From NCBI GenBank assembly GCA_945868435.1, contig CAMBLG010000007.1, forward strand, positions 1 through 64,000: 64,000 nt of DNA, given 5' to 3'. The position numbers and the translations under genes are program-made. The notes beneath the pieces were generated by a model. That model worked only from the letters and a program-made list of their open reading frames with translations. It was not told the origin of the DNA and made no database searches. Numbering within the stretch: the first letter of the stretch is position 1; the number at the start of each line of letters is the position of its first letter. Shown piece after piece: positions 1 to 64,000 of this stretch. The DNA comes from an uncultured Lachnospiraceae bacterium (GTDB taxonomy: Bacteria; Bacillota; Clostridia; Lachnospirales; Lachnospiraceae).

Positions 1-2
1 AG

Positions 3-215
3 AGCACCAGCGCAAGTGAATCAACGAGTGCAAGCGAGAGCACCAGTGCAAGTGAGTCAACGAGTACCAGTGAGAGCACGAGCAAGAGTATCAGTGAGAG
101 CACGAGCACGAGTGAGGGAAGCGCCAGCACGAGCACGAGTGAGAGCACGAGCGAAAGCACGAGTGAGAGCACGAGTGAAAGCACCAGTGAGAGTACAAGT
201 AGCAGTACCAGCGAG
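3..215 (+). repeat. Ser-codon-rich tandem repeat
   Basis: Units of 6-18 bases built from AGC ACG AGY GAR codons are repeated through the whole stretch and encode Ser-Thr-Ser-Glu. The units are near-identical at DNA level, so copy number could change by slippage. It continues beyond the left edge. Confidence 0.85.
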
Positions 216-485
216 ATTCCGGATGAGGACGTGCCACTGACAGAACTCCCGGATGAAGACATACCACTGGAAGAACTCCCGGACGAAGATGTGCCACTGG
301 CAGTTGTGGACCCGGATGAAGATGATCCACTGGTAATTCTGGATGAGGATGTGCCACTGGCCGGAAGTAATCCTGAGACGGGAGATTCCACGACACTGAC
401 GTGGATTGGGACAGCTGCGGCAGCTGTGACAGGTTTGCTTGGAGCCGGTAAAGGCAAGAAGAAAAAGGATGATACTAAGAAATAA
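3..485 (+). CDS. C-terminal part of a Ser-rich repeat, sortase-anchored surface protein (5' end outside window)
   Basis: The open frame enters from the left edge, so only about 160 residues are seen. The first ~70 are an almost pure Ser/Thr/Glu repeat (units such as STSES), as in stalks of Ser-rich surface adhesins. Four acidic units of the form PDEDVPLA/PDEDIPLE follow (codons ~76-118), then NPETGD, a hydrophobic segment (TWIGTAAAAVTGLLGAG) and a Lys-rich tail. That order is the layout of a sortase sorting signal, here with an NPxTG rather than LPxTG motif. The hydrophobic stretch is short and Ala/Gly-rich. The next gene has the same acidic units and an NPLTGD motif, so the two are probably handled by the same sortase. 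What the missing N-terminal part binds cannot be told. Confidence 0.8.
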   Translation, partial: STSASESTSASESTSASESTSTSESTSKSISESTSTSEGSASTSTSESTSESTSESTSESTSESTSSSTSEIPDEDVPLTELPDEDIPLEELPDEDVPLAVVDPDEDDPLVILDEDVPLAGSNPETGDSTTLTWIGTAAAAVTGLLGAGKGKKKKDDTKK

Positions 486-503
486 ACAGGAATATAGCGC
501 AAA

Positions 504-540
504 GAGAATGACTGCTTCTGATGAGGCGGTCATTCTTTTT
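504..540 (+). terminator. Rho-independent terminator
   Basis: GAATGAC pairs with GTCATTC around an inner wobble-paired stem and is followed by a run of T. It lies 20 bases after the stop of the Ser-repeat protein. The rest of the gap to the next gene (541-722) holds only a weak possible promoter (TTGACG near 613). Confidence 0.8.
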
Positions 541-722
541 ACGCTATAGCAGTTGGCGGAATAAGTGTATAAAGTTCATAGGTGGCTGGGAACGTTTTAC
601 AAATAGGAAGCGTTGACGACATTTAGGCAGATTCTATTGCGGATTAGGAATACTTGGGATAAGATAGGCAAAGAATGAAAGAGGAAAGCAAAAATGAATG
701 CCAAAATGGAGGGAGCAACGAC

Positions 723-3700
723 ATGAAACGTAAAGGAATGGGTAAACGGATTGCTGCGATTGTATTAGCAATTACAATGTCAATCAGTATGGCTGGATTT
801 CAGACCGGAATCGTGAAAGCAGATATTACTGAGGGAGAAGCCACCATCGATGTGATTACTGGTGATGAAACTATCGGCGATGTAATTACTGGAGACGAAG
901 CTACCGAAGATGAAAGCACCGGTGATACAACTACCGACGATGAGACCCCTGTTGATGAGACTAACGGAAACGAGACCACAGGTGATGAGACCACAGGTGA
1001 TGAGGCCACAGGTGATGAGATCACAGGTGATGAAACCACTAGTGATGAAACTACTGGAGACGAAACCACAGGTGATGAAACTACTGATGACGAAAATCTC
1101 GATGACCAGGGTTCCGGCGAGGAAGAGAACTCAGAGGAGGAAATCAGTGAGAGGGATGCGCTTTTAGCAACTTCTCCTGAAATCATCGCTCAACAGACCG
1201 AGAATAATGTTACTGTTTATGTGAATGCTCCCGAAGGTGCCTTTCCTGGCGGTACAACTGTTGAAATCATTCCTGTTTATCAGACGAATGAGCTTGTGGA
1301 TGTGATTGATAGCGTGGAGAATACCGAAGATCTTGTGGCCTTCGACATCACCTTCTATGATATTGACGGCAATGAGATTCAGCCTCGCGATGGATATACG
1401 GTTAATGTATCCTTTGAACTTGCCGCAGAAAGTGAACTGGCGCGTGACGACGCAACATTGCAGGTTTTCCATGTAGACGATGCACAGAATGCTACCCCTG
1501 TTGGAGGTGAGATTCCTTCAAGCAGTGAGGGTGTTGAGGTCAGTGTCGAGGCAGAGAGTTTCTCTGTGTACGCACTCACAGTTGTTCAGGATCCTGTGGA
1601 AGTCAAAGACGAGTATTATATCACTGTGGACCAGACGATGACGATTACCAGAAGCTTGGGACGCGTCGCAACTCGAAACATCCAAGTGGAACCTGATGCC
1701 AATGTCGTTAATGTAGAGAATGCTCAAATTATTGACAATGCTGTTCTTGGTTTCATTGATACAGACGATGATGCCGTGATTGATCTTAAGGCTATTTCAG
1801 CTGGCGACACAACAGTGACAGTCAATTTTGAATATGAATATTGGAGTTTTAAAACGTGGTCATACGAGTGGAAGAGCGATTCTGTGTCCTTCAAAGTCCA
1901 TGTTGCTGACCCTCAGGAATTCAATCTGGGAGAAAACCTGACAGGGAAATCTCAGGAAGTGAATGTAGTTCTGGGCGGATTTACGGTTGATGAGAACAAT
2001 GTCGAAAACTGGTTCCGTAACATCTTTGGTAAGTCTCCGAAAGAGGCCATTACTGTATCGTACGACAATGGTGAAGTTGTTAATGCAGAGGTTGTCGGAA
2101 TAAAGAATGGTTATAGCATTTTTGATGCAGCGTGGGCAGAAAAGGCTGCAGTTGTTACTGTGAAGCTTACTCCTGTAGAAAATGCTGCTGGGAAATCTGA
2201 TACAGTTCATCTTAACTTCAATGTAATTGATGGCAAGATACAGACTCAGACTATCTCCTTTGAGGTAACAGTTGGTGCGACGCATACCGTGACTTTCGAT
2301 TATGGCTATGAGAACAAAGCGGATACTCTGTCTGTGGAGCATGGCAGCATGGTCACAAAACCCGCTGATATTACCCGTGAAGGCTACAAATTCCTTGGCT
2401 GGTATGTTGGTGAAGAGGAATACAATTTCGACACACCGGTTACCGGTGACCTTACCCTGACTGCAAAATGGGGAAAAGATTACAATGCGGAGTTCTACCT
2501 TCTGAAGAACGTAAATGTCATTCCTTTGGAAAATGGTTCTACGCAGTACCCTGCTTCGAATTATACAGCAAAGGATTTAACGAACATGGTAGGAACCATT
2601 ACCAGTACAGCGTTTGTGAACTTAGGTGATGGTTTGGATGTTACCGGTCTGAATATTGCCGAGTCCTTCCAGTCTGTTCAGGATGTGATTGAAGAGACAC
2701 CGGAGGACGGATATCTGGAAACACTGAAGGGAGAAATCCTTACAGCTCAAGGCTTTGTGGACAGCTTCGATAATTATGACATCCTTTGGTATGTTGTTAA
2801 GAAAGCTGGCGGCACATATCACGTAGATGGTGTGGTTTACGACAAGACCGCCAATTATAAAACTCTCGCCTATGATGCAAATACTACAGATTCTGTAGAT
2901 GTTCCGAGTAGTATGGCATATCCTCTTGGAACTAAGGTTCAGGTGGCAGCTCAACCTTCCCGCACCGGCTACACTTTCACCGGCTGGAACACGCAGAAAG
3001 ATGGCAAGGGTACTTCTTATGACGCTGGAGCAGACCTGATTCTCAATGATAATACAACGCTGTATGCCCAGTGGAAGAAAAACACAAAGACGGATGTAAA
3101 CTTCTATATCCAGCTTGATAGCGCAGTCATGGATATCGAGGGTGACATCAATCGCAGACCTGTCAATTATTTCAGTGGCTCTGTTGCCAAGAGCACGATG
3201 AACGCCAATGTTTCTACTAGCTTTAAGTATGCGGGGGAAGCAGAAAAAGCGGCTGATGCAGATAGCACGATTCGTAAAGATTTACTCGGAAATGCGGATT
3301 ATATCGCGGATTGCCCAGCTGATTCAGATGTATTTGCAAATCTGCAGAATGATGTTAAAACGTTGAATAAATTTGCGGAACTCAACATAGATGTTACCAC
3401 ACTGACCACGGACAATTATGATATCTACTGGTATGTTGTCAAGTACGATACTGCTGATGGTTGGCATGTAGATGGTATCCTGCATAAAAAAACGACAAAC
3501 CCGGGAACAAATCCGGAACCGACAAACCCGGACAAAGAACCGGGAACAACCCCGGGTGGTGGAAGCACTCCAGGTGGTACAAATCCGGGTGGTAGTACAA
3601 CTCCAGGCGGTGATTCTGGTACTGTAGTTATTCCGGATGACGATACTCCATTAGCACCGGGACCAGATAATGATGCTGATACTCCGTCTGATAATGAGGA

Positions 3701-3980
3701 AAGTGATTCGTCTAACGATGATAACGATGGCATCACCGAAATCGAAGATGAGGATACTCCACTTTCTGATGGAACTGACATTGAAGACGAGGATGTGCCG
3801 CTTTCTGACGGATCTGATCTTGATGATGCGGAAACTATCATTGAAGATGAAGACACACCGTTAAGTGATAACCCCTTGACTGGTGACAGCGTTTCCGTAT
3901 TATGGGCAGTACTGGCAGTGATGGCTGCAATGGGACTTCTGGTAGTGTTCGTAGCAGGAAAGCGTAAGAAAGAAGACTAA
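723..3980 (+). CDS. Large multidomain cell-wall-anchored surface protein (InlB-type B repeats, NPLTG sorting signal)
   Basis: ATG 723 is chosen because GGAGGG lies 8-9 bases upstream and the protein then opens with a clean signal peptide (MKRKGMGKRIAAIVLAIT, cut after about residue 33). An ATG 48 bases earlier has no such site. The 1085 residues in order are: acidic TGDE repeats (~38-133); a beta domain with EGAFPGGTT (~150-290); Ig-like regions (~293-515); a Listeria-Bacteroides/InlB B-type repeat ending GYKFLGWY...AKW (~520-583); a module ending in a YDILWYVVK-type motif (~587-710); a second B repeat (GYTFTGWN, ~712-785); a second copy of that module (YDIYWYVVK, ~792-923); a Pro/Gly linker; DEDTPL/DEDVPL units (~973-1048); NPLTGD, a transmembrane helix and KRKKED. 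B repeats are common in adhesins, but the ligand is unknown. A terminator follows. Confidence 0.85.
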   Translation: MKRKGMGKRIAAIVLAITMSISMAGFQTGIVKADITEGEATIDVITGDETIGDVITGDEATEDESTGDTTTDDETPVDETNGNETTGDETTGDEATGDEITGDETTSDETTGDETTGDETTDDENLDDQGSGEEENSEEEISERDALLATSPEIIAQQTENNVTVYVNAPEGAFPGGTTVEIIPVYQTNELVDVIDSVENTEDLVAFDITFYDIDGNEIQPRDGYTVNVSFELAAESELARDDATLQVFHVDDAQNATPVGGEIPSSSEGVEVSVEAESFSVYALTVVQDPVEVKDEYYITVDQTMTITRSLGRVATRNIQVEPDANVVNVENAQIIDNAVLGFIDTDDDAVIDLKAISAGDTTVTVNFEYEYWSFKTWSYEWKSDSVSFKVHVADPQEFNLGENLTGKSQEVNVVLGGFTVDENNVENWFRNIFGKSPKEAITVSYDNGEVVNAEVVGIKNGYSIFDAAWAEKAAVVTVKLTPVENAAGKSDTVHLNFNVIDGKIQTQTISFEVTVGATHTVTFDYGYENKADTLSVEHGSMVTKPADITREGYKFLGWYVGEEEYNFDTPVTGDLTLTAKWGKDYNAEFYLLKNVNVIPLENGSTQYPASNYTAKDLTNMVGTITSTAFVNLGDGLDVTGLNIAESFQSVQDVIEETPEDGYLETLKGEILTAQGFVDSFDNYDILWYVVKKAGGTYHVDGVVYDKTANYKTLAYDANTTDSVDVPSSMAYPLGTKVQVAAQPSRTGYTFTGWNTQKDGKGTSYDAGADLILNDNTTLYAQWKKNTKTDVNFYIQLDSAVMDIEGDINRRPVNYFSGSVAKSTMNANVSTSFKYAGEAEKAADADSTIRKDLLGNADYIADCPADSDVFANLQNDVKTLNKFAELNIDVTTLTTDNYDIYWYVVKYDTADGWHVDGILHKKTTNPGTNPEPTNPDKEPGTTPGGGSTPGGTNPGGSTTPGGDSGTVVIPDDDTPLAPGPDNDADTPSDNEESDSSNDDNDGITEIEDEDTPLSDGTDIEDEDVPLSDGSDLDDAETIIEDEDTPLSDNPLTGDSVSVLWAVLAVMAAMGLLVVFVAGKRKKED
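973..1092 (+). repeat. 12-base tandem repeat encoding Thr-Gly-Asp-Glu
   Basis: About ten imperfect copies of a GAGACCACAGGT-like unit encode TGDE(T/A/I)T. It forms an acidic stalk just after the signal peptide and is a candidate for length variation. Confidence 0.8.
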
Positions 3981-4015
3981 GCTTTCGCTTTAGCAGAAAA
4001 CTGATATGGAATGAG

Positions 4016-4055
4016 TACCTCCAAAGCAGAGACCATCTGATTTGGAGGTATTTTT
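4016..4055 (+). terminator. Rho-independent terminator
   Basis: TACCTCCAAA pairs with TTTGGAGGTA, with a second inner pairing CAGA/TCTG, followed by TTTTT. It ends the large surface protein gene. Confidence 0.85.
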
Positions 4056-4116
4056 CTCTCATGGCTGTGAATAGTAACCTCTCATGCCTCATGTATGTTT
4101 CATTTTTATTTGGTAC

Positions 4117-4145
4117 TTTTCAGAGGGCAAAAAGCATGCTATAAT
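4117..4145 (+). promoter_or_regulatory. Sigma-A-type promoter of the transglutaminase-like gene
   Basis: TTTTCA, 17-base spacer, then TATAAT with the extended -10 element TG one base before it. About 57 bases separate the -10 from the start codon. Confidence 0.65.
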
Positions 4146-4202
4146 ATATGTGGAAATATAGGTTTTTTGCAGGCTGATGTTCATACGCAGGGGAGGAATA
4201 CT

Positions 4203-5090
4203 ATGAGAAAACGAATGCAGAGAGCGGCAGTTCTGGTTATGGTTTTTTGCCTGTTGATTATGGGAAGCAGAGTGGGAGCGGATGCCAAGGTCATCCGTGC
4301 GAAAGCATCCGGTAAGGCTGTGAACGAGAATTCCCAGATGATTATTGACTATTCCAATATTTCTAAGGGATACGTCATGGTGAAATACAAGCAGTCTACC
4401 AAGGTGAAGCTGAAGGCACAGGTGGCATGCCCTACCGGTATTACCTATACATACAACCTGACGGCAAAGAAGTGGGCGACCTTTCCTTTGTCTGAGGGGA
4501 ATGGTGAGTATAAGGTCACCGTATACACGAATGTGTCCGGCAACAGTTATGCGACGGCGGGCTCCCAGAGTTTTAAAGTAAGTATGGACAATTCACTGTC
4601 TCCGTTTCTGATGGCGAACCAGTTCGTGGATTATACATCCAGCACCAAATGTGTCAAGAAGGCATCTTCTCTGTGCAAGAATGTCTCTGGGGAGATGAAG
4701 AAAGTCAAGAAGGTCTATGACTGGACCATTAAGACCATTAAGTATGACAAGGCAAAGGCGAAGACGGTTCAGAGTGGCTATCTTCCGAATCTGGATACGG
4801 TATATAAGAACAAGAAGGGAATCTGTTTCGACTATGCTGCGACGATGACCGCCATGCTTCGCAGTCAGGGGATACCCACCAAGCTGGTAATCGGTTATGC
4901 GGGCTCTGCTTATCACGCATGGATCAGCGTATATTCTGAGAAGGATGGCTGGATTGACAATGTGATCTATTTCGATGGAGAGAAGTGGAATCTGATGGAT
5001 CCAACATTTGCATCTTCTTCGAATTCCAGCCCGGCCATTATGGATTATATTGGCAATGGAAGTAATTATCAGGCAAAATATGCATATTAA
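4203..5090 (+). CDS. Secreted transglutaminase-like protein
   Basis: Start ATG 4203 follows GGGGAGGAA and opens a signal peptide (MRKRMQRAAVLVMVFCLLIM, then ADAK). An earlier in-frame ATG at 4095 would precede the promoter. The 295-residue protein has an N-terminal beta region (~30-140) and a C-terminal transglutaminase-like domain. The catalytic triad is visible: Cys208 in KGICFDYA, His238 in YHAW and Asp266 in LMDPTF. This fold covers transglutaminases and cysteine proteases or peptidases. In gut Firmicutes such secreted proteins are usually unassigned, so the substrate (cross-link or hydrolysis of surface protein) is open. It sits next to two wall-anchored proteins, which makes a role at the cell surface likely. 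Confidence 0.85.
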   Translation: MRKRMQRAAVLVMVFCLLIMGSRVGADAKVIRAKASGKAVNENSQMIIDYSNISKGYVMVKYKQSTKVKLKAQVACPTGITYTYNLTAKKWATFPLSEGNGEYKVTVYTNVSGNSYATAGSQSFKVSMDNSLSPFLMANQFVDYTSSTKCVKKASSLCKNVSGEMKKVKKVYDWTIKTIKYDKAKAKTVQSGYLPNLDTVYKNKKGICFDYAATMTAMLRSQGIPTKLVIGYAGSAYHAWISVYSEKDGWIDNVIYFDGEKWNLMDPTFASSSNSSPAIMDYIGNGSNYQAKYAY

Positions 5091-5107
5091 TGTAATAGTC
5101 CTTTATG

Positions 5108-5138
5108 CAGGCTTGTGATTTTCTCACAGGCCTGTTTT
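5108..5138 (+). terminator. Rho-independent terminator, possibly leaky
   Basis: CAGGCTTGTGA pairs with TCACAGGCCTG around TTTTC, then TTTT. Only ~22 bases remain before the next start codon, so the downstream operon needs either read-through or a promoter within or before the hairpin. Confidence 0.7.
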
Positions 5139-5160
5139 AAATCAACGAGGTAGAAGAATC

Positions 5161-6207
5161 ATGAAGAAAATGAATTTATCCAACGATTATTTGTCTGCGT
5201 TTTGTCTGCAGATATCTCTTTTGTTGCACGCCGGAATATCTATCGGAGACGGACTGCATATGCTCTCCGAGGATGAAGAGGATCCGGCGGCGAAAAAAAT
5301 CCTGCAGTCCATGAGTGAGCAGGTGGACAATGGTCTGCAGATCTCTGAGGTGATGGAACAGAGTGAGTGCTTTCCGGATTATGTTGTCTATATGACTAGA
5401 ACAGGAGAGGAGACGGGGCGTACCGAGGAAGCCTTCAAGGCGCTCTCTGATTATTATGAGGAGCAGAGGCAGTTGTCGGAGCGTGTTCGAGGTGCTCTGC
5501 TGTATCCGGTGATCCTTTTGATTTTGATGCTTTTGATCATCGGAGTTTTGCTTATTCGTGTCCTCCCCATTTTCAATACGGTTTATAATCAGCTTGGAGG
5601 CAGCATGACAGGGATCGCGGCAGGACTTCTCAAGCTTGGGGATGTGCTTCGGGCAGCACTTCCTGTGCTTGGAATTGTCATGGGAATTGTCGTTGTCGTT
5701 GTTCTTATCTTCTATTTTTCCGATACTCTTAGGGGAAAATTAACCGGACAAATTCGAAAACGACATGGACATAAGGGAATTCTACATAAAGTTGGGATGG
5801 CGCGTTTCGCTTCAGCGCTTTCGATGGGAATGATGAGCGGACTTGCGATTGAAGATGCAATGCGCATGGCAATGAGCTTTCATGAGGAATCAGATAAGGT
5901 AAAAGCCGGATATGAACAGTGCCTGAATAATTTGGAGCAGGGAGAGCCTCTGGCGGAATCCTTGAAGAAGGCAGAGGTATTCCCGACCTTGTATTGCAGA
6001 ATGCTTTCTCTCGGTGTGAAAAGCGGTGCGGGAGATGATATTATGGCCGAGATTGCGCGAAGGCTGGAGGATGATGCAAGTCGTTCCATTGACAATGCAG
6101 TGGCTAAAATTGAGCCGACGATCGTGATCGTTACCTCTATCCTTGTGGGCGTGATCCTGCTGTCCGTGATGATCCCGCTGATGAATATTATGGCATCCAT
6201 CGGATAG
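5161..6207 (+). CDS. Type II secretion / type IV pilus inner-membrane platform protein, PilC/GspF family
   Basis: 348 residues with the duplicated T2SSF layout. A cytoplasmic helical domain (~10-115, with FCLQISLLLHAGISI and TGEETGRTEEAF) is followed by a membrane segment, then a second copy (~210-320, with FASALSMGMMSGLAIEDAM and LGVKSGAGDDIMAEI) and a C-terminal membrane helix (IVIVTSILVGVILLSVMIPL). In pilus and type II systems this protein anchors the ATPase and the pilin filament to the membrane. It is the first gene of a tightly spaced operon that ends with a PilT-like ATPase. An AACGAGGT purine-rich site precedes the ATG. Confidence 0.88.
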   Translation: MKKMNLSNDYLSAFCLQISLLLHAGISIGDGLHMLSEDEEDPAAKKILQSMSEQVDNGLQISEVMEQSECFPDYVVYMTRTGEETGRTEEAFKALSDYYEEQRQLSERVRGALLYPVILLILMLLIIGVLLIRVLPIFNTVYNQLGGSMTGIAAGLLKLGDVLRAALPVLGIVMGIVVVVVLIFYFSDTLRGKLTGQIRKRHGHKGILHKVGMARFASALSMGMMSGLAIEDAMRMAMSFHEESDKVKAGYEQCLNNLEQGEPLAESLKKAEVFPTLYCRMLSLGVKSGAGDDIMAEIARRLEDDASRSIDNAVAKIEPTIVIVTSILVGVILLSVMIPLMNIMASIG

Positions 6208-6219
6208 GAAGTGATTGAT

Positions 6220-6549
6220 ATGGGAACAGGAAAACAGTTTTTGAATAAGCTGTCGGCACTGGCACGTTATCTGATGATGCCGGTTCTTATGCTGGCGGCT
6301 GTGTATATTCTTCTGGTCAGCGCCGGAAGTGTGAGCGAAAGGCAACAGGCAGAGAGCTTAAAGCAGATGGAGGATACCATCTATAAAGCAGTTTTGAACT
6401 GTTATGCCATAGAGGGAAGTTATCCGGCTACCATTGATTATGTGGAGCAGCATTACGGACTTCAGATTGACCACGACAGATATGATGTGTTTTATGAGAT
6501 ATTTGCAGAGAATGTCATGCCTGAAATTACAGTGATTGAAAAGAATTGA
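6220..6549 (+). CDS. Small pseudopilin-like membrane protein of the pilus/secretion operon
   Basis: ATG 6220 is preferred over GTG 6211 because AGGAAG lies 8 bases before it. 109 residues: a short basic N-terminus, one hydrophobic segment (YLMMPVLMLAAVYILLV, ~17-35), then a soluble part with NCYAIEGSYPATIDYVEQHY. That resembles the start of pseudopilin globular domains (short helix plus GxYP). The normal G|FTLxE prepilin cleavage motif is absent. It lies 12 bases after the PilC-like gene, so it is probably a minor pilin or an assembly factor. The assignment rests on position and topology only. Confidence 0.6.
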   Translation: MGTGKQFLNKLSALARYLMMPVLMLAAVYILLVSAGSVSERQQAESLKQMEDTIYKAVLNCYAIEGSYPATIDYVEQHYGLQIDHDRYDVFYEIFAENVMPEITVIEKN

Positions 6550-6585
6550 AGCAATTGTGATAATAATGAAATAAGGAAGCAGACT

Positions 6586-7107
6586 ATGAAAAAAGAGGCA
6601 ACAAGCCACCATATGGATGGTGTTTACGTGCTGTTGTTGTTTGCCGTTTTTGCAGGGTGCATTCTGATTGTTTTGTTGTTTGGAGCTTCTGCCTATGAGA
6701 AGCTTGTGGAAAGAGATCAGGCGGCTTACAATCAGCGGACAGGGATACAGTATCTGGCGGCAAAGGTAAGGCACAGCGACAGTGCAGATCATATATTTGT
6801 GGGAAGTTTTTCGGATCGGACCGATGCTTCTGCAGATGATATTGATACCCTTTATCTACAGTTTGTCGGAGATGAGGGGGATATACCCGGATTTTATACG
6901 AAAATTTATTATTATGACGGATACATCCGGGAGGTATTGTGTGCAGAGGACAGCGGGTTGTTTCCGGAGGACGGAAGTAAGATTATGGCAGCGGATGGGC
7001 TTGAGATTTCCAAAAGCGGAAATCTGATTTCCTGCATTGTGATCAACGAGGATGGAAGTGAGAGCAGCCTGAAACTGGCAGTGCGAAGCGGAGGGAACAA
7101 ACAGTGA
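6586..7107 (+). CDS. Pseudopilin-like membrane protein, probably DUF4860 type
   Basis: 173 residues: N-terminal hydrophobic helix (DGVYVLLLFAVFAGCILIVL, ~11-30) followed by a soluble region with repeated Tyr and acidic residues (KIYYYDGYIREV). The sequence before the helix, MDG|VYVLL, resembles a prepilin site but lacks Glu at +5. I think it belongs to the DUF4860 family seen beside such operons in Lachnospiraceae, but that is from memory. It overlaps the next gene by four bases (GTGA junction), which indicates translational coupling in one operon. Confidence 0.6.
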   Translation: MKKEATSHHMDGVYVLLLFAVFAGCILIVLLFGASAYEKLVERDQAAYNQRTGIQYLAAKVRHSDSADHIFVGSFSDRTDASADDIDTLYLQFVGDEGDIPGFYTKIYYYDGYIREVLCAEDSGLFPEDGSKIMAADGLEISKSGNLISCIVINEDGSESSLKLAVRSGGNKQ

Positions 7108-7538
7108 GAAAAAGTGAAAGCAAGGCTCCGCTTGTATTGATGGAACAGGTGATCATGGTGCTGGTGTTTGCGCTGGTGGCTGCTATGTGTATTCAGGCGT
7201 TTGCGCTGGCGAGAAGCATCTCGCTTCGGATGGCGGAGCGGGATCATGCCATGAATATCAGTCAAACGCTGGCAGAGACCGTGAAAGCATATGGCGGAAG
7301 CCTGGAAGAGATTCGTGGCGAGCTGGGTGGCGTTATGGATGGCGAACAGTTGGTATTCTATTATGATGACGAGTGGAATGCGGTTCCCAATGTAGAGGAA
7401 GCGGATTTTTGTGCTGTTTTCGTGACGGAAGAGAGTGAAGCGTTTTGTCGGTACGGAAGCATCATCGTTTCCGACGCAGCGCATGAGCGAGAGATTTTTT
7501 CCATGCGAGTGGCATGGCAGGGGGCAGAAAGCGAATGA
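7104..7538 (+). CDS. Prepilin-like protein with atypical class III leader
   Basis: The start GTG 7104 overlaps the preceding stop, and upstream GGAGGG supports it. 144 residues. The N-terminus SKAP|LVLMEQVIMVLVFAL places Glu at +5 after a possible cleavage site and is followed by a long hydrophobic helix, as in type IV prepilins, but the -1 residue would be Pro (or Ala) instead of Gly. The rest is a small mixed domain with no motif I recognise. The gene ends in an ATGA overlap with the next one. It is probably a minor pilin of this operon. Confidence 0.55.
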   Translation: MRKSESKAPLVLMEQVIMVLVFALVAAMCIQAFALARSISLRMAERDHAMNISQTLAETVKAYGGSLEEIRGELGGVMDGEQLVFYYDDEWNAVPNVEEADFCAVFVTEESEAFCRYGSIIVSDAAHEREIFSMRVAWQGAESE

Positions 7539-7945
7539 ATAAAAAGATGAATATTCCGGCTCCGGTAGGGGGCAGTTCACTGCTCGTGATTTTTTCCGTG
7601 TTGTGTTTTTCGGTTTTTTCCATGCTGGTTCTGGCTACTGTGAAAGCAGATGAAAGGCTGGCGGATGACAGTTGCGAAGCGGTTACGGCTTATTATCAGG
7701 CGGATTGTGAGGCGGAACGTATTTTGGGAGAATTGCGCGCGGGAATCGTGGAGGATTCGGTCACGCAGAAAGATGATTATTACGCATATCAATGCCCGGT
7801 GAATGATACCCAGAGCCTTAGTGTGGTGGTGGAAATCACGGGAACGGATTATGAGATACATCAGTGGAAGCTGGAGGAAACCATTGCCTGGGAGCCGGAG
7901 CAGTATCTCAATTTATTGGATGTTGATGATCTAACGGAGGAATAG
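7535..7945 (+). CDS. Pseudopilin-like membrane protein
   Basis: ATG 7535 overlaps the TGA of the previous gene. A GTG 21 bases earlier would overlap more and is less likely. 136 residues: Gly-rich PVGGSSLLVIFSVLCFSVFS helix near the N-terminus without Glu at +5, then a soluble part with CEAVTAYYQADCEAERILGE. Lack of Glu5 is a known feature of GspK/PilX-type tip pseudopilins, although here the protein is much shorter than GspK. Only three bases separate it from the ATPase gene. Confidence 0.55.
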   Translation: MNKKMNIPAPVGGSSLLVIFSVLCFSVFSMLVLATVKADERLADDSCEAVTAYYQADCEAERILGELRAGIVEDSVTQKDDYYAYQCPVNDTQSLSVVVEITGTDYEIHQWKLEETIAWEPEQYLNLLDVDDLTEE

Positions 7946-7948
7946 AGG

Positions 7949-9034
7949 ATGGAGATAGAGACCAGCTATTATCAGCAGAAATTGGAAGAATATTTGCAGA
8001 AAGCAGTAGAGGACAGAGCGTCAGACCTGTTTATCATCGCCGGTGGACAGGTGAGCTATAAGGTAGACGGAGCGATCCAGAGCCTTTCCGAAGAGAAGAT
8101 CTTTCCGGATCAGTCCAAAGAACTGATTCAGGCGCTTTATGCAGTGGCAAAGCGCGATATCCATAAATATGAACTGGAGGGAGACGATGATTTTTCCTTT
8201 GCCATAGGCGGGCTTGCGCGTTTTCGTGTCAATTCCTTCCGGCAGAGAGGCTCTATGGCAGCCGTTATCCGAATTGTCCAGTTTGATATTCCGGATTATA
8301 AGACGTTACAAATCCCGGAAGAGGTGATGCTCATCGCCAAGGAGCAGCACGGCATGGTCATTTTTTCCGGTACGGCTGGCAGTGGTAAGTCCACGACGCA
8401 GGCGTGCATCATTGACAAGATCAATCAGGAACGGGCGGCACATATTGTAACGCTGGAGGATCCGATTGAGTATCTGCATCGCAATAATAAGTCACTGATC
8501 AGTCAGAGGGAGATTGCAATTGATACGCAGGATTATCTGGCCGCTCTGCGGGCGTGCCTCAGACAGGCACCGGATGTCATCCAGCTGGGTGAAATGAGAG
8601 ATTATGAGACAATCCGTACTGCAATGACGGCAGCAGAGACAGGGCATTTATTGCTGGCGACGCTGCATACCAGAGGGGCAGTGAATACGATCGACCGAAT
8701 TATTGATACTTTCCCATCTCAACAGCAGGAGCAGATCCGCACACAGCTTGCAGCAGTGTTGATCACGGTTGTATCCCAGCAACTGGTGCCTGGAGTGGAC
8801 GGAAAAATGATCCCTGTTTTCGAAATTATGCATGTGAACAATGCAATCAAGAACATGATACGTGATAATAAGAGCTATCAGATTGACAATGCCATCCAGA
8901 CATCGGCGGCCGAAGGAATGATTTCCATGGATCAATCCCTGATCACGCTTTTTCAAGCAGGAAAAATCACAGCAGATACAGCGGTTGAATATGCGGTAAA
9001 TCCGGATCAGGTGATACGGAAGGTAAGAGTATGA
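7949..9034 (+). CDS. PilT-like type IV pilus/secretion ATPase
   Basis: 361 residues, the usual PilT length. N-terminal PAS-like domain (~1-100) with SDLFIIAGGQVSYKVDG, close to the PilT signature SDLHL..G. The Walker A motif GTAGSGKST lies at 141-149, the Asp-box VTLEDPIEYLH follows, the Walker B region QLGEMRDYETI is near 213, and the His-box GHLLLATLHT comes after. It would power pilus retraction or act as the only secretion ATPase, since no GspE/PilB copy is present here. It is the last pilus gene of the operon, and its stop overlaps the next start (ATGA). Confidence 0.9.
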   Translation: MEIETSYYQQKLEEYLQKAVEDRASDLFIIAGGQVSYKVDGAIQSLSEEKIFPDQSKELIQALYAVAKRDIHKYELEGDDDFSFAIGGLARFRVNSFRQRGSMAAVIRIVQFDIPDYKTLQIPEEVMLIAKEQHGMVIFSGTAGSGKSTTQACIIDKINQERAAHIVTLEDPIEYLHRNNKSLISQREIAIDTQDYLAALRACLRQAPDVIQLGEMRDYETIRTAMTAAETGHLLLATLHTRGAVNTIDRIIDTFPSQQQEQIRTQLAAVLITVVSQQLVPGVDGKMIPVFEIMHVNNAIKNMIRDNKSYQIDNAIQTSAAEGMISMDQSLITLFQAGKITADTAVEYAVNPDQVIRKVRV

Positions 9035-10317
9035 GCGGAAAGAATTCAAGACGTCAGATTCGATGGGACAAGCTGGATAACACGGCCAATCTGTTTCCTT
9101 CCATTGCGGGAGAGAGCATGACCAATGTATATCGGATCAGTGTTGTATTGACGGAAGAGATCAAAAGAGAATATTTGCAGGAAGCGCTTGATATTCTGCT
9201 GCCGAAGATCGATGGATTTAACGTGCGTCTGCGCGCGGGGGTATTCTGGTATTATTTTGAGGAGAACGGGAAAAAGGCACCGCGGGTTGTGGAGGAATCC
9301 TATTTTCCCTGCCGGTATTTCAGGCCGAACCGCAATCGAAACTATCTGTTTCGCGTGACCTATTATAAAAGAAGAATCAATCTTGAAGTGTTCCATGTAC
9401 TGACCGATGGCATGGGCGGCATCAATTTTTTGCGGGAATTGACCTATCAGTATCTTCGTCTTGTGCATCCGGAACTTCGGGATGCAGCGGGGGATAATTT
9501 ATCTGTAGATACGTCACTGAGCAGGGAGGACAGCTTTGTGCGCAATTACAAGCAGAGCAAGCCCAGCGGTTTCCGCAAGGAAAAGGCGTATCTCATCAAG
9601 CAGGATAAGCTTCCGGCGGGGGAGTTTGGCGTGATGCACGGGTATATGCCGGTCAGTCAGTTGAAGGAGGTGTCACATCGGTACGGGGCGTCATTAAACG
9701 ATTATCTGGTATCGGTGTTTGTGTGGAGCGTTTATACAGAGCTGCTACACCGGATGCCGGGGGGAAAGCCGATCCGGGTTGCGGTCCCGGTAAACCTTCG
9801 GCCGTATTTTGACTCGGATACAACCAAAAATTTCTTCATTATGGTGTCGGCGGAGTTTGCACCGAAGAAGGAATCCTATACGTTTGAGGAGATTGTGGAC
9901 ATTATTAAGGAAAGTCTGCATTCCCAGATGGACAAGGAGCATTTGGAGGATCTGTTTTCCTACAGTGTATCCAACCAGATGAACGTATTTCTTCGACCGG
10001 TACCGCTTTTTATCAAGAATCTGGCTATGCGTGCGGTATACAGCAAGTCTGCGGTGGCGAATACCAGTACCATTACCAATATTGGAAATATTAAGGTGGA
10101 TGAGAAGTATCAGCCTTATATTGAGCAGTTCCACGCTTTTATTGCGATGTCAAAGGGACAGTCTTTGAAGGGGACAATCTGTTCGTATGGAGATACCCTA
10201 GCATTTACATTCAGTTCCATCTTTGCGGAGGCAACCGTGCAGAAGGCCTTTTTCCGCAAGATTGCCGAGGATGGAGTAGATGTGAGTATAGAGACCAACG
10301 GAGTGTATTATGAATAA
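9031..10317 (+). CDS. Condensation-fold acyltransferase-like protein (HxxxDG)
   Basis: 428 residues with the HxxxDG signature of the CoA-dependent acyltransferase/condensation superfamily (FHVLTDGMGG, ~129-138) and a later VAVPVNLRPYF motif typical of alcohol acetyltransferase/WS-DGAT-like members. Such proteins transfer acyl groups to alcohols, amines or peptidyl carriers. No carrier protein or NRPS lies nearby, so a free-standing acyltransferase is more likely than peptide synthesis. It overlaps the PilT-like gene by four bases and the next gene by eight, so it belongs to the same transcript. A link to pilus function would be inference only. Confidence 0.75.
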   Translation: MSGKNSRRQIRWDKLDNTANLFPSIAGESMTNVYRISVVLTEEIKREYLQEALDILLPKIDGFNVRLRAGVFWYYFEENGKKAPRVVEESYFPCRYFRPNRNRNYLFRVTYYKRRINLEVFHVLTDGMGGINFLRELTYQYLRLVHPELRDAAGDNLSVDTSLSREDSFVRNYKQSKPSGFRKEKAYLIKQDKLPAGEFGVMHGYMPVSQLKEVSHRYGASLNDYLVSVFVWSVYTELLHRMPGGKPIRVAVPVNLRPYFDSDTTKNFFIMVSAEFAPKKESYTFEEIVDIIKESLHSQMDKEHLEDLFSYSVSNQMNVFLRPVPLFIKNLAMRAVYSKSAVANTSTITNIGNIKVDEKYQPYIEQFHAFIAMSKGQSLKGTICSYGDTLAFTFSSIFAEATVQKAFFRKIAEDGVDVSIETNGVYYE

Positions 10318-10975
10318 ATGCCAGAAATGTAATGTTACAATTATCGATGATTCGGATCGCTGTCCGCTTTGCCGGCACGTGTTACAGCAGAGTGAAACGC
10401 CGGGAATCAACTGTTATCCCAACGCGATTCAGGTTACCAAGCGGTTTCGTTTTTTGGAGAATCTTGTATTGTTTTTGTCTCTTTTGACGGGGTGCGTGCT
10501 GGGAGGCATCAATTACATGGTCAATCCGGATGTTCCGTGGAGTCTTGTGGTGGCGCTGATTCTTCTATATGGAAATATGGTGCTCAAGCTGGCGGTTACG
10601 GGGCAGTCCGGTTATATGTTTAAGACTGTTATGTTAGTGGTTATTGCGGTGGTCGTGCTTCTTGGCATCGATTACCTGACAGGGTACAGTAAATGGTCTT
10701 TGGACTATGTGCTCCCCATCGGAATCCTCGCCATGGATCTGATGCTGTTGATCCTGATGCTGGTGAACCGCAGAAACTGGCAGAGTTATATGATGACGGA
10801 GATTCTCATGATTCTTCTGTCCATCATTCCGGAGATTCTGCTTTTGACAGGTGTGATCCATTTCCCATACCTTGTGTGGGCAGCTATGGGGGCTTCTGTC
10901 TTTCTGTTTCTTGGCACACTGATCCTGGGGGACCAGCGCGCCCGCACGGAGTTGAAGCGGAGATTTCATATATAG
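10310..10975 (+). CDS. Zinc-ribbon membrane protein (DUF6320-like), partner of the acyltransferase
   Basis: 221 residues. The N-terminus has a CxxC...CxxC zinc ribbon (KCQKCNVTIIDDSDRCPLC), then a cytosolic linker and about six hydrophobic helices from ~residue 45 to the end (for example FLENLVLFLSLLTGCVLGG). Such zinc-ribbon/membrane proteins commonly follow the alcohol acetyltransferase-like gene in Lachnospiraceae, and I believe the family is DUF6320. The start overlaps the preceding gene. Function unknown; it may anchor or regulate the acyltransferase at the membrane. Confidence 0.7.
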   Translation: MNKCQKCNVTIIDDSDRCPLCRHVLQQSETPGINCYPNAIQVTKRFRFLENLVLFLSLLTGCVLGGINYMVNPDVPWSLVVALILLYGNMVLKLAVTGQSGYMFKTVMLVVIAVVVLLGIDYLTGYSKWSLDYVLPIGILAMDLMLLILMLVNRRNWQSYMMTEILMILLSIIPEILLLTGVIHFPYLVWAAMGASVFLFLGTLILGDQRARTELKRRFHI

Positions 10976-10987
10976 CATATGGCAAGT

Positions 10988-11025
10988 ATATATAATTGCA
11001 GAGTTTTGTTCGTGCAATTATATAT
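10988..11025 (+). other. Long AT-rich inverted repeat
   Basis: A 13-base stem (ATATATAATTGCA with TGCAATTATATAT) around a 12-base loop, without a T run. It may be a weak terminator of the pilus/acyltransferase operon or an operator of the esterase gene. Confidence 0.55.
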
Positions 11026-11103
11026 GAGATGAATGACTGTGGAACAAAAATATTACGATAGATATGAAAATCTATGCAATTATGATTTACGAGAGGAACA
11101 TGC

Positions 11104-12030
11104 ATGGAGAATGAGGCAAGTGTAAAGGGACGCGTGATTGCAGAACTGCTGTCCCATTTGACGAATGACCTTGCAATCGGAAAGAAAATCAAGAGCGGGG
11201 AACTCAGAAAACGTTTGAAAGAGCCGGCATGGAAGGTGCCGGACTGCTTCAACATGACACATATTGATATGGGACAGTTTACCATGAAGCTGTTGTCCAG
11301 TAAGGAGAATCCGAGGGGAGACAAGGTAATTCTGCAGCTTCACGGAGGTGGGTATACCGGAGCGGTGCGCAATGCATATTACGTGTTTGCCGGTCTGTAC
11401 AACGAAGTGAGCCATGGATGCAGTGTGCTGACACCGGATTACCGGGTTGCGCCGGAGAATCCCTATCCGGCAGCATTGGAGGATGCGGTGGCATCTTACC
11501 AGTGGCTGATGGATAAGGGCTACTTTGGTGAGCAGATCATCCTGGGAGGCGACTCCGCGGGCGGTGGGCTGGCAATGGCGCTGTGTATGTACCTGAAAGA
11601 TCATCACATGCCAATGCCCTGTGGAATTGTAGCCATGTCACCCTGGACAGACCTGACTGCCAGCGGCGAATCTTATGAGACGAATTACGAAAAAGATCCG
11701 CTTTTTGGAAACACTAAAGAAAGTCTGATCTATGTCAATGACTATGCGGGAGACCATGATAAGATGGATGCGTATATCTCGCCGCTATTTGGAAATTTCA
11801 AGGAGTTTCCGCCAATGTTGATTCAGGTGGGATCCATAGAGATGTTGCTCAGTGATTCGGTGTCCGTGGCGGCGAAGGCAAGGCAGCAGGGCGTGAAAGT
11901 TCGCCTGTCTGTGTACGAGGGCATGTTCCATGTGTTCCAGATGGCGTATCTGAACATCCCGGAGTCCAAGCGGGCGTGGGCAGAGGTAGGAAAGTTTATC
12001 GAAATTCTTACCGCGGATACACGATTGTAA
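11104..12030 (+). CDS. Alpha/beta hydrolase, HSL-type esterase
   Basis: 308 residues with the hormone-sensitive-lipase signatures: oxyanion-hole LHGGGYTG (~80) and nucleophile GDSAGGGLA (~150, Ser in GDSAG). The later acid and His parts of the triad are visible as a region with LIQVGSIEMLLSD and FHVFQM. It hydrolyses short-chain acyl esters, possibly acetylated sugars or xenobiotics; the substrate is not evident. ATG 11104 follows GAGAGGAAC. It appears monocistronic, since a promoter for metY overlaps its end. Confidence 0.85.
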   Translation: MENEASVKGRVIAELLSHLTNDLAIGKKIKSGELRKRLKEPAWKVPDCFNMTHIDMGQFTMKLLSSKENPRGDKVILQLHGGGYTGAVRNAYYVFAGLYNEVSHGCSVLTPDYRVAPENPYPAALEDAVASYQWLMDKGYFGEQIILGGDSAGGGLAMALCMYLKDHHMPMPCGIVAMSPWTDLTASGESYETNYEKDPLFGNTKESLIYVNDYAGDHDKMDAYISPLFGNFKEFPPMLIQVGSIEMLLSDSVSVAAKARQQGVKVRLSVYEGMFHVFQMAYLNIPESKRAWAEVGKFIEILTADTRL

Positions 12031-12053
12031 GATCTATGGATATATGCTAGAAT
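12025..12053 (+). promoter_or_regulatory. Promoter of the metY-like gene
   Basis: TTGTAA, 17-base spacer, TAGAAT with TG one base upstream. The start codon follows ~31 bases after. There is no room for a SAM or T-box leader. Confidence 0.55.
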
Positions 12054-12084
12054 GAAGAAAGTTTAAAAGAAGGAGAAGAGTATT

Positions 12085-13368
12085 ATGAGTAATTATAAGA
12101 TTAATACAAAATGCGTGCAGAGTGGCTATACGCCGGGAAATGGAGAGCCGAGACAGATTCCGATCATCCAGTCTACGACATTCAAATATGACACCAGCGA
12201 GGATATGGGAAAGCTGTTTGATCTGGAGAGTGACGGATATTTTTATACACGGCTTCAGAATCCGACCAATGATCATGTGGCTGCAAAGATTGCGGAGCTG
12301 GAAGGTGGAACTGCGGCAATGCTGACCTCCTCCGGACAGGCGGCGAATTTCTTTGCGCTGTTCAATATCTGTGAGGCGGGAAGTCATATCGTGTCTTCCT
12401 CATCCATTTACGGAGGTACTTTCAATCTGATTTCCGTTACCATGAAGAAGATGGGGATTGATGTGACCTTTGTGTCGCCGGATTGCAGCAGAGAAGAGCT
12501 CGACGCGGCATTTCAGGATAACACCCGTGCAGTATTCGGAGAGACCATTGCCAATCCGGCCCTGACGGTACTGGATATTGAAAAATTCGCAGAGGCTGCA
12601 CATGCCCACGGCGTTCCGCTTGTGGTGGACAATACGTTTCCGACCCCTGTGAACTGTCGCCCGATCGAGTGGGGCGCAGATATTGTGACGCATTCCACCA
12701 CCAAGTATATGGACGGACATGGAGCCGCTGTTGGCGGTGCAATCGTAGATTCCGGTAAATTTGACTGGATGGCGCATGCGGACAAGTTCCCGGGTCTGTG
12801 TACTCCGGATGAGTCTTATCACGGCATTACATATGCAGAGAAGTTCGGCAAAGAGGGCGCATTCATTACCAAGGCAACCTCACAGCTGATGCGGGATCTA
12901 GGCTGCATCCAGTCACCGCAGAATGCATTCCTGCTGAATCTTGGTCTGGAGTCTTTGCATGTTCGTATGCCTCGCCATGTGGAAAACGGACAGGCTGTGG
13001 CAGAGTATCTGGAGAAGCATCCGAAGGTAATCTCTGTAAATTATCCCGGTCTTACCAGTGACAAGTATCATGCGTTGGCAGAGAAATATCTGCCGAATGG
13101 AGGATGTGGTGTCGTATCCTTTGAGCTGGAGGGCGGAAGAAAGGCTGCAGAGTCTTTCATGAAGAATCTGAAGCTTGCGGCCATCGAGACACATGTAGCA
13201 GATGCGAGAACCTGCTGCCTGAATCCGGCAACCAGTACTCACCGTCAGATGAATGATGAGCAGCTTGCGGCAGCCGGTATCCCGGCAGGTTTGATTCGTA
13301 TCTCCTGCGGTCTGGAGGACAAGGAGGATTTGATCGCAGATCTGGAGCAGGCACTGGCTTCTATCTAA
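12085..13368 (+). CDS. O-acetylhomoserine sulfhydrylase (MetY-type)
   Basis: 427 residues of the Cys/Met metabolism PLP family, with the length and features of O-acetylhomoserine aminocarboxypropyltransferase. It makes homocysteine from O-acetylhomoserine and sulfide. The N-terminus carries QSTTFKYDTSEDM, the middle TSSGQAANF, and the PLP lysine is Lys207 in HSTTKYMDGHG. The C-terminus shows SCGLEDKEDLIADL. AAGGAGAAG lies before ATG 12085. It stands alone between a promoter and a bidirectional terminator. Cysteine production from O-acetylserine is a possible second activity. Confidence 0.92.
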   Translation: MSNYKINTKCVQSGYTPGNGEPRQIPIIQSTTFKYDTSEDMGKLFDLESDGYFYTRLQNPTNDHVAAKIAELEGGTAAMLTSSGQAANFFALFNICEAGSHIVSSSSIYGGTFNLISVTMKKMGIDVTFVSPDCSREELDAAFQDNTRAVFGETIANPALTVLDIEKFAEAAHAHGVPLVVDNTFPTPVNCRPIEWGADIVTHSTTKYMDGHGAAVGGAIVDSGKFDWMAHADKFPGLCTPDESYHGITYAEKFGKEGAFITKATSQLMRDLGCIQSPQNAFLLNLGLESLHVRMPRHVENGQAVAEYLEKHPKVISVNYPGLTSDKYHALAEKYLPNGGCGVVSFELEGGRKAAESFMKNLKLAAIETHVADARTCCLNPATSTHRQMNDEQLAAAGIPAGLIRISCGLEDKEDLIADLEQALASI

Positions 13369-13458
13369 ACACTAAACATGGTGTCCTATAGAAATGGTGT
13401 ATTATAGAATATGTAGATAGAGAATGTTAATGTGGGTATAGAATTATAATAGTAGAAA

Positions 13459-13508
13459 AAGAATCGGCTTCCATTCATGTGTATATGAAGGAAGCCGATT
13501 TTTCTTTT
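13459..13508. terminator. Bidirectional terminator between metY and the ABC exporter
   Basis: AATCGGCTTCC pairs with GGAAGCCGATT, with inner TTCAT/ATGAA, flanked by A-rich and T-rich runs on the two sides. It can end both converging transcripts. Confidence 0.85.
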
Positions 13509-13537
13509 TATTCTATCAATTGTTTTCTTTATAAGCT

Positions 13538-15439
13538 TTATGCCTCGGCGGTTTTGCCGGTATAGAGCTGATAATATTTGCCGCGAGCTGCAATGAGCTG
13601 ATCGTGGTTGCCACGTTCAATTACGCGGCCTTGTTCCAGCACGATGATGCAGTCGCTGTTCCTTACAGTGGACAGGCGGTGGGCAATCACGAAGGTGGTT
13701 CGCCCTGCCATCAACTTATCCATACCATCCTGTACGATACGCTCGGTTCTCGTATCAATGGAGCTGGTGGCCTCATCGAGAATAAGTACCGGTGGATCCG
13801 CGATGGCGGCTCTCGCAATGGCGAGAAGCTGTCTCTGTCCCTGGCTGAGGTTGGCACCGTCTCCGGAGAGAACTGTGTTGTAGCCATCTGGAAGCTGGCG
13901 GATGAAGGTGTCTGCGTTGGCAAGCTTTGCAGCAGCGTATACTTCCTCGTCGGTGGCATCCAGCTTGCCGTAACGGATATTCTCCATAACAGTAGCGGTA
14001 AATAAGTGTGTATCCTGTAATACGATGCCAAGAGAGTGACGAAGATCCGCTTTTTTAATCTTGTTGATGTTGATGCCGTCATAGCGGATCTTACCATCCT
14101 GAATGTCGTAGAAACGATTGATCAGGTTGGTGATAGTAGTTTTGCCGGCACCGGTGGAACCGACAAAGGCGATTTTCTGCCCCGGAGTCGCATAGAGATC
14201 TACGTTGTGCAGCACGATTTTCTCCGGCACATATCCAAAGTCCACATCGTCAAAGACAACATCGCCGGTCACACGCTTGTAATCGACAGAACCGTCCGCC
14301 TGATGTACGTGTTTCCAAGCCCAGAGGCCGGTGCGGGAATCACTTTCGGACAGAGAACCATCTGCGTTTTCTGTGGCGTTTACCAGCGTGACATATCCGT
14401 TGTCCTCCTCCACTTCGGCATCCAACAGTCCGAAAATGCGCTCACAGCCGGCCAGTGCCATAATGATGGAATTCAGCTGCTGGCTCACCTGTGAGATTGG
14501 CATGTTAAAGCTCTTGTTGAAACTGAGGAAGCTGGCCAGCTTACCCAGTGTCAGCCCGGCGAAGCCGCCTAAGGCCATAATACCGCCGATCATGGCGCAG
14601 AGTACATAGCTTAAGTTTCCAATCTGGGCGTTGATCGGCCCCATGGAACCGGCATAGAAATTGGCGTTGTATGCACTCTCAAACAACTGGTCATTGAGTT
14701 TGTTGAAGTCCTCGATGTTCTGTTTTTCATGAGTAAATACCTTGACAACCTTTTGACCGTTTAGCATCTCTTCGATGAAGCCGTTCACTTTGCCCAGGTC
14801 CTGTTGCTGTGCAAGGAAGTAGCGGCTGGAAAAGCCGGCAAAGTATTTTGTGGCCAAAAGTGTGACGCCGATCATAACGAGGGTCAGTATGGTCAGAGGT
14901 ACACTTAAGATAATCATAGAGATGAACACGCTGACAACGGTTATCACACTGTTGATAATCTGTGGAAGGCTCTGGCTGATCAGCTGCCGCAGCGTATCCA
15001 CGTCGTTGGTATAGATGGACATGATATCACCGTGGGAGTGAGTATCAAAGTAGCGGATCGGCAGATCCTGCATGTGTGAAAACAGTTCATCGCGCATTTG
15101 CCGGATACTTCCCTGAGACACGTAGATCATGATCTTGTTGTATGCAAACGAGCTTGCGATACCGATTGCATAGAAGATGGCGACCCTTGTCATGGCGTGG
15201 AGCAGTGGTAGAAAATCCGGTTTCTCCGTGCCGAGAAGTGGGAGAATGTAGTCGTCGATCAGCGATTGCATAAACAACGTTCCCTGTACGTTGGCAAGTA
15301 CGCTGATAAAAATGCAGATAACGACGATCAGACATTGCAGCCAATATTTTCTTAGTATAAAACGCATCAGACGCGTAAATAATTTACCTGGATTTTTGAT
15401 CTTGGGCTTTGGCCCGCGTGGTCCATGTGGTCCCGGCAT
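13538..15439 (-). CDS. ABC exporter half-transporter, catalytic-site subunit
   Basis: 633 residues: six-helix exporter membrane domain (~30-340) and nucleotide-binding domain. The NBD shows Walker A GSTGAGKTT, signature LSQGQRQ, Walker B LILDEATSSID with the catalytic Glu, and H-loop IAHRLSTV, so its ATP site is canonical. An insertion of ~40 residues rich in Asp/Ser sits before the NBD. The start codon shares one base with the stop of the upstream subunit (TAATG), so the two are made together, as in heterodimeric multidrug exporters of the BmrCD/TM287-288 type. The substrate is unknown; control by a MarR regulator suggests drugs or toxic metabolites. Confidence 0.9.
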   Translation of the reverse strand: MPGPHGPRGPKPKIKNPGKLFTRLMRFILRKYWLQCLIVVICIFISVLANVQGTLFMQSLIDDYILPLLGTEKPDFLPLLHAMTRVAIFYAIGIASSFAYNKIMIYVSQGSIRQMRDELFSHMQDLPIRYFDTHSHGDIMSIYTNDVDTLRQLISQSLPQIINSVITVVSVFISMIILSVPLTILTLVMIGVTLLATKYFAGFSSRYFLAQQQDLGKVNGFIEEMLNGQKVVKVFTHEKQNIEDFNKLNDQLFESAYNANFYAGSMGPINAQIGNLSYVLCAMIGGIMALGGFAGLTLGKLASFLSFNKSFNMPISQVSQQLNSIIMALAGCERIFGLLDAEVEEDNGYVTLVNATENADGSLSESDSRTGLWAWKHVHQADGSVDYKRVTGDVVFDDVDFGYVPEKIVLHNVDLYATPGQKIAFVGSTGAGKTTITNLINRFYDIQDGKIRYDGININKIKKADLRHSLGIVLQDTHLFTATVMENIRYGKLDATDEEVYAAAKLANADTFIRQLPDGYNTVLSGDGANLSQGQRQLLAIARAAIADPPVLILDEATSSIDTRTERIVQDGMDKLMAGRTTFVIAHRLSTVRNSDCIIVLEQGRVIERGNHDQLIAARGKYYQLYTGKTAEA

Positions 15440-17187
15440 TATGCAGCACCTCCTTCATCAAAGTCTCCGCCGCCCTGGGTCTGTGACTCATAGACATCGC
15501 GGTAGATCTCATTATTGGCTAACAGATTTTCGTGGGTGTCGAAGCCGTTTAACTTGCCGTCATCCATGACGATAATGCGGTCTGCATCCTGAACCGATGA
15601 GATGCGCTGTGCAATGATCAGTTTGGTCGTTCCGGGAATTGCTTCCCGGAAAGCCTTGCGGATTTTCGCATCGGTAGCGGTATCAACAGCACTTGTGCTG
15701 TCATCGAGAATCAGGATCTTTGGCTTCTTTAAGAGCGCTCTGGCAATACATAAGCGCTGTTTCTGCCCACCGGATACATTGGTTCCGCCCTGCTCGATGT
15801 GGGTTTCGTAACCATCCGGGAAGGTCTGAATGAATTCATCTGCGCAGGCAAGCTCGCAGGCTTTTTTGCATTCTTCCTCCGTGGCATTCGGATCCCCCCA
15901 GCGGAGATTGTCGAGGATGCTGCCGGAGAATAGCGTGTTCTGCTGAAGAACCACAGATACCTGATTGCGGAGACTGTCCATATCATAGTCCCGGACATCC
16001 CGTCCGCCGACAGATACAGAGCCCTCATCCACATCGTACAGGCGGCTGATCAGGTTGACAAGAGAGGACTTGGAGCTTCCTGTTCCGCCAATGATGCCGA
16101 TGGTCTCACCGGATTTGATGGAGAGATTGATATTGTCCAGTACCGGAGTCTCGGAAGATTTGGAATACCGGAAGGTAACATTTTTGAATTCAATACTTCC
16201 GTCTGCAACTTCATAGACCGGATCAGAAGGATTATGCAGATCGCTCTCCTCGTTCAGTACTTCACAGATACGGCGGGCGCTGGCTACGGAGAGGGAGATC
16301 ATGACGAAGATCATGGAGAGAATCATCAGACTCATCAGGATGTTCATACAGTAAGTGAGAAGCGCCATCAGATCACCGGTTTCCAGAGCGCTGTTTACAA
16401 CCATGTGGGCCCCAAGCCAGCTGATCAGAAGGATGCAGGAGTATACGGTGAACATCATCAACGGGTTGTTGAGAATTACCAGGCTCTCAGCCTTCGTAAA
16501 CACATTGTAGATGTTCTGGCTGGCAGTGGTAAAACGCTTTTTCTCATAATCCTCCCGGACATAAGCTTTCACTACGCGAATTGCGGATACATTTTCCTGC
16601 ACACTTTCATTCAATTCGTCGTATTTTTCAAAAGCATGGTCAAAATACTTCATGGCCTTTCGGATGATGATAGACAGTGCAATCCCCAGGAGAATGACCG
16701 CTGCAAGATATATGCTGGCCAGCGTCGGACTGATGAAAAAGGACATAGCCATGGCACACAGTATGGTAGCCGGTGCACGCATTGCCATGCGCAGGATCAT
16801 CTGGTATGCATTCTGGATGTTGGTCACGTCGGTTGTGAGTCGTGTGACGAGTCCGGCAGTGCTGAACTTGTCGATGTTGGAGAAGGCGTATGTTTGTATG
16901 TTCTCAAACATTGCCTTCCGCAGGTTCTTACCAAGTCCCATCGAAGCCTTGGAACCGAATTTTGCACCCATACATCCGGAAAAAAGTGATAAGAGGGCGG
17001 CAAGGATCATCCATGCACCCATGATAAAAATGTGGTGGGTGTCACCCTTGTTTACGCCGTCATCAATGATGGATGCCATCAAAAGAGGAATGATGGTCTC
17101 CAGCGCAACTTCCATGAGCATGAAGATCGGTGTTGCGATGGAGGCTGCTGTATATTCCTTGACGTGGGCACCTAGTGTTTTTAACAT
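15439..17187 (-). CDS. ABC exporter half-transporter, degenerate-site subunit
   Basis: 582 residues: exporter membrane domain plus NBD with Walker A GGTGSSKSS, signature VSGGQKQR, Walker B LILDDSTSAVD where Asp replaces the catalytic Glu, and a Q in place of the H-loop His (AQRISSVQ). These two changes mark the degenerate subunit of heterodimeric exporters. It is the first gene of the two-gene operon and is read from a promoter that carries the palindromes at 17277-17301. The regulator on the opposite strand is a MarR protein. Confidence 0.9.
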   Translation of the reverse strand: MLKTLGAHVKEYTAASIATPIFMLMEVALETIIPLLMASIIDDGVNKGDTHHIFIMGAWMILAALLSLFSGCMGAKFGSKASMGLGKNLRKAMFENIQTYAFSNIDKFSTAGLVTRLTTDVTNIQNAYQMILRMAMRAPATILCAMAMSFFISPTLASIYLAAVILLGIALSIIIRKAMKYFDHAFEKYDELNESVQENVSAIRVVKAYVREDYEKKRFTTASQNIYNVFTKAESLVILNNPLMMFTVYSCILLISWLGAHMVVNSALETGDLMALLTYCMNILMSLMILSMIFVMISLSVASARRICEVLNEESDLHNPSDPVYEVADGSIEFKNVTFRYSKSSETPVLDNINLSIKSGETIGIIGGTGSSKSSLVNLISRLYDVDEGSVSVGGRDVRDYDMDSLRNQVSVVLQQNTLFSGSILDNLRWGDPNATEEECKKACELACADEFIQTFPDGYETHIEQGGTNVSGGQKQRLCIARALLKKPKILILDDSTSAVDTATDAKIRKAFREAIPGTTKLIIAQRISSVQDADRIIVMDDGKLNGFDTHENLLANNEIYRDVYESQTQGGGDFDEGGAA

Positions 17188-17276
17188 AGAATCCCTTCTT
17201 TCTATAATATAGTATAGATTGGCAATCAGATTGCCGGTTAAAATGCGTGGAGAAAATTTCTGCTTGCATTTTATTA

Positions 17277-17323
17277 GTTAGTGTGCTAACAATTATGTTA
17301 GTACAGGTATTTTTTATTGTCAA
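17277..17323 (-). promoter_or_regulatory. Exporter promoter with overlapping GTTAG/CTAAC palindromes (MarR operator)
   Basis: On the minus strand TTGACA (17318-17323), a 17-base spacer and TAACAT (17295-17300) form a promoter. Two perfect inverted repeats share a half-site: GTTAG-N4-CTAAC (17277-17290) and CTAAC-N6-GTTAG (17286-17301). One covers the -10, and the other the likely start point. That placement fits repression by the MarR protein encoded divergently. Confidence 0.75.
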
Positions 17324-17410
17324 CATGTAATTTAAAAATGTGAAAATACTTAGCCATGGGACATTTCATGCATCAAGCGGCTTGGAGTCCGCATGAAGGA
17401 GAAAAAGGGA

Positions 17411-17932
17411 ATGAGATGCAGCAAGCAGACAGAACAGACGATGTGTCATCCGCACAGCAAAGAGTCAGAACAGCACTTCGGACCGAAATTTCGGACAATC
17501 CATCATATGATCAACCGGTATTTCGGAAGGTGCTGGGAAAATGATGAACGGGAACTGACTCGGGCGCAGTGCGCAACGATTCATTATTTATATGACCGTA
17601 GGCAGGAAAATGTGTTTCAGAAGGATATCGAGGCATTTTTTTTCATCAGCGGTGCGACTGCAACCAATATCTTAAAGGGTCTGGAACGTCAGGGAATACT
17701 TGTGCGTGTTCCAATGGAAGAGGATGCCCGTTTGAAGAGAATCCTTTTGACGGAGGAGGGAATTGAGATTCACAAAAAGGCACTGGGCATGATGGAACAG
17801 ATGGAGATGACATTGACGGAGGGAATGACAGAAGAGGAGATTACTACATATAGACATCTGCTGTCACACACCATACAAAATCTGGAAAAATTGATGGGAG
17901 AATCGGAAAAATATCTAGGCGAAAAATCATAA
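17411..17932 (+). CDS. MarR-family transcriptional regulator of the exporter
   Basis: ATG 17411 is chosen because AAGGAG lies 9 bases before it; an ATG six codons earlier lacks spacing to any such site. 173 residues with the MarR winged helix: helix region FQKDIEAFFFISGATATNIL, then LERQGILVRVPMEEDARLKR, where DARLKR is the wing, and LTEEG. It is divergent from the ABC exporter operon, so autoregulation and repression of the exporter through the shared palindromes is the simple model. The ligand is unknown. A terminator follows. Confidence 0.88.
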   Translation: MRCSKQTEQTMCHPHSKESEQHFGPKFRTIHHMINRYFGRCWENDERELTRAQCATIHYLYDRRQENVFQKDIEAFFFISGATATNILKGLERQGILVRVPMEEDARLKRILLTEEGIEIHKKALGMMEQMEMTLTEGMTEEEITTYRHLLSHTIQNLEKLMGESEKYLGEKS

Positions 17933-17963
17933 ATTTTTTGGCCGATTTTTGAACATAATGCAT

Positions 17964-18004
17964 AAAGGTGTTGGAATTACAAGGATTCCGACGTCCTTTT
18001 TTTT
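17964..18004 (+). terminator. Terminator of the MarR gene
   Basis: AAGG..GTTGGAAT pairs imperfectly with ATTCCGAC..CCTT around TACAAGG and is followed by eight T. Confidence 0.7.
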
Positions 18005-18025
18005 GCTTTTTGAAGAAAAAAACAA

Positions 18026-18076
18026 CCACATAATATAGTTTGATGTGGTTGACAAAAACACAAGATATAGTATACT
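18026..18076 (+). promoter_or_regulatory. nrdD promoter with paired NrdR boxes
   Basis: TTGACA (18049-18054), 16-base spacer, TATACT (18071-18076). Two 16-base elements resemble the NrdR box acaCwAtATaTwGtgt: 18026-18041 (12 of 16 by my count) and 18058-18073 (14 of 16). Their starts are exactly 32 bases apart, the three-turn spacing usual for NrdR boxes. The second overlaps the -10, as expected for repression. Confidence 0.75.
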
Positions 18077-18156
18077 CTTAAATGGATGATGAAACCGCAG
18101 GGACAGTCTGCGTTTAGTGATAACGATAAGCAATAAGAAGAGAAGGAGATAGTGAA

Positions 18157-20343
18157 ATGAAGATCATCAAGCGTAGTGGAAGCGAAGCAGTATTCGACAG
18201 CAACAAGATTATTGCGGCTGTGCAGAAGGCCAATGCATCGGTTATTGACTATGAGAAGCTTACAGAGCAGCAGATCAAGGAGATTGCGGCGAATGTGGAG
18301 ACCGCCTGTGAGAATATGAAGCGCTCCCCAAGCGTCGAGGAAATTCAGGATATGGTGGAGAACCAGCTGATGAATCAGCGGGCGTTTACGGTAGCCCGCA
18401 ATTACATTACCTACCGTTACAAGAGAGCACTGGTTCGTAAGTCCAATTCTACTGACGAGCAGATTTTAAGCCTTTTGGAATGTAATAATGAGGAAGTTAA
18501 GCAGGAGAATTCCAATAAGAATCCTACCGTCAACAGCGTGCAGCGTGACTATATGGCGGGAGAGGTAAGTAAGGATATTACAAAGCGTTTCCTGCTCCCG
18601 GAGGATGTTGTGGAGGCCCATGAGAAGGGCCTGATCCACTTCCATGATGCGGATTATTTTGCCCAGCATATGCACAACTGCTGTCTGGTCAACTTAGAGG
18701 ATATGCTTCAGAACGGAACGGTCATCAGTGAGACGATGATCGATCCGCCGAAGAGCTTCTCTACTGCCTGCAACATTGCCACACAGGCTATTGCGCAGAT
18801 CGCCAGTTCTCAGTATGGCGGACAGAGTATTTCCCTGTCCCACCTGGCTCCGTTTGTACAGGTCAGCCGTGAAAAGTTCCGTGCACAGGTGCGGGAGGAG
18901 TTTGAGGCGGTCGGGCTGGAACTGGATGAAGAGAAGATCAACGAGGTTGCAGAACTTCGGGTTAAGGAAGAGATTAACCGCGGTGTGCAGATGATCCAGT
19001 ATCAGGTCATTACACTTATGACCACAAACGGACAAGCGCCTTTTATCACAGTATTCATGTATCTGAATGAAGTGCCGGAGGGACAGACCAAGACGGACCT
19101 GGCAGCAATCATTGAGGAGATGCTGCACCAGAGAATTCAGGGTGTGAAGAATGAGAAGGGTGTGTACATTACACCGGCATTCCCGAAATTGATCTATGTG
19201 TTGGAGGAGGATAATATCCATGAGGATTCCAAGTACTGGTATCTGACCAAGCTTGCGGCACAGTGTTCCGCAAAGCGCCTTGTTCCGGATTATATCTCCG
19301 AGAAGAAGATGCTGGAACTGAAGGTGGACAAGAATGGCGAGGGACATTGTTATACCTGCATGGGCTGCCGGAGTTTCCTGACACCATATGTGGATCCGGA
19401 GACAAATCAGCCGAAGTACTACGGACGTTTCAATCAGGGCGTTGTTACTATTAATCTGGTGGATGTGGCATGTTCTTCCGAGGGGGATATGGACAAGTTC
19501 TGGAAGATCATGGATGAGCGTCTTGAGCTTTGCTACCGTGCACTGATGTGCAGACATAAGAGACTTCTAGGAACGCCGTCCGATGTGGCTCCGATTTTGT
19601 GGCAGAACGGTGCATTGGCGCGCTTGAAGAAGGGTGAGCCGATTGACAAGCTGTTGTTTGGCGGATATTCCACCATTTCTTTGGGATATGCGGGATTGTG
19701 TGAGTGTACACGTTATATGACAGGCGTATCGCACACTGATCCGGAGATTGGAACGCCGTTTGCATTACAGGTAATGCAGAGACTGAACGATGCTTGCGCA
19801 GAGTGGAAGGCAAAGGAGAACATCGATTTCAGTATCTATGGAACTCCGTTGGAGTCTACTACTTACAAGTTTGCAAAGTGCCTGCAGAAGAGATTTGGAA
19901 TTATCAAGGGTGTGACCGACCGCAACTACATTACGAACAGCTATCATGTTCATGTGACAGAGGAGATCAATGCTTTCGATAAGCTGAAGTTCGAGGCACA
20001 GTTCCAGCGTCTGTCACCGGGTGGAGCAATCAGCTATGTTGAGGTTCCGAACATGCAGAACAATATCGAGGCGGTATTGTCTGTGATGAAGTATATCTAT
20101 GATAATATCATGTACGCGGAGCTGAACACCAAGAGTGATTACTGCCAGTGCTGTGGCTATGACGGAGAGATTAAGATTGTGGAGGAAGAGGGAAGCGGCA
20201 AGCTGATCTGGGAATGCCCGAATTGCGGCAATCGGGATCAGGATCAGATGAGCGTTGCGCGTCGTACCTGCGGATATATCGGAACGCAGTTCTGGAATCA
20301 GGGTCGTACCCAGGAGATTAAGGAGCGCGTGCTGCACCTGTAA
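18157..20343 (+). CDS. nrdD: Anaerobic ribonucleoside-triphosphate reductase
   Basis: 728 residues. N-terminal ATP-cone domain (MKIIKRSGSEAVFDSNKIIA, to ~90), then the catalytic barrel with the conserved CMGCRSFL region and the C-terminal zinc ribbon (CQCCGYDG...ECPNCGN). The glycyl-radical loop is RRTCGYIGTQFW near the end. It reduces ribonucleoside triphosphates for DNA synthesis without oxygen and needs the NrdG activase to place the radical on Gly. AGAAGGAGAT precedes the ATG. Control by NrdR is indicated by the upstream boxes. Unusually, nrdG is 3.4 kb away, beyond three cohesin/sortase genes. Confidence 0.95.
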   Translation: MKIIKRSGSEAVFDSNKIIAAVQKANASVIDYEKLTEQQIKEIAANVETACENMKRSPSVEEIQDMVENQLMNQRAFTVARNYITYRYKRALVRKSNSTDEQILSLLECNNEEVKQENSNKNPTVNSVQRDYMAGEVSKDITKRFLLPEDVVEAHEKGLIHFHDADYFAQHMHNCCLVNLEDMLQNGTVISETMIDPPKSFSTACNIATQAIAQIASSQYGGQSISLSHLAPFVQVSREKFRAQVREEFEAVGLELDEEKINEVAELRVKEEINRGVQMIQYQVITLMTTNGQAPFITVFMYLNEVPEGQTKTDLAAIIEEMLHQRIQGVKNEKGVYITPAFPKLIYVLEEDNIHEDSKYWYLTKLAAQCSAKRLVPDYISEKKMLELKVDKNGEGHCYTCMGCRSFLTPYVDPETNQPKYYGRFNQGVVTINLVDVACSSEGDMDKFWKIMDERLELCYRALMCRHKRLLGTPSDVAPILWQNGALARLKKGEPIDKLLFGGYSTISLGYAGLCECTRYMTGVSHTDPEIGTPFALQVMQRLNDACAEWKAKENIDFSIYGTPLESTTYKFAKCLQKRFGIIKGVTDRNYITNSYHVHVTEEINAFDKLKFEAQFQRLSPGGAISYVEVPNMQNNIEAVLSVMKYIYDNIMYAELNTKSDYCQCCGYDGEIKIVEEEGSGKLIWECPNCGNRDQDQMSVARRTCGYIGTQFWNQGRTQEIKERVLHL

Positions 20344-20351
20344 AATATTAC

Positions 20352-20380
20352 TGTACTTTTGTCCTATTTTCTTGTATAAT
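20352..20380 (+). promoter_or_regulatory. Possible promoter of the cohesin cassette
   Basis: TATAAT at 20375-20380 in an AT-rich gap of 127 bases, with a poor -35 (TGTACT) at 17-base spacing. No terminator is seen after nrdD, so read-through from the NrdR-controlled promoter is equally possible. Confidence 0.4.
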
Positions 20381-20470
20381 ACGGTTAACTAGATAACTAT
20401 GCTTGTCGATATATTACCTAAGAAGTATGCTCAGGGAAGAGAATGATGAACCAGGAAGGAGATTACAGGA

Positions 20471-21784
20471 ATGAGGACGAGTATGAAAAACAGATGGAAA
20501 AAAGTGTGCGCATTTGTTGTGGCGTTCGCATTGGTTCTGCCACTGGTGTGCGGACAGCAGATGACGGTGAAGGCGGCCACGCCAGAACCGTATTTGACAC
20601 TGGTGGCCGTTGATAGCAGCGGAGTTGATTTGACAGGGGGGACATCACTGGAGATTGGTGATACTGTTTCACTTGAGTTGCGTGCTACAGCGGAACTTGA
20701 AGCTTTGGGCGCATTCTCCAGTATTGAAGCATATCTGGATTATGATACGGAAAAGTTCAAACAGGTGACAACCTCTGACTTTATTCCGGCACAGGATTGG
20801 GCTGTGTACTGGGATGTGGAAAGTAATAAGGTAAACATCAGTACGACGACTGATAGTGCATTTTCTGATGGAGATGTAATCTGCACGTTGAAATTGACTG
20901 TGAAGAGTGCAGTAAACGGAAGTACAACCGTAGAATGGAACGGAGATCCGGTTGATCCGGATAAGAATATTGTTATTACACAGAGTGATAATGCGTCCCG
21001 ACAGGCTGAAGCAGTAAATGTTACTTGTACAGTAAGTAATACGGTAACAGAAGCTTCGCGTGTGTTTGAGTTGTCTGTTCCATCTAGTTTGACATTCTAC
21101 ACAGACACGCAAGGGCGTGAGAAAGAAATTGTTGTTCCGATTAAGATTGAGAACGGTTCTATCTATTGCGGTTTCCGGTTTGGCTTTACCTATAACACAA
21201 GTCTGGTAACGTACACGGGATATGAATTGTCAAGCTCTGCAGGTGCGTATGTCCAGTCCATGACTGTATCGGATGTCCCGAATAGTGGAGGCTTATATAC
21301 CCATAATGTTGCATTGGTATCTTCAAAAGATATCAATCTGGCAGGAGAGTTTATTTATTTGAAGTTTAAGACTTCCTCTGCAGTGGCTACCGGGACGGCA
21401 CCAACAGGTGGAAATATTACAATTACATTGTATGATGTGGTCAATGCGTCAAAGGCACCAATGACGTTTAAACTCGGAGGTTCTACTTCAACAACAACAG
21501 CAGGAACTGCAATCGAAACCAATATTTCCTTAAATTATACGCAACGTCAGGTGCATTATGGAGATGTCAACGGTGACGATAAAATTAATTTGATTGATGC
21601 GTTAATGATTATGCAGCATTACAATGGGGTTCGCACTTTGTCAAGTGTTGAGGGGGCTGGAGAAGTTGGATCAGAAATGGAACGTGCGGATGTAAATGGA
21701 TCCGGTACGGTAACCCTTGTAGATGCTCTTTTGATTATGAAGAAATATAACGGAGAGATTGCCGATTTCCCAATCAGAGGATAA
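20471..21784 (+). CDS. Secreted protein with two cohesin-like domains and a type I-like dockerin
   Basis: AAGGAG lies 9 bases before ATG 20471. 437 residues with signal peptide (KKVCAFVVAFALVLPLVCG, to ~37). Two ~140-residue beta domains follow. The first (~42-185) has EIGDTVSLELRA and FSSIEAYLDYDTEKF, as in cohesins; the second (~200-350) has GFRFGFTYNTSLVTYTGYEL. The C-terminus is a dockerin pair of calcium loops: GDVNGDDKINLIDALMIMQ (~364) and ADVNGSGTVTLVDALLIMK (~406), both with the D-x-N/D-x-D/S spacing and the LIDALxIM helix. Cohesin and dockerin modules bind each other in cellulosomes. Here there is no catalytic module, so it looks like an adaptor scaffoldin. Its likely partner, the anchored cohesin, is two genes downstream. 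Confidence 0.82.
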   Translation: MRTSMKNRWKKVCAFVVAFALVLPLVCGQQMTVKAATPEPYLTLVAVDSSGVDLTGGTSLEIGDTVSLELRATAELEALGAFSSIEAYLDYDTEKFKQVTTSDFIPAQDWAVYWDVESNKVNISTTTDSAFSDGDVICTLKLTVKSAVNGSTTVEWNGDPVDPDKNIVITQSDNASRQAEAVNVTCTVSNTVTEASRVFELSVPSSLTFYTDTQGREKEIVVPIKIENGSIYCGFRFGFTYNTSLVTYTGYELSSSAGAYVQSMTVSDVPNSGGLYTHNVALVSSKDINLAGEFIYLKFKTSSAVATGTAPTGGNITITLYDVVNASKAPMTFKLGGSTSTTTAGTAIETNISLNYTQRQVHYGDVNGDDKINLIDALMIMQHYNGVRTLSSVEGAGEVGSEMERADVNGSGTVTLVDALLIMKKYNGEIADFPIRG

Positions 21785-21811
21785 TGGAAGAGAATTATTA
21801 GAACACGGACA

Positions 21812-22870
21812 ATGGAAGAGAAAAAGCGAAGACAATACTCCCATTTGTACGAACAGCATTCCCCCGGAGCGGACAGCTTCCAAGGGGGTGGACAGAGTTC
21901 TTCGGAATCGGATGAATACCGGAAGGACGTAAAGGAAATTGAGAATATTTGTGCTCATCATGATCTGGATGATACACTTTCCAATCGAAAGCTGTACAAG
22001 AGCCTTAAGCGGGACAATGCTTTTTCCACATGGATTGGAGAAGCATTTCTGTTGGGGCTCTCCAGTCGGACGAGCAAAAGCCGCCATAGACGAACGATAG
22101 AGAAGGTATGCAAACGCATTGCTGTCTCTTTCTTAGCTATGGCGGTTGTACTGTTAATGACAGTGCTCTATTTTCAGATCAGAGAGGCGAAAGAAAGTGC
22201 CGTGCTGGAGTACATACGACAGGAGAAGGAACAACTGGCGCTGGCCGCCGAGAAAGAAAATGAAATAGGGGACTTTGGTTCAGTTGAAATTCTCGACCAA
22301 TATGCTATATTATATAGTATGTATCCGGATGTGGTCGGCTGGATAAAAGTAGATGGGACACCCATTGATTATCCGGTCATGCAGGATCGCACGGGAGAGG
22401 ATTACTACCTCAAACACAATTTTGAGGGGAAGGAAGACTCGAAGGGTGCGCCTTTTGTGGATGAGGATACGGTACTGGATCCGCTGGATGACAATATTGT
22501 GATTTACGGACATAATGTAAATGACGGAAGTCAGTTTGGGAATCTGGATTTGTATTTGGATCAGGACTTCTATGAGGAACATCCGATTATCTCGTTTGAT
22601 ACTATTTATGAGACCGGCACCTATCAGATCGTGGCTGTGGTGAAGACCAGAGTAAAGCAGGGAGACGAGTCTGGCTTTCGCTACTATTGGTTCCGCAACT
22701 ATGAGAACAGGGGCGAGTTCCAGGAACTTTTGGATTTTATTGAAGAGGGAAGCCTGTACGATACCGGCGAACACCTGAGGTATGGGGACAGTACCATTAT
22801 GCTGTCAACTTGTGAATATACGGTTGACAATGGAAGACTAGTGATAATTGCGAAGAGGATTGGCGAATGA
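21812..22870 (+). CDS. Class B-type sortase
   Basis: 352 residues. A long cytosolic N-terminus of ~95 residues, rich in charged residues, precedes one transmembrane helix (IAVSFLAMAVVLLMTVLYFQ). The sortase domain follows, with GWIKVDGTPIDYPVMQ, His234 in IYGHNV, Cys334 in LSTCEY and Arg342 in NGRLVIIAKR, so the catalytic triad is complete. The DGTPIDYPV and KGAPFVDED elements are typical of class B. It probably attaches the next gene's product (TPKTG signal) to the wall. ATG 21812 has only a weak ribosome site. The stop overlaps the next start (ATGA). Confidence 0.9.
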   Translation: MEEKKRRQYSHLYEQHSPGADSFQGGGQSSSESDEYRKDVKEIENICAHHDLDDTLSNRKLYKSLKRDNAFSTWIGEAFLLGLSSRTSKSRHRRTIEKVCKRIAVSFLAMAVVLLMTVLYFQIREAKESAVLEYIRQEKEQLALAAEKENEIGDFGSVEILDQYAILYSMYPDVVGWIKVDGTPIDYPVMQDRTGEDYYLKHNFEGKEDSKGAPFVDEDTVLDPLDDNIVIYGHNVNDGSQFGNLDLYLDQDFYEEHPIISFDTIYETGTYQIVAVVKTRVKQGDESGFRYYWFRNYENRGEFQELLDFIEEGSLYDTGEHLRYGDSTIMLSTCEYTVDNGRLVIIAKRIGE

Positions 22871-23751
22871 TGAAGAGAGTAAGAAAACTGTTAACCGGAA
22901 TTTTTATGGCGATGGTCCTGTGCTTGTGCATGTCACCGATGCAGGTGCAGGCAGCCAATATCAATGTGACGCTGGGGACCACGGACAATGCGAAGGCCGG
23001 TGACACGGTGACTGCCCGAATTGTGCTCAGCAACAATCCGGGAATCTCAACCTTTGCCATGAAGCTTGCCTATGACAGCAATTATCTGACTTATACAGGG
23101 GCAACATGGGCGAATTCCGTTTCTTCCAACAGCAATAATGTACAGTTGATTTCAGAGGTGACGGAGAATGGAGGACCGGTGCTCAATATTTCCTCGATTC
23201 TGGGTTCTACCTATTCCAACAACGAGACGATTGTAACTTTGAACTTTACCGTTAAGCAGAATTACACAACAATGCCGGTAACTTTGGCCAATCGCGAGAT
23301 CACGGACAGTAGTTATGCACCGGTGACAACCGGTATTGTGGTGGATGCCACAGCGGGGCAGAACAACAATAGCCAGAATAACAGCCAAAGTCAGAGCAAC
23401 AGCCAGAGTCAAAGTCAGAGTCAAAGTCAGAGCCAAAGCCAAAGTCAGAATAATAGTCAAAACAACAGTCAGAATAATAGTCAAAACAACAGTCAGAATA
23501 ATAGCCAGAATAATAGTCAGAATAATAGTCAGAACAATAATAACAGCCAGAGCGGCAATACGGATAACAATAGCGAGAATAGCAGCAACACAAATGGAAA
23601 TACGAATAGTAACTCTGATAAGGAAGGTTTGGATAAGACGCCTAAGACCGGAGCAATCGATATCCGATTCCTGTTGGGGGCGGCAATTGTTGTATTTCTC
23701 GTAATTGCGGCTGGTTGTATTCGTTTTCTTGGCAAGAAGAGGGTATCATGA
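22867..23751 (+). CDS. Cell-wall-anchored single-cohesin protein (anchoring scaffoldin-like)
   Basis: 294 residues: signal peptide (LLTGIFMAMVLCLCMS, cut after VQAA), one cohesin-like domain (~28-160) with AGDTVTARIVLSNNPGISTF and MKLAYDSNYLTYTGA, a Ser/Gln/Asn stalk (~165-240), then TPKTGAID, a transmembrane helix and KKR. TPKTG is the sorting signal. The protein would display one cohesin on the cell wall, ready to hold a dockerin such as that of the gene two places upstream. Start and stop both overlap neighbours by ATGA (sortase before, nrdG after), so translation is coupled in a row. Confidence 0.85.
   Translation: MMKRVRKLLTGIFMAMVLCLCMSPMQVQAANINVTLGTTDNAKAGDTVTARIVLSNNPGISTFAMKLAYDSNYLTYTGATWANSVSSNSNNVQLISEVTENGGPVLNISSILGSTYSNNETIVTLNFTVKQNYTTMPVTLANREITDSSYAPVTTGIVVDATAGQNNNSQNNSQSQSNSQSQSQSQSQSQSQSQNNSQNNSQNNSQNNSQNNSQNNSQNNSQNNNNSQSGNTDNNSENSSNTNGNTNSNSDKEGLDKTPKTGAIDIRFLLGAAIVVFLVIAAGCIRFLGKKRVS
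23361..23562 (+). repeat. Ser-Gln / Asn-rich tandem codon repeat
   Basis: Short units such as AGTCAGAGCCAA followed by AATAATAGTCAAAACAAC recur many times and encode SQSQ and NNSQNNSQ. They form the stalk of the anchored cohesin. The near-identical units could vary in number between strains. Confidence 0.85.
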
Positions 23752-24269
23752 ATTACGCAGGAATAAAGTATTGTGACATTGCTAATGGATTGGGCTGTCG
23801 AACCGTGTTGTTCGTCTCCGGCTGCAGGAATGCCTGCAAGGGGTGCTTCCAACCACAGACCTGGGACTTCCATTACGGGGAACCGTTTGATGAGAAGGCG
23901 CAGGAGGAGGTCCTGCATTCCCTCGAAGCGGATTACGTGCAGGGAATCACACTGCTGGGCGGAGAGCCCTTCGAGGAGGAGAATCAGGCGGCACTGGTTC
24001 CGTTTATGCGTCGAGTTCGGGAGCAGTATCCCAATAAGGATGTATGGGCGTTTACCGGATATATTTATGATAAGGATCTGATTCCGGGAGGGCGCAAGTA
24101 CACAGAATATACGGATGAACTACTATCGATGATCGATATTTTGGTAGATGGACCTTTTATGGAGGAACTGAAGGATATTACTCTGAAATTCCGCGGTTCC
24201 AGGAATCAGAGAGTCATTGACTTGCAAAAGACGATACAATGTGGCAAAATATGTTTGGCTATGGATTAA
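23748..24269 (+). CDS. nrdG: Anaerobic ribonucleotide reductase activating protein
   Basis: ATG 23748 overlaps the preceding stop and gives the normal family N-terminus MNYAGIKYCDIANG; an in-frame start 33 bases earlier would lie inside the cohesin gene. 173 residues of the radical-SAM family with the 4Fe-4S motif CRNACKGC (Cys26, 30, 33) and the LLGGEPF region. It uses S-adenosylmethionine to form the glycyl radical on NrdD. Its only close promoter candidates are those of nrdD or of the cohesin cassette, so its supply appears tied to that cassette. Confidence 0.94.
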   Translation: MNYAGIKYCDIANGLGCRTVLFVSGCRNACKGCFQPQTWDFHYGEPFDEKAQEEVLHSLEADYVQGITLLGGEPFEEENQAALVPFMRRVREQYPNKDVWAFTGYIYDKDLIPGGRKYTEYTDELLSMIDILVDGPFMEELKDITLKFRGSRNQRVIDLQKTIQCGKICLAMD

Positions 24270-24293
24270 GTTTAAGAAAGAGGAGTATGTGAT

Positions 24294-24602
24294 ATGAAAA
24301 AGCAGATTAAGTCGGTATTGGGGTTGATTTGCTATGGATTTGGTATAGTGTTTGCAACATATGTGGGATTGTGGCAGATGATCTGTCGGCCGTTGGGAGC
24401 AATCTACTTTGCATTCGTGAATGGGGAACTTACGCTTTCTTTGATTATTGCGTGTGCAATTAAGATTCTTTTCTCCACAACGCTGGCAGGATTGATCTGG
24501 TGTATTGGATATATTGGTTACAATCATTTTAAGGGAACCGAGGACCCGGATTGGGAGGTCCTTGAGGAGCAAAGGAGATATCGTGATTCTACGAGTGCCT
24601 GA
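24294..24602 (+). CDS. Small membrane protein of unknown function
   Basis: 102 residues, AGAGGAG before the ATG. Two or three hydrophobic helices (VLGLICYGFGIVFATYVGLW; LIIACAIKILFSTTLAGLIW) and a hydrophilic tail. No motif that I recognise. It overlaps the following fliB-like gene by 20 bases, and the ribosome site of that gene lies inside this one, so they are expressed together. Confidence 0.65.
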   Translation: MKKQIKSVLGLICYGFGIVFATYVGLWQMICRPLGAIYFAFVNGELTLSLIIACAIKILFSTTLAGLIWCIGYIGYNHFKGTEDPDWEVLEEQRRYRDSTSA

Positions 24603-25710
24603 TTATTATGATGAATTTTCCTGTATTGCAGGGGAATGTACCGGAAGCTGTTGCGACGGCTGGGAGATTGACATTGATGATGCAACGAGGGAATATTACA
24701 GCCAGGTTCCTGACGAAATCGGAGAACGGCTGAGAGACAAGCTATATAAAGGAGAGGACGGCGAATATCGCTTCCGATTGGGGGAGCATGGACGATGTCC
24801 TTTTTTGAATGACGACAATTTGTGCGATATTATCATTGCGCTGGGAGAGGAGGCTCTCAGTGAGGTGTGTACCGATTTCCCGCGTTTTGCGTTGTCGTAT
24901 GGACATGTGATGCAACGGATTTTGAGCGTATCCTGTGAGGAGGTCGGCCGCATAATATTATCCAGAACGGAGCCGGTTAAGTTTGTGGAGAGAAGTATGC
25001 CGGATTGCATGGAGGATTGGGAGGACGAGGAAGCGGATGACGCCTATATTGCTTTCCTGGAAACCATTCAGAATCGGGCAATTGCAATATTGCAGGATCG
25101 GAGCAAGCCCATTTCAGAGCGTATCGCCCTGTTTCTGGGATTGTGCGAAAAGGCGCAGGAGGGCATTAACCAGTATGGAATGGATGAGGATGCTGCAATC
25201 CTCACCGACACGCTTGCAGAACTGGAACCTCCCAATGTATCCACCAATTTCCGCGTAGAGGATTGGGAACGGGGCAAAGATGCACAGAAGCTGTACGAAG
25301 CCTTTGATATTCGCTGGGCAATCCTGGAAGAATTGGAGGAACTGGGAGAAGAGTGGGTTGCCACGAAGAAGCGGGTTCGTAAGGTGCTTACGGAGGAAAA
25401 TTATGCCGAGCGGAGGGAAGCCTTCATGGCTTCAGATGCGTATGATGCCATCGTCTATGAGCAGCTGCTTGTGTATTTTGCATTCCGCTACCTGATGCAG
25501 GCGGTATATAGCTGTGATCTGTTGGCATATGGGAAGATGATCGTCAGTTTTGCGCTGATGGTGCGGGATCTTGATCTCATGTGTTGGACGGAGAACGGAG
25601 GAATCTATGAGTTGAAGCAGAGAACGCGTATGGCGTACATATTCTCCAGAGAAGTAGAGCACTCGGAAGAAAACTTTGAACAGATTCGTGAAGAATTGAT
25701 GTTTGAATAA
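24583..25710 (+). CDS. fliB: Flagellin lysine-N-methylase, FliB family
   Basis: GTG 24583 is chosen: AAGGAG lies 5 bases before it and the product then begins MILRVPDYYDEFSC, where family members begin. An in-frame ATG 78 bases earlier lies well inside the previous gene. 375 residues. The Cys clusters of the family are present: CIAGECTGSCC near the N-terminus and CPFLNDDNLC plus the following CTDFPR. FliB methylates lysines of flagellin. No flagellar structural gene is in this window, but a chemoreceptor is (42.9 kb), which suggests a motile cell. Confidence 0.85.
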   Translation: MILRVPDYYDEFSCIAGECTGSCCDGWEIDIDDATREYYSQVPDEIGERLRDKLYKGEDGEYRFRLGEHGRCPFLNDDNLCDIIIALGEEALSEVCTDFPRFALSYGHVMQRILSVSCEEVGRIILSRTEPVKFVERSMPDCMEDWEDEEADDAYIAFLETIQNRAIAILQDRSKPISERIALFLGLCEKAQEGINQYGMDEDAAILTDTLAELEPPNVSTNFRVEDWERGKDAQKLYEAFDIRWAILEELEELGEEWVATKKRVRKVLTEENYAERREAFMASDAYDAIVYEQLLVYFAFRYLMQAVYSCDLLAYGKMIVSFALMVRDLDLMCWTENGGIYELKQRTRMAYIFSREVEHSEENFEQIREELMFE

Positions 25711-25743
25711 AAAATGAGCGTGGATTTGTCCACGCTCATTTTT
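25711..25743. terminator. Bidirectional terminator
   Basis: AAAATGAGCGTGGA pairs with TCCACGCTCATTTT around TTTG. Being flanked by A and T runs, it serves fliB and the convergent aldolase gene. Confidence 0.9.
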
Positions 25744-25759
25744 GGACTTCAAAGTATTT

Positions 25760-26731
25760 TTATTTGTCCAGCAGATCTGTATAGAATTCGCTGTAATCGG
25801 TTCTCTTTTCCTTAGTGTAGTCGATGGCAGCGGATGGATGCTGGTTCAGATGTCCAGTCAGAAGATATGGGATGTCATAGCCCCATACAGCACCGCTTTC
25901 CTTTAATGGAAGCATCTGTGACTCTAAGAACTTGAGCACCGGGAAGAGATTGTACCGCGGATTCTTCAGGAAGCTTAACAGAAGCTCCATGGCACAGTTG
26001 CCGGCACCGCGTCCCATGCCCATCATGGTTGCATCCAAAAGGCTTGCACCATTGGCAGCGGCTTCGATGGTATTGGCGAAAGCCAGCTGCTGGTTGTTAT
26101 GTGCATGCATACCAATATATTTGCCGTATTTTTCTGCAGTCTCCATATACAGATCCGTGAGACGGCGAATCTGCTCAGGGAAGAGAGCGCCGTAGCTGTC
26201 TACAATATAGATTCCGTCGACACTGCTTTGTCCCACCATCTCAAGTGCCTGTGCCACGTCCCCTTCCTGTGCATTGGACACGGCCATAATGTTGCAGGTT
26301 ACCTCGTAGCCCTTGGCTTTTGCGTCCTCAATCATATCGATTGCGGCCGGAATCTGGTGGATGTAGGTGGCAACTCTTACCATGTCGATGACACTGTCTT
26401 TCTTGTCAACGATATCGTGCTTGTAGTCGCAACGACCAACATCTGCCATGACGGAAATCTTCATATCAGAATTGTTTTCTCCGACAATCGCGCGGATATC
26501 TTCCTCATCACAGAATTTCCATTTGCCGAATTTGTTCACATCGAAAAGCTCCTTAGAGGCTTTGTAACCAAACTCCATGACATCCACTCCCGCCTTGACA
26601 TTGGCGCGATAGAGGGCGTTGATAAACTCGTCGGTAAACATAAAACTGTTCACGAGTCCTCCATCACGAATGGTTGCGTCCAACACACGGATATCCGAGC
26701 GGACTGTCATTAAGTCTCCTTTTTGAGCCAT
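25760..26731 (-). CDS. HMGL-type (DRE-TIM) aldolase domain protein
   Basis: 323 residues. The N-terminal DATIRDGG is the DRE-TIM metallolyase motif (metal Asp and catalytic Arg), and the metal-binding His pair is seen as GMHAHNNQQLAFANT. NGASLLDATMMGMGRGAGN near ~220 is the usual barrel end. Relatives include 4-hydroxy-2-oxovalerate aldolase, HMG-CoA lyase and isopropylmalate synthase, but the substrate cannot be picked. It is short, with no C-terminal domain. GGAGGATAAAGCA precedes the ATG. It stands alone on the minus strand. Confidence 0.8.
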   Translation of the reverse strand: MAQKGDLMTVRSDIRVLDATIRDGGLVNSFMFTDEFINALYRANVKAGVDVMEFGYKASKELFDVNKFGKWKFCDEEDIRAIVGENNSDMKISVMADVGRCDYKHDIVDKKDSVIDMVRVATYIHQIPAAIDMIEDAKAKGYEVTCNIMAVSNAQEGDVAQALEMVGQSSVDGIYIVDSYGALFPEQIRRLTDLYMETAEKYGKYIGMHAHNNQQLAFANTIEAAANGASLLDATMMGMGRGAGNCAMELLLSFLKNPRYNLFPVLKFLESQMLPLKESGAVWGYDIPYLLTGHLNQHPSAAIDYTKEKRTDYSEFYTDLLDK

Positions 26732-26810
26732 TGCTTTATCCTCCTTAATTGTATTACAAACATGGTATTTTCAATGTTTTTGGTGATGAACGAGATACAT
26801 CATCACTTCA

Positions 26811-26824
26811 ACGCTTTAAAGCGT
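26811..26824. promoter_or_regulatory. Perfect 14-base palindrome in the divergent gap
   Basis: ACGCTTTAAAGCGT lies between the aldolase and MraY-like genes, just upstream of a TATAAT (near 26832). It is an operator candidate; I do not know the factor. Confidence 0.45.
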
Positions 26825-26925
26825 GTGAGTATATAATAACATAACTCCGGAAAAATGCAAGCAAAAACTTTACTTTTTTTTCATGCACATATATAATTGT
26901 ACTGGAATTCACAAGGAGGAACAGT

Positions 26926-27891
26926 ATGATTTATTTACTAGGAAGCTTTGATTACGCGATTATTGCATTTATCGGTATCTTATTTGCGTTCGCGGTAACC
27001 TGTATTGCCATTGCGGGACTGAACAAGTATCTGCCGAAGGATATGGGAAGGCAGTATGCCCATGACGGTTCCCTTTCTGCAGGCAAGCCAAGGGGAGCCG
27101 GAATCATTTTCATATTTGTATTTGTGGTGGCGGCATTGTTGTTTGCGCAGATGAATGTGGAGATTGGCATTTATCTGATTCTCATTGTCATCGAGATGCT
27201 GACCGGGTTCTTTGATGATGCAGCGGAAAAGCCATGGGGCGAGTATCTGAAGGGCTTTTTGGATCTGGCCGTGGCAATCGTGGTGGCGCTTGTATATCTG
27301 CATTATAACAGCAGCACCATTACCTTTGCGGTTACGGGAACAACGCTTACGATTCCGCCGGTATTGTTTGGAATTCTTACCGTAGTGCTTGTGTGGGTGT
27401 CAATCAACGTGACGAACTGTACGGACGGTGTGGATGGTCTTTCAGGAACACTTACCATCATCACATTGATGACGTTTTTTGTACTGGATAATCTGATGGG
27501 AGTGACAGATCACTTTAATTACTGCATTCTTTTGTTTGTAGTGTGTCTGTTGGGATATCTGTGGTATAATGCGACACCGAGTAAGCTTTTGATGGGAGAT
27601 GCGGGTTCCAGGGCGATGGGAATCTTCATTGCCATCGTGGCGCTGAAGTCTCAAAGCCCATTCATGTATGTGCTGGCGGCAGCTGTGCTGATCGTAGACG
27701 GAGGCCTGGGGCTGATCAAAGTGTCTTTGCTTCGATTCTTGAAGATTCACATTATGAAGAATGTGACGACTCCGATCCACGATCACGTCCGCAAGAAGTC
27801 CGGCTGGTCTAATGCCCAGGTGGTGTTCCGGTTTGCAATCATTCAGATTGTTGTCTCTGTCGCAGCAGTATATATGGTGATGATTCAGTAA
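26926..27891 (+). CDS. MraY-like phospho-sugar transferase, variant
   Basis: 321 residues, about ten membrane helices. The polyprenyl-phosphate N-acetylhexosamine-1-phosphate transferase motifs are present: GFFDDAAEKPWG, NVTNCTDGVDG and LLMGDAGSRAMG. The last motif reads TPIHDHVRKKSGWS where standard MraY has PIHHHFE..GW, so the middle His and the Glu are replaced. MraY makes lipid I in peptidoglycan synthesis. This copy lies outside any division/cell-wall cluster, so it may be a second MraY or a related enzyme for another wall polymer. AAGGAGGAACAG precedes the ATG. Confidence 0.8.
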   Translation: MIYLLGSFDYAIIAFIGILFAFAVTCIAIAGLNKYLPKDMGRQYAHDGSLSAGKPRGAGIIFIFVFVVAALLFAQMNVEIGIYLILIVIEMLTGFFDDAAEKPWGEYLKGFLDLAVAIVVALVYLHYNSSTITFAVTGTTLTIPPVLFGILTVVLVWVSINVTNCTDGVDGLSGTLTIITLMTFFVLDNLMGVTDHFNYCILLFVVCLLGYLWYNATPSKLLMGDAGSRAMGIFIAIVALKSQSPFMYVLAAAVLIVDGGLGLIKVSLLRFLKIHIMKNVTTPIHDHVRKKSGWSNAQVVFRFAIIQIVVSVAAVYMVMIQ

Positions 27892-27894
27892 TGA

Positions 27895-28938
27895 TCATAC
27901 CTTTCTGCGAAGCAGAGCATAGAATTTTTCAATATGAAAGGGTTTTCCCTGAACCGCCTGAACCTTCAGGCGGTTTTCTTCATTAAAGCCCACAAGGATA
28001 TTGTGGTTGGCCTCGGCCAGATAGTCCATGATACCGTCGATATCGGATTTGGTATTCTTCGGACAATGCACATACAGATGCTTGTTGGCCGTAATGTGCA
28101 TGGTGTAAGAGATGCTAAAGTGATACCACAGAAACTTGTGCAGTGTGGAGTGCTTGTATATCCACAAAATCTCCTGAATCGGCACAATGGCGTTGGCGTA
28201 GGGAGAGGTCATAATGAAGTAGTGCTCTGTGATAAACATGTCCTCCGTGGCAAGCTGTGGCAGTGTCGCGAGCTCTTCCTCGGCTTCCTCCAGAATCTGT
28301 CTTGGGTGACCGAATACGATCAGGTTCTGACAGGTCGGAGACAGCGCCGGAAAGCGTATGAACAGAAGGCACATGAGCAGGTATATGACTGCATAACCCA
28401 TGGAACCAAAGTAAAACATAAACAATATGACTGTGGTGGTTGCGTGAAAATCCGGTTCACTGAAGTAGAAGCCGGACAGTTGGTTCGTAAGGCCCTTTTC
28501 GGTCCAACCCAGATCTGCGGAAAGCTTCTGCAAAAGTGCCTGGTAGGACTCTTTGCCCCGCACAATGCGGCCGGTAACAGTCAGGGAGTCGATGGAGGGA
28601 AGGCCTTCTTCACAGGTGCGGGGAGCGAGCAGGATGATGGTACACTGTCCGTTGTGCATGGTATAGTAGTAATATCCAAAGGTCATACCATATTGTTCGC
28701 TGGTGTACCCGCTGAATTTCAAGTCGGTAAAGGTGGCCTGTACATAGCGGCTTTTGTTCTGATATGTGTCAGCAAGGCTGTCGGATGCATTCAGTAAGGC
28801 AGGATGAAGCATGTCCGGCAACGGAAAGGTAAACCACAGCACGGCCAGAAGAAGCAGATATACGATTGGGGAAAAAAGCCTGCGCCTGTAGAAGGCTTTG
28901 ATATTCTTGGTGATATAATGTTCGTAATTTTCAGTCAT
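27895..28938 (-). CDS. Membrane protein of unknown function
   Basis: ATG 28938 is chosen because GGAAGAT lies upstream and the longer frame (to 29013) would run into the opposite promoter. 347 residues. One N-terminal helix (SPIVYLLLLAVLWFTFPL), an extracytoplasmic region of ~140 residues, a helix pair near 185-205 (VILFMFYFGSMGYAVIYLLM) and a C-terminal soluble domain of ~140 residues. I do not recognise the family. Convergent with the MraY-like gene, only three bases apart. Confidence 0.65.
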   Translation of the reverse strand: MTENYEHYITKNIKAFYRRRLFSPIVYLLLLAVLWFTFPLPDMLHPALLNASDSLADTYQNKSRYVQATFTDLKFSGYTSEQYGMTFGYYYYTMHNGQCTIILLAPRTCEEGLPSIDSLTVTGRIVRGKESYQALLQKLSADLGWTEKGLTNQLSGFYFSEPDFHATTTVILFMFYFGSMGYAVIYLLMCLLFIRFPALSPTCQNLIVFGHPRQILEEAEEELATLPQLATEDMFITEHYFIMTSPYANAIVPIQEILWIYKHSTLHKFLWYHFSISYTMHITANKHLYVHCPKNTKSDIDGIMDYLAEANHNILVGFNEENRLKVQAVQGKPFHIEKFYALLRRKV

Positions 28939-29031
28939 AGGATAATCTTCCTTACATATTAAGATACTATGTTTAGTATAAAGGTTTCGGGCTGAATTAT
29001 CAACCGGTCCCAATCACATTTCAGGACAATC

Positions 29032-29065
29032 TTGCTTTTATGAATAAAACTTGTTAGACTAACAA
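29032..29065 (+). promoter_or_regulatory. Promoter with DtxR-like palindrome
   Basis: TTGCTT, 17-base spacer, TAGACT (29055-29060). The perfect palindrome TTGTTAGACTAACAA (29051-29065) covers the -10. Its core GTTAG-N-CTAAC equals the core of the DtxR/IdeR consensus. It drives the methyltransferase-hslO-nadE operon. Confidence 0.6.
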
Positions 29066-29092
29066 CAGGAGTTTTATACCGGGAGATTAACG

Positions 29093-29839
29093 ATGGATGC
29101 TTATACGAGTTTTGCGCAGGTGTATGATCTGTTTATGGACAATGTGCCGTATGAAGAGTGGGGCGCTTTTTTGCAGGAGCAGCTGGCTGCGCATGGAATT
29201 GAAGACGGCGTTGTGCTGGAGCTGGGCTGTGGGACAGGCCGAATGACCAGAATTATGGCTGCATACGGCTACGATATGATCGGTGTGGACAACGCAATCG
29301 ACATGTTGAGTCTTGCAATGGCAAAGGAGGAAGCGGACAGCGGGATCTTATATCTGCTTCAGGATATGCAGGAACTGTCCCTGAATGGAACCGTCAGGGC
29401 AATTTACAGTGTCTGCGACTGCATGAACTATATTCTGGAGGAAGAAGGCCTGCTTCAGGTGTTTTGCCATGTGAGGGAGTATTTGGATGAGAACGGAATC
29501 TTCCTGTTTGACATAAATACACCGTACAAGTACCGCGAGCTTTTGGCTGAGAACACTTTTGCGGAGAACCGGAGTGAAGGCAGCTTTATCTGGGAAAACT
29601 TTTATGATGACAAAGAGCAGATCAATGAGTACGACCTGACGCTTTTTATCCGAAACGAGGACGGGCTTTTTGAAAAATACGAGGAAACCCATTACCAGAG
29701 GTCTTATGAGATGGAGCAGGTTCGGTCTCTGTTGGAGAAGGCCGGTTTAACCGTGCTTGGCATCTATGATGCATATACCGACAGTCCCCATACAAAAGAG
29801 ACCGAGCGGGCAATGTTTATTGCAAAGAAAAACGGTTGA
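29093..29839 (+). CDS. Class I SAM-dependent methyltransferase
   Basis: 248 residues. SAM-binding motif I is VLELGCGTGRMTRI (~43-56), followed by GVDNAIDML (motif II region) and LQDMQEL. The C-terminal half has FLFDINTPYKY and a Tyr/Glu-rich substrate part. The target is not evident; small-molecule methylation is common in this group. GGGAGATTAACG precedes the ATG. First gene of an apparent operon with hslO (49 bases on) and nadE. Confidence 0.82.
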   Translation: MDAYTSFAQVYDLFMDNVPYEEWGAFLQEQLAAHGIEDGVVLELGCGTGRMTRIMAAYGYDMIGVDNAIDMLSLAMAKEEADSGILYLLQDMQELSLNGTVRAIYSVCDCMNYILEEEGLLQVFCHVREYLDENGIFLFDINTPYKYRELLAENTFAENRSEGSFIWENFYDDKEQINEYDLTLFIRNEDGLFEKYEETHYQRSYEMEQVRSLLEKAGLTVLGIYDAYTDSPHTKETERAMFIAKKNG

Positions 29840-29888
29840 GGCTTCAAATACAAATGATGCAAAACCGATGTTCAATAGGAGGAAAATC

Positions 29889-30755
29889 ATGGATTATATT
29901 GTAAGAGCAACTGCGGCAAATGCCAGTATCCGCGCGTTTGCCATTACATCAAGAGATCTGGTGGAGACTGCCAGAACCGATCACAACACGTCACCGGTCA
30001 TGACGGCAGCTTTGGGGCGGTTGTTATCCGGAGGCGCTATGATGGGCGCTATGTTAAAAGGCGATAAGGACCTGCTGACCTTGCAGATTCAGTGCAGCGG
30101 TCCGGCCCAGGGGCTGACGGTCACCGCTGATTCCAAGGGCAATGTCAAGGGATACGCCGTGAATCCGGTTGTCAATCTTCCGCCCAATGCGCAGGGAAAG
30201 CTGGATGTGGGAGGAGCGCTGGATCTTGGAATCCTGAGTGTCATTAAAGATATGGGATTAAAAGAGCCTTATGTAGGGCAGTGCCAGCTGCAGACCGGTG
30301 AGATTGCGGAGGATCTGACCTATTATTTTGCCACCTCCGAGCAGATTCCTTCTGCTGTGGGGCTTGGGGTTCTTATGAACAAAGATAACACGGTGAAGCA
30401 GGCGGGAGGGTTCATTATACAGCTCATGCCTTTTACCAGTGATGAGATTATTGAGAAGCTGGAGAAGCGCATCAGTGAGATTGATTCGGTTACGATGATG
30501 CTGGAGCGGGGACTGTCGCCGGAGGGAATCCTGGAGGAGATTCTGGGAGAGTTCGGGGTGGAGGTAACCGATACGCTTCCGACGGCTTTTGTCTGCGACT
30601 GCTCCAAGGAAAAGGTTTCGCGGGCGCTTGCTACCATCAGTAAGAAGGACATGGATTCCATCATCAATGATGGGGAGAGCATCGAAGTGAAATGCCAGTT
30701 CTGCAATAAGGCGTATACCTTTGATATTGACGAGTTGAAGGAGATTCGAAAGTGA
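29889..30755 (+). CDS. hslO: Redox-regulated chaperone Hsp33
   Basis: The start ATG 29889 follows AATAGGAGGAAAATC and gives the family N-terminus MDYIVRATAANASIRAFA; the open frame before it is shadow. 288 residues. The core domain has SGGAMMGAMLKGD and QCSGPAQGLTVTAD. The C-terminal zinc switch is CDC (~237) and CQFC (~270). Oxidation of these Cys releases zinc and turns on holdase activity. The stop overlaps the start of nadE. Confidence 0.93.
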   Translation: MDYIVRATAANASIRAFAITSRDLVETARTDHNTSPVMTAALGRLLSGGAMMGAMLKGDKDLLTLQIQCSGPAQGLTVTADSKGNVKGYAVNPVVNLPPNAQGKLDVGGALDLGILSVIKDMGLKEPYVGQCQLQTGEIAEDLTYYFATSEQIPSAVGLGVLMNKDNTVKQAGGFIIQLMPFTSDEIIEKLEKRISEIDSVTMMLERGLSPEGILEEILGEFGVEVTDTLPTAFVCDCSKEKVSRALATISKKDMDSIINDGESIEVKCQFCNKAYTFDIDELKEIRK

Positions 30756-32656
30756 AGCAGGGATTTGTGAAGGTGGCTGCTGTTACGCCAAAGCTTAAGG
30801 TGGCAGACACTGTGTATAACGGAAAAATAATTCGGGAGTATATGAGGGAGACATGGGAAGCGGGAGCAAAAGTTGTGGTCTTTCCGGAACTGTGTGTGAC
30901 AGGATACACCTGTGGGGATCTGTTTTTGCAGGAGAAGCTGCTAAAGAGCGCGGCGGAGGAACTGATGGAGCTGGCGGCGTGCAGCAGTGCCTATGATGCG
31001 ATTTATTTTGTGGGACTTCCCTATGTTGTGAACGGAAAGCTGTACAATGTGGCTGCGGCCATTTCCGGTGGAGAAGTGCTTGGTATGGTTCCCAAGACAT
31101 GGCTTCCCAACTACAATGAGTTTTATGAAATGCGGCATTTTACGTCGGGGGCGGAGTTGGACACAGAGATTGCTCTGCCGAATGGAGATGTCGTTTCCGT
31201 TTCGACGGATTTGATTTTTGTATGTAAGGAGATGCCGAAGCTGACCATTGGCGTGGAACTCTGCGAGGACCTGTGGGCGCCGAATCCGCCAAGTATCCGT
31301 CATGCGCTGGCGGGTGCCAATGTCATTGTGAATCTGTCGGCATCGGATGAGATTACCGGTAAAGCGCATTATCGGAGAGAACTGGTAGACGGACAGTCCG
31401 CACGTCTGGTATGCGGCTACATCTATGCCTCCGCCGGAGATGGCGAGTCCACGCAGGATGTGGTGTATTCCGGTCATGACATTATTGCGGAAAACGGGCA
31501 TTTGTTGGCAGAAAAGCGTTTTTCCAACGGAGTATGCGAGGCAGAGCTTGATGTGGAGCGCATTGAAGCAGACCGTCGGAGAATGACGACCTTTGTGACA
31601 GAAGATACCCATATGCGGATTTTGTTTTCTCTTCGTGTGGCAGAGACGCAACTGACGCGCTATGTGGATCGGGCGCCTTTTGTGCCGGGCAATCCGGCGG
31701 AGCGAGATGCGCGTTGCGACGAGATTCTGATGATACAGGCACTTGGGTTGAAAAAGCGGTTGGAACACACCGGCAGTCAGACTGCGGTTATCGGAATTTC
31801 CGGAGGACTGGACTCTACGCTGGCTCTTCTTGTGACAGTCAAAGCCTTTGACCTGCTGGAGAGAGACAGAAGCGGTATTGTGGCGGTGACGATGCCGGGC
31901 TTTGGCACCACGGATCGGACTTATGACAATGCGGTGAAGCTGATTCGGTGTCTGGGGGCAGAGTTTGTGGAAGTAGATATCAAGAACGCGGTGAACGTGC
32001 ATTTCGCGGATATCGGACAGGATGCGTCCGTGCATGATGTCACCTATGAGAACGGGCAGGCCAGAGAGCGGACGCAGATTCTGATGGATCTTGCCAACAA
32101 GAGGAATGGTATGGTTATCGGAACCGGGGATCTGTCGGAACTGGCATTGGGATGGGCTACCTACAACGGGGATCACATGTCAATGTACGCGGTGAATGCA
32201 TCGGTGCCGAAGACGTTGGTGCGCCATCTGGTGCGTTATTATGCGGATACCTGTGGGGATACACTGCTTCAGAACACGCTCCTGGATGTGCTGGATACAC
32301 CGGTATCTCCGGAGCTTCTTCCGCCGGAGGATGGAAAAATATCTCAGAAGACGGAAGATCTTGTGGGACCTTATGAGCTTCATGACTTTTTCTTATACCA
32401 CATGCTTCGTTTTGGATCGGCTCCTGCCAAAATCTATCGTTTGGCGAAGCTTGCCTTTGCGGATGTGTATGACGATGCGTTTATTATGAAATGGTTAAAG
32501 ACCTTCTATCGCAGATTTTTTGCGCAGCAGTTCAAGAGGTCCTGTCTGCCAGACGGACCAAAGGTAGGTACGGTTGCAGTGTCGCCAAGAGGGGATTTGC
32601 GTATGCCAAGTGATGCCTGCGCAACCATCTGGATGCAGGAATTGGAGGAACTGTAG
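30752..32656 (+). CDS. nadE: Glutamine-dependent NAD+ synthetase
   Basis: 634 residues with two domains. The N-terminal nitrilase-type glutaminase carries catalytic Glu in FPELCVTGY, Lys in PKTWLPNYNEF and Cys in VELCEDLWAP. The C-terminal synthetase domain (~330-634) has the PP-loop GISGGLDSTLAL and GTGDLSELALGW. It converts deamido-NAD to NAD with ATP and glutamine, and ammonia passes between the domains. Start overlaps hslO by four bases (GTGA). The long form and the motifs leave little doubt. Confidence 0.94.
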   Translation: MKQGFVKVAAVTPKLKVADTVYNGKIIREYMRETWEAGAKVVVFPELCVTGYTCGDLFLQEKLLKSAAEELMELAACSSAYDAIYFVGLPYVVNGKLYNVAAAISGGEVLGMVPKTWLPNYNEFYEMRHFTSGAELDTEIALPNGDVVSVSTDLIFVCKEMPKLTIGVELCEDLWAPNPPSIRHALAGANVIVNLSASDEITGKAHYRRELVDGQSARLVCGYIYASAGDGESTQDVVYSGHDIIAENGHLLAEKRFSNGVCEAELDVERIEADRRRMTTFVTEDTHMRILFSLRVAETQLTRYVDRAPFVPGNPAERDARCDEILMIQALGLKKRLEHTGSQTAVIGISGGLDSTLALLVTVKAFDLLERDRSGIVAVTMPGFGTTDRTYDNAVKLIRCLGAEFVEVDIKNAVNVHFADIGQDASVHDVTYENGQARERTQILMDLANKRNGMVIGTGDLSELALGWATYNGDHMSMYAVNASVPKTLVRHLVRYYADTCGDTLLQNTLLDVLDTPVSPELLPPEDGKISQKTEDLVGPYELHDFFLYHMLRFGSAPAKIYRLAKLAFADVYDDAFIMKWLKTFYRRFFAQQFKRSCLPDGPKVGTVAVSPRGDLRMPSDACATIWMQELEEL

Positions 32657-32696
32657 AAATTGTAGAAATTGTAGAGAGACATCATGCCCTTGATGT

Positions 32697-32736
32697 AAAA
32701 AACGGTTGCACGCACAAGATGCGTTGCAACCGTTTT
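32697..32736. terminator. Bidirectional terminator
   Basis: AAAACGGTTGC pairs with GCAACCGTTTT, with inner CGCA/TGCG. It is located between the converging nadE and asnA. Confidence 0.88.
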
Positions 32737-32739
32737 GGA

Positions 32740-33750
32740 TTATAATAAGATAATGCCGTGTTCTTCGCAGGTCTGTACCATCTCTTCCGGCCAGAGGGAA
32801 CTCTGAACCTCGCCGATATGTGCTTTGCGCAGGAAGAACATACAGATACGGGACTGACCAATTCCGCCTCCGATGGTGTATGGAAGCTGCTCGTTTAAGA
32901 TGGCCTTCTGGAATGGAAGCTCGGCGCGCTCCGGGCAGCCGGCCTTCTCAAGCTGTTCCTTCAGTGCTTTCTTATCGACGCGAATGCCCATGGAGGAGAG
33001 CTCCAGGGCAATATCAAGCACCGGGTAATATACGATAATGTCTGCGTTTAATGCCCAGTCATCATAGTCCGGTGCGCGTCCGTCATGGGGTTCGCCGGAA
33101 GCAAGCTTGTCACCGATCTGCAGCAGGCACACAGCACCTTTGGCCTTGGTTATGTAGTATTCGCGCTCCTTTGGAGGGGAGTCGGGAAACATCTCTTCCA
33201 GTTCCTGTGTGGTAATGAAAAAGATGTCCTTCGGCAGGGTCAGGTCAATGTAATCAAACTGAATGGCCATATACTGCTCGGTCTTGCGGAGGCACTTATA
33301 GACTGTGCGTACCGTATCCTTTAAATACTCAAGATTGCGGTCGCTTCGGCTGATGATTTTCTCCCAATCCCACTGATCCACAAAGATGGAGTGGATATTG
33401 TCAGTGGTCTCATCACGACGAATGGCGTTCATATCGGTGTATATGCCTTCGCCCAATTCAAAACCGTATTTTTTCAGCGCATAGCGCTTCCATTTGGCAA
33501 GCGAGTGTACAACCTCTGCAGACTTGTCTTCCTGTTCCTTGATGTCAAATGCCACAGGGCGCTCGTAGCCATTCAGGTTATCATTCAAACCGGTTGCGGC
33601 ATCTACAAAAAGAGGTGCGGACACACGGGTCAGGTTCAGCCGCTGTGCCAGCATGGACTGAAAAAAGTCCTTGACCATCTTAATGGCCAGCTGAGTATCG
33701 TGAAGATTCAGCTGGGACTCGTAATTGTTTGGTAAAATAAGCTGTTCCAT
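32740..33750 (-). CDS. asnA: Aspartate--ammonia ligase
   Basis: ATG 33750 is chosen: AAGGAGAACCC lies directly upstream and the product begins MEQLILPNNYES. 336 residues, the normal AsnA length. Conserved parts are TRVSAPLFVDAATGLNDNLNG near the N-terminus, HSIFVDQWDWE, and the C-terminal GGGIGQSRICMFFL. It makes asparagine from aspartate, ammonia and ATP; the fold is that of class II aminoacyl-tRNA synthetases. Confidence 0.94.
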   Translation of the reverse strand: MEQLILPNNYESQLNLHDTQLAIKMVKDFFQSMLAQRLNLTRVSAPLFVDAATGLNDNLNGYERPVAFDIKEQEDKSAEVVHSLAKWKRYALKKYGFELGEGIYTDMNAIRRDETTDNIHSIFVDQWDWEKIISRSDRNLEYLKDTVRTVYKCLRKTEQYMAIQFDYIDLTLPKDIFFITTQELEEMFPDSPPKEREYYITKAKGAVCLLQIGDKLASGEPHDGRAPDYDDWALNADIIVYYPVLDIALELSSMGIRVDKKALKEQLEKAGCPERAELPFQKAILNEQLPYTIGGGIGQSRICMFFLRKAHIGEVQSSLWPEEMVQTCEEHGIILL

Positions 33751-33909
33751 GGGTTCTCCTTTTTCTATCGTTTCAACTGGATTCATTATACCACATGCGA
33801 CTTCGATTTCAAGAAAGAGGAGAAAAATATTTGAAAGAAAAATGGAATGTGGTAGAATAAATAAGATGGTAGAACAGATAACAGAAGGTATGAGGCAGGT
33901 GGTTCCCTT

Positions 33910-34338
33910 ATGAAGAAAGAGGATTGGTCTGTGCCGGCACTTTTAGCAGAAGCAGTAAGCATCCTGCTGGAGCTTGTCTACATAGGCTTACAGATTTATT
34001 ATGGAGTTACGTATCATGTGGAGCCGTATAAGTTCCTTTTAAATATTGTTGTAACACTTCTTGTTTACATTGCGCTTACGTTGTTGGCAATCTATCCGGA
34101 GCGCATTAACAGACTTCCGGCAGAACTGTGTGTCGGACAGATTCGGAAGTTGTCCATACGAATGGTACGGCTCGTCAAGTTCGTGTTTGTGATCGGACTT
34201 ATGGTTCCCTGTGTATGTGATGCGGCAGGAATTCAGATTCAGGAGGCTTACAGCCTGATCGTGATGGGACTGATGTTTGTGATTGCAGTGTATTATGAGG
34301 TGCGGATCATACAGATTCTGAGGGATATGCGCAAATAA
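33910..34338 (+). CDS. Four-helix membrane protein of unknown function
   Basis: 142 residues, four hydrophobic segments (ALLAEAVSILLELVYIGLQI; FLLNIVVTLLVYIALTLLAI; LVKFVFVIGLMVPCVCDAAG; YSLIVMGLMFVIAVYYEVRI). No catalytic motif. The ATG follows AGGTGG. It is convergent with the CPBP protease gene; the shared terminator lies at their junction. Confidence 0.65.
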   Translation: MKKEDWSVPALLAEAVSILLELVYIGLQIYYGVTYHVEPYKFLLNIVVTLLVYIALTLLAIYPERINRLPAELCVGQIRKLSIRMVRLVKFVFVIGLMVPCVCDAAGIQIQEAYSLIVMGLMFVIAVYYEVRIIQILRDMRK

Positions 34339-34374
34339 AAGAGAATGCCTTATGAAAGGCATCCTCTTTTTTCT
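34337..34374. terminator. Terminator between converging genes
   Basis: AAAAGAG-ATGCCTT pairs with AAGGCAT-CTCTTTT with small bulges. It overlaps the last codons of the CPBP gene. Confidence 0.75.
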
Positions 34375-35210
34375 TTCTTCTTCATTCCGAAAATAAACAG
34401 AAACAGTCCAAGGCCGAGGGAAACGATCATGCCAAGGAACATGAGCACCGCAAAAAGCATGGTATCTTCCACTCCGCTCAAAAGCTCTGATAGTACCGTT
34501 CCCCAGAGATTGAAGAGAATGTGTAACAGGATGGAGTAGTATATGCTGCCGCCCTTTTCACAGACAACACCAAGAAGCAGACCGAGTGCAGCAGCGTAGC
34601 AGCCCTGCAGCCAGTTGCCGTGAAGAATACCAAACAGGATTGCCTGCAGGATATTGGCACCCCAGAACGGAAGGGATTGTCTGGCCAGTCGCATGGTTAC
34701 TCCGCGGAATATCAGTTCCTCATTGATCGGTCCGAGAAGTACGGCGTAGAACAGAAGAATTGGAGTGATGGATTCGTCAAGCCCGGCGGTTTCCATGATG
34801 CTTTCGTACTGCTCCAGCCACTTTGGAAAGGCCATGGACAGAAAGCCGATCATGTAGCTGCAGAAAAACTGCGCGCCGGGAACCAGAACCACAATTCCTG
34901 CAAACTGCAGCGAAGAGAAGGTTTTCTTAGGGTTGGGCAGATAGTCACCGCCGCAGTTGTGGTAATACCACAGGCCGAAGAGGACAATGCAGAGAATTGA
35001 GTAGATGACCATAATCATTCCATTGAAATCACTGTCCATCAGAAGCTCGAATAATTGTGTTGTGGTTCCTGCGTGGGAACGAAAAGCAGGAATAGCCGGA
35101 AACAGAAAAAGCGCGGCTATGGCAATCATAAAGAATACTGCCAGAAACTGAATACCAAGTGTTATGATAAGTGGTAAAAAGCTGGCGAAAAAATATGCAA
35201 CTTTTTTCAT
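34350..35210 (-). CDS. CPBP-family intramembrane metalloprotease
   Basis: 286 residues, about seven helices. The CPBP/Abi motifs are visible: NEELIFRG with the paired Glu and following Arg (~163-170), HGNWLQG (~200) and HILFNLWG (~232), which supply the metal-binding His. The family cleaves membrane or prenylated proteins, or protects against bacteriocins. The target is unknown. GGAGAACCTC precedes the ATG, and upstream on the minus strand is TGCTATAAT (extended -10, near 35252-35260). Confidence 0.86.
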   Translation of the reverse strand: MKKVAYFFASFLPLIITLGIQFLAVFFMIAIAALFLFPAIPAFRSHAGTTTQLFELLMDSDFNGMIMVIYSILCIVLFGLWYYHNCGGDYLPNPKKTFSSLQFAGIVVLVPGAQFFCSYMIGFLSMAFPKWLEQYESIMETAGLDESITPILLFYAVLLGPINEELIFRGVTMRLARQSLPFWGANILQAILFGILHGNWLQGCYAAALGLLLGVVCEKGGSIYYSILLHILFNLWGTVLSELLSGVEDTMLFAVLMFLGMIVSLGLGLFLFIFGMKKKEKRGCLS

Positions 35211-35361
35211 GAGGTTCTCCTTTTGCGTTCAAAGTTCATGATTGTTTCATTATAGCATAAGAAAAATATTATGCAAGAAATCTGTTTACTTCATAACTTT
35301 AATATGTTAAAATGAGCGTGTTGACAAGTTGAGAACACGAAGGTGGGAAAGAGGGACAGAT

Positions 35362-35670
35362 ATGAGTAAAAATCTTAGAACAGAGGCTGTGGATCATTTA
35401 TTTGACGCAATACTTTGTCTTGAGAATAAAGAGGAATGTTACACATTTTTTGAAGATGTGTGTACGGTGAATGAGCTGTTATCCCTGTCACAGAGGTTTG
35501 AGGTGGCGAAGATGCTCCGGGATCAGAAAACTTATCTGGACATTGCGGAGAAGACGGGGGCTTCTACTGCTACGATCAGTCGTGTGAATCGTTCTCTTAA
35601 TTACGGAAATGATGGATATGATATGGTGTTTGCCCGTCTGGAAGAGACGGAGGAAGAACCGACAGAATAA
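35362..35670 (+). CDS. YerC/YecD-type TrpR-like regulator
   Basis: ATG 35362 follows GAGGGA, and an in-frame start 33 bases before has no such site. 102 residues. The protein has the TrpR-fold signature LLSLSQRFEVAKMLRDQKTY and the helix-turn-helix IAEKTGASTATISRVNRSL. Members of this family are small DNA-binding proteins of little known role. It sits 0.8 kb upstream of pcrA, separated by a DUF1836 gene on the other strand. Confidence 0.88.
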   Translation: MSKNLRTEAVDHLFDAILCLENKEECYTFFEDVCTVNELLSLSQRFEVAKMLRDQKTYLDIAEKTGASTATISRVNRSLNYGNDGYDMVFARLEETEEEPTE

Positions 35671-35686
35671 TGGGATTGCATATGTG

Positions 35687-35718
35687 AAAGGAGCTCTCAA
35701 AAAGAGAACTCCTTTTTT
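35687..35718. terminator. Terminator between converging genes
   Basis: AAAGGAG-TCTC pairs with GAGA-CTCCTTT around AAAAA, followed by a T run. It can work on both strands. Confidence 0.85.
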
Positions 35719-35731
35719 GCCGCATTGTGTG

Positions 35732-36367
35732 TTATTCAGAATGGGAATCGGATTCTTTATGTCCTCCCCGGGTGGCATCGGACGGATGAAGATCATCGAT
35801 GACGCTTTCCAGGATCATCTTCTTGATGAAGATGTCGTAGCTCAACAGACAAATGAAGCTGAAGGTCTGCAAAAACTGCCGGTCTTCTTCCGGAAAATCC
35901 TGAAAGGTCTCGTGGGCGAGATTGTATTTCTTGCCTAGATTCTTGAGAATTTTCTCCGACTCCGTCTTTTCGAGATGGAAGACCTCATTGTAGATATCTT
36001 CCATATTAAATCCGTCTTTGCTGCCGAAATAGTGGTCAGTCAGTGGATTAAGGATCGTCTGAATATCGCTGATACTCAGGATATTTTTGAAATAGTAGAT
36101 AAAGATCAACGTCAGAAGATGCTCCTTGGAGTATTTTTTCTTCTCCGGCGGTGGAAGCAGATCGTTCTTGGCGTAGTTGTTGATCATGGTTTTGGTCAGA
36201 ATCTTATCGTTTTCATAGCGTTTGCAGGCATTTAACTGCTCGTCCATGAAGGTTGTAACCTGATCCATATATAAACCGATATTCGGAATATCTTCTGTTT
36301 TGACATAGTCAATTGATTTCAGCTTCTGAAGCAGGTCTGCCAGAAAGCTCTTCACATCATTCTCCAT
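35732..36367 (-). CDS. DUF1836 protein, probable DNA-binding regulator
   Basis: ATG 36367 is preferred, with AGGTG 8 bases upstream; GTG 36376 would overlap that site. 211 residues. The DUF1836 core is clear: QVTTFMDEQL, LTKTMINNYAKNDLLPPP (a MerR-like helix-turn-helix followed by the PP loop) and KKYSKEHLLTLIFIYYFK. The C-terminal ~100 residues are helical, with an acidic region. Targets unknown. Divergent from pcrA by ~150 bases. Confidence 0.82.
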   Translation of the reverse strand: MENDVKSFLADLLQKLKSIDYVKTEDIPNIGLYMDQVTTFMDEQLNACKRYENDKILTKTMINNYAKNDLLPPPEKKKYSKEHLLTLIFIYYFKNILSISDIQTILNPLTDHYFGSKDGFNMEDIYNEVFHLEKTESEKILKNLGKKYNLAHETFQDFPEEDRQFLQTFSFICLLSYDIFIKKMILESVIDDLHPSDATRGGHKESDSHSE

Positions 36368-36472
36368 AATGGTCACCTCATATCACATTATATAGTATTG
36401 AAAACTAGATGACAAGGAAAAAATAAAATTTTCAAAAAATGATAAGAATGTATGTTCTGTACCGATGAGATA

Positions 36473-36481
36473 TGTTATAAT
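36473..36481 (+). promoter_or_regulatory. Extended -10 promoter of pcrA
   Basis: TGTTATAAT with no clear -35, 34 bases before the start codon. Confidence 0.55.
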
Positions 36482-36514
36482 GAAGCAATCGAAAAACAAA
36501 CAAGGGAGCAAGCG

Positions 36515-38746
36515 ATGAACTTACTTGATGTACTGAACCGGGAACAATGTGAAGCAGTAACAACGACAGAGGGGCCACTTCTGATTTTGGCGGGGGCTGG
36601 ATCCGGCAAGACCAGGGTACTTACGCATCGAACCGCGTATCTGATTGATGAGGTGGGAGTGAACCCTTACAATATTATGGCAATCACCTTTACCAACAAG
36701 GCGGCGGGGGAGATGCGGGAACGTATAGACCAAATGGTGGGCTACGGCTCTGAGAGTATTTGGGTTTCCACCTTTCACTCCACGTGTGTGCGGATTTTGC
36801 GCCGCTACATTGACCGGCTGGGGTATGGAACGAATTTTACCATATATGATGCGGATGATCAGAAGACACTTATGAAGGATATCTGTAAGCGTCTGGAAAT
36901 CGATACGAAGATTCACAAAGAGAAAATGTTTTTGTCGGTGATTTCTTCTGCAAAGGACGAGCTCATTGACCCCATCGAATTCGAGAACCGTGCGGCAGGC
37001 GATTATAACAAAAGGCGTCAGGCGCAGGTATATCGGGAATATCAGCAGGCGCTTAAGCAGAACAACGCGCTGGATTTTGACGATCTGATCATGAAGACAG
37101 TGGAGCTGTTTAAGCTGGATAAAGAGGTGTTGAACAGTTATCAGGAGCGTTTCCGCTATATCATGGTGGATGAGTATCAGGACACGAACACGGCGCAGTT
37201 TGAGTTGATCCGGCTTCTGGCGATGAAATATAAGAACCTGTGTGTTGTGGGTGATGACGACCAGTCGATTTACAAATTCCGCGGTGCGAATATCTACAAT
37301 ATTTTGAATTTTGAAACGCATTTTCCGGATGCGAAGGTGATTAAACTGGAACAGAATTACCGCAGTACCCAGACGATACTGGACGCGGCCAACAGCGTGA
37401 TTGCCAACAATGTGGGGCGCAAGGAGAAGCGGCTGTGGACAAAGAACGGTGAGGGGGATAAGATTACCTTTGAGCAGCTGGACAGCGGCTATGAGGAAGC
37501 GGATTATATTGCAAGAGATATTGCCAGAAAAGTTCGGAATGGAGAATATACCTATCGGGACTGTGCGATTCTGTACCGAACCAATGCGCAGTCGCGTCTT
37601 TTTGAGGAGCGGTTTATCGCAGGGAATATTCCATATAAGATTGTTGGGGGCGTGAACTTCTACGCGAGAAAAGAAATCAAGGACGTTCTCAGCTATCTGA
37701 AAACCATCGACAACGGACAGGATGATCTGGCGGTGCGCCGAATCATCAATGTGCCGAAGCGTGGCATCGGTGCCACCACCATCAGTCGTGTGGCGGCGTA
37801 TGCAGGGGAGCAGGAGATGAGCTTTTACCAGGCGCTTCGCATGGCAGGGGATATTCCGGGTATTGGCAAGGCGGAGACGAAAATCCGGCCGTTCGTGCTT
37901 TTTATCCAGTCGATGCGGGCGAAGGCGGAGGTGCTGTCCGTGTCAGAGCTTTTGAGCGAGGTCATCGAGACGACTGGGTATGTGGCGGAACTGAAGGCAG
38001 AAGGAACCGAGGAAGCGGAGGCAAGAATTGAGAACATCGATGAATTGATATCCAAAGCAGTGGATTACGAGCAGGGAGAAGAACACCCGACTCTGAGCGG
38101 ATTTCTGGAGGAGGTCGCGCTGGTGGCAGACATCGACTCTCTGGAGGAGGACAGTGATTATGTAGTGCTCATGACGTTGCACAGCGCCAAGGGACTGGAG
38201 TTCCCCAATGTGTATCTGGCAGGTATGGAGGATGGGCTGTTTCCAAGCTATATGTCTATCAACAGTGATCATGCGGATGCGGAAATGGAGGAAGAACGCC
38301 GCCTGGCGTATGTGGGGATCACCCGTGCAAAGAAGGATCTCACCATCACGTCGGCAAGGATGCGGATGATACGAGGAGAGACCCAGTATGGCAAGGTATC
38401 ACGGTTCGTAAAGGAGATACCGGTGGAGCTTTTGAACCGGGAGATATATGAGGCGAAGAGTTATGAGGAGCCCCGGCAGGATAATAGCTTCCAAAAGGCG
38501 AAGCAGGCGTTTCGGAGCGTGCCTGTATATACACCTGCCAGGAATCAGCGGGATTTTGGCGCGGCATCGGACAGTGCCGGTGGATTGAGTTACGGTGTGG
38601 GAGACCGTGTGCGTCACATGAAGTTCGGTGATGGCGAGGTGACGGCCATTGCCTCCGGCGGCAGAGACTATGAGGTGACCGTGGATTTTGATAAGGTGGG
38701 GACAAAGAAGATGTTTGCGTCCTTTGCAAAATTAAAAAAATTATAA
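36515..38746 (+). CDS. pcrA: UvrD/PcrA-type DNA helicase
   Basis: ATG 36515 has AGGGAG upstream and gives MNLLDVLNREQCEAV; the open frame before it lies upstream of the promoter. 743 residues, the PcrA length. Superfamily 1A motifs: Walker A LAGAGSGKTRVL, motif Ia TFTNKAAGEM, motif II VDEYQDTN, motif III GDDDQSIYKFRGA, motif IV LEQNYRST, motif V VVLMTLHSAKGLEF and motif VI EEERRLAYVGITRAK. The C-terminus has the VGDRVRHMKFGDG Tudor-like tail of PcrA. It acts in repair, replication restart and RecA removal. Confidence 0.95.
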   Translation: MNLLDVLNREQCEAVTTTEGPLLILAGAGSGKTRVLTHRTAYLIDEVGVNPYNIMAITFTNKAAGEMRERIDQMVGYGSESIWVSTFHSTCVRILRRYIDRLGYGTNFTIYDADDQKTLMKDICKRLEIDTKIHKEKMFLSVISSAKDELIDPIEFENRAAGDYNKRRQAQVYREYQQALKQNNALDFDDLIMKTVELFKLDKEVLNSYQERFRYIMVDEYQDTNTAQFELIRLLAMKYKNLCVVGDDDQSIYKFRGANIYNILNFETHFPDAKVIKLEQNYRSTQTILDAANSVIANNVGRKEKRLWTKNGEGDKITFEQLDSGYEEADYIARDIARKVRNGEYTYRDCAILYRTNAQSRLFEERFIAGNIPYKIVGGVNFYARKEIKDVLSYLKTIDNGQDDLAVRRIINVPKRGIGATTISRVAAYAGEQEMSFYQALRMAGDIPGIGKAETKIRPFVLFIQSMRAKAEVLSVSELLSEVIETTGYVAELKAEGTEEAEARIENIDELISKAVDYEQGEEHPTLSGFLEEVALVADIDSLEEDSDYVVLMTLHSAKGLEFPNVYLAGMEDGLFPSYMSINSDHADAEMEEERRLAYVGITRAKKDLTITSARMRMIRGETQYGKVSRFVKEIPVELLNREIYEAKSYEEPRQDNSFQKAKQAFRSVPVYTPARNQRDFGAASDSAGGLSYGVGDRVRHMKFGDGEVTAIASGGRDYEVTVDFDKVGTKKMFASFAKLKKL

Positions 38747-38848
38747 AGAAATAATTTTTTTTTCTAAAAAACATATTTTTTCGTAGGAAATAGGGATAAT
38801 ATATGCTATAATCATATATATAAAACAAGAGAAGGGGTGATGCGTACG

Positions 38849-39175
38849 ATGAGTAAACTCGAGGACATTTTAGCATCAGAGAAGGTGAATGACATGTTAT
38901 CTGCTATGAAGTTAAACGATTTGGTTAAGAAGGAAGAAGAAAAGAAGAAACCATCGAAGGCCTTGATCGTGTTTGCAGTCATTGGCGTTGTTGTTGCAGT
39001 AGCTGCAGCAGTGTATGGAATTTACAGATTCTTTACACCGGATTATCTGGATGACTTTGAGGACGATTTTGAGGATGAGTTCGACAATGACTTCTTCGAG
39101 GATGAGGATGACGAGCCGGCTGCTTCCGCAAAGGCTGAGCCAGCAGCAAAGGAAGAGGCGCCGGAGGAAGAGTAA
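38849..39175 (+). CDS. Small acidic-tailed membrane protein
   Basis: ATG 38849 suits the GAAGGGG site (11 bases); ATG 38840 would be too close. 108 residues: charged N-terminus (LVKKEEEKKKPSK), one helix (ALIVFAVIGVVVAVAAAVYG), then a tail dominated by Asp/Glu/Phe (DDFEDDFEDEFDND) and an Ala/Glu end. The extracytoplasmic or cytosolic side of the tail cannot be fixed. No known function. TGCTATAAT (38804-38812) is its promoter. Confidence 0.7.
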   Translation: MSKLEDILASEKVNDMLSAMKLNDLVKKEEEKKKPSKALIVFAVIGVVVAVAAAVYGIYRFFTPDYLDDFEDDFEDEFDNDFFEDEDDEPAASAKAEPAAKEEAPEEE

Positions 39176-39224
39176 TCTTTTCTGAAAAGAGTGAAGTACA
39201 GTGGCAATTTGTACGGAAAGCAAT

Positions 39225-39252
39225 GAGGGACTGCGCAGGTAGTCCCTCGTTT
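39225..39252 (+). terminator. Rho-independent terminator
   Basis: GAGGGACT pairs with AGTCCCTC around GCGCAGGT, then GTTTT. Confidence 0.8.
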
Positions 39253-39286
39253 TACGTTATGTATTAATCGATAAAAGGAGAGCGAG

Positions 39287-40681
39287 ATGAAAAAGGGGCA
39301 GATTGCAGAAGGTGTTGTAGTCCGAGTGGACTTTCCCAACAAGGGCATTGTGATAACAGATGAGGGGGAGCACGTAATCGTGAAGAACACGATTCCCGGG
39401 CAACGAGTAAGGTTTGGCGTCAATAAGGCCAGAAAAGGGAAAGCGGAGGCGAGACTTTTAGAGACACTTGAGAAGTCTCCTTTAGAGACGGAGAGTACCT
39501 GCCCGCATTTTGGTGCGTGTGGAGGCTGCACCTACCAGAGTCTTCCTTATGAAAAGCAGTTAGACCTGAAGGAAAAACAGATCAGGGAACTTCTAGATCA
39601 TGCAATCGGTGACCGATGCTCTTATGAATTCCTTGGAATTAAGGGAAGCCCGCGCACCAATGCGTTTCGTAACAAGATGGAATTTTCCTTTGGAGACGCC
39701 TATAAGGATGGCCCGTTGGCCCTGGGTATGCATAAGAGGGGAAGCTTTTATGATATTGTAACAGTGTCGGATTGTCAGATCGTGGATGCGGATTTTCGCG
39801 CGATTCTTACTGCGACCCTTAGCTTTTTTCAGGAGAAGGGAATCTCCTATTATCACAGATTGCGCCATACCGGTTATCTGCGCCATCTTCTTGTGCGTAA
39901 AGCGGTAAGAACCGGCGAGATCCTGGTAGATCTGGTTACCACAACCGAGCGTGCGGGAATAGAGCAGGAGCTTCTTGCCGGATGGAAGGATGCACTTCTT
40001 GCGCTTTCACTGGAAGGAAAACTGAAGGGAATCTTACATACCCGAAATGACAGTGTGGCAGATGTGGTGAAGAATGAGGGAACAGATACTTTATACGGAG
40101 ATGATTTCTTCTATGAGGAGCTGCTGGGGCTTCGATTTAAAATCTCACCTTTTTCGTTCTTCCAGACTAATTCTCTTGGTGCAGAGGTGCTGTATGAAAC
40201 TGCGCGGGAATTTATTCTTGGGGATCAGGCCAACCGCCTGAACGACAAGGTGGTGTATGATCTGTACAGCGGAACCGGAACGATTGCCCAGATGCTTGCT
40301 TCCGTCAGCAAGGAAGTCGTCGGCGTGGAAATCGTGGAGGAGGCTGTGGAGGCTGCAAAGGAGAATGCGGCATTGAACGGGCTGACCAACTGCCGTTTTC
40401 TTGCAGGGGACGTGCTCAAGGTGCTGGATACCATCGAGGAGCGTCCGGATTATATCGTTCTGGATCCGCCGAGAGACGGCATCCACCCAAAGGCGTTGGA
40501 GAAGATTATCGCTTACGGGGTGGAGCATATGGTGTACATCTCCTGTAAGCCGACCAGTCTGACCAGGGATCTGGAGGTACTTCTGGCACGGGGCTATATG
40601 GTGGAGAAGGTGTGCCTCATTGATCTCTTCCCGGCCAGCTATCACTGTGAGACGGTGTGCCTTCTGTCGAAGAAACATTAA
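39287..40681 (+). CDS. 23S rRNA (uracil-5-)-methyltransferase, RlmD/RumA family
   Basis: 464 residues. An N-terminal TRAM domain (KKGQIAEGVVVRVDFPNKG) is followed by the iron-sulfur Cys set (CPHFGACGGC) and a C-terminal SAM domain with VYDLYSGTGTIAQ, LDPPRDGIHP and the catalytic Cys in YISCKPTSL. It methylates U in 23S rRNA (position 1939 or 747 type), or tRNA U54 in some relatives; the exact site cannot be told from sequence. AAGGAGAGCG precedes the ATG. Confidence 0.9.
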   Translation: MKKGQIAEGVVVRVDFPNKGIVITDEGEHVIVKNTIPGQRVRFGVNKARKGKAEARLLETLEKSPLETESTCPHFGACGGCTYQSLPYEKQLDLKEKQIRELLDHAIGDRCSYEFLGIKGSPRTNAFRNKMEFSFGDAYKDGPLALGMHKRGSFYDIVTVSDCQIVDADFRAILTATLSFFQEKGISYYHRLRHTGYLRHLLVRKAVRTGEILVDLVTTTERAGIEQELLAGWKDALLALSLEGKLKGILHTRNDSVADVVKNEGTDTLYGDDFFYEELLGLRFKISPFSFFQTNSLGAEVLYETAREFILGDQANRLNDKVVYDLYSGTGTIAQMLASVSKEVVGVEIVEEAVEAAKENAALNGLTNCRFLAGDVLKVLDTIEERPDYIVLDPPRDGIHPKALEKIIAYGVEHMVYISCKPTSLTRDLEVLLARGYMVEKVCLIDLFPASYHCETVCLLSKKH

Positions 40682-40705
40682 CTTTTGCGTGATAGAACTT
40701 ATGAG

Positions 40706-40735
40706 GTTTACGCTTGTGAGGATACAAGTGTAAAC
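40706..40735 (+). other. Inverted repeat upstream of larE
   Basis: GTTTACGCTTGT pairs with ACAAGTGTAAAC (one G-T pair) around GAGGAT. No T run follows, so it is more likely a leader structure or operator than a terminator. Confidence 0.5.
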
Positions 40736-40775
40736 ACAGATTGGAGTGCATGGAATATAAGGAGGAAAACGAGTC

Positions 40776-41657
40776 GTGACAGACAACAGAGAGATGGGAC
40801 AGCTTAGCCCGGAACTATTAAATAAATACGAATCCCTGAAAGAATATCTGAAGTCGCTGCACAGCGTTGCGGTTGCATTTTCCAGTGGGGTGGACTCTAC
40901 CTTTCTGCTCTATGCGGCAAGAGAGGCACTGGGAGATGCGGTCATTGCAGTAACGGCCTCGTCCTGCTCGTTTCCGGTTCGGGAACTGGAAGAAGCAAAA
41001 GAGTATTGCAGCGAACAGGGAATCCGGCATTTTATATGCCAATCCGAGGAACTTAAGATTGAAGGGTTCGCCCAGAATCCCAAGAACCGGTGCTATCTGT
41101 GCAAACGAGAGTTGTTCGAGAAGATTCGGATGATTGCGAAGGCAGAGCATATGGAAGCTATTGTGGAAGGCTCGAATGTGGATGATAACGGAGATTATCG
41201 ACCGGGACTGGTTGCGGTGGAAGAGCTGGGAATCAAGAGTCCGCTTAGGGAATGTGGCTTTACAAAAGAAGAGATACGCCTTCTCTCCCAGGAGTTTGGT
41301 CTCCCTACCTGGGATAAGCAATCCTTCGCCTGTCTGTCCAGTCGGTTTCCGTATGGGGAGACGATTACCGAGGAGAAGCTTCACATGGTAGACCGTGCGG
41401 AGCAGTTTTTGCTGGACCAGGGCTTCCATCAGCTTCGAGTCCGCATCCACGATCGAATTGCAAGAATCGAACTTCTCCCGGAGGAATTTCCTAAATTTAT
41501 GAGGGAGGAGATTCGGTTTAAGGTGTATCAGGAATTTCGCAAGATCGGTTTTTCCTATGTGGCGTTGGATCTTTTGGGGTATCGTACCGGCAGTATGAAT
41601 GAGACACTTTCGGAAACGGAATTGGCACAGGGAACTATCTCAACTCTAAAAAAATAG
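40776..41657 (+). CDS. larE: ATP-dependent sacrificial sulfur transferase LarE
   Basis: GTG 40776 has AAGGAGG 10 bases before it. 293 residues. The PP-loop is FSSGVDSTFLLYA (~35). Then come RCYLCKREL, EGSNVDDNGDYRPG and FACLSSRFPYGE, which holds Cys186 at the place of the sulfur-donor Cys of Lactobacillus LarE. LarE thiolates the pyridinium cofactor of lactate racemase (nickel pincer nucleotide). larA, larB and larC are not nearby. An alternative is a role in another nickel-pincer enzyme. Confidence 0.88.
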   Translation: MTDNREMGQLSPELLNKYESLKEYLKSLHSVAVAFSSGVDSTFLLYAAREALGDAVIAVTASSCSFPVRELEEAKEYCSEQGIRHFICQSEELKIEGFAQNPKNRCYLCKRELFEKIRMIAKAEHMEAIVEGSNVDDNGDYRPGLVAVEELGIKSPLRECGFTKEEIRLLSQEFGLPTWDKQSFACLSSRFPYGETITEEKLHMVDRAEQFLLDQGFHQLRVRIHDRIARIELLPEEFPKFMREEIRFKVYQEFRKIGFSYVALDLLGYRTGSMNETLSETELAQGTISTLKK

Positions 41658-41659
41658 AG

Positions 41660-41688
41660 TTTTCATTTTATGGAAAATCCGTTATAAT
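41660..41688 (+). promoter_or_regulatory. Promoter of the lipoprotein/chemoreceptor operon
   Basis: TTTTCA, 17-base spacer, TATAAT (41683-41688). The -10 lies within the left arm of the larE terminator, so transcripts from here start after that arm and cannot form the hairpin. Confidence 0.65.
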
Positions 41689-41718
41689 AATAGTATGTTA
41701 TTGGTATAACGGTTTTTT
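41679..41718 (+). terminator. Terminator of larE
   Basis: CCGTTATA pairs with TATAACGG, with inner ATAA/TTAT, then TTTTTT. Its left arm contains the -10 box of the next promoter. Confidence 0.8.
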
Positions 41719-41733
41719 GTTAGGAGGATGCAA

Positions 41734-42930
41734 ATGAGGAAACGGATATTGGGGCTTTTGGCGGCCTGTGCCCTTGGGCTGATGGGGTGCGGAGCAGGTG
41801 CGCAGATTGACGATTATGCGACCAACGAGGGATATGAGACCGATGCGGGAACTGCTTCGGCAAAGGAAGAAGATTCCGGCGTAAGTACCGGAAACGCAGG
41901 AATCGCGGCAAATGAGATTAAGATAGGAGTGCTGCATCTGACCGATCCGGCGGAGGGAAGTGGATATACCTATACGCATGATCTCGGAATTCAGGGAATG
42001 CAGAAGAATCTCGGGTTGTCTGATTCTCAGATTGTCCGCAAAATTAATGTGGATGATACGGATGCGGATGCTACGAGGACCGCTATTCAGGAATGCATTG
42101 ATGAGGGCTGCAACATCATTTTTACCACCAGTTGGGGATATATGGAAGTGACCGCAGAGATGGCGGAGGAATATCCGGATATCTATTTCTGTCATGGAAC
42201 GGGTTACATGAGTAATGGGACGAATTTTGTTAACTATTTCGGAAGAATCTATCAGGCCCGTTATCTCAGCGGAATCGTAGCTGGAATGAATACGAAGACC
42301 AATATGATCGGATATGTGGCAGCACAGGATTCTTCCAATTCTGAGGTGACCGGTGGAATCGACGCTTTTGCCATCGGTGTTGCGAAGGTCAATCCGGATG
42401 CGAAAATCTACGTTGTTGTGACCAATAGCTGGTATGACCCGGAGGGCGAGGCTGCGGCAGCAGAGAAACTTCTGAATATGGGCTGTGATGTTATGGCACA
42501 GCACTGCGATACGGCTTCTCCCCAGACGCTCGCGGAGGATGCGGGGGTGTATGGAATCGGCTATAATTCCGACATGAGCAAGGAGACGCCGGATTCCTGT
42601 CTCACCAGTGTCATCTGGAACTGGAGTGCCTATTATACTTCTGCGGTACAGAGCGTGATCGAAGGAACCTGGACAGGAGAAAATTACTACGGTGGTATGG
42701 CAGAAGGTCTTGTGGATGTTACAGACCTTGCGGATTTCTGTGTGGATGGAACGCAGGAAGAGGTAGCAGAAGAGCAGGCCGCAATCCTATCAGGGGAGAG
42801 CAATGTCTTTGATGGTGTGATGGAGACCAACACCGGAGAGACGGTAGGTGTTGAAGGCGGCACGCTGGATGATGGGACCATTACCGGTGGAATTAACTGG
42901 TATTACAAGAACGTAGTCGTTGTGGAGTAG
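41734..42930 (+). CDS. BMP/PnrA-family substrate-binding lipoprotein
   Basis: ATG 41734 lies 6 bases after TAGGAGG. 398 residues. Lipoprotein signal with lipobox LGLMGC (Cys19), a Glu/Ala-rich linker (~22-50), then a basic-membrane-protein type periplasmic-binding domain ([20 protein letters not shown] ... [13 protein letters not shown]). The family binds nucleosides, autoinducer-2-like sugars or other small ligands for ABC importers. Here no permease or ATPase follows; an MCP gene starts 11 bases downstream. It may therefore act as the ligand-binding partner of the chemoreceptor. Confidence 0.85.
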
Positions 42931-42941
42931 GAGGGAAGGAT

Positions 42942-44657
42942 ATGCAGAATAAATTCGGAATGACATTGAAGAAGAAAATCCTTAGTATGATCCTGCTTCC
43001 GGTGCTGGTTCTTGGTCTTGTGGTTATTATTCTTTCCATGACCGTGATCAAAGGTGCACTGATCCGTGAGGTTCGGCTGGCACTGCAGAGTGTGGCAACG
43101 GCTACTTATGCGGCTTATGACCAGAATTCAGGAGATTATGTGGAATCGACCAACGGCGATGTCTGGAAGGGGGGTTTTAACATATCCAAATCCGACAGCA
43201 TCGTCGATACCATCAAGGAAAAGTCGGGAGTAGAGGTAACCTTTTTCTATGGGGATCGAAGAATTATGACTTCCGCCAAGGATAAAGATGGCAACCGGAT
43301 TCTGGGGTCCAGGGCCGGTGATGTCATTGTGGAGAAGGTGCTCAATGGCGGACAGGAGTATTTCAGCAAGAATGTATCGATTGATGGCACGCTCTATTAT
43401 GGTTACTATGTTCCGGTGTACCAGTCATCCGGAGCTGCCCCCGTTGGAATGGTGTTTGTTGGAGCGCAAAAGTCGGAAAAGGATGCAGTCATCAATCAGA
43501 TTGTGTACGCGATCGTTTTCATGGTTGTGTTTCTGATGGCGGCGTGTATGCTGCTTGGCTTCATTTTTGCATCATCCCTTTCCCGTTCTCTCAAGAAGAG
43601 TATCGGTGCGGTACAGTCAGTTGCCACCGGTAATCTTCGCACACCGGTGGATGAGAAGCTGTTAAAACAAAAGGATGAGGTCGGAGATCTCACCAGAGGC
43701 ATTAAGCGGCTGCAGGATGAGATGACGAGGAGTATTGAGTTCATTGCAAGCAACAGTAAGGCGGTTCTTGAGGCATCAGGAGCATTGGAGACTACCGCGA
43801 AGGAGACAACGTCTTCCATGCGTGAGGTGGAGAATTCCATGAACGATATTGCCCAGAGTGCTTCCCAGCAGGCAAAGATTTCCGGGGACGCATCCGTTTA
43901 TGTTGCTCAGATGGGAGAAAAGATAGAGCAGACCAGCCGTGAAGTGGATGAGTTGAAAATGAATGCGGAAGCAATGCGTGAGTCTGAGGAAGAGACGGCT
44001 GCTACCATGGGCAGACTTTTGGAGAGCAACAGTGAAGTGGATCGTCTGATCCGTGAGATTGCGCAGCAGACCAAACAGACCAACGAGTCGGCACAGAAGA
44101 TTAAGGAAGCGACAGATATTATTGCAAGCATTGCCGAGGAGACAAGTCTCCTAAGTCTGAACGCCAGCATTGAGGCTGCTCGGGCGGGAGAGAACGGACG
44201 CGGGTTTGCGGTAGTCGCAGAGCAGATTCAGAAGCTTGCGCAGCAGTCGGATGAGTCCAGCAAGAAAATTGATGAGATCATCCGCCAGCTTATTGAAGAT
44301 TCCGACCGGACCGTTGGCACGATGGAGCAGGTAATGTCCACCGTGTTCGCGCAGACGGAGCATATGCAGCAGACCAGCGAAAAGACCCAGGAAGTGAGAG
44401 AACGGCTTGGCGTATCGCTGGATAGCATGGCTGTCATCGAGGAAAGCGTTGCATACCTCAACAAGGCACGTCAGGAAATTGTGCGGACCGTACAGGAGCT
44501 TTCCGATATTGCGAAGCAGAACGCAGCGACAACACAGGAGGTCTGCGCAACTGTGAATCTGGTTACCGAAGGATTCGGCAGTGTCGAGGGAAGCACGGAA
44601 GATCTGCGGTCGATCGCAGATGGATTGGAAGACAGTATGGGACATTTCAGTGTATAA
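42942..44657 (+). CDS. Methyl-accepting chemotaxis protein with Cache-type sensor
   Basis: 571 residues. First helix ([19 protein letters not shown]), extracytoplasmic sensor of ~150 residues resembling a single Cache domain ([26 protein letters not shown]), second helix (~190-212), HAMP (~212-265), and a cytoplasmic coiled-coil signalling domain with the conserved tip [20 protein letters not shown]. It signals to CheA/CheW. GGAGGGAAGG lies before the ATG. Placed in one operon with a lipoprotein that can bind ligand; this suggests indirect sensing of a bound solute. Confidence 0.92.
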
Positions 44658-44684
44658 AATGCATAACAGTAAGGTGAGTGAAGG

Positions 44685-44717
44685 AAGCCCCGAATCCATA
44701 TGGATTTGGGGCTTTTT
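44685..44717 (+). terminator. Rho-independent terminator
   Basis: AAGCCCC-AATCC pairs with GGATT-GGGGCTT around ATAT, followed by T. Confidence 0.88.
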
Positions 44718-44873
44718 CCAAGATTCAGGAGAAGAAGGATTTTACGAAAATGGAAAAGGTGTTGTGTGAGGTGGAAAGAGAAATCAGAAGAGATGTTTAA
44801 CATGAAAAAGTATGGTTATTATCCTTGTTTTCTGCTACAATAACAATAGGTGAATGAGAAAGAAGGAGAGAAC

Positions 44874-45653
44874 ATGGATATTGTGGTGAAAGTAATCGTT
44901 TGTTTTTTTGCGGGGCTTGGTGCGGGCCTGGGTACCGGATTTGCCGGAATGAGTGCGGCGGCGGTTATCAGTCCCATGCTGATCGTTCTTCTGGGGATGT
45001 CGGCCTATGAAGCTGTGGGAATTGCACTCGCAAGCGATGTTCTAGCCAGTGCGGTAAGTGCTTACACATATGGAAAGAATAAGAATCTCGATGTGCGAAA
45101 TGGTGTTGTCATGATGGTGACAGTGCTGATCTGCACGGCAATCGGAAGTTATGTCGCAAGCCTTGTTCCCAATACAACCATGGGCAGTTTCTCTGTGTTT
45201 ATGACCTTTTTGCTGGGCATCAAGTTCATTGTGAAGCCGGTGATGACCACCAAGGAGGCTATGCAGAATGTAAGCCCGAAGAAGCGGCTGATCCAGTCTG
45301 TTGTATGTGGAATTCTGGTCGGATTTATCTGCGGATTTATCGGAGCTGGTGGCGGCATGATGATGCTTTTGGTTCTTACCAGTGTGTTGGGCTATGAACT
45401 TAAGACGGCGGTGGGAACCAGTGTATTTATTATGGCATTCACCGCATTTACGGGAGCTGCCAGTCATTTTGCAATCGGAGGGATGCCGGATGTACTCTGT
45501 CTGATTTTATGCATACTGTTCACGCTTATGTGGGCAAGGATTGCAGCAAAATTTGCCAACAGGGCAAGTACAGCAACATTGAACCGTGCCACCGGTGTAG
45601 TACTGACCATGTTGGGTGTGGTGATCTTTGTTGTGAATCTGATTACGAGATAA
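44874..45653 (+). CDS. TauE/SafE-family permease
   Basis: ATG 44874 follows AAGGAGAGAAC. 259 residues, eight helices in two repeats. The repeats begin with GLGAGLGTGFAGMSAAAVISP and GFICGFIGAGGGMMMLLVL, the Gly-rich motifs of the family. Members export sulfite, sulfoacetate or other small anions, or import them. The substrate here is unknown. A strong terminator follows. Confidence 0.88.
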   Translation: MDIVVKVIVCFFAGLGAGLGTGFAGMSAAAVISPMLIVLLGMSAYEAVGIALASDVLASAVSAYTYGKNKNLDVRNGVVMMVTVLICTAIGSYVASLVPNTTMGSFSVFMTFLLGIKFIVKPVMTTKEAMQNVSPKKRLIQSVVCGILVGFICGFIGAGGGMMMLLVLTSVLGYELKTAVGTSVFIMAFTAFTGAASHFAIGGMPDVLCLILCILFTLMWARIAAKFANRASTATLNRATGVVLTMLGVVIFVVNLITR

Positions 45654-45692
45654 GAAAACATTATGAAATAATTCTGAACAAACAGCTCAGGG

Positions 45693-45741
45693 AAAGCCGT
45701 CAGGCGGCAGGCAGTTTTGCTTCCGCCCGGTGGCTTTTTTT
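45693..45741 (+). terminator. Rho-independent terminator
   Basis: AAAGCC..GGCGG pairs with CCGCC..GGCTTT, with bulges and a loop around GTTTTGC, then seven T. Confidence 0.75.
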
Positions 45742-45878
45742 GTTTGGACAGAACCACAACGGTTAGAAATGGAAAACGGGCGAATTTCGTAGCTTGCAGG
45801 TTCTGCCCGCGAATGATATGATAATTTCGTATTTCACGTAGAATGGTAGCATGAGATATGGTAGAGAGGAGCGCTGAT

Positions 45879-46058
45879 ATGGCAGATTTTAGTCTGGCAG
45901 ATTGGATTGTGATAGGAATTCTGCTGGTGATGGCAGGGGGCGCAATTGCACATCTCGTTAAGGTAAAGAAAAGCGGTGCAAAATGCGCGGGCTGTTCTGC
46001 CGGAGAAAATTGTCCGGGTAAGAAAGCTTCGAATAAAAAATGTGGTAAGTGCATGTGA
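45879..46058 (+). CDS. FeoB-associated Cys-rich membrane protein
   Basis: ATG 45879 lies 8 bases after GAGAGGAG. 59 residues: one helix (WIVIGILLVMAGGAIAHLV) and a Cys/Lys-rich tail (KCAGCSAGENCPGKKA, then KCGKC). This is the build of the small Cys-rich protein often found at the end of feoAB loci. No feo gene is in this window, so it may be an orphan that serves iron transport encoded elsewhere. Confidence 0.78.
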   Translation: MADFSLADWIVIGILLVMAGGAIAHLVKVKKSGAKCAGCSAGENCPGKKASNKKCGKCM

Positions 46059-46155
46059 AATTGTTATTGTTCTTCCAGCCGGTTTTATGGTAGTATAAAG
46101 CATAAATTGTTGCATAAGAGAGACGCCATAAAACAGTACCTTCGAGGGAGGGCCT

Positions 46156-47976
46156 ATGGAGATACAGAACAATGTCAGCAGCATATTGCAGAAGTACAAG
46201 GATCATATGGATCGTCAACAGGAATTGGATGAGTTGCTTTTGACCGATCAGGACAGGGAGGCATGGATTGCCTGTCTGCAGAACCGGGCTGTGGAAAATC
46301 AGCAGATGTACGAGGAAAACGGACAGCTGATTTCGGCATTGGAGGCAATCCTGCAGAAGGAACTCACAGAGGATAGTGCGAAGGAACTCTATGAGGAAGT
46401 GAATAAGATGTACTGGGACGGCTATGACGATTGTGAGATTCTGCTTCCGATTCTGTATAAACTGATTGATTACTATGAAACCCATGAAAATGTGGTCAAT
46501 CTGTTATTTTTGTACGGTGCGGCTTATTATGAAGAAAATGAGGTGCAGAACCGCAGAGAAGGCCGGAAAGTCTATAACGAAGCCTACAACTTTAAGATAT
46601 TGGAATATAAGAAGGTGTATGCGGATTTGCCGACGGCGGCAGTCCGAAAGCGTATCTGGGGAGCCTATTATAATCTGATTGTTGTCGGATTGGGGAATAA
46701 AATGCTAAGCCCCGATGAATCCTGTCGGTATTATCGAGAAGCAATGGAATTCTGGAACAGTCCGGAGGTACAGGCACTGGATGCGGAGAGTGCAGAGATT
46801 ATAGAAGTTGTTGAGCGGATCAACAATGAGTGGCTGATTGTTGAAGAGAATATCGAATCGGCGAGCAGGGAGACGAAAGAAGTCTTTTGCCGTGTGGCAA
46901 AGGAAGCATACGACAGTCAGGTGCGGGAGAAGGAGAATCTTCTGGATGTCAATAGTGAAGTGTATGCTGCTTATCTTCACGCCCAGTTTCTCATGGGAGA
47001 AAAAAACCTGGATGCAATTGTGGATGAGTATTTTTCCTATTACAATGAGAAGTTGAAGCTTTGTCCCGATGTCAAAGAGATGACGGACGAGGACTTCTAC
47101 TTTATCATTAATACGCCTCTTGCCATTGAGCGATGGCTGGAATATGGAGTGGCGGAGGACAAAGCCAAACAGATCATGGCGATTCTGAAGCGGGAGACAC
47201 AGGCAACCTGGTATCAGAAATTCGGTAAATACGCATCGTCTTTCGTAAATGAAATTCTGGCGGAGTGGTGCTTCAAACTGATGAAATATCTGGATTCCCA
47301 GAATGAGAAGGAGGAGTGGCTGTTTCAGCTTTTGGTGCGCAGACAGTTGCCGACGTATCTGCATTCGGTCATGGTTATGCACCTGGCGGAGGCATTGTGC
47401 AAAGAGGTCAGTCGCAGCAGAGCGGAGCTTTTTGCAAGTCTGCCAGAGGAATATAGATCTGATCTGCTGGAATTTGTGAGGCAGTGTGCGCTGTTGCATG
47501 ATGTGGGCAAGACCAGGATTACAGACATTGTAAATACCCAGGGTAGACGATTGTGGGATCAGGAATTTGAAGGTATTAAGATGCATCCGGTCTACGGAGC
47601 GGAAATGCTCTCCTCGGATCCGGATCTGGCGAAGTATCGTGAAGTAGCCCTTGGGCATCACAAGTTCTATGATGGGAACGGCGGATATCCGGACAACTTT
47701 CAGAATACGGAGTCGGAGTATCGGATTATCATTGACCTAATTACCATCTGCGATTGCATGGATGCGGCGTCGGATCATCTGGGAAGAAATTACAAGAGAG
47801 CCAAGACGCTGGATGCTGTGTTGGAGGAATTGATCGAGGGCAAAGGACATCGCTATAATCCGGACCTGGTGGAGGTCATTGAGAATTCACCGCGGCTGAA
47901 GAAGGAATTGGGGTATATTGTCAGCGAGGGACGACTGGATATCATGTATCGCGCATATCTGGAAAGTGTGCTGTGA
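46156..47976 (+). CDS. HD-GYP-like phosphodiesterase domain protein
   Basis: 606 residues. The first ~400 are helical with Tyr/Glu-rich repeats that look like a TPR-type sensor region (NLLFLYGAAYYEENEVQ). The C-terminal ~200 hold an HD domain: LLHDVGKTRITD (~448), MHPVYGAEML, LGHHKFYDGNGGYPD, which parallels the HHExxDGxGYP of HD-GYP proteins, and ICDCMDAASD. c-di-GMP hydrolysis is the family role, but HHK in place of HHE and the spacing leave other nucleotides possible. GAGGGAGGGCCT precedes the ATG. Confidence 0.8.
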   Translation: MEIQNNVSSILQKYKDHMDRQQELDELLLTDQDREAWIACLQNRAVENQQMYEENGQLISALEAILQKELTEDSAKELYEEVNKMYWDGYDDCEILLPILYKLIDYYETHENVVNLLFLYGAAYYEENEVQNRREGRKVYNEAYNFKILEYKKVYADLPTAAVRKRIWGAYYNLIVVGLGNKMLSPDESCRYYREAMEFWNSPEVQALDAESAEIIEVVERINNEWLIVEENIESASRETKEVFCRVAKEAYDSQVREKENLLDVNSEVYAAYLHAQFLMGEKNLDAIVDEYFSYYNEKLKLCPDVKEMTDEDFYFIINTPLAIERWLEYGVAEDKAKQIMAILKRETQATWYQKFGKYASSFVNEILAEWCFKLMKYLDSQNEKEEWLFQLLVRRQLPTYLHSVMVMHLAEALCKEVSRSRAELFASLPEEYRSDLLEFVRQCALLHDVGKTRITDIVNTQGRRLWDQEFEGIKMHPVYGAEMLSSDPDLAKYREVALGHHKFYDGNGGYPDNFQNTESEYRIIIDLITICDCMDAASDHLGRNYKRAKTLDAVLEELIEGKGHRYNPDLVEVIENSPRLKKELGYIVSEGRLDIMYRAYLESVL

Positions 47977-48002
47977 GTATTGGATTTGCGATTCAGGAAG
48001 AC

Positions 48003-48035
48003 AAGGAAAGAGGGAGAAGTTTCTTCCTCTTTTCT
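48003..48035 (+). terminator. Possible terminator
   Basis: AAGGAAAGAGG can pair with CCTCTTTTCTT across a short loop. The region up to 48151 otherwise shows nothing. Confidence 0.45.
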
Positions 48036-48151
48036 TATGGAAGGCTCCTACACGAAAGAAGAGGCTGATGCCTCCCAGAAGACTACATCCCAATTCCATA
48101 CCGCCGGAAATTACATGTGTTTATATACAAAAAAAGAGGAGACATCGTTTT

Positions 48152-49324
48152 CTATGCATGATTGTTGAGCCACTGTGTTGCACAGTATGCCAGACAGCTG
48201 GCTCCAATCGGGCAGACATCTTCATTGAATTGAACTTTTGGATTGTGGGCGGGATATACCTCACGATTGTCGGTGAATCCTGCGGACAGGTATATGAAGG
48301 TGCTGGGAACCTTTTCTGCAATGCTTGCAAAATCCTCAGATGCGCTTGCAGATATTCCGGGATATGGTTGTGCGTTTGGAAGGTTCATTTCCTGCATATA
48401 GCTGACCATTTCCTCCGTCAGCGCCGGATCACAAATCAGTGGTGGAACTTCTGAAATCATTTCAATGGAAGCACTTCCTCCGTATACCTGTGCAGTCTTG
48501 TCTGCAACTTCTTTCATTCTGCGGACAAGCAGCTCGCGATTGGTGGGATCGTTGGATCGAATGGTTCCCTCAAGTACCGCATAGTCCGGAATAATGTTGG
48601 CGGCAGTGCCGGCCTCAAATTTGCCAACTGTCAGAACACAGGCTGCTTTCGGGTCTGCTTCCCGTGCAATGAGCGATTCAAGAGCGAGGTAAACGTGTAC
48701 AGCAATGTTAATTGGATCAATGGAATTATGAGGGTATGCTCCATGTGCGCCCTTTCCCGAGACAGTAATTTTAAAACCATCAACCGAGAACATCATGGTT
48801 CCGCTACTGTTGTACATATACAGTCCCACAGGCATATTCCCGGGTGACACGTGATAAGCAAGAGCTGCATCTACCGAAGGATTTTCAAGAATTCCGTGTT
48901 CCATCATGTCCTTGCTGCCCTCAAAGGTTTCCTCGGCAGGTTGAAACATGAATTTGACGGTTCCCTTTAGGTTGGATTCGTTTTCTTTTAACATTTTTGC
49001 TGCCGTAAGGAGCATGGCAGCGTGAAAATCATGTCCGCAGGCGTGGGCTGCTCCGCTGGTACAGGCAAAGGGCTCTCCGCTTTCTTCCGGCATGGGAAGT
49101 GCATCCATGTCAGCGCGGAGCAAAATAACCTTGCCGCCGCATCCTACGGTAGCTGATACACCGTGTCCGCATTCTTTGGGGATGAGTCCGTATTCTTTTA
49201 GTTTATTCATTACATATGCCTTTGCTGTTGGCATATCAAGTCCGGTTTCTGCATTTTGATGAAAATACCGGCGGTTGGCAATCGTTTCTTCCTTGAGCTC
49301 AAGCGCTCTCTCATAATAATTCAT
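48152..49324 (-). CDS. M20-family amidohydrolase/aminoacylase
   Basis: ATG 49324 lies after AAAGGAGTGATATGC; the longer frame lacks a ribosome site. 390 residues. Metal ligands are visible in LLRADMDALPM, SGAAHACGHDFHAAM and QPAEE, and the second domain carries HGAYPHNSIDPI. Members remove acyl groups from amino acids (hippurate-like, N-acetyl amino acids) or act on conjugates. The exact substrate is not clear. Monocistronic. Confidence 0.88.
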   Translation of the reverse strand: MNYYERALELKEETIANRRYFHQNAETGLDMPTAKAYVMNKLKEYGLIPKECGHGVSATVGCGGKVILLRADMDALPMPEESGEPFACTSGAAHACGHDFHAAMLLTAAKMLKENESNLKGTVKFMFQPAEETFEGSKDMMEHGILENPSVDAALAYHVSPGNMPVGLYMYNSSGTMMFSVDGFKITVSGKGAHGAYPHNSIDPINIAVHVYLALESLIAREADPKAACVLTVGKFEAGTAANIIPDYAVLEGTIRSNDPTNRELLVRRMKEVADKTAQVYGGSASIEMISEVPPLICDPALTEEMVSYMQEMNLPNAQPYPGISASASEDFASIAEKVPSTFIYLSAGFTDNREVYPAHNPKVQFNEDVCPIGASCLAYCATQWLNNHA

Positions 49325-49464
49325 GCATATCACTCCTTTTGGATTGAAAATTGATAAGATAAACTCATTATACCACTGAAAAAGCATTTGATACAGGGAA
49401 ATCAAATAGGTTATATAAAAGTCAGGGCTGACGCACGGAAACGATTGTGATACAATAGGACCTG

Positions 49465-49508
49465 AGGAAGGATCCGGCAAAGCCGGAAAGAGTCCATATG
49501 TCCTTCCT
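49465..49508 (+). promoter_or_regulatory. Structured leader of the acyltransferase gene
   Basis: AGGAAGGA pairs with TCCTTCCT, enclosing the small hairpin TCCGGC-aaa-GCCGGA. It sits between an extended -10 (TGATACAAT near 49448) and the ribosome site AAAGGAG. It may modulate the expression of the membrane acyltransferase. Confidence 0.5.
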
Positions 49509-49523
49509 AAAAAGGAGTGGACG

Positions 49524-50303
49524 ATGCAGACAATCTACTATCAGGACGAACTGAATGACGAGTTTGCCGGGGATCATATTCAGGCCAAAACCATAGACGG
49601 AAGCTATCGGTATATCAGGGATGGAGTTTTTGGGAAGATTGCCCATGTATTCTGGTATCGAATCATTGCGATTCCCCTTGCCAAATGCTACATGAAGCTT
49701 CATTTTCACCATAGGATCGAGGGACGTGAGGCCTTGAAAAAGGCAGGAAAAAGCGGCTATTATATGTATGGAAATCACACACATCCGCTCTGTGACGCAT
49801 TGATTCCCACCATGGTGAACATGCCGGTGGATGTGTCGGTGATCGTGCATCCCAACAATGTTTCCATGCCGGTCCTGGGAAGGATTACACCGTATCTTGG
49901 AGCGCTTCCGCTGCCGGATGATATGGATGCGACGAAGAACTTCGTGCGGGCAGTAGAACAGCGCATAAAGGAGAACAAATGCGTCATGATCTATCCGGAG
50001 GCACATATCTGGCCGTACTATACGGATATCCGCCCTTTTAAGGATACGTCTTTCCGGTATCCGGTGCAGGCAAAGGTTCCGGTGTTCTGTCTGACCAATA
50101 CCTATCAGAGGCGGGGAAAGAGCAAGACACCTCAGATTGTGACCTACATCGATGGCCCGTTTTATCCGGATGAAACCCTCAGTGCAAAGGCGCAGAAGGA
50201 AATGCTTCGCAATGCGGTCTATGAGACCATGAAAGCTCGTGCGAAGAACAACACAATGGAATTGGTTCATTATGTACGAAAGCAGGATAATGAACCGGTC
50301 TAG
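49524..50303 (+). CDS. PlsC-like acyltransferase
   Basis: 259 residues. The glycerol-phosphate acyltransferase pattern is visible as YGNHTHPLCDALIPT (His/Asp with one extra residue between them compared with HX4D) and MIYPEAHIWPYY, which takes the place of FPEGxR. The segment VFCLTNTYQRR follows. Such proteins acylate lysophospholipids or glycolipids. It is the first of three genes with glycosyltransferases and a second acyltransferase domain, so it may modify a membrane glycolipid. A terminator follows. Confidence 0.75.
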   Translation: MQTIYYQDELNDEFAGDHIQAKTIDGSYRYIRDGVFGKIAHVFWYRIIAIPLAKCYMKLHFHHRIEGREALKKAGKSGYYMYGNHTHPLCDALIPTMVNMPVDVSVIVHPNNVSMPVLGRITPYLGALPLPDDMDATKNFVRAVEQRIKENKCVMIYPEAHIWPYYTDIRPFKDTSFRYPVQAKVPVFCLTNTYQRRGKSKTPQIVTYIDGPFYPDETLSAKAQKEMLRNAVYETMKARAKNNTMELVHYVRKQDNEPV

Positions 50304-50313
50304 AAACGCATAA

Positions 50314-50349
50314 AATACTACTCACAGGACGTGGGTAGTATTAATTTTT
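50314..50349 (+). terminator. Rho-independent terminator
   Basis: AATACTAC-CAC pairs with GTG-GTAGTATT, then TAATTTTT. Confidence 0.8.
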
Positions 50350-50467
50350 GCAATTTTCACAACACATAGTATTAAAAACTACATAAAGTAGTGGACAAAA
50401 CACGCAATATGGATTACAATAACATAAGTTGGGAAAAAACAGAGATAATAGATGACAGGAGTAAGTT

Positions 50468-51319
50468 ATGATAAACCTTTTATTTTCAGGGAATTCCGGG
50501 GTTTTTGACGGAGTGCTGACCTGTATGCTGTCGATTTTTAAACGGACGGCGACAGATGAGCCCTTTCGCATTTTCGTCTATACCATGGACGTATCCAGAA
50601 TTAAGCCGGAATATACGCCGATCTCAGATGCACAGATTGCTTTTTTAGATGAGATCGCCAAGACTTACAATGCTGAAAATGAAATTCTCAAAGTAGATGT
50701 TACCGATTTGTATGAGAAGGAGTTTGGCGGATGTCCAAATGAGGGGGCATACTGTTCACCCTATACGCTGTTACGGCTTTTTGCAGATGAAATTGAGGGG
50801 ATGCCGGATAAGCTGCTATATCTGGATGTGGATATTCTGTTTAACCGGGATATTCGTCTTCTGTACGATATCGATGTGGAGGACTATGAGTATGCGGCGG
50901 CCAGAGATCATTACGGCAAGTATCTGATCAATCCAAATTATGTGAATGCAGGCGTACTTCTTTTTAATATGAAGAAGATTCGTGAAACCGGTCTTTTGGC
51001 GAAAGCGAGGGAACTGATTAAGACGAAGAAGCTTGTCTTTGCGGATCAGAGCGCCGTTATCCGGAGCACTACGAGAAAACGCATGCTGCCACAGCGGTTC
51101 AACGATCAGAAATTCTTACACAAGCATACGGTGGTAAGGCATTTTTCCAAGCGGCTGTTCTACCTGCCGTACCCGCATACAGCCAACATCAAGCAGTGGA
51201 GAGTCAGTGATATCCACCGCATTTTCCGATATTATGTGTTCGACGATATCTTGTATGAGTATATATATTTGAAGAAAAAATTTGAAAGTCAACAGGAGGA
51301 GATCAATCATGAACAGTAA
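50468..51319 (+). CDS. Family 8 glycosyltransferase
   Basis: 283 residues. GT8 features: metal-binding DxD in LLYLDVDILFNRD (~120), preceded by YCSPYTLLRLF, and later YVNAGVLLFNMKKI and FADQSAV. Retaining transfer of glucose or galactose from UDP-sugar is typical. The acceptor is unknown. The stop overlaps the start of the next gene, so the two are coupled. Confidence 0.86.
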   Translation: MINLLFSGNSGVFDGVLTCMLSIFKRTATDEPFRIFVYTMDVSRIKPEYTPISDAQIAFLDEIAKTYNAENEILKVDVTDLYEKEFGGCPNEGAYCSPYTLLRLFADEIEGMPDKLLYLDVDILFNRDIRLLYDIDVEDYEYAAARDHYGKYLINPNYVNAGVLLFNMKKIRETGLLAKARELIKTKKLVFADQSAVIRSTTRKRMLPQRFNDQKFLHKHTVVRHFSKRLFYLPYPHTANIKQWRVSDIHRIFRYYVFDDILYEYIYLKKKFESQQEEINHEQ

Positions 51320-53093
51320 ACCAATTGTACCGATTTTTTATGCGTGCGATGACAACTTTGTCAAGTATACCGTTGTGTCACTGCATTCTATGATGGTAAA
51401 TGCATCAAAGAATTACCATTATATTGTCTATGTGTTGAATACGAATATTTCTGAGAAAATGCAGCAGGTGATGCTGGATATGCAGAACGAGAATTTTACG
51501 GTTCAGTTTACGGATGTGACGGACTACTTAAAGTCTATCCGTGATAAGCTTCCGCTCCGGGATTATTATTCCAAGACGACATATTACCGTCTTTTCATTG
51601 CGGAAATGTTCCCGGAATACGACAAGGCAATCTACATTGACAGTGATACGATCGTGGAAGGTGACATATCCAAACTGTACGAGGAACAACTTGGAGACTG
51701 CTATGTGGGGGCAGCCCATGAGCAGGCAATGGTACAGGAGGATTGCTATGGCACTTATGTGGAAAAGGTGTTAGGTGTTGAGAGAGATAACTATTTTAAT
51801 GCAGGTCTCTTGCTGATCAACTGTGAGCAGTTCCGCAAGAACCATGTGCTGGATCAGTTTGTGGAGCTGTTGCATCTGTATAATTTTGTCGTGACGCAGG
51901 ATGAGGATTACCTGAATCTGATCTGCCATAATAAGGTGCACTGGCTGGAGCAGCAGTGGAATGCGGAAGTGTTCGGTGAGATGAACTACCCGGAGGAGAG
52001 CATCCACATTCTGCACTATATCATGGTGTCAAAACCGTGGCATTATGAGGATTGCCGTCTGGGAGACCACTTCTTCCGCTATGCGAAGGAGACTGCGGTG
52101 TATGAGGAAATCCTTGAAGTACTTCACAATTACACGGACGAGGAACGCGCCAACGATATGGCATCCTGTGAGCGGCTGATGCAGTTGGCAATTGACGAGA
52201 CCAACAAAGAGAATAATTATTTAAATCTGGTGAAAGCGGGAAAGTTAAAGTCCAAAGATCGTCTGGAGGTGCTTGACCGCATTGCAAAGCTGGAGCGCGA
52301 GGGAAGATTTGATGAAGATGTGGAGGAGGATCCACCTACCCGCGAGTTAAAGCCGCGTCAGATTGATTACCTTCGCAAAAAGATTTCCAGTAAGGTAAAG
52401 ACCAAATTGACTTACACTGTAGCAAGACGTTTTCTGAATTACATTTTGGATACAAAGCAGTTGATCATCAAGGAGATCAAGGGAATCGAGAATATGAATG
52501 CGTTGAATTCCGGTGCAGTCATTACCTGCAATCATTTCAATGCCTATGACAGCTTTGCCATGCAGATTGCCTACGAGGCTTCCAACCAGAGAAAACGCAG
52601 ATTTTACCGTGTCATCCGTGAGGGTAATTACACCAATTTCCCGGGCTTTTATGGCATGCTGATGCGCAACTGTTACACATTCCCGCTTAGCTCTAACAAG
52701 GAGACCATGAAGAAGTTCATGCGTTCCATGGATGCGGTGCTGCAGCATGGCGACTTCATGCTCATCTATCCGGAGCAGAGTATGTGGTGGAATTACCGTA
52801 AGCCGAAGCCTTTGAAGAAGGGGGCGTACAATTTTGCTGCAAAGAATAATGTGCCGGTGCTGCCGTGCTTCATTACCATGGAGGACAGCGACATCTTAGG
52901 TGACGATGGCTTCTATGTGCAGGAGTATACGATTCATGTAGCTCCGGCCATCTATCCCGACCCAAACAAATCCAAGGCACAAAATGTGGAGCAAATGCGG
53001 GATAAGAATTATGCTGTGTGGAAACAAATCTACGAGGAGACCTACGGAGAACCGTTGGTCTACGATTGCGAGGATATGAACACAAGCGCTTAA
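51309..53093 (+). CDS. Fusion of a GT8 glycosyltransferase and a PlsC-like acyltransferase
   Basis: ATG 51309 follows AGGAGATCAATC. 594 residues. N-terminal half is GT8: AIYIDSDTIVEGD with Asp111 and Asp113 as DxD, then YFNAGLLLINCEQF and LHYIMVSKPW. A charged linker (~280-360) leads to a C-terminal acyltransferase: NHFNAYDSFA (His409-X4-Asp414) and LIYPEQSMWWNYRKP. One chain thus carries a sugar and an acyl transfer domain, which suggests an acylated glycolipid or teichoic-type polymer. The GT8 domain is similar to that of the preceding gene. A terminator follows. Confidence 0.86.
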   Translation: MNSKPIVPIFYACDDNFVKYTVVSLHSMMVNASKNYHYIVYVLNTNISEKMQQVMLDMQNENFTVQFTDVTDYLKSIRDKLPLRDYYSKTTYYRLFIAEMFPEYDKAIYIDSDTIVEGDISKLYEEQLGDCYVGAAHEQAMVQEDCYGTYVEKVLGVERDNYFNAGLLLINCEQFRKNHVLDQFVELLHLYNFVVTQDEDYLNLICHNKVHWLEQQWNAEVFGEMNYPEESIHILHYIMVSKPWHYEDCRLGDHFFRYAKETAVYEEILEVLHNYTDEERANDMASCERLMQLAIDETNKENNYLNLVKAGKLKSKDRLEVLDRIAKLEREGRFDEDVEEDPPTRELKPRQIDYLRKKISSKVKTKLTYTVARRFLNYILDTKQLIIKEIKGIENMNALNSGAVITCNHFNAYDSFAMQIAYEASNQRKRRFYRVIREGNYTNFPGFYGMLMRNCYTFPLSSNKETMKKFMRSMDAVLQHGDFMLIYPEQSMWWNYRKPKPLKKGAYNFAAKNNVPVLPCFITMEDSDILGDDGFYVQEYTIHVAPAIYPDPNKSKAQNVEQMRDKNYAVWKQIYEETYGEPLVYDCEDMNTSA

Positions 53094-53129
53094 GGCTGCA
53101 GTTTCATACTTGATATACATTGATAATGG

Positions 53130-53177
53130 ACAAAGTTGACGCCGATTCCTGTTGTGGGAAAAGGCGTCAACTTTTGT
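53130..53177 (+). terminator. Terminator
   Basis: ACAAAGTTGACGCC pairs with GGCGTCAACTTTTGT over a 19-base loop. Confidence 0.75.
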
Positions 53178-53372
53178 GTAAATCGGTACTAAGGTGCTAG
53201 GAGATTAGTACTGTGATTGGGAAAATTGCACATAAAATGTGAAAAATGTGTGAAGTTCTTCTACTTTACAATAACAACTTTGATATGTAATACTGATAAT
53301 GATGTAAGTCCGTTTGAGCATATCAGATGGGATAAACAAAAGAAACAAACAAAGAATGAGAGGATGTTAAAA

Positions 53373-54377
53373 ATGAAAAGAAGTTTTTCCAAGAGAGCTT
53401 GGTCAGCGTTCCTTGCTCTTGCAATCATTGTTACTGCAGTGTTCGGTAATGTAACTACTGCAAAGGCTGAGACGACAGATTATACAACTCCAGTATGGGA
53501 ATACGGAACTGCAACAGCAGGTGTTGAGACCGTTAAGTATCCGTTTACTGTTGATAAGGATTGTGCGGTGGATATTGGTTTATTGGTTCCGGCAGTTGGA
53601 AATGTTACTATCAATGTATACAAGGCAGGAACTCTTTATGATTCTTTAGATATTTCAGCCTATGATTCGTATTGGGAATATTTTGCTTCTGATGCAGCAT
53701 TTAATAATGGATGGTATTTTGAAAGTCTATCTGCAGGAGATTATTCTGTAAGTTATGTATTCGGTGCGGATACGGATTACATCGCATATGTATTCGAGTA
53801 TGTTGCACAGGCAAAAATCAGCCAAACATCGGCAACCATTACCAAAGGATTCACAAAGAAGCTTTCTGTAGAAAATGGTAAGGTTAAAAAGTGGTCTTCC
53901 AGCAAGACTTCTGTTGCAAAGGTTGATTCTAAGGGAAAAGTTACTGCAAAGAAGGCTGGTAAGGCAACCATTACAGCAACTCTCGAAGATGGTTCTAAGT
54001 TAAAATGTACTGTTACTGTAAAAGAAAATAAGTACTCAGACAGCAAGCTTACCGTAAGTGATGTTTATCGTGGAGAATGTGCAATGAGTGCATATAGCGC
54101 ATCCTTTGATAAGAGCGGTAATTTGGTTATTAAGACAAGATTTGTAAACAATTATTATTATAAAGTATCCAGTCTTAATAACATTAAGATTGTTGTTAAG
54201 GACGGAAATGGTAAGACTGTTGGAACTTATAAGCTGAGCAAGAAGAATGTTAGTATTCCGGTTGGTTCTACAAAGGACTTTTCATTTACAATTAAGAAAT
54301 CAAGCTTAAAGAAGAAGACGGTAGATCTTAGAAACTGCACAATTACTTGTGACGGATCTTATGGATATTATTACTAA
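53373..54377 (+). CDS. Secreted protein with a Big_2 domain
   Basis: ATG 53373 sits 9 bases after AGAGGA. 334 residues: signal peptide (KRAWSAFLALAIIVTAVFGN, cut near TAKAE), a beta domain (~35-145) that resembles C-terminal PPC-like surface modules, a Big_2 Ig-like domain (~152-225; KKWSSSKTSVAKVDSKGKVT with KAGKATITATL), and a third beta domain (~230-334) rich in Lys/Tyr. No sortase signal or lipobox, so it is released or held by binding. The gene is AT-richer and more Lys-rich than its neighbours, and a ~190-base leader region lies between the terminator and the start. Confidence 0.78.
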   Translation: MKRSFSKRAWSAFLALAIIVTAVFGNVTTAKAETTDYTTPVWEYGTATAGVETVKYPFTVDKDCAVDIGLLVPAVGNVTINVYKAGTLYDSLDISAYDSYWEYFASDAAFNNGWYFESLSAGDYSVSYVFGADTDYIAYVFEYVAQAKISQTSATITKGFTKKLSVENGKVKKWSSSKTSVAKVDSKGKVTAKKAGKATITATLEDGSKLKCTVTVKENKYSDSKLTVSDVYRGECAMSAYSASFDKSGNLVIKTRFVNNYYYKVSSLNNIKIVVKDGNGKTVGTYKLSKKNVSIPVGSTKDFSFTIKKSSLKKKTVDLRNCTITCDGSYGYYY

Positions 54378-54420
54378 ATCAATCAAAGGGTAGACTTATA
54401 GTAAGTAGATTACAATGCTG

Positions 54421-54451
54421 ACAGGCGGGCACGAATGTGTCCGCCTGTTTT
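54421..54451 (+). terminator. Rho-independent terminator
   Basis: ACAGGCGG pairs with CCGCCTGT, with inner CAC/GTG, then TTTT. Confidence 0.85.
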
Positions 54452-54700
54452 CATGTCTATTTGAATTCCTACATTCGCTCATCGCTCAGAGCGGTGTACA
54501 ACTTTCTGAAATCTGTAACGAATACATCGACGTTCCATTATGTGATGCGAATAGAGTATCCTTTCATTTTTATACTTTTTATCTGAAACCAAGGTCGGTG
54601 TATATCGGGACAGATTGAAGAAAGTTCGTACCCGGCTGAGCGTATTTGCCAAGAAGCATCACTGGATATTCCCCTATCATATGTGTTATGCTAGAATAGA
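54452..54700 (+). other. Gap of ~250 bases without a clear gene
   Basis: I see no start codon with a ribosome site. One frame near its end reads a Lys/Arg-rich peptide (KKVRTRLSVFAKKHHWIFPY) closed by stops at both ends, which may be a gene remnant. The end (TGCTAGAAT, near 54690) is a probable extended -10 for the MATE gene. Confidence 0.4.
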
Positions 54701-54727
54701 ATGTAAAATCTGACAAGGGAGAACACA

Positions 54728-56059
54728 ATGACAAAAATTGGTTTATCGGAACATTTCACATATAGAAAATTATTGCGTTTTGTATTGCCTTGTATTGTCA
54801 TGATGATCGTGACTTCGATATACACCATCGTAGACGGATTTTTTGTATCGAATTATGCGGGAAAAGATGCCTTCACAGCTCTGAATCTGATTTATCCGCT
54901 TCTTATGGCAATGGGAGCTTTGGGATTTATGATCGGAACCGGTGGAAGTGCGCTGGTGTCTTTTACGCTGGGAGAAGGCAAAAAGGAACGCGCTAATGAA
55001 ATATTTACCATGTTAATACTCACGATTGTTGTGGTGGGGGCGGTGTTATCGTTGTTGGGATTTCTGTTTATTCGCCCAATTGCCTATGCCTTAGGTGCCA
55101 CAGAAGCAATTGTAGACGAATGCGTGCTGTATGGAAGAATCCTTCTTGCAGCCAACATCTTCTTTATGCTGCAGAACAGCTATCAAAGCTTTCTGGTGAC
55201 AGCGGAACGGGCGACGATGGGACTAATAATATCTGTCGCAAGCGGTGTTATGAACATGGTTTTGGATTTTGTCCTGGTGGGAGTTTTGGATTTGGGCATT
55301 GGTGGTGCGGCCTCAGCCACAGCGGCAAGTCAGTTTGTGGGAGCAATAATTCCAACCTTCTATTTTTTGCGTCCAAACAAGAGCCTGTTGCGTTTTGTAA
55401 GGACACATCCGGATTTACGTGCACTCGGGAAAGCATGCTCCAATGGTGCTTCTGAGATGATGACGAACCTGTCTGCCTCCGTAGTTGGAATGCTGTACAA
55501 TTGGCAGTTGATTCGAATCGCGGGAGAGGATGGGGTTGCAGCTTATGGAGTGATGATGTATGTTGCATTTATATTTATGGCTTTTTTCTTTGGATATGCG
55601 GTGGGGGCTGGGCCTTTGATCGGGTATCATTATGGCGCAGCGAATCATAAGGAACTCAAGAATTTATTCCGTAAGAGCATGGCAATTACATCCATTGCAG
55701 CGGTATTCATGACGGTGGTTTCGATTGCTTTGGCAATACCGCTGGCGAAAATTTTTGTGGGGTATGATCAGACTCTGTGTGAAATGACAGGAAGAGGAAT
55801 GACGATCTACTCGTTATCTTTCTTGCTCTGTGGGTTTAATATCTTTGGCTCGGCATTTTTTACCGGTCTAAACAATGGTAAGATTTCTGCGTTCATTTCG
55901 TTCCTGCGGACGTTGGTGTTGCAGGTAGTGGCAATTATTGTGCTGCCTATGTTTTGGGGATTGGACGGAATCTGGTTTGCAGTTGTTGTGGCTGAGGGAT
56001 TGACACTTATCGTGACATTTGCTTTTCTTGTGACGCAGAGAAAGAGTTATCATTACTGA
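54728..56059 (+). CDS. MATE-family efflux transporter
   Basis: 443 residues, twelve helices in two bundles. The first has FVLPCIVMMIVTSIYTIVDG, FVSNYAGKDAFTALN and GTGGSALVSFTLGEG; the second has MTNLSASVVGMLYNWQL and PLIGYHYGA, typical for the NorM/DinF superfamily. It exports cationic compounds using sodium or proton gradients. The substrate is unknown. AAGGGAGAACACA precedes the ATG. Confidence 0.9.
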   Translation: MTKIGLSEHFTYRKLLRFVLPCIVMMIVTSIYTIVDGFFVSNYAGKDAFTALNLIYPLLMAMGALGFMIGTGGSALVSFTLGEGKKERANEIFTMLILTIVVVGAVLSLLGFLFIRPIAYALGATEAIVDECVLYGRILLAANIFFMLQNSYQSFLVTAERATMGLIISVASGVMNMVLDFVLVGVLDLGIGGAASATAASQFVGAIIPTFYFLRPNKSLLRFVRTHPDLRALGKACSNGASEMMTNLSASVVGMLYNWQLIRIAGEDGVAAYGVMMYVAFIFMAFFFGYAVGAGPLIGYHYGAANHKELKNLFRKSMAITSIAAVFMTVVSIALAIPLAKIFVGYDQTLCEMTGRGMTIYSLSFLLCGFNIFGSAFFTGLNNGKISAFISFLRTLVLQVVAIIVLPMFWGLDGIWFAVVVAEGLTLIVTFAFLVTQRKSYHY

Positions 56060-56065
56060 TTTTGA

Positions 56066-56118
56066 AATGGAGCAGAGCCATTAGAATCCGAACTTCGTCC
56101 GGATGGGCTCTGCGTAGG
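56066..56118 (-). repeat. 53-base repeat, copy 1
   Basis: Begins AATGGAGCAGAGCC and ends GGGCTCTGCGTAGG. Inner pairing of GCAGAGCC with GGCTCTGC and ATCCG with CGGAT makes a long hairpin. It differs from copy 2 by one base. Strand shown as for the nearby tRNA. Confidence 0.85.
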
Positions 56119-56164
56119 TGATAAGGAATCCTCCCGGCAAGCCGGGGCCCTCCTTACCACAGGT

Positions 56165-56217
56165 AATGGAGCAGAGCCATTAGAATCCGAACTTCGCCCG
56201 GATGGGCTCTGCGTAGG
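56165..56217 (-). repeat. 53-base repeat, copy 2
   Basis: Same sequence as copy 1 with C for T at one place, 99 bases further on. It begins with AATGGAGCA, as does the tRNA-Ala end 31 bases after it on the plus strand. Small hairpins (CCCGGC/GCCGGG and CCTCC/GGAGG) follow each copy. Confidence 0.85.
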
Positions 56218-56247
56218 CAATCCCTCCTTCGGAGGCATTACAAATAA

Positions 56248-56320
56248 TGGAGCATATGGGATTCGAACCCACGGCCTCCACAATGCGAATGTGGCGCGCT
56301 CCCAACTGCGCTAATGCCCC
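56248..56320 (-). tRNA. tRNA-Ala (anticodon CGC)
   Basis: 73 bases without encoded CCA. The acceptor stem is GGGGCAT/ATGCTCC with G3-U70 wobble, the hallmark of tRNA-Ala. Anticodon loop TTCGCAT gives CGC. T-loop TTCGAAT and D-arm AGTTGGGA are normal. Confidence 0.92.
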
Positions 56321-56371
56321 ATGAGGACAGTATAGCACAATGGATTTGAAAATCAATAGGGATGAGGGGCT

Positions 56372-56875
56372 TTATGACGGCGATACAAAGATCCCTATAT
56401 TTGGCGGGTTATAGGTAAAAATAAAAAAGCATGCAGCCATAGTAGCCACAGACAAAAATAACCAGAATGTAAAGCAACGCATTTTACAGGAGAGTGTAAG
56501 CCTGTAAATAGCAGCAAACGCCAATATGACACTCAGTATAAATGTTGCGATATCAAGAGGCAGGTAGTTTTTTCCTAGGATTCCAGTGTAGGTGTAAAAA
56601 ATAACCGGTATGAGAAACGTTCCAAGTAAAGTGCCGAAGAGCAGAGCTGATGTGACACACGGATATTCGCCTTTCAAACGCCTGCGCATAAAGAGTGAAT
56701 AGAGGAGCATGGGAAAGAAACAAAGCTTCATATGCTCCCAGGTAGATTCGTTCACCGGAAAGAACAATCCAAGTATGAAGTTGTTACCGGACCATTCGTA
56801 GATAAAATGGGAAATGGTTCCGATAATTATTACAAAGAGTGCGCCAAATATAGTATAATATTTTCGTTTATTCAT
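56372..56875 (-). CDS. DUF6512-like membrane protein
   Basis: 167 residues, five helices. The N-terminal part has HFIYEWSGNNFILGLFFPVNE followed by STWEHMKLCFFPMLLYSLF, which I associate with the DUF6512 family in Firmicutes. Function unknown. It lies between two tRNA genes on the same strand. The ribosome site is weak. Confidence 0.7.
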   Translation of the reverse strand: MNKRKYYTIFGALFVIIIGTISHFIYEWSGNNFILGLFFPVNESTWEHMKLCFFPMLLYSLFMRRRLKGEYPCVTSALLFGTLLGTFLIPVIFYTYTGILGKNYLPLDIATFILSVILAFAAIYRLTLSCKMRCFTFWLFLSVATMAACFFIFTYNPPNIGIFVSPS

Positions 56876-56936
56876 AGTGGTATTGTATGAAGAAGGGCGA
56901 AAAGATATTCCGTGTGGTTTTATTACAAAATAAAAA

Positions 56937-57007
56937 AGCAGATGACGGGAATCGAACCCGCCTCCCCAGCTTGGGAAGCTGGTGTTCTACCGATGAACTA
57001 CATCTGC
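56937..57007 (-). tRNA. tRNA-Gly (anticodon CCC)
   Basis: 71 bases. Acceptor GCAGATG/CATCTGC with discriminator T, anticodon stem CCAGC/GCTGG with loop TTCCCAA (anticodon CCC), T-arm CGGGTTCGATTCCCG. U73 fits Gly. Confidence 0.93.
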
Positions 57008-57084
57008 TTATCTGACAAAAAATATTCTAGCACACTTTTATAGAAAATTCAACAGCTATAAGAAGGAAAAGGAACGATTGAAAA

Positions 57085-57453
57085 ATGAAAGTCTTGCATA
57101 TTGAAGACGCTGTTATCAAACATTATGAAATATGTAAAGTTATGAAAAAATGTGGAGTACTGGAAATAGACTGGGTTAAAACTCTGGACGATGCATTACA
57201 GATGGTACGTGAACATAAATTGGAGTACAATTTGATAGTCACGGATATGTACTATCCTTTGACCCCGGGAGGTGATGAGGCGGAATCAGGATTGATTTTC
57301 ATTCAAAAGATGGAAGAGATGAAGATAGAGACGCCTATCATTGTATGTTCTTCCGTCCGATATCAGATACCTGGTATCTGTGGCTCCGTCCATTATTCGG
57401 ATAAAACCGACTGGGAACAGCAACTATGCAGCCTTATCCGGCAGTGTAAGTAA
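57085..57453 (+). CDS. Stand-alone response-regulator receiver domain
   Basis: 122 residues, just one REC-like domain. The acidic pocket is seen in VLHIEDA, the phospho-acceptor Asp in LIVTDMYYPLTP, and the conserved Lys in YSDKTDW, with VCSS for the Ser/Thr before it. The region after the Asp contains an unusual GGDEAESG loop. No output domain and no kinase nearby. The next gene on this strand is a GGDEF-EAL protein 540 bases away. The nearest ribosome site is AGAAGGAAAAGG, ~12 bases before ATG. Confidence 0.75.
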   Translation: MKVLHIEDAVIKHYEICKVMKKCGVLEIDWVKTLDDALQMVREHKLEYNLIVTDMYYPLTPGGDEAESGLIFIQKMEEMKIETPIIVCSSVRYQIPGICGSVHYSDKTDWEQQLCSLIRQCK

Positions 57454-57913
57454 TAAGTGTAAAACTTGTAGTAAAACTCATAGAATTTTCACATGAATAA
57501 AGAAGACACCCGCAAATTAATTCAGGCCGATTACGGGGGAATTTCAAGAAACGTAAAATATACCCGTAAGGAAGGGCCGCCGGTTATGGTTGCATGCCGA
57601 TGAAAACAGAATATCACCGTAAAATTGGATTATCTTGTGGTACGATGGTTTTGCGATTAAGAAAGAAGGAAACACGGGTGAGTGTGTATGGACTTACGGC
57701 GCGGACCTACTATATATATAAAAAATATAACGAGGCATTCCGGATGGAACTGCCTCGTTGCAATCATTCTATCTTCATTATAGCATGTTTGGACATGATT
57801 TCAATTCTTCAAAAGAAGTAGAAACTGCTCCTTTTTCACCAGTTTAGGATACAAATAGAAAGTTTCGACAATTCCAAATGGTTTTAGAAAGTTGATAGAA
57901 AATATTGAAAAAA
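57454..57913 (+). other. Gap of ~540 bases between the receiver and EAL genes
   Basis: Holds no gene I can support. A strong hairpin lies at 57729-57759 (AACGAGGCA with TGCCTCGTT, inner TTCC/GGAA). It is followed on the minus strand by a T run, so it may terminate leftward transcripts. A 36-codon frame from ATG 57493 ends at 57603 and lacks a ribosome site. Confidence 0.5.
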
Positions 57914-57939
57914 CATAAAACTAGTGCTATAGTTTTATG
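57914..57939. promoter_or_regulatory. Perfect 10-base inverted repeat before the EAL gene
   Basis: CATAAAACTA and TAGTTTTATG are separated by GTGCTA. It lies 53 bases before the start codon, in a position suited to an operator. Confidence 0.6.
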
Positions 57940-57992
57940 TAGATAGTAAAAAAGGAATACTTTTTGAAAATCACTTGGTTGAGGTACATTGT

Positions 57993-59660
57993 ATGAAAAA
58001 AGCATACGAATTCTGTATTGACGATTATCGTGAATTGATTTCAGAATATGCGCCGTGCATGAACGACTTTTTGTACGTCTTTGATATTAAAAATGATATT
58101 TATTGTATTTCAGAACCGGCAATGGATCGGTTTGCGATTCCGGCTACCACGTTTACCAATGTAGAGGAAACACATATAACGTTTGTCTATCCGGATGACC
58201 AAAACATGTTGCAGGAGGATTTACATCAGATCGTATCCGGAGCAAAAGACTGGCATGACATTACCTATCGATGGCTTGGCCGCGATGGGCAGCCAATCTG
58301 GATTAACTGCCGGGGAAGAAGTATTCGAAACGAGAAGGGCGAGCCTGCGTTCTTGATCGGTTGTATCAACGAGGTTGGCAAACGGTCACTGGCCGATAAC
58401 GTCAGTGGATTGTTGGAGAGCACTGCCATCAAAGAGAACTGGGAACAGTTCAGCCAGAATTTTCCGAAAGGGTTTATGCTCAGAATCGGAATTGATGACT
58501 TTAAAGTAATCAACGAGAAAGCCGGAATTGATTACGGAGATTATGTGCTGCGCGGTGTGGCGGATTGCGCGGTGCAGGCGCTGATGCCTGGACAGGATGT
58601 ATATCGGGTGGTATCGGATGAGTTCATGATTGTGGATAACAATGGGGGAACAGAGCAGGATGCAGGGGCTTTGTACCGTCGCATTCGGAATCTGATCGAT
58701 ACATTTATCCGCAATAACAATTATGAATCTGTGTTTACGGTATCCGGTGGAATTATCATCGGAGAAGATATGGAAGGAATGTCCTATAACGACATTATGA
58801 AAATTTCGCAGTTTGCGCTCAATGAGGCTAAGCTACGGGGGAAAAATCAGGCGTACTGTTTTTCAGCAGAAGATTACACGGCATTTCTCAGACGACACAG
58901 TATATTGGAGGATATGCGTAAATCGATTTCTCTTGGATTTGAGGGATTTGATGTATATTTTCAGCCCATTATCCGAGTGGGCTCTCCGACTTTGTATGCG
59001 GCGGAGAGTTTGATGCGCTATAAGACTTCGGAAGGAGAGATGATTTCGCCGGTAGAATTTATTCCGATTCTCGAGGAAAGTGGACTTATCATTCCGGTGG
59101 GAAGATGGGTATTGGGACGTGCCCTTTCCATGTGCAGGGAGTGTCAGAAAACATACCCGGAGTTTAAAGTGAGTGTGAATCTGTCTTATATTCAGATATT
59201 AAAGAGCGATGTGTACGATGAGATCGTCCGCACGCTGGAGCAGTATGAACTGAAACCGGAAAGCCTGATTGTGGAATTGACAGAGAGCGGTTATGTCGAG
59301 ACGACGCCTGCTGTGATGAAGCTGTGGGGGCGGTTGCGGGAATACGGTGTGATGATTGCCATTGATGATTTTGGAACCGGGTATTCGAATCTGCAATCCA
59401 TCAGTAATATGATGCCGAATATCGTCAAGCTGGATCGAGGGTTTACAGTAAAGGCGCTTAAAAACAGCTATGAGCATACGTTAATGACGCACATCATTCA
59501 GCTGGTTCACAGTATTGACCTGAAAATATGCGTGGAAGGTGTAGAGACCGGTGAGGAGTTGGCAGAGATTGAGAAGCTGTCAGCGGATTGTATTCAGGGA
59601 TATTATTACGGACGGCCCTGCTGTCGGGAAGAGTTCTTCGAAAAATTTGTTACAGAATGA
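57993..59660 (+). CDS. PAS-GGDEF(degenerate)-EAL c-di-GMP phosphodiesterase
   Basis: ATG 57993 follows GAGGT at 7 bases. 555 residues. PAS-like N-terminus (~20-135; DITYRWLGRDGQPIWINCRG). The GGDEF domain (~150-300) has VSDEF where the GGDEF signature should be, so it is probably inactive or a GTP sensor. The EAL domain (~310-555) keeps its catalytic set: ESLMR (ExLxR), VNLSYIQ, VELTESG, IDDFGTGYS, IVKLDR, VEGVET and QGYYYGRP. It should hydrolyse c-di-GMP. The stop codon TGA straddles the junction with a MITE-like insertion, so the native C-terminus may differ. Confidence 0.88.
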   Translation: MKKAYEFCIDDYRELISEYAPCMNDFLYVFDIKNDIYCISEPAMDRFAIPATTFTNVEETHITFVYPDDQNMLQEDLHQIVSGAKDWHDITYRWLGRDGQPIWINCRGRSIRNEKGEPAFLIGCINEVGKRSLADNVSGLLESTAIKENWEQFSQNFPKGFMLRIGIDDFKVINEKAGIDYGDYVLRGVADCAVQALMPGQDVYRVVSDEFMIVDNNGGTEQDAGALYRRIRNLIDTFIRNNNYESVFTVSGGIIIGEDMEGMSYNDIMKISQFALNEAKLRGKNQAYCFSAEDYTAFLRRHSILEDMRKSISLGFEGFDVYFQPIIRVGSPTLYAAESLMRYKTSEGEMISPVEFIPILEESGLIIPVGRWVLGRALSMCRECQKTYPEFKVSVNLSYIQILKSDVYDEIVRTLEQYELKPESLIVELTESGYVETTPAVMKLWGRLREYGVMIAIDDFGTGYSNLQSISNMMPNIVKLDRGFTVKALKNSYEHTLMTHIIQLVHSIDLKICVEGVETGEELAEIEKLSADCIQGYYYGRPCCREEFFEKFVTE

Positions 59661-59855
59661 AACTATTCAGAACCCCTTAGAAATAAGATAAGCAGAATCG
59701 TCATGCTTGCATGTAAGATGCTGATTATCTTATTCGTAAGGTGGCTCGAATAGAGTCACCGCCCCATATATGAGCAAAAGGAAAGCTTCGAAGAAGCGAC
59801 AGACCGGTAGACGGGCTGCTTTTGCGAATGTATGGGAGAGGTTCTGAATAGTTAC
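59659..59855. mobile_element. MITE-like element, 197 bp, with inverted ends and 8-bp target duplication
   Basis: The ends are GAAACTATTCAGAACC and, inverted, GTAACTATTCAGAACC (15 of 16 match). Immediately outside lies TACAGAAT on both sides (59651-59658 and 59856-59863). Inside are hairpins: ATAAGATAA/TTATCTTAT, GGTGGCTC/GAGTCACC and CCCATA/TATGGG. There is no open frame for a transposase, so it is non-autonomous. Confidence 0.8.
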
Positions 59856-59866
59856 TACAGAATATA

Positions 59867-59900
59867 ACAAAACAGTCGGCTATGTGCCGGCTGTTTTGTT
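59867..59900. terminator. Strong terminator beyond the MITE
   Basis: ACAAAACAGTCGGC pairs with GCCGGCTGTTTTGT around TATGT (one wobble pair). It works in both directions, ending the EAL gene and the DtxR gene. Confidence 0.85.
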
Positions 59901-59934
59901 ATATGGAAATTGGTATTGATTATTAAGTTCAATT

Positions 59935-60303
59935 CTAAGAAAGCTGGGAAGCGTGGACCTTCACAGCAGCGAAACTCTCTGCGCTGATGACATGCTCGAT
60001 CCGGCAGGCATCTTCCGCCGCAACCTCCGGATTGACACCGAGTTTTACAAGAAAATCTGTCAACAGTTCATGGCGCTCATAAATCATCTCGGCAATTTCT
60101 TTTCCGCTGTCGGTTAAATAGATAAACCCTGCATCTGTGACCGTGATATGATTTTTTTCCCGAAGGTTCTTCATGGCAATGCTGACACTGGATTTCTTGA
60201 AGCCCAGCTCGTTGGCAATGTCTACAGAACGGACAACAGGCAGCTTTTTGCTAAGGATGAGTATGGTCTCCAGATAATTTTCTGCGGATTCATTGTTGTG
60301 CAT
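59935..60303 (-). CDS. DtxR-family metal-dependent regulator
   Basis: 122 residues. GGAGGAATACCA precedes the ATG. Winged helix (VRSVDIANELGFKKSSVSIA, NLREKNHITV) and dimerization domain with DACRIEHVIS. The C-x-x-E-H pattern is that of iron-type DtxR/IdeR rather than MntR (E-x-x-E-H). The N-terminal ligand that is Met10 in DtxR or Asp8 in MntR is Asn here (ENYLETI). There is no SH3 domain. TGATATAAT (60358-60366, minus strand) is its promoter. It is divergent from the second ABC exporter. Confidence 0.88.
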   Translation of the reverse strand: MHNNESAENYLETILILSKKLPVVRSVDIANELGFKKSSVSIAMKNLREKNHITVTDAGFIYLTDSGKEIAEMIYERHELLTDFLVKLGVNPEVAAEDACRIEHVISAESFAAVKVHASQLS

Positions 60304-60407
60304 TGGTATTCCTCCGGTTTGTTGACTGATTTAGGCTCCACTGAAGAACCCACACTCATTATATCATAAGTTTTCTGTTTACACCAGTAAAAAGATTTTA
60401 AGGGTAC

Positions 60408-60439
60408 TTGACAACTAATTATAGTTAGTGTATACTAAC
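60408..60439 (+). promoter_or_regulatory. Promoter of the second ABC exporter with overlapping palindromes
   Basis: TTGACA (60408-60413), 17-base spacer, TATACT (60431-60436). Two perfect inverted repeats share bases: ACTAA-N6-TTAGT (60414-60429) and GTTAG-N6-CTAAC (60424-60439). The half-sites are the same as at the first exporter promoter. Confidence 0.75.
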
Positions 60440-60502
60440 ATACGAATCAGAAAACGTATGCATGATAAATGCCATAATGAGATGTTCAAAACAAACAGGA
60501 GA

Positions 60503-60529
60503 GAATCGGTTGATCACCGGTTCTTTTTT
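60503..60529 (+). terminator. Terminator inside the leader of the second exporter
   Basis: GAATCGGT pairs with ACCGGTTC (one wobble) around TGATC, then TTTTTT. It lies between the promoter and the first exporter gene, so it is a candidate attenuator. Confidence 0.75.
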
Positions 60530-60621
60530 GTTGGTCAACTTGATGTGTGAGGGGCAAAATGTTATAATGACAAGGCGCAAAAAGGCGCATACTACATCAT
60601 ATACAGGTGAGGGCAATCATC

Positions 60622-62427
60622 ATGCGAAAATTACTTGTTTATTTAAAATCATATAAAAAAGAGTGTATTCTGGCTCCCTTATTCAAACTTTTGGAGGCAT
60701 CCTTTGAACTGATCGTGCCCCTTGTAATGGCATCCATTATTGACTCCGGTATTGGGCTGAATGACAGACCTCATATCTTTCGGATGGGGGCGGTTCTGGT
60801 GCTTTTGGCAGTGATCGGATTGACCTGTGCGATTTCCGCACAATACTTTGCGGCGAAGGCGGCGGTTGGCTTTGCGACGAAGCTTCGGTATTCTTTATTT
60901 TCCCATATTGAGGAACTTTCATTTAATGAGTTGGATACCATCGGAACCTCTACGCTGATTACGCGTATGACCAGTGATATTAATCAGGTGCAGTCCGGTG
61001 TGAACATGGTGCTGCGTCTGTTTCTGCGTTCTCCGTTTATTGTGTTTGGAGCTATGATCATGGCCTTTACGGTCAACGTAACGGGGGCTATTGTCTTTGT
61101 TGTGACGATTCCGCTGTTATCACTGGTTGTATTTTCCGTAATGTTTTTCAGTATCCCTCTGTTTAGAAAGGTACAGAGCGGTCTGGATGCCGTGCTTGGA
61201 CATACCAGAGAAAACCTTGGAGGAGCCCGCGTAATTCGTGCTTTTAACAAGGAGGCGGCAGAGACTGAGGAATTTAATGAGAGCAACGACTTTTTGACAA
61301 GGATGCAGATGGTGGTGGGCAGGATTTCAACGCTTATGAATCCGCTGACCTACATTATCATCAATGCAGCGACCCTTGCGGTGATCTGGATTGGAGGAAA
61401 AGAGGTCTATTTTGGTGTTATTACAAGAGGTGAGGTAGTTGCACTGGTCAATTACATGTCCCAGATTCTGGTGGAGCTGGTGAAGCTCGCCAATCTGATC
61501 ATTCTGATCAACAAGGCAATTGCCTGCGGAAACCGAATAGGGGAAATCCTTGAGGTTCACCCAAGTGTATGTACGCCGGCTGTAGGCGGGAACAAGTCCG
61601 CTTCGTCTGCTGAGACACCTGTGATGAAGGATGGAATGCCGGTCCCGACGGTGGAATTTTCTCATGTATGTATGACCTACCAGGGGTCTGCGGAGGAAGC
61701 GCTTACAGACATCAATCTCGTGGTGGAAAAGGGACAGACCGTGGGCATTATCGGTGGAACCGGTTCCGGAAAATCATCCGTCGTGAACCTGATTCCGCGT
61801 TTTTATGATGTGTCAGCCGGTTCTGTGCGCGTGGACGGAAAAGATGTGCGGGAGTATGATTTGACCGAACTGAGGGAGCGGGTTGGAGTTGTCATGCAGA
61901 AGGCTGTGCTTTTTCAGGGGACAATTGCGGACAACCTTCGCTGGGGCAAGCCCGATGCGACGGAGGAAGAACTGTGGCGCGCCATTGAGGTGGCACAGGC
62001 CACAGATGTGGTGAAGGGGAAAGCAAAAGCTTCAGGCGATGGAAAAAGCGATTCCGACGGGCTGGATTATTGGATTGAGCAGGGCGGACGGAATCTGTCC
62101 GGAGGGCAGAAGCAGAGGCTGACCATTGCAAGAGCAATCGTGAAGGACCCGGATATCCTGATCTTAGACGACAGTGCATCGGCGTTGGATTTTGCCACAG
62201 ATGCAAGGCTTAGGGCGGCGCTTCGAACTTTGCAGAAGGATAAGACCATTTTTATCGTGTCGCAGCGAACATCGTCCATTCAGTTCGCGGACAAGATCCT
62301 TGTCATGGATGACGGTGAGGCCGTTGGACTTGGAACCCATGAGGAACTGCTGGAAAGCTGTGAGGTCTATCGGGAAATCTACGAGAGTCAGTTTAAGAAA
62401 GAGGACAGGGAGGTGCAGCATGCGTAA
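60622..62427 (+). CDS. ABC exporter half-transporter, degenerate-site subunit
   Basis: ATG 60622 is chosen, with GGTGAGGG 9 bases upstream. 601 residues: exporter membrane domain and NBD with Walker A GGTGSGKSS, signature LSGGQKQR, Walker B LILDDSASALD (Asp for Glu) and Q in the H-loop (SQRTSSIQ). These mark a degenerate ATP site, as in the first exporter of this window. An insertion (~310-345) precedes the NBD. The 3' end overlaps the next gene by eight bases. It works as a heterodimer with that gene's product. Confidence 0.9.
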   Translation: MRKLLVYLKSYKKECILAPLFKLLEASFELIVPLVMASIIDSGIGLNDRPHIFRMGAVLVLLAVIGLTCAISAQYFAAKAAVGFATKLRYSLFSHIEELSFNELDTIGTSTLITRMTSDINQVQSGVNMVLRLFLRSPFIVFGAMIMAFTVNVTGAIVFVVTIPLLSLVVFSVMFFSIPLFRKVQSGLDAVLGHTRENLGGARVIRAFNKEAAETEEFNESNDFLTRMQMVVGRISTLMNPLTYIIINAATLAVIWIGGKEVYFGVITRGEVVALVNYMSQILVELVKLANLIILINKAIACGNRIGEILEVHPSVCTPAVGGNKSASSAETPVMKDGMPVPTVEFSHVCMTYQGSAEEALTDINLVVEKGQTVGIIGGTGSGKSSVVNLIPRFYDVSAGSVRVDGKDVREYDLTELRERVGVVMQKAVLFQGTIADNLRWGKPDATEEELWRAIEVAQATDVVKGKAKASGDGKSDSDGLDYWIEQGGRNLSGGQKQRLTIARAIVKDPDILILDDSASALDFATDARLRAALRTLQKDKTIFIVSQRTSSIQFADKILVMDDGEAVGLGTHEELLESCEVYREIYESQFKKEDREVQHA

Positions 62428-64000
62428 GAAGCAGGATAGAAAAAAACAGATCAGCACCTTGAAAAAGGTGTTCCATTATATGAAACGATATATTCCGCTT
62501 TTGGTATTTTCCATTGTGCTGGCCACCATTACAGTGGCGTTGACGTTGTACTTCCCGATTCTGACGGGTCAGGCCATTGATCTGATCGTTGAAAAGGGGC
62601 TTGTGGATTTTGATGGGATACTTCAGATCGCGATAAAGGGTATGGTGGTTGTTCTGATTACCGCTCTTGCACAGTGGATTATGAATATGTGTAATAACCG
62701 CATGACCTACAACATTGTGCGGGATATTCGAAAGGATGCCTTCCACAAGATCGAGCATCTTCCGCTTTCCTATATTGACAGCCATTCCCACGGAGATATG
62801 GTAAGCCGTATCATCGCGGATGTGGATACCTTTGCGGAGGGGCTTCTCATGGGCTTTACGCAGTTGTTCACCGGTCTTGCGACAATTGCGGGAACCTTGC
62901 TCTTCATGCTGACCATAGACGTGAAGATTACGCTGGTGGTGGTTGTTTTGACACCGATTTCCCTGTTGGTGGCAAGCTTTATTGCGAAGAAGACCTATTC
63001 CATGTTTCAGCTGCAGACCAAAACGAGAGGAGAGCAGACAGCACTGATTGAGGAGATGATTGGGAATCAGAAGGTTGTGCAGGCGTTTTGTCATGAGGAT
63101 GAGGCGAGAAGCACCTTTGGAGAAATTAACGACCGGCTGCAGAAGTGCTCGCTCAGAGCCATATTCTTTTCCAGTCTGGTGAATCCCTCCACACGCTTTG
63201 TCAATTCCCTTGTGTATGCGGCGGTGGGAATCACGGGAGCCATATCGGTTATTGTGACGGGCGGAGCATTTTCCGTCGGAAATCTGTCATGCTTTCTGTC
63301 CTATGCCAACCAGTATACGAAGCCTTTTAATGAGATATCCGGTGTTGTCACGGAGTTACAGAATGCGCTTGCGTGTGCGGCCCGCATTTTCGAGCTGATT
63401 GAAGAGCTTTCGGAGAAGCCGGATGCCGAGGCTGCCTATGTTTTGGAGGAGGCGGATGGACATGTGGATATCGACCATGTGTATTTCTCTTATACGCCAT
63501 CCCAGAAGCTGATTGAAGATTTTAATCTGCATGTGGAACCGGGGCAGAGAATTGCAATCGTGGGACCGACGGGCTGTGGCAAGACCACACTGATCAATCT
63601 TTTGATGCGGTTTTATGATGTGAATTCCGGGGAAATCGCGGTGAGCGGGCACAATATCATGGATATGACAAGAAGCAGCCTGCGGAGCAATTACGGAATG
63701 GTGTTGCAGGAGACATGGCTTAAGAAGGGAACCATCCGCGAGAATATCTGCATGGGCAAGCCTGATGCTACGGAGGAGGAGATGATCGCAGCTGCTAAGG
63801 CAGCTCATGCTCATAGCTTTATCCGACGACTTCCTCAGGGGTATGATACTCCCATTGCGGAGGATGGAGGCAATCTGTCCCAAGGGCAGAAGCAGCTTCT
63901 TTGTATCGCAAGAGTGATGCTTTGTCTGCCGCCAATGCTGATTCTGGACGAGGCAACATCCTCCATTGATACGAGAACGGAGCTGCGGATACAGAAGGCG
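62420..64000 (+). CDS. ABC exporter half-transporter, catalytic-site subunit (3' end outside window)
   Basis: Starts at ATG 62420 inside the previous gene, with GGGAGGTGC before it. 527 codons are seen without a stop. Membrane domain (LLVFSIVLATITVALTLYF; SHSHGDMVSR; IEEMIGNQKVVQAFCHEDEA) and NBD: Walker A GPTGCGKTT, signature LSQGQKQ, Walker B LILDEATSSID with the catalytic Glu. It runs past the right edge just after the D-loop, with about 60-90 residues missing by family length. Confidence 0.9.
   Translation, partial: MRKKQDRKKQISTLKKVFHYMKRYIPLLVFSIVLATITVALTLYFPILTGQAIDLIVEKGLVDFDGILQIAIKGMVVVLITALAQWIMNMCNNRMTYNIVRDIRKDAFHKIEHLPLSYIDSHSHGDMVSRIIADVDTFAEGLLMGFTQLFTGLATIAGTLLFMLTIDVKITLVVVVLTPISLLVASFIAKKTYSMFQLQTKTRGEQTALIEEMIGNQKVVQAFCHEDEARSTFGEINDRLQKCSLRAIFFSSLVNPSTRFVNSLVYAAVGITGAISVIVTGGAFSVGNLSCFLSYANQYTKPFNEISGVVTELQNALACAARIFELIEELSEKPDAEAAYVLEEADGHVDIDHVYFSYTPSQKLIEDFNLHVEPGQRIAIVGPTGCGKTTLINLLMRFYDVNSGEIAVSGHNIMDMTRSSLRSNYGMVLQETWLKKGTIRENICMGKPDATEEEMIAAAKAAHAHSFIRRLPQGYDTPIAEDGGNLSQGQKQLLCIARVMLCLPPMLILDEATSSIDTRTELRIQKA

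Follow-up and report, generated by a model that had tools for sequence, protein, structure and literature searches.

What could cohesins and a dockerin be doing where the usual enzymes seem to be missing? Cohesin-dockerin pairs are mainly known as parts for enzyme assembly; here no enzyme set was found, and the genes adjoin a sortase gene of their own. The question is raised, in a gut bacterium related to Roseburia, by three open reading frames, encoding P1, P2 and P3, which form a tight run between nrdD and nrdG at positions 20471-23751 of the window (the whole stretch of 64,000 nucleotides that was analysed).

Organization of the locus

The following features were assigned.

18157..20343, + strand: nrdD, anaerobic ribonucleoside-triphosphate reductase, flanking gene (PF13597, 659.5 bits)
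20471..21784, + strand: P1, secreted cohesin-cohesin-dockerin protein, 437 residues (open reading frame, domains)
20471..20575, + strand: P1 signal peptide, about residues 1-35 (translation, by eye)
20642..20986, + strand: P1 cohesin module 1 (PF00963, 37.5 bits in the genome search)
21122..21445, + strand: P1 cohesin module 2 (PF00963, 20.2 bits in the genome search, below cut-off; family profile against solved cohesins)
21557..21745, + strand: P1 type I dockerin, two repeats (PF00404, 51.8 bits in the genome search)
21812..22870, + strand: P2, class B sortase, 352 residues, with His234, Cys334 and Arg342 (profiles, structures, alignment)
22867..23751, + strand: P3, predicted wall-anchored single-cohesin protein, 294 residues (open reading frame, domains)
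22960..23331, + strand: P3 cohesin (PF00963, 44.9 bits in the genome search)
23362..23637, + strand: P3 low-complexity Ser/Gln/Asn stalk, make-up not kept in relatives (composition)
23638..23748, + strand: P3 sorting signal, TPKTG (23638-23652), membrane segment and basic tail (motif search, translation)
23748..24269, + strand: nrdG, flanking gene (open reading frame, Pfam)

P2 and P3 overlap by four bases, as do the stop of P3 and the start of nrdG (ATG at 23748). The order nrdD-cassette-nrdG is intact in 8 of the 11 genomes with the cassette, the source genome among them. A sequence-only reading of this DNA had described the cassette as splitting a pair that usually stays together; the order held, but when spacing was checked in 57 fetched relative loci of the genus, nrdD and nrdG were neighbours in only 27, and they are often apart even where there is no cassette. 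A scan for promoters and terminators gave 17 against 11.3 +/- 4.2 and 7 against 4.8 +/- 2.2, which is not above chance, and was given no weight.

Domain structure of P1, P2 and P3

When isolated domains were compared with Pfam, the P1 dockerin scored 52.7 bits (PF00404, cut-off 22.9) and both of its calcium-loop-like repeats were recognized by eye. Cohesin 1 of P1 and the cohesin of P3 reached 38.6 and 46.2 bits with PF00963 (cut-off 24.1), and cohesin 2 of P1 remained under the cut-off at 20.0 bits. A profile of cohesin 2 from 12 relatives nevertheless picked up 12 PDB sequences with E values of 0.01 or less (best 8e-8) and the profile of cohesin 1 picked up 11 (best 7e-6); from the names given by their depositors we take these to be cohesin chains. 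Cohesin structures of Clostridium perfringens NagJ were matched by the cohesin 1 profile with E values of 0.003-0.004. For the P3 cohesin profile the match to solved cohesins was weak (best E 0.02). PF00963 was absent from an hmmscan of full-length P1 and P3 at E <= 0.1, which was taken as an effect of the composition filter because matches appear both for the domains in isolation and in the whole-genome search. No catalytic domain was recognized in P1 by Pfam, either at full length or in isolated domains. With two cohesin modules P1 has the minimum of two cohesins in one protein that PMC11557425 asks of a cellulosome.

P2 scored 40 bits with PF04203 (cut-off 26.6) and 152.3 bits with the NCBIfam class B sortase model TIGR03064 (E 1.3e-44), just under its cut-off of 153.75, and matched solved SrtB structures with an E value of 6e-40. 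An alignment of 10 sequences shows no variation at the active-site residues His234, Cys334 and Arg342.

P3 consists of a signal peptide, the cohesin, a stalk rich in Ser, Gln and Asn, the TPKTG motif, a membrane segment and a basic tail, the last three being the features of a sortase substrate. TPKTG occurs in 10 of the 11 P3 proteins, with TFKTG in the remaining one, and a hydrophobic stretch and a basic end come after the motif. Of three C-terminal PKTG signals detected in the draft genome, that of P3 alone reads TPKTG; the two further candidates read SPKTG and NPKTG. The secreted two-cohesin and dockerin protein, the class B sortase with its catalytic triad and the single-cohesin protein with its sorting signal, all proposed from the letters alone, were thus borne out, although cohesin 2 was placed only by its family profile. 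The Ser/Gln stalk proposed with them is present in P3, but its composition is not conserved and the stalk is acidic in some relatives.

Distribution in related genomes

Querying the genome contigs with P1 alone retrieved no relatives, probably because the P1 cohesins diverge too fast, and relatives were retrieved with an alignment of the sortase P2 instead. Gene lists cover 12 of 20 fetched stretches (L142-L153), and three more (L158, L159 and L161) served for the dockerin comparison; L154-L157 and L160 were left out.

Of the 62 genomes examined in the genus, 11 have the P3 cohesin, and P2 lies alongside in each of the 11. P1 lies inside the cassette in only four of these, so P2 and P3 are the core of the cassette and the term "complete kit" used for the three genes was too strong. 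P1-type proteins, in the cassette or elsewhere (often beside ilvN-ilvC), were present in 9 of the 62 genomes, all nine among the 11; full-length matches scored 367-442 bits and the next best 59 bits. The resulting contrast between genomes with and without P3 is 9/11 against 0/51 (Fisher p 2.7e-9), a count that is not fully independent, the P1 profile having been built from sequences which it later found and which a dockerin search had supplied in the first place. Within the NrdG clade to which 9 of the 11 belong (support 90/93) the figures are 8/9 against 0/5 (Fisher p 0.003), the clade having been picked for this test after the tree was seen. Because the 11 cassette genomes are related, some of this co-occurrence comes from shared descent. 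No P1-type protein was found in two cassette genomes, and no others of the 11 are as incomplete as these (75% and 73% complete).

Of 369 sortase loci found, 80 were kept for comparison. Identity to P2 was at least 58% in 10 of them, each with P3 adjoining, and their contigs are those of the 10 other cassette genomes; P3 was matched at none of the other 70. Six loci of sister sortases from the same genus were read (L075, L077-L081). At each the sortase adjoins a long protein of secreted type, which in L075 runs off the contig, and in five of the six it also adjoins a protein with a TPKTG-, TPSTG- or TPTTG-like end; P3 matched none of these loci. In L172 the sortase is 38% identical and its neighbour is an acidic protein of 205 residues without Pfam matches.

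Anchored single-cohesin proteins also seem to be present in other genera of the family. No sortase was seen by a simple motif search in 29 short loci of such proteins, a weak result at a locus length of about 3 kb.

Sequence conservation

Over ten genome pairs, ilv-type P1 proteins showed identities of 25.1% in cohesin 1, 28.7% in cohesin 2 and 61.5% in the dockerin; for the same pairs P2 was 66.5% and the P3 cohesin 68.4% identical. In five glucosaminidase-type dockerin proteins, used as a control over different genome pairs, the dockerin was 67.8% and the rest 64.1% identical, and both parts of that protein evolve alike. In the three pairs sharing nrd-type P1 and whole P3, the P3 cohesin was 49.5% identical, below the dockerin at 60.6%. 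The fast change of the P1 cohesins could reflect relaxed constraint rather than an outward-facing role.

Dockerins of the genome

The draft genome (83.7% complete) was searched for further dockerins, and two were found besides that of P1: one on a P1 paralogue and one on a glucosaminidase-like protein which contains a SagB-like glucosaminidase region. None of these three dockerins, in a genome 84% complete, is on a plant-polysaccharide enzyme; the genome being incomplete, further dockerins or partners may be missing. The locus itself is free of plant-polysaccharide hydrolases, as had been read from the sequence. A cellulosome was considered and dropped, dockerin enzymes not having been found.

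Two positions are presumed to serve recognition, and the first of them is Leu in every one of the 24 repeats from the dockerins of 12 P1-type proteins (a thirteenth, from G275, a near-copy of that of G274, was excluded) and in 0 of 12 repeats of six glucosaminidase-type dockerins. The latter are present with or without the cassette, and in several genomes (e.g. G233 and G218) a PF00963 match lies directly beside them, which suggests that they may have a partner of their own. The cassette genomes G225 and G275 (98-99% complete) have two dockerin matches each. One is P1-type, and the second lies in a frame as long as those of the glucosaminidase type (588 and 584 residues, respectively); of the two frames, that of G275 was compared with the glucosaminidase type.

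Proposed model and alternatives

From the gene order, domains, sorting signal, co-occurrence and conservation contrast, a non-cellulosomal surface display system is proposed in which P3 is the socket, the P1 dockerin the plug and the P1 cohesins a variable outward part; on balance we consider it slightly more likely than not. P2 would join P3 to peptidoglycan at TPKTG, and a flexible stalk would then expose the one conserved cohesin of P3. Into this cohesin the secreted proteins of P1 type, encoded in the cassette and at the unlinked ilvN-ilvC locus, would plug their conserved dockerin. The two fast-evolving cohesin-fold modules would face outward as the variable business end, binding something besides the cell's own enzymes, perhaps in an adhesive or receptor role. 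That the P1 dockerin docks on the cohesin of P3, as had been proposed earlier, is supported indirectly by the co-occurrence and the selective conservation. The other half of that proposal, two cohesins left free for other dockerin proteins, is weakly supported: one of the other dockerins is that of the P1 paralogue, the glucosaminidase-like one has a different residue where recognition is presumed to occur, and evolution is much faster in the P1 cohesins than in that of P3.

That half, together with the docking, makes up a rather unlikely alternative, a small scaffoldin of the usual kind, in which P1 sits on P3 and its two cohesins hold more dockerin proteins, either the paralogue (chain growth) or the glucosaminidase-like protein, keeping P1 chains or cell-wall enzymes on the surface. 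Both P1 modules are cohesins by profile, two other dockerins are encoded in the genome, one of them joined to the SagB-like region, and Amy4 of Ruminococcus bromii may self-aggregate through its own cohesin and dockerin, according to PMC5814915. A cohesin that holds conserved dockerins should, however, be conserved too, so the divergence of the P1 cohesins (25-29% identity, where the P1 dockerin has about 61% and the glucosaminidase-type dockerins, in another genome set, 67.8%) counts against this alternative, as do the independence of the glucosaminidase-type dockerins from the cassette and the PF00963 matches adjoining them. We think it less likely still that P3 and P1 are separate surface proteins with ancestral cohesin folds, the P3 cohesin being an adhesin or binding another ligand and the P1 dockerin serving another partner or none. 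The cassette lacks P1 in 7 of 11 genomes, in two of which no P1-type protein was found; the NagJ structures match the profile of P1 cohesin 1, and cohesins are known outside cellulosomes. Yet P1-type proteins are confined to genomes with P3 (9 of 9, and 8/9 against 0/5 within the clade), and the conserved part of P1 is precisely the dockerin. That the locus is a remnant or piece of an ordinary cellulosome, its dockerin enzymes lost or lying in the unassembled 16% of the genome, seems very improbable; the incompleteness of the draft speaks for it, but the nearly complete genomes G225 and G275 show only the two dockerin matches each.

For the display model we tentatively suggest, as a possible fuller form, an enzyme-free system of two loci, with a private sortase, a constant wall-anchored cohesin as standard socket and, as exchangeable heads, rapidly diversifying cohesin-fold proteins plugged in by a conserved dockerin; gut bacteria could thereby change their surface binding while the anchor stays unchanged. 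The evolutionary split lies between the presumed plug and socket, which are constant, and the variable heads. Should the binding be confirmed, the system would offer an uncomplicated and testable example of modular surface display in butyrate-producing gut bacteria, and would supply a new cohesin-dockerin pair. The system appears in relatives of Roseburia faecis, a common human gut commensal. The system is not named among the matches listed in the open-access literature, most subscription papers lying outside that search.

Comparison with known systems

NagJ of C. perfringens is an O-GlcNAcase with a non-cellulosomal cohesin. Its cohesin is like those of P1 in occurring outside cellulosomes; unlike NagJ, P1 has no recognized catalytic domain.

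Ruminococcus anchoring scaffoldins are often sortase-linked (PMC11557425), ScaB docks on the cell-surface protein ScaE (PMC5934362) and a single cohesin of R. albus is proposed as an anchor for dockerin enzymes (PMC6118326). The ScaE-like architecture, an anchored cohesin and a second protein's dockerin, is present here, with co-occurrence and conservation pointing to the contact; as with R. flavefaciens ScaE, R. bromii Sca2/Sca5 and the R. albus cohesin, a surface-fixed cohesin would take dockerin proteins. The Ruminococcus anchors, however, hold many dockerin enzymes, whereas here, in a different genus, dockerins are few, two of the three are on cohesin proteins, and the sortase gene adjoins its presumed substrate. 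P1 shares the polyvalent layout of adaptor scaffoldins such as R. flavefaciens ScaC, several cohesins and a dockerin (as defined in PMC11557425), but its cohesins are highly variable among close relatives, and a set of dockerin enzymes to go with them was looked for and not found.

The "scaffoldin-containing" microbes of a 2024 survey (PMC11557425) also have scaffoldins with a small number of cohesins, and dockerin enzymes that degrade cellulose are nearly absent from them. Almost every dockerin of P. guangzhouensis belongs to a cohesin protein, and the single-cohesin proteins of Lachnoclostridium sp. MSJ-17 end in C-terminal transmembrane helices. The numbers differ, however, reaching 39 dockerin proteins or 35 cohesin proteins in those microbes. 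The words "Lachnospir" and "Roseburia" do not occur in the main text of that survey.

SrtB of C. difficile, also class B, has (S/P)PXTG substrates and cleaves SPKTG and PPKTG, motifs close to the TPKTG of P3 (PMC4155245). There a strain's single sortase serves a range of substrates; here each of the three PKTG-type signals starts with a different residue, and P2 adjoins the only TPKTG found.

Organization of the cassette

Three genes on the + strand, designated P1, P2 and P3, were identified between nrdD and nrdG:

18157-20343, + strand: nrdD, flanking gene
20471-21784, + strand: P1, 437 aa; signal peptide, two cohesin-type modules (1 and 2) and a C-terminal type I dockerin
21812-22870, + strand: P2, 352 aa; class B sortase
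22867-23751, + strand: P3, 294 aa; signal peptide, one cohesin, low-complexity stalk, TPKTG, membrane segment and basic tail
23748-24269, + strand: nrdG, flanking gene

Four-base overlaps are present at P2/P3 and P3/nrdG. The close packing of the genes suggests that P1-P2-P3 in this nrdD-nrdG region are carried on one transcript; a scan of the window for promoters and terminators gave nothing above chance. Downstream of nrdG (24294-25710) are genes for a small membrane protein and then a CxxCxxCC-type protein (PF03692 at 17.3 bits, under the cut-off of 23), and comparable genes come after nrdG in many of the listed relative loci.

Domain assignment

Pfam scans of the full-length proteins matched the dockerin and the sortase, and no cohesin in P1 or P3. 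As isolated domains, the P3 cohesin, module 1 and module 2 matched PF00963 (cut-off 24.1) with 46.2, 38.6 and 20.0 bits, respectively, the last being under the cut-off, while the P1 dockerin scored 52.7 bits in Pfam. HMM searching thus bears out the sequence-only reading, which had placed these domains in the cohesin and dockerin families. Profiles built from 12 relatives of each module matched 11 (module 1, best 7e-6) and 12 (module 2, best 8e-8) PDB sequences at E <= 0.01, which we take to be cohesins. The P3 cohesin profile, weak on its own against PDB cohesins (best E 0.02), aligned with both module profiles (E 3e-8 and 1e-7); the alignment between the two module profiles was weaker (1e-4, probability 58%).

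The earlier assignment of P2 to the class B sortases was upheld by comparison with solved SrtB enzymes (6e-40); the NCBIfam class B sortase model gave 152.3 bits, slightly below its cut-off. Residues 1-95 of P2 (window 21812-22100) form a conserved pre-membrane segment that no Pfam family matched above its cut-off. Most of it is absent from L074, the orthologue in Roseburia faecis, so the segment is dispensed with in some orthologues.

Distribution and genomic setting

Among 62 genomes of the genus, including the present one, the P3 cohesin was found in 11, with P2 beside P3 in all 11. The order nrdD-cassette-nrdG occurs on one contig in eight of these (own genome, G208, G223, G200, G225, G274, G275 and G268). 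The G204 contig starts just ahead of P1; the G231 cassette lies over two contigs, taken as neighbours, and nrdD was not found in the 8.4 kb upstream of its P1; the order in G277 is nrdD-nrdG-P2-P3. The 10 named contigs encoding full-length P2 are those of the 10 other cassette genomes: the Roseburia faecis M72 isolate, three MAGs labelled Agathobacter, three Lachnospiraceae, one Clostridiales, one Blautia and one Muribaculaceae, of which the last two labels look doubtful.

P1 itself is inside the cassette (nrd-type) in 4/11 (own genome, G204, G231 and G268), and a P1-type gene is close to ilvN-ilvC (ilv-type) in seven genomes, own included. A branch with 97/98 support separates the nrd-type from the ilv-type in a tree of 13 P1-type proteins; two G268 copies, encoded at a third site, belong to neither group. 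These copies (L145) are tandem genes beside a LacI-type regulator (named by eye), away from ilvN-ilvC and the cassette. A small CxxCG zinc-ribbon membrane protein is encoded between the ilv-type P1 and ilvN, directly beside P1, in L142, L143, L144, L146, L147 and L148; in L008, from the own genome, it lies one gene from P1, on the other side.

The cassette does split nrdD from nrdG here, but the earlier statement that this pair usually stays together is too strong, since among 57 relative loci that were fetched, each from a different genome, the two were adjacent in 27 (G277 included). Elsewhere the cassette was directly upstream of nrdG (9/57), other genes intervened (6/57), the orientation was another (1/57), or nrdD was not seen in the fetched stretch (14/57, some cut by contig ends). 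The setting may be incidental; co-expression with the anaerobic reductase may still occur, because the cassette is by nrdG in 11/11. In G278 (L132) and G277 (L135) nrdG is 51-53% identical to that of the window and the neighbouring nrdD 93-94%, which suggests replacement of nrdG by a foreign copy.

Dockerins and sorting signals of the own genome

The own genome is a 2.57 Mb draft, 83.7% complete, in which three dockerins were found at E <= 0.1:

Dockerin 1: P1 of the cassette
Dockerin 2: 395-residue cohesin-cohesin-dockerin paralogue of P1, near ilvN-ilvC (both named by eye)
Dockerin 3: protein of 582 residues comprising a SagB-like glucosaminidase region (at 65.7 bits well short of the model's cut-off of 425), a cadherin-like domain and a dockerin

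PF00963 gave four matches, the three cassette modules and one in the ilv paralogue. A codon search for PKTG returned 24 fitting places, three of them C-terminal sorting signals by eye: TPKTG (P3), one SPKTG and one NPKTG. The third dockerin gene adjoins that of a membrane protein (the pair at L009:4940-8803, contig C25). This neighbour has a cadherin-like domain, and its N-terminus is cohesin-like by eye but gave no cohesin match in Pfam. This two-gene order was also seen in L149 and L150. Dockerin matches occur in 50/62 genomes of the genus, and in some (G233, G218) a PF00963 match adjoins the dockerin.

Conservation, co-occurrence and proposed function

Over ten genome pairs, the identities within ilv-type P1 were 25.1% (module 1), 28.7% (module 2) and 61.5% (dockerin), with 66.5% for P2 and 68.4% for the P3 cohesin. 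Three pairs having nrd-type P1 and a whole P3 gave 25.1/29.2% for modules 1/2, 60.6% for the dockerin, 64.3% for P2 and 49.5% for the P3 cohesin, which here falls behind the dockerin in conservation. An initial estimate from 66 pairs of 12 P1-type proteins of mixed type was 18.9 and 21.0% for the modules and 54.6% for the dockerin. Identity in the P1 dockerin is therefore slightly more than double that in the remainder of P1. Dockerin proteins of the genus do not all show this contrast: in five of the glucosaminidase type, taken from a different set of genomes, identity was 67.8% for the dockerin and 64.1% for the remaining sequence. All 24 repeats of the 12 P1-type dockerins carry Leu at a position occupied by Val (9), Ala (2) or Glu (1) in 12 repeats of six other-type dockerins; in cellulosomal dockerins this position sets specificity, and it may do so here.

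A conserved plug and socket would fit the P1 dockerin and the P3 cohesin, both of which evolve slowly, the cohesin in most pairs. On balance we favour a display system in which the P1 dockerin would occupy the P3 cohesin, as the sequence-only reading had proposed, with the variable P1 cohesin folds facing outward. P2 would join P3 to the wall at TPKTG, by analogy with C. difficile SrtB, a class B sortase described as cleaving SPKTG and PPKTG (PMC4155245). The P3 cohesin, standing out on its stalk, would receive a P1 dockerin, either nrd-type or ilv-type, and the fast-changing folds would stay outside. Least certain is the step in which these folds would bind a variable outside ligand, since relaxed constraint would give the same fast change. 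That P1 and P3 are unrelated surface proteins appears improbable. Full-length P1-type proteins (367-442 bits; next best match 59 bits, with a profile built including the sequences it then finds) occur in 9/62 genomes, all with P3 (Fisher's exact test 2.7e-9, the genomes being related). The two P3 genomes without one, G223 (75% complete) and G200 (73%), are the least complete of the 11. In an NrdG tree (58 rows), 9/11 cassette genomes fall in one clade of 14 (support 90/93), and the cassette needs six gains or losses, three forced by well supported branches. Within this clade, picked after the tree was seen and based on a marker itself seemingly exchanged in G277 and G278, P1-type proteins occur in 8/9 cassette genomes versus 0/5 others (p 0.003).

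A small scaffoldin, its P1 cohesins holding further dockerin proteins, is the less likely alternative to display. The earlier suggestion that these cohesins are free for other dockerin proteins finds two other dockerins in the genome, but the partners needed are barely offered. An enzyme system with missing parts is very improbable. Plant-polysaccharide enzymes with dockerins, one of the features that define cellulosomes, were looked for and none was found in the 83.7% complete draft. In its working, the P1-P3 pair may resemble the surface-anchored cohesin and adaptor that are described as a pair in Ruminococcus cellulosomes. We file the cassette as a putative new form of cohesin-dockerin display that is non-cellulosomal and comes with a dedicated sortase.

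Other sortase and dockerin loci

At six loci of relatives lacking the cassette (L075, L077, L078, L079, L080 and L081), a long secreted-type protein is encoded next to a sister class B sortase. By eye, the sister sortases have a similar pre-membrane segment. Also encoded there in 5/6 loci is a protein with a TPKTG-, TPSTG- or TPTTG-type end, with rpsL (named by eye) nearby; these loci appear to be the same kind of sortase-substrate pair with other cargo. A different surface cassette lies upstream of nrdG in G215 (L091), where nrdD was not found in 8 kb upstream. Its genes encode a class B sortase, a protein of 202 residues that ends in SPKTN plus membrane segment, a secreted protein of 631 residues, and a lipoprotein-like protein that carries numerous CxxC-type repeats as well as an RsgI-like domain. 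A Ruminococcus MAG contig (L238:521-703 and 4483-5106) has a distant class B sortase and, within 4 kb of it, a dockerin-like stretch that shares 33% identity with the P1 dockerin (E 1e-6).
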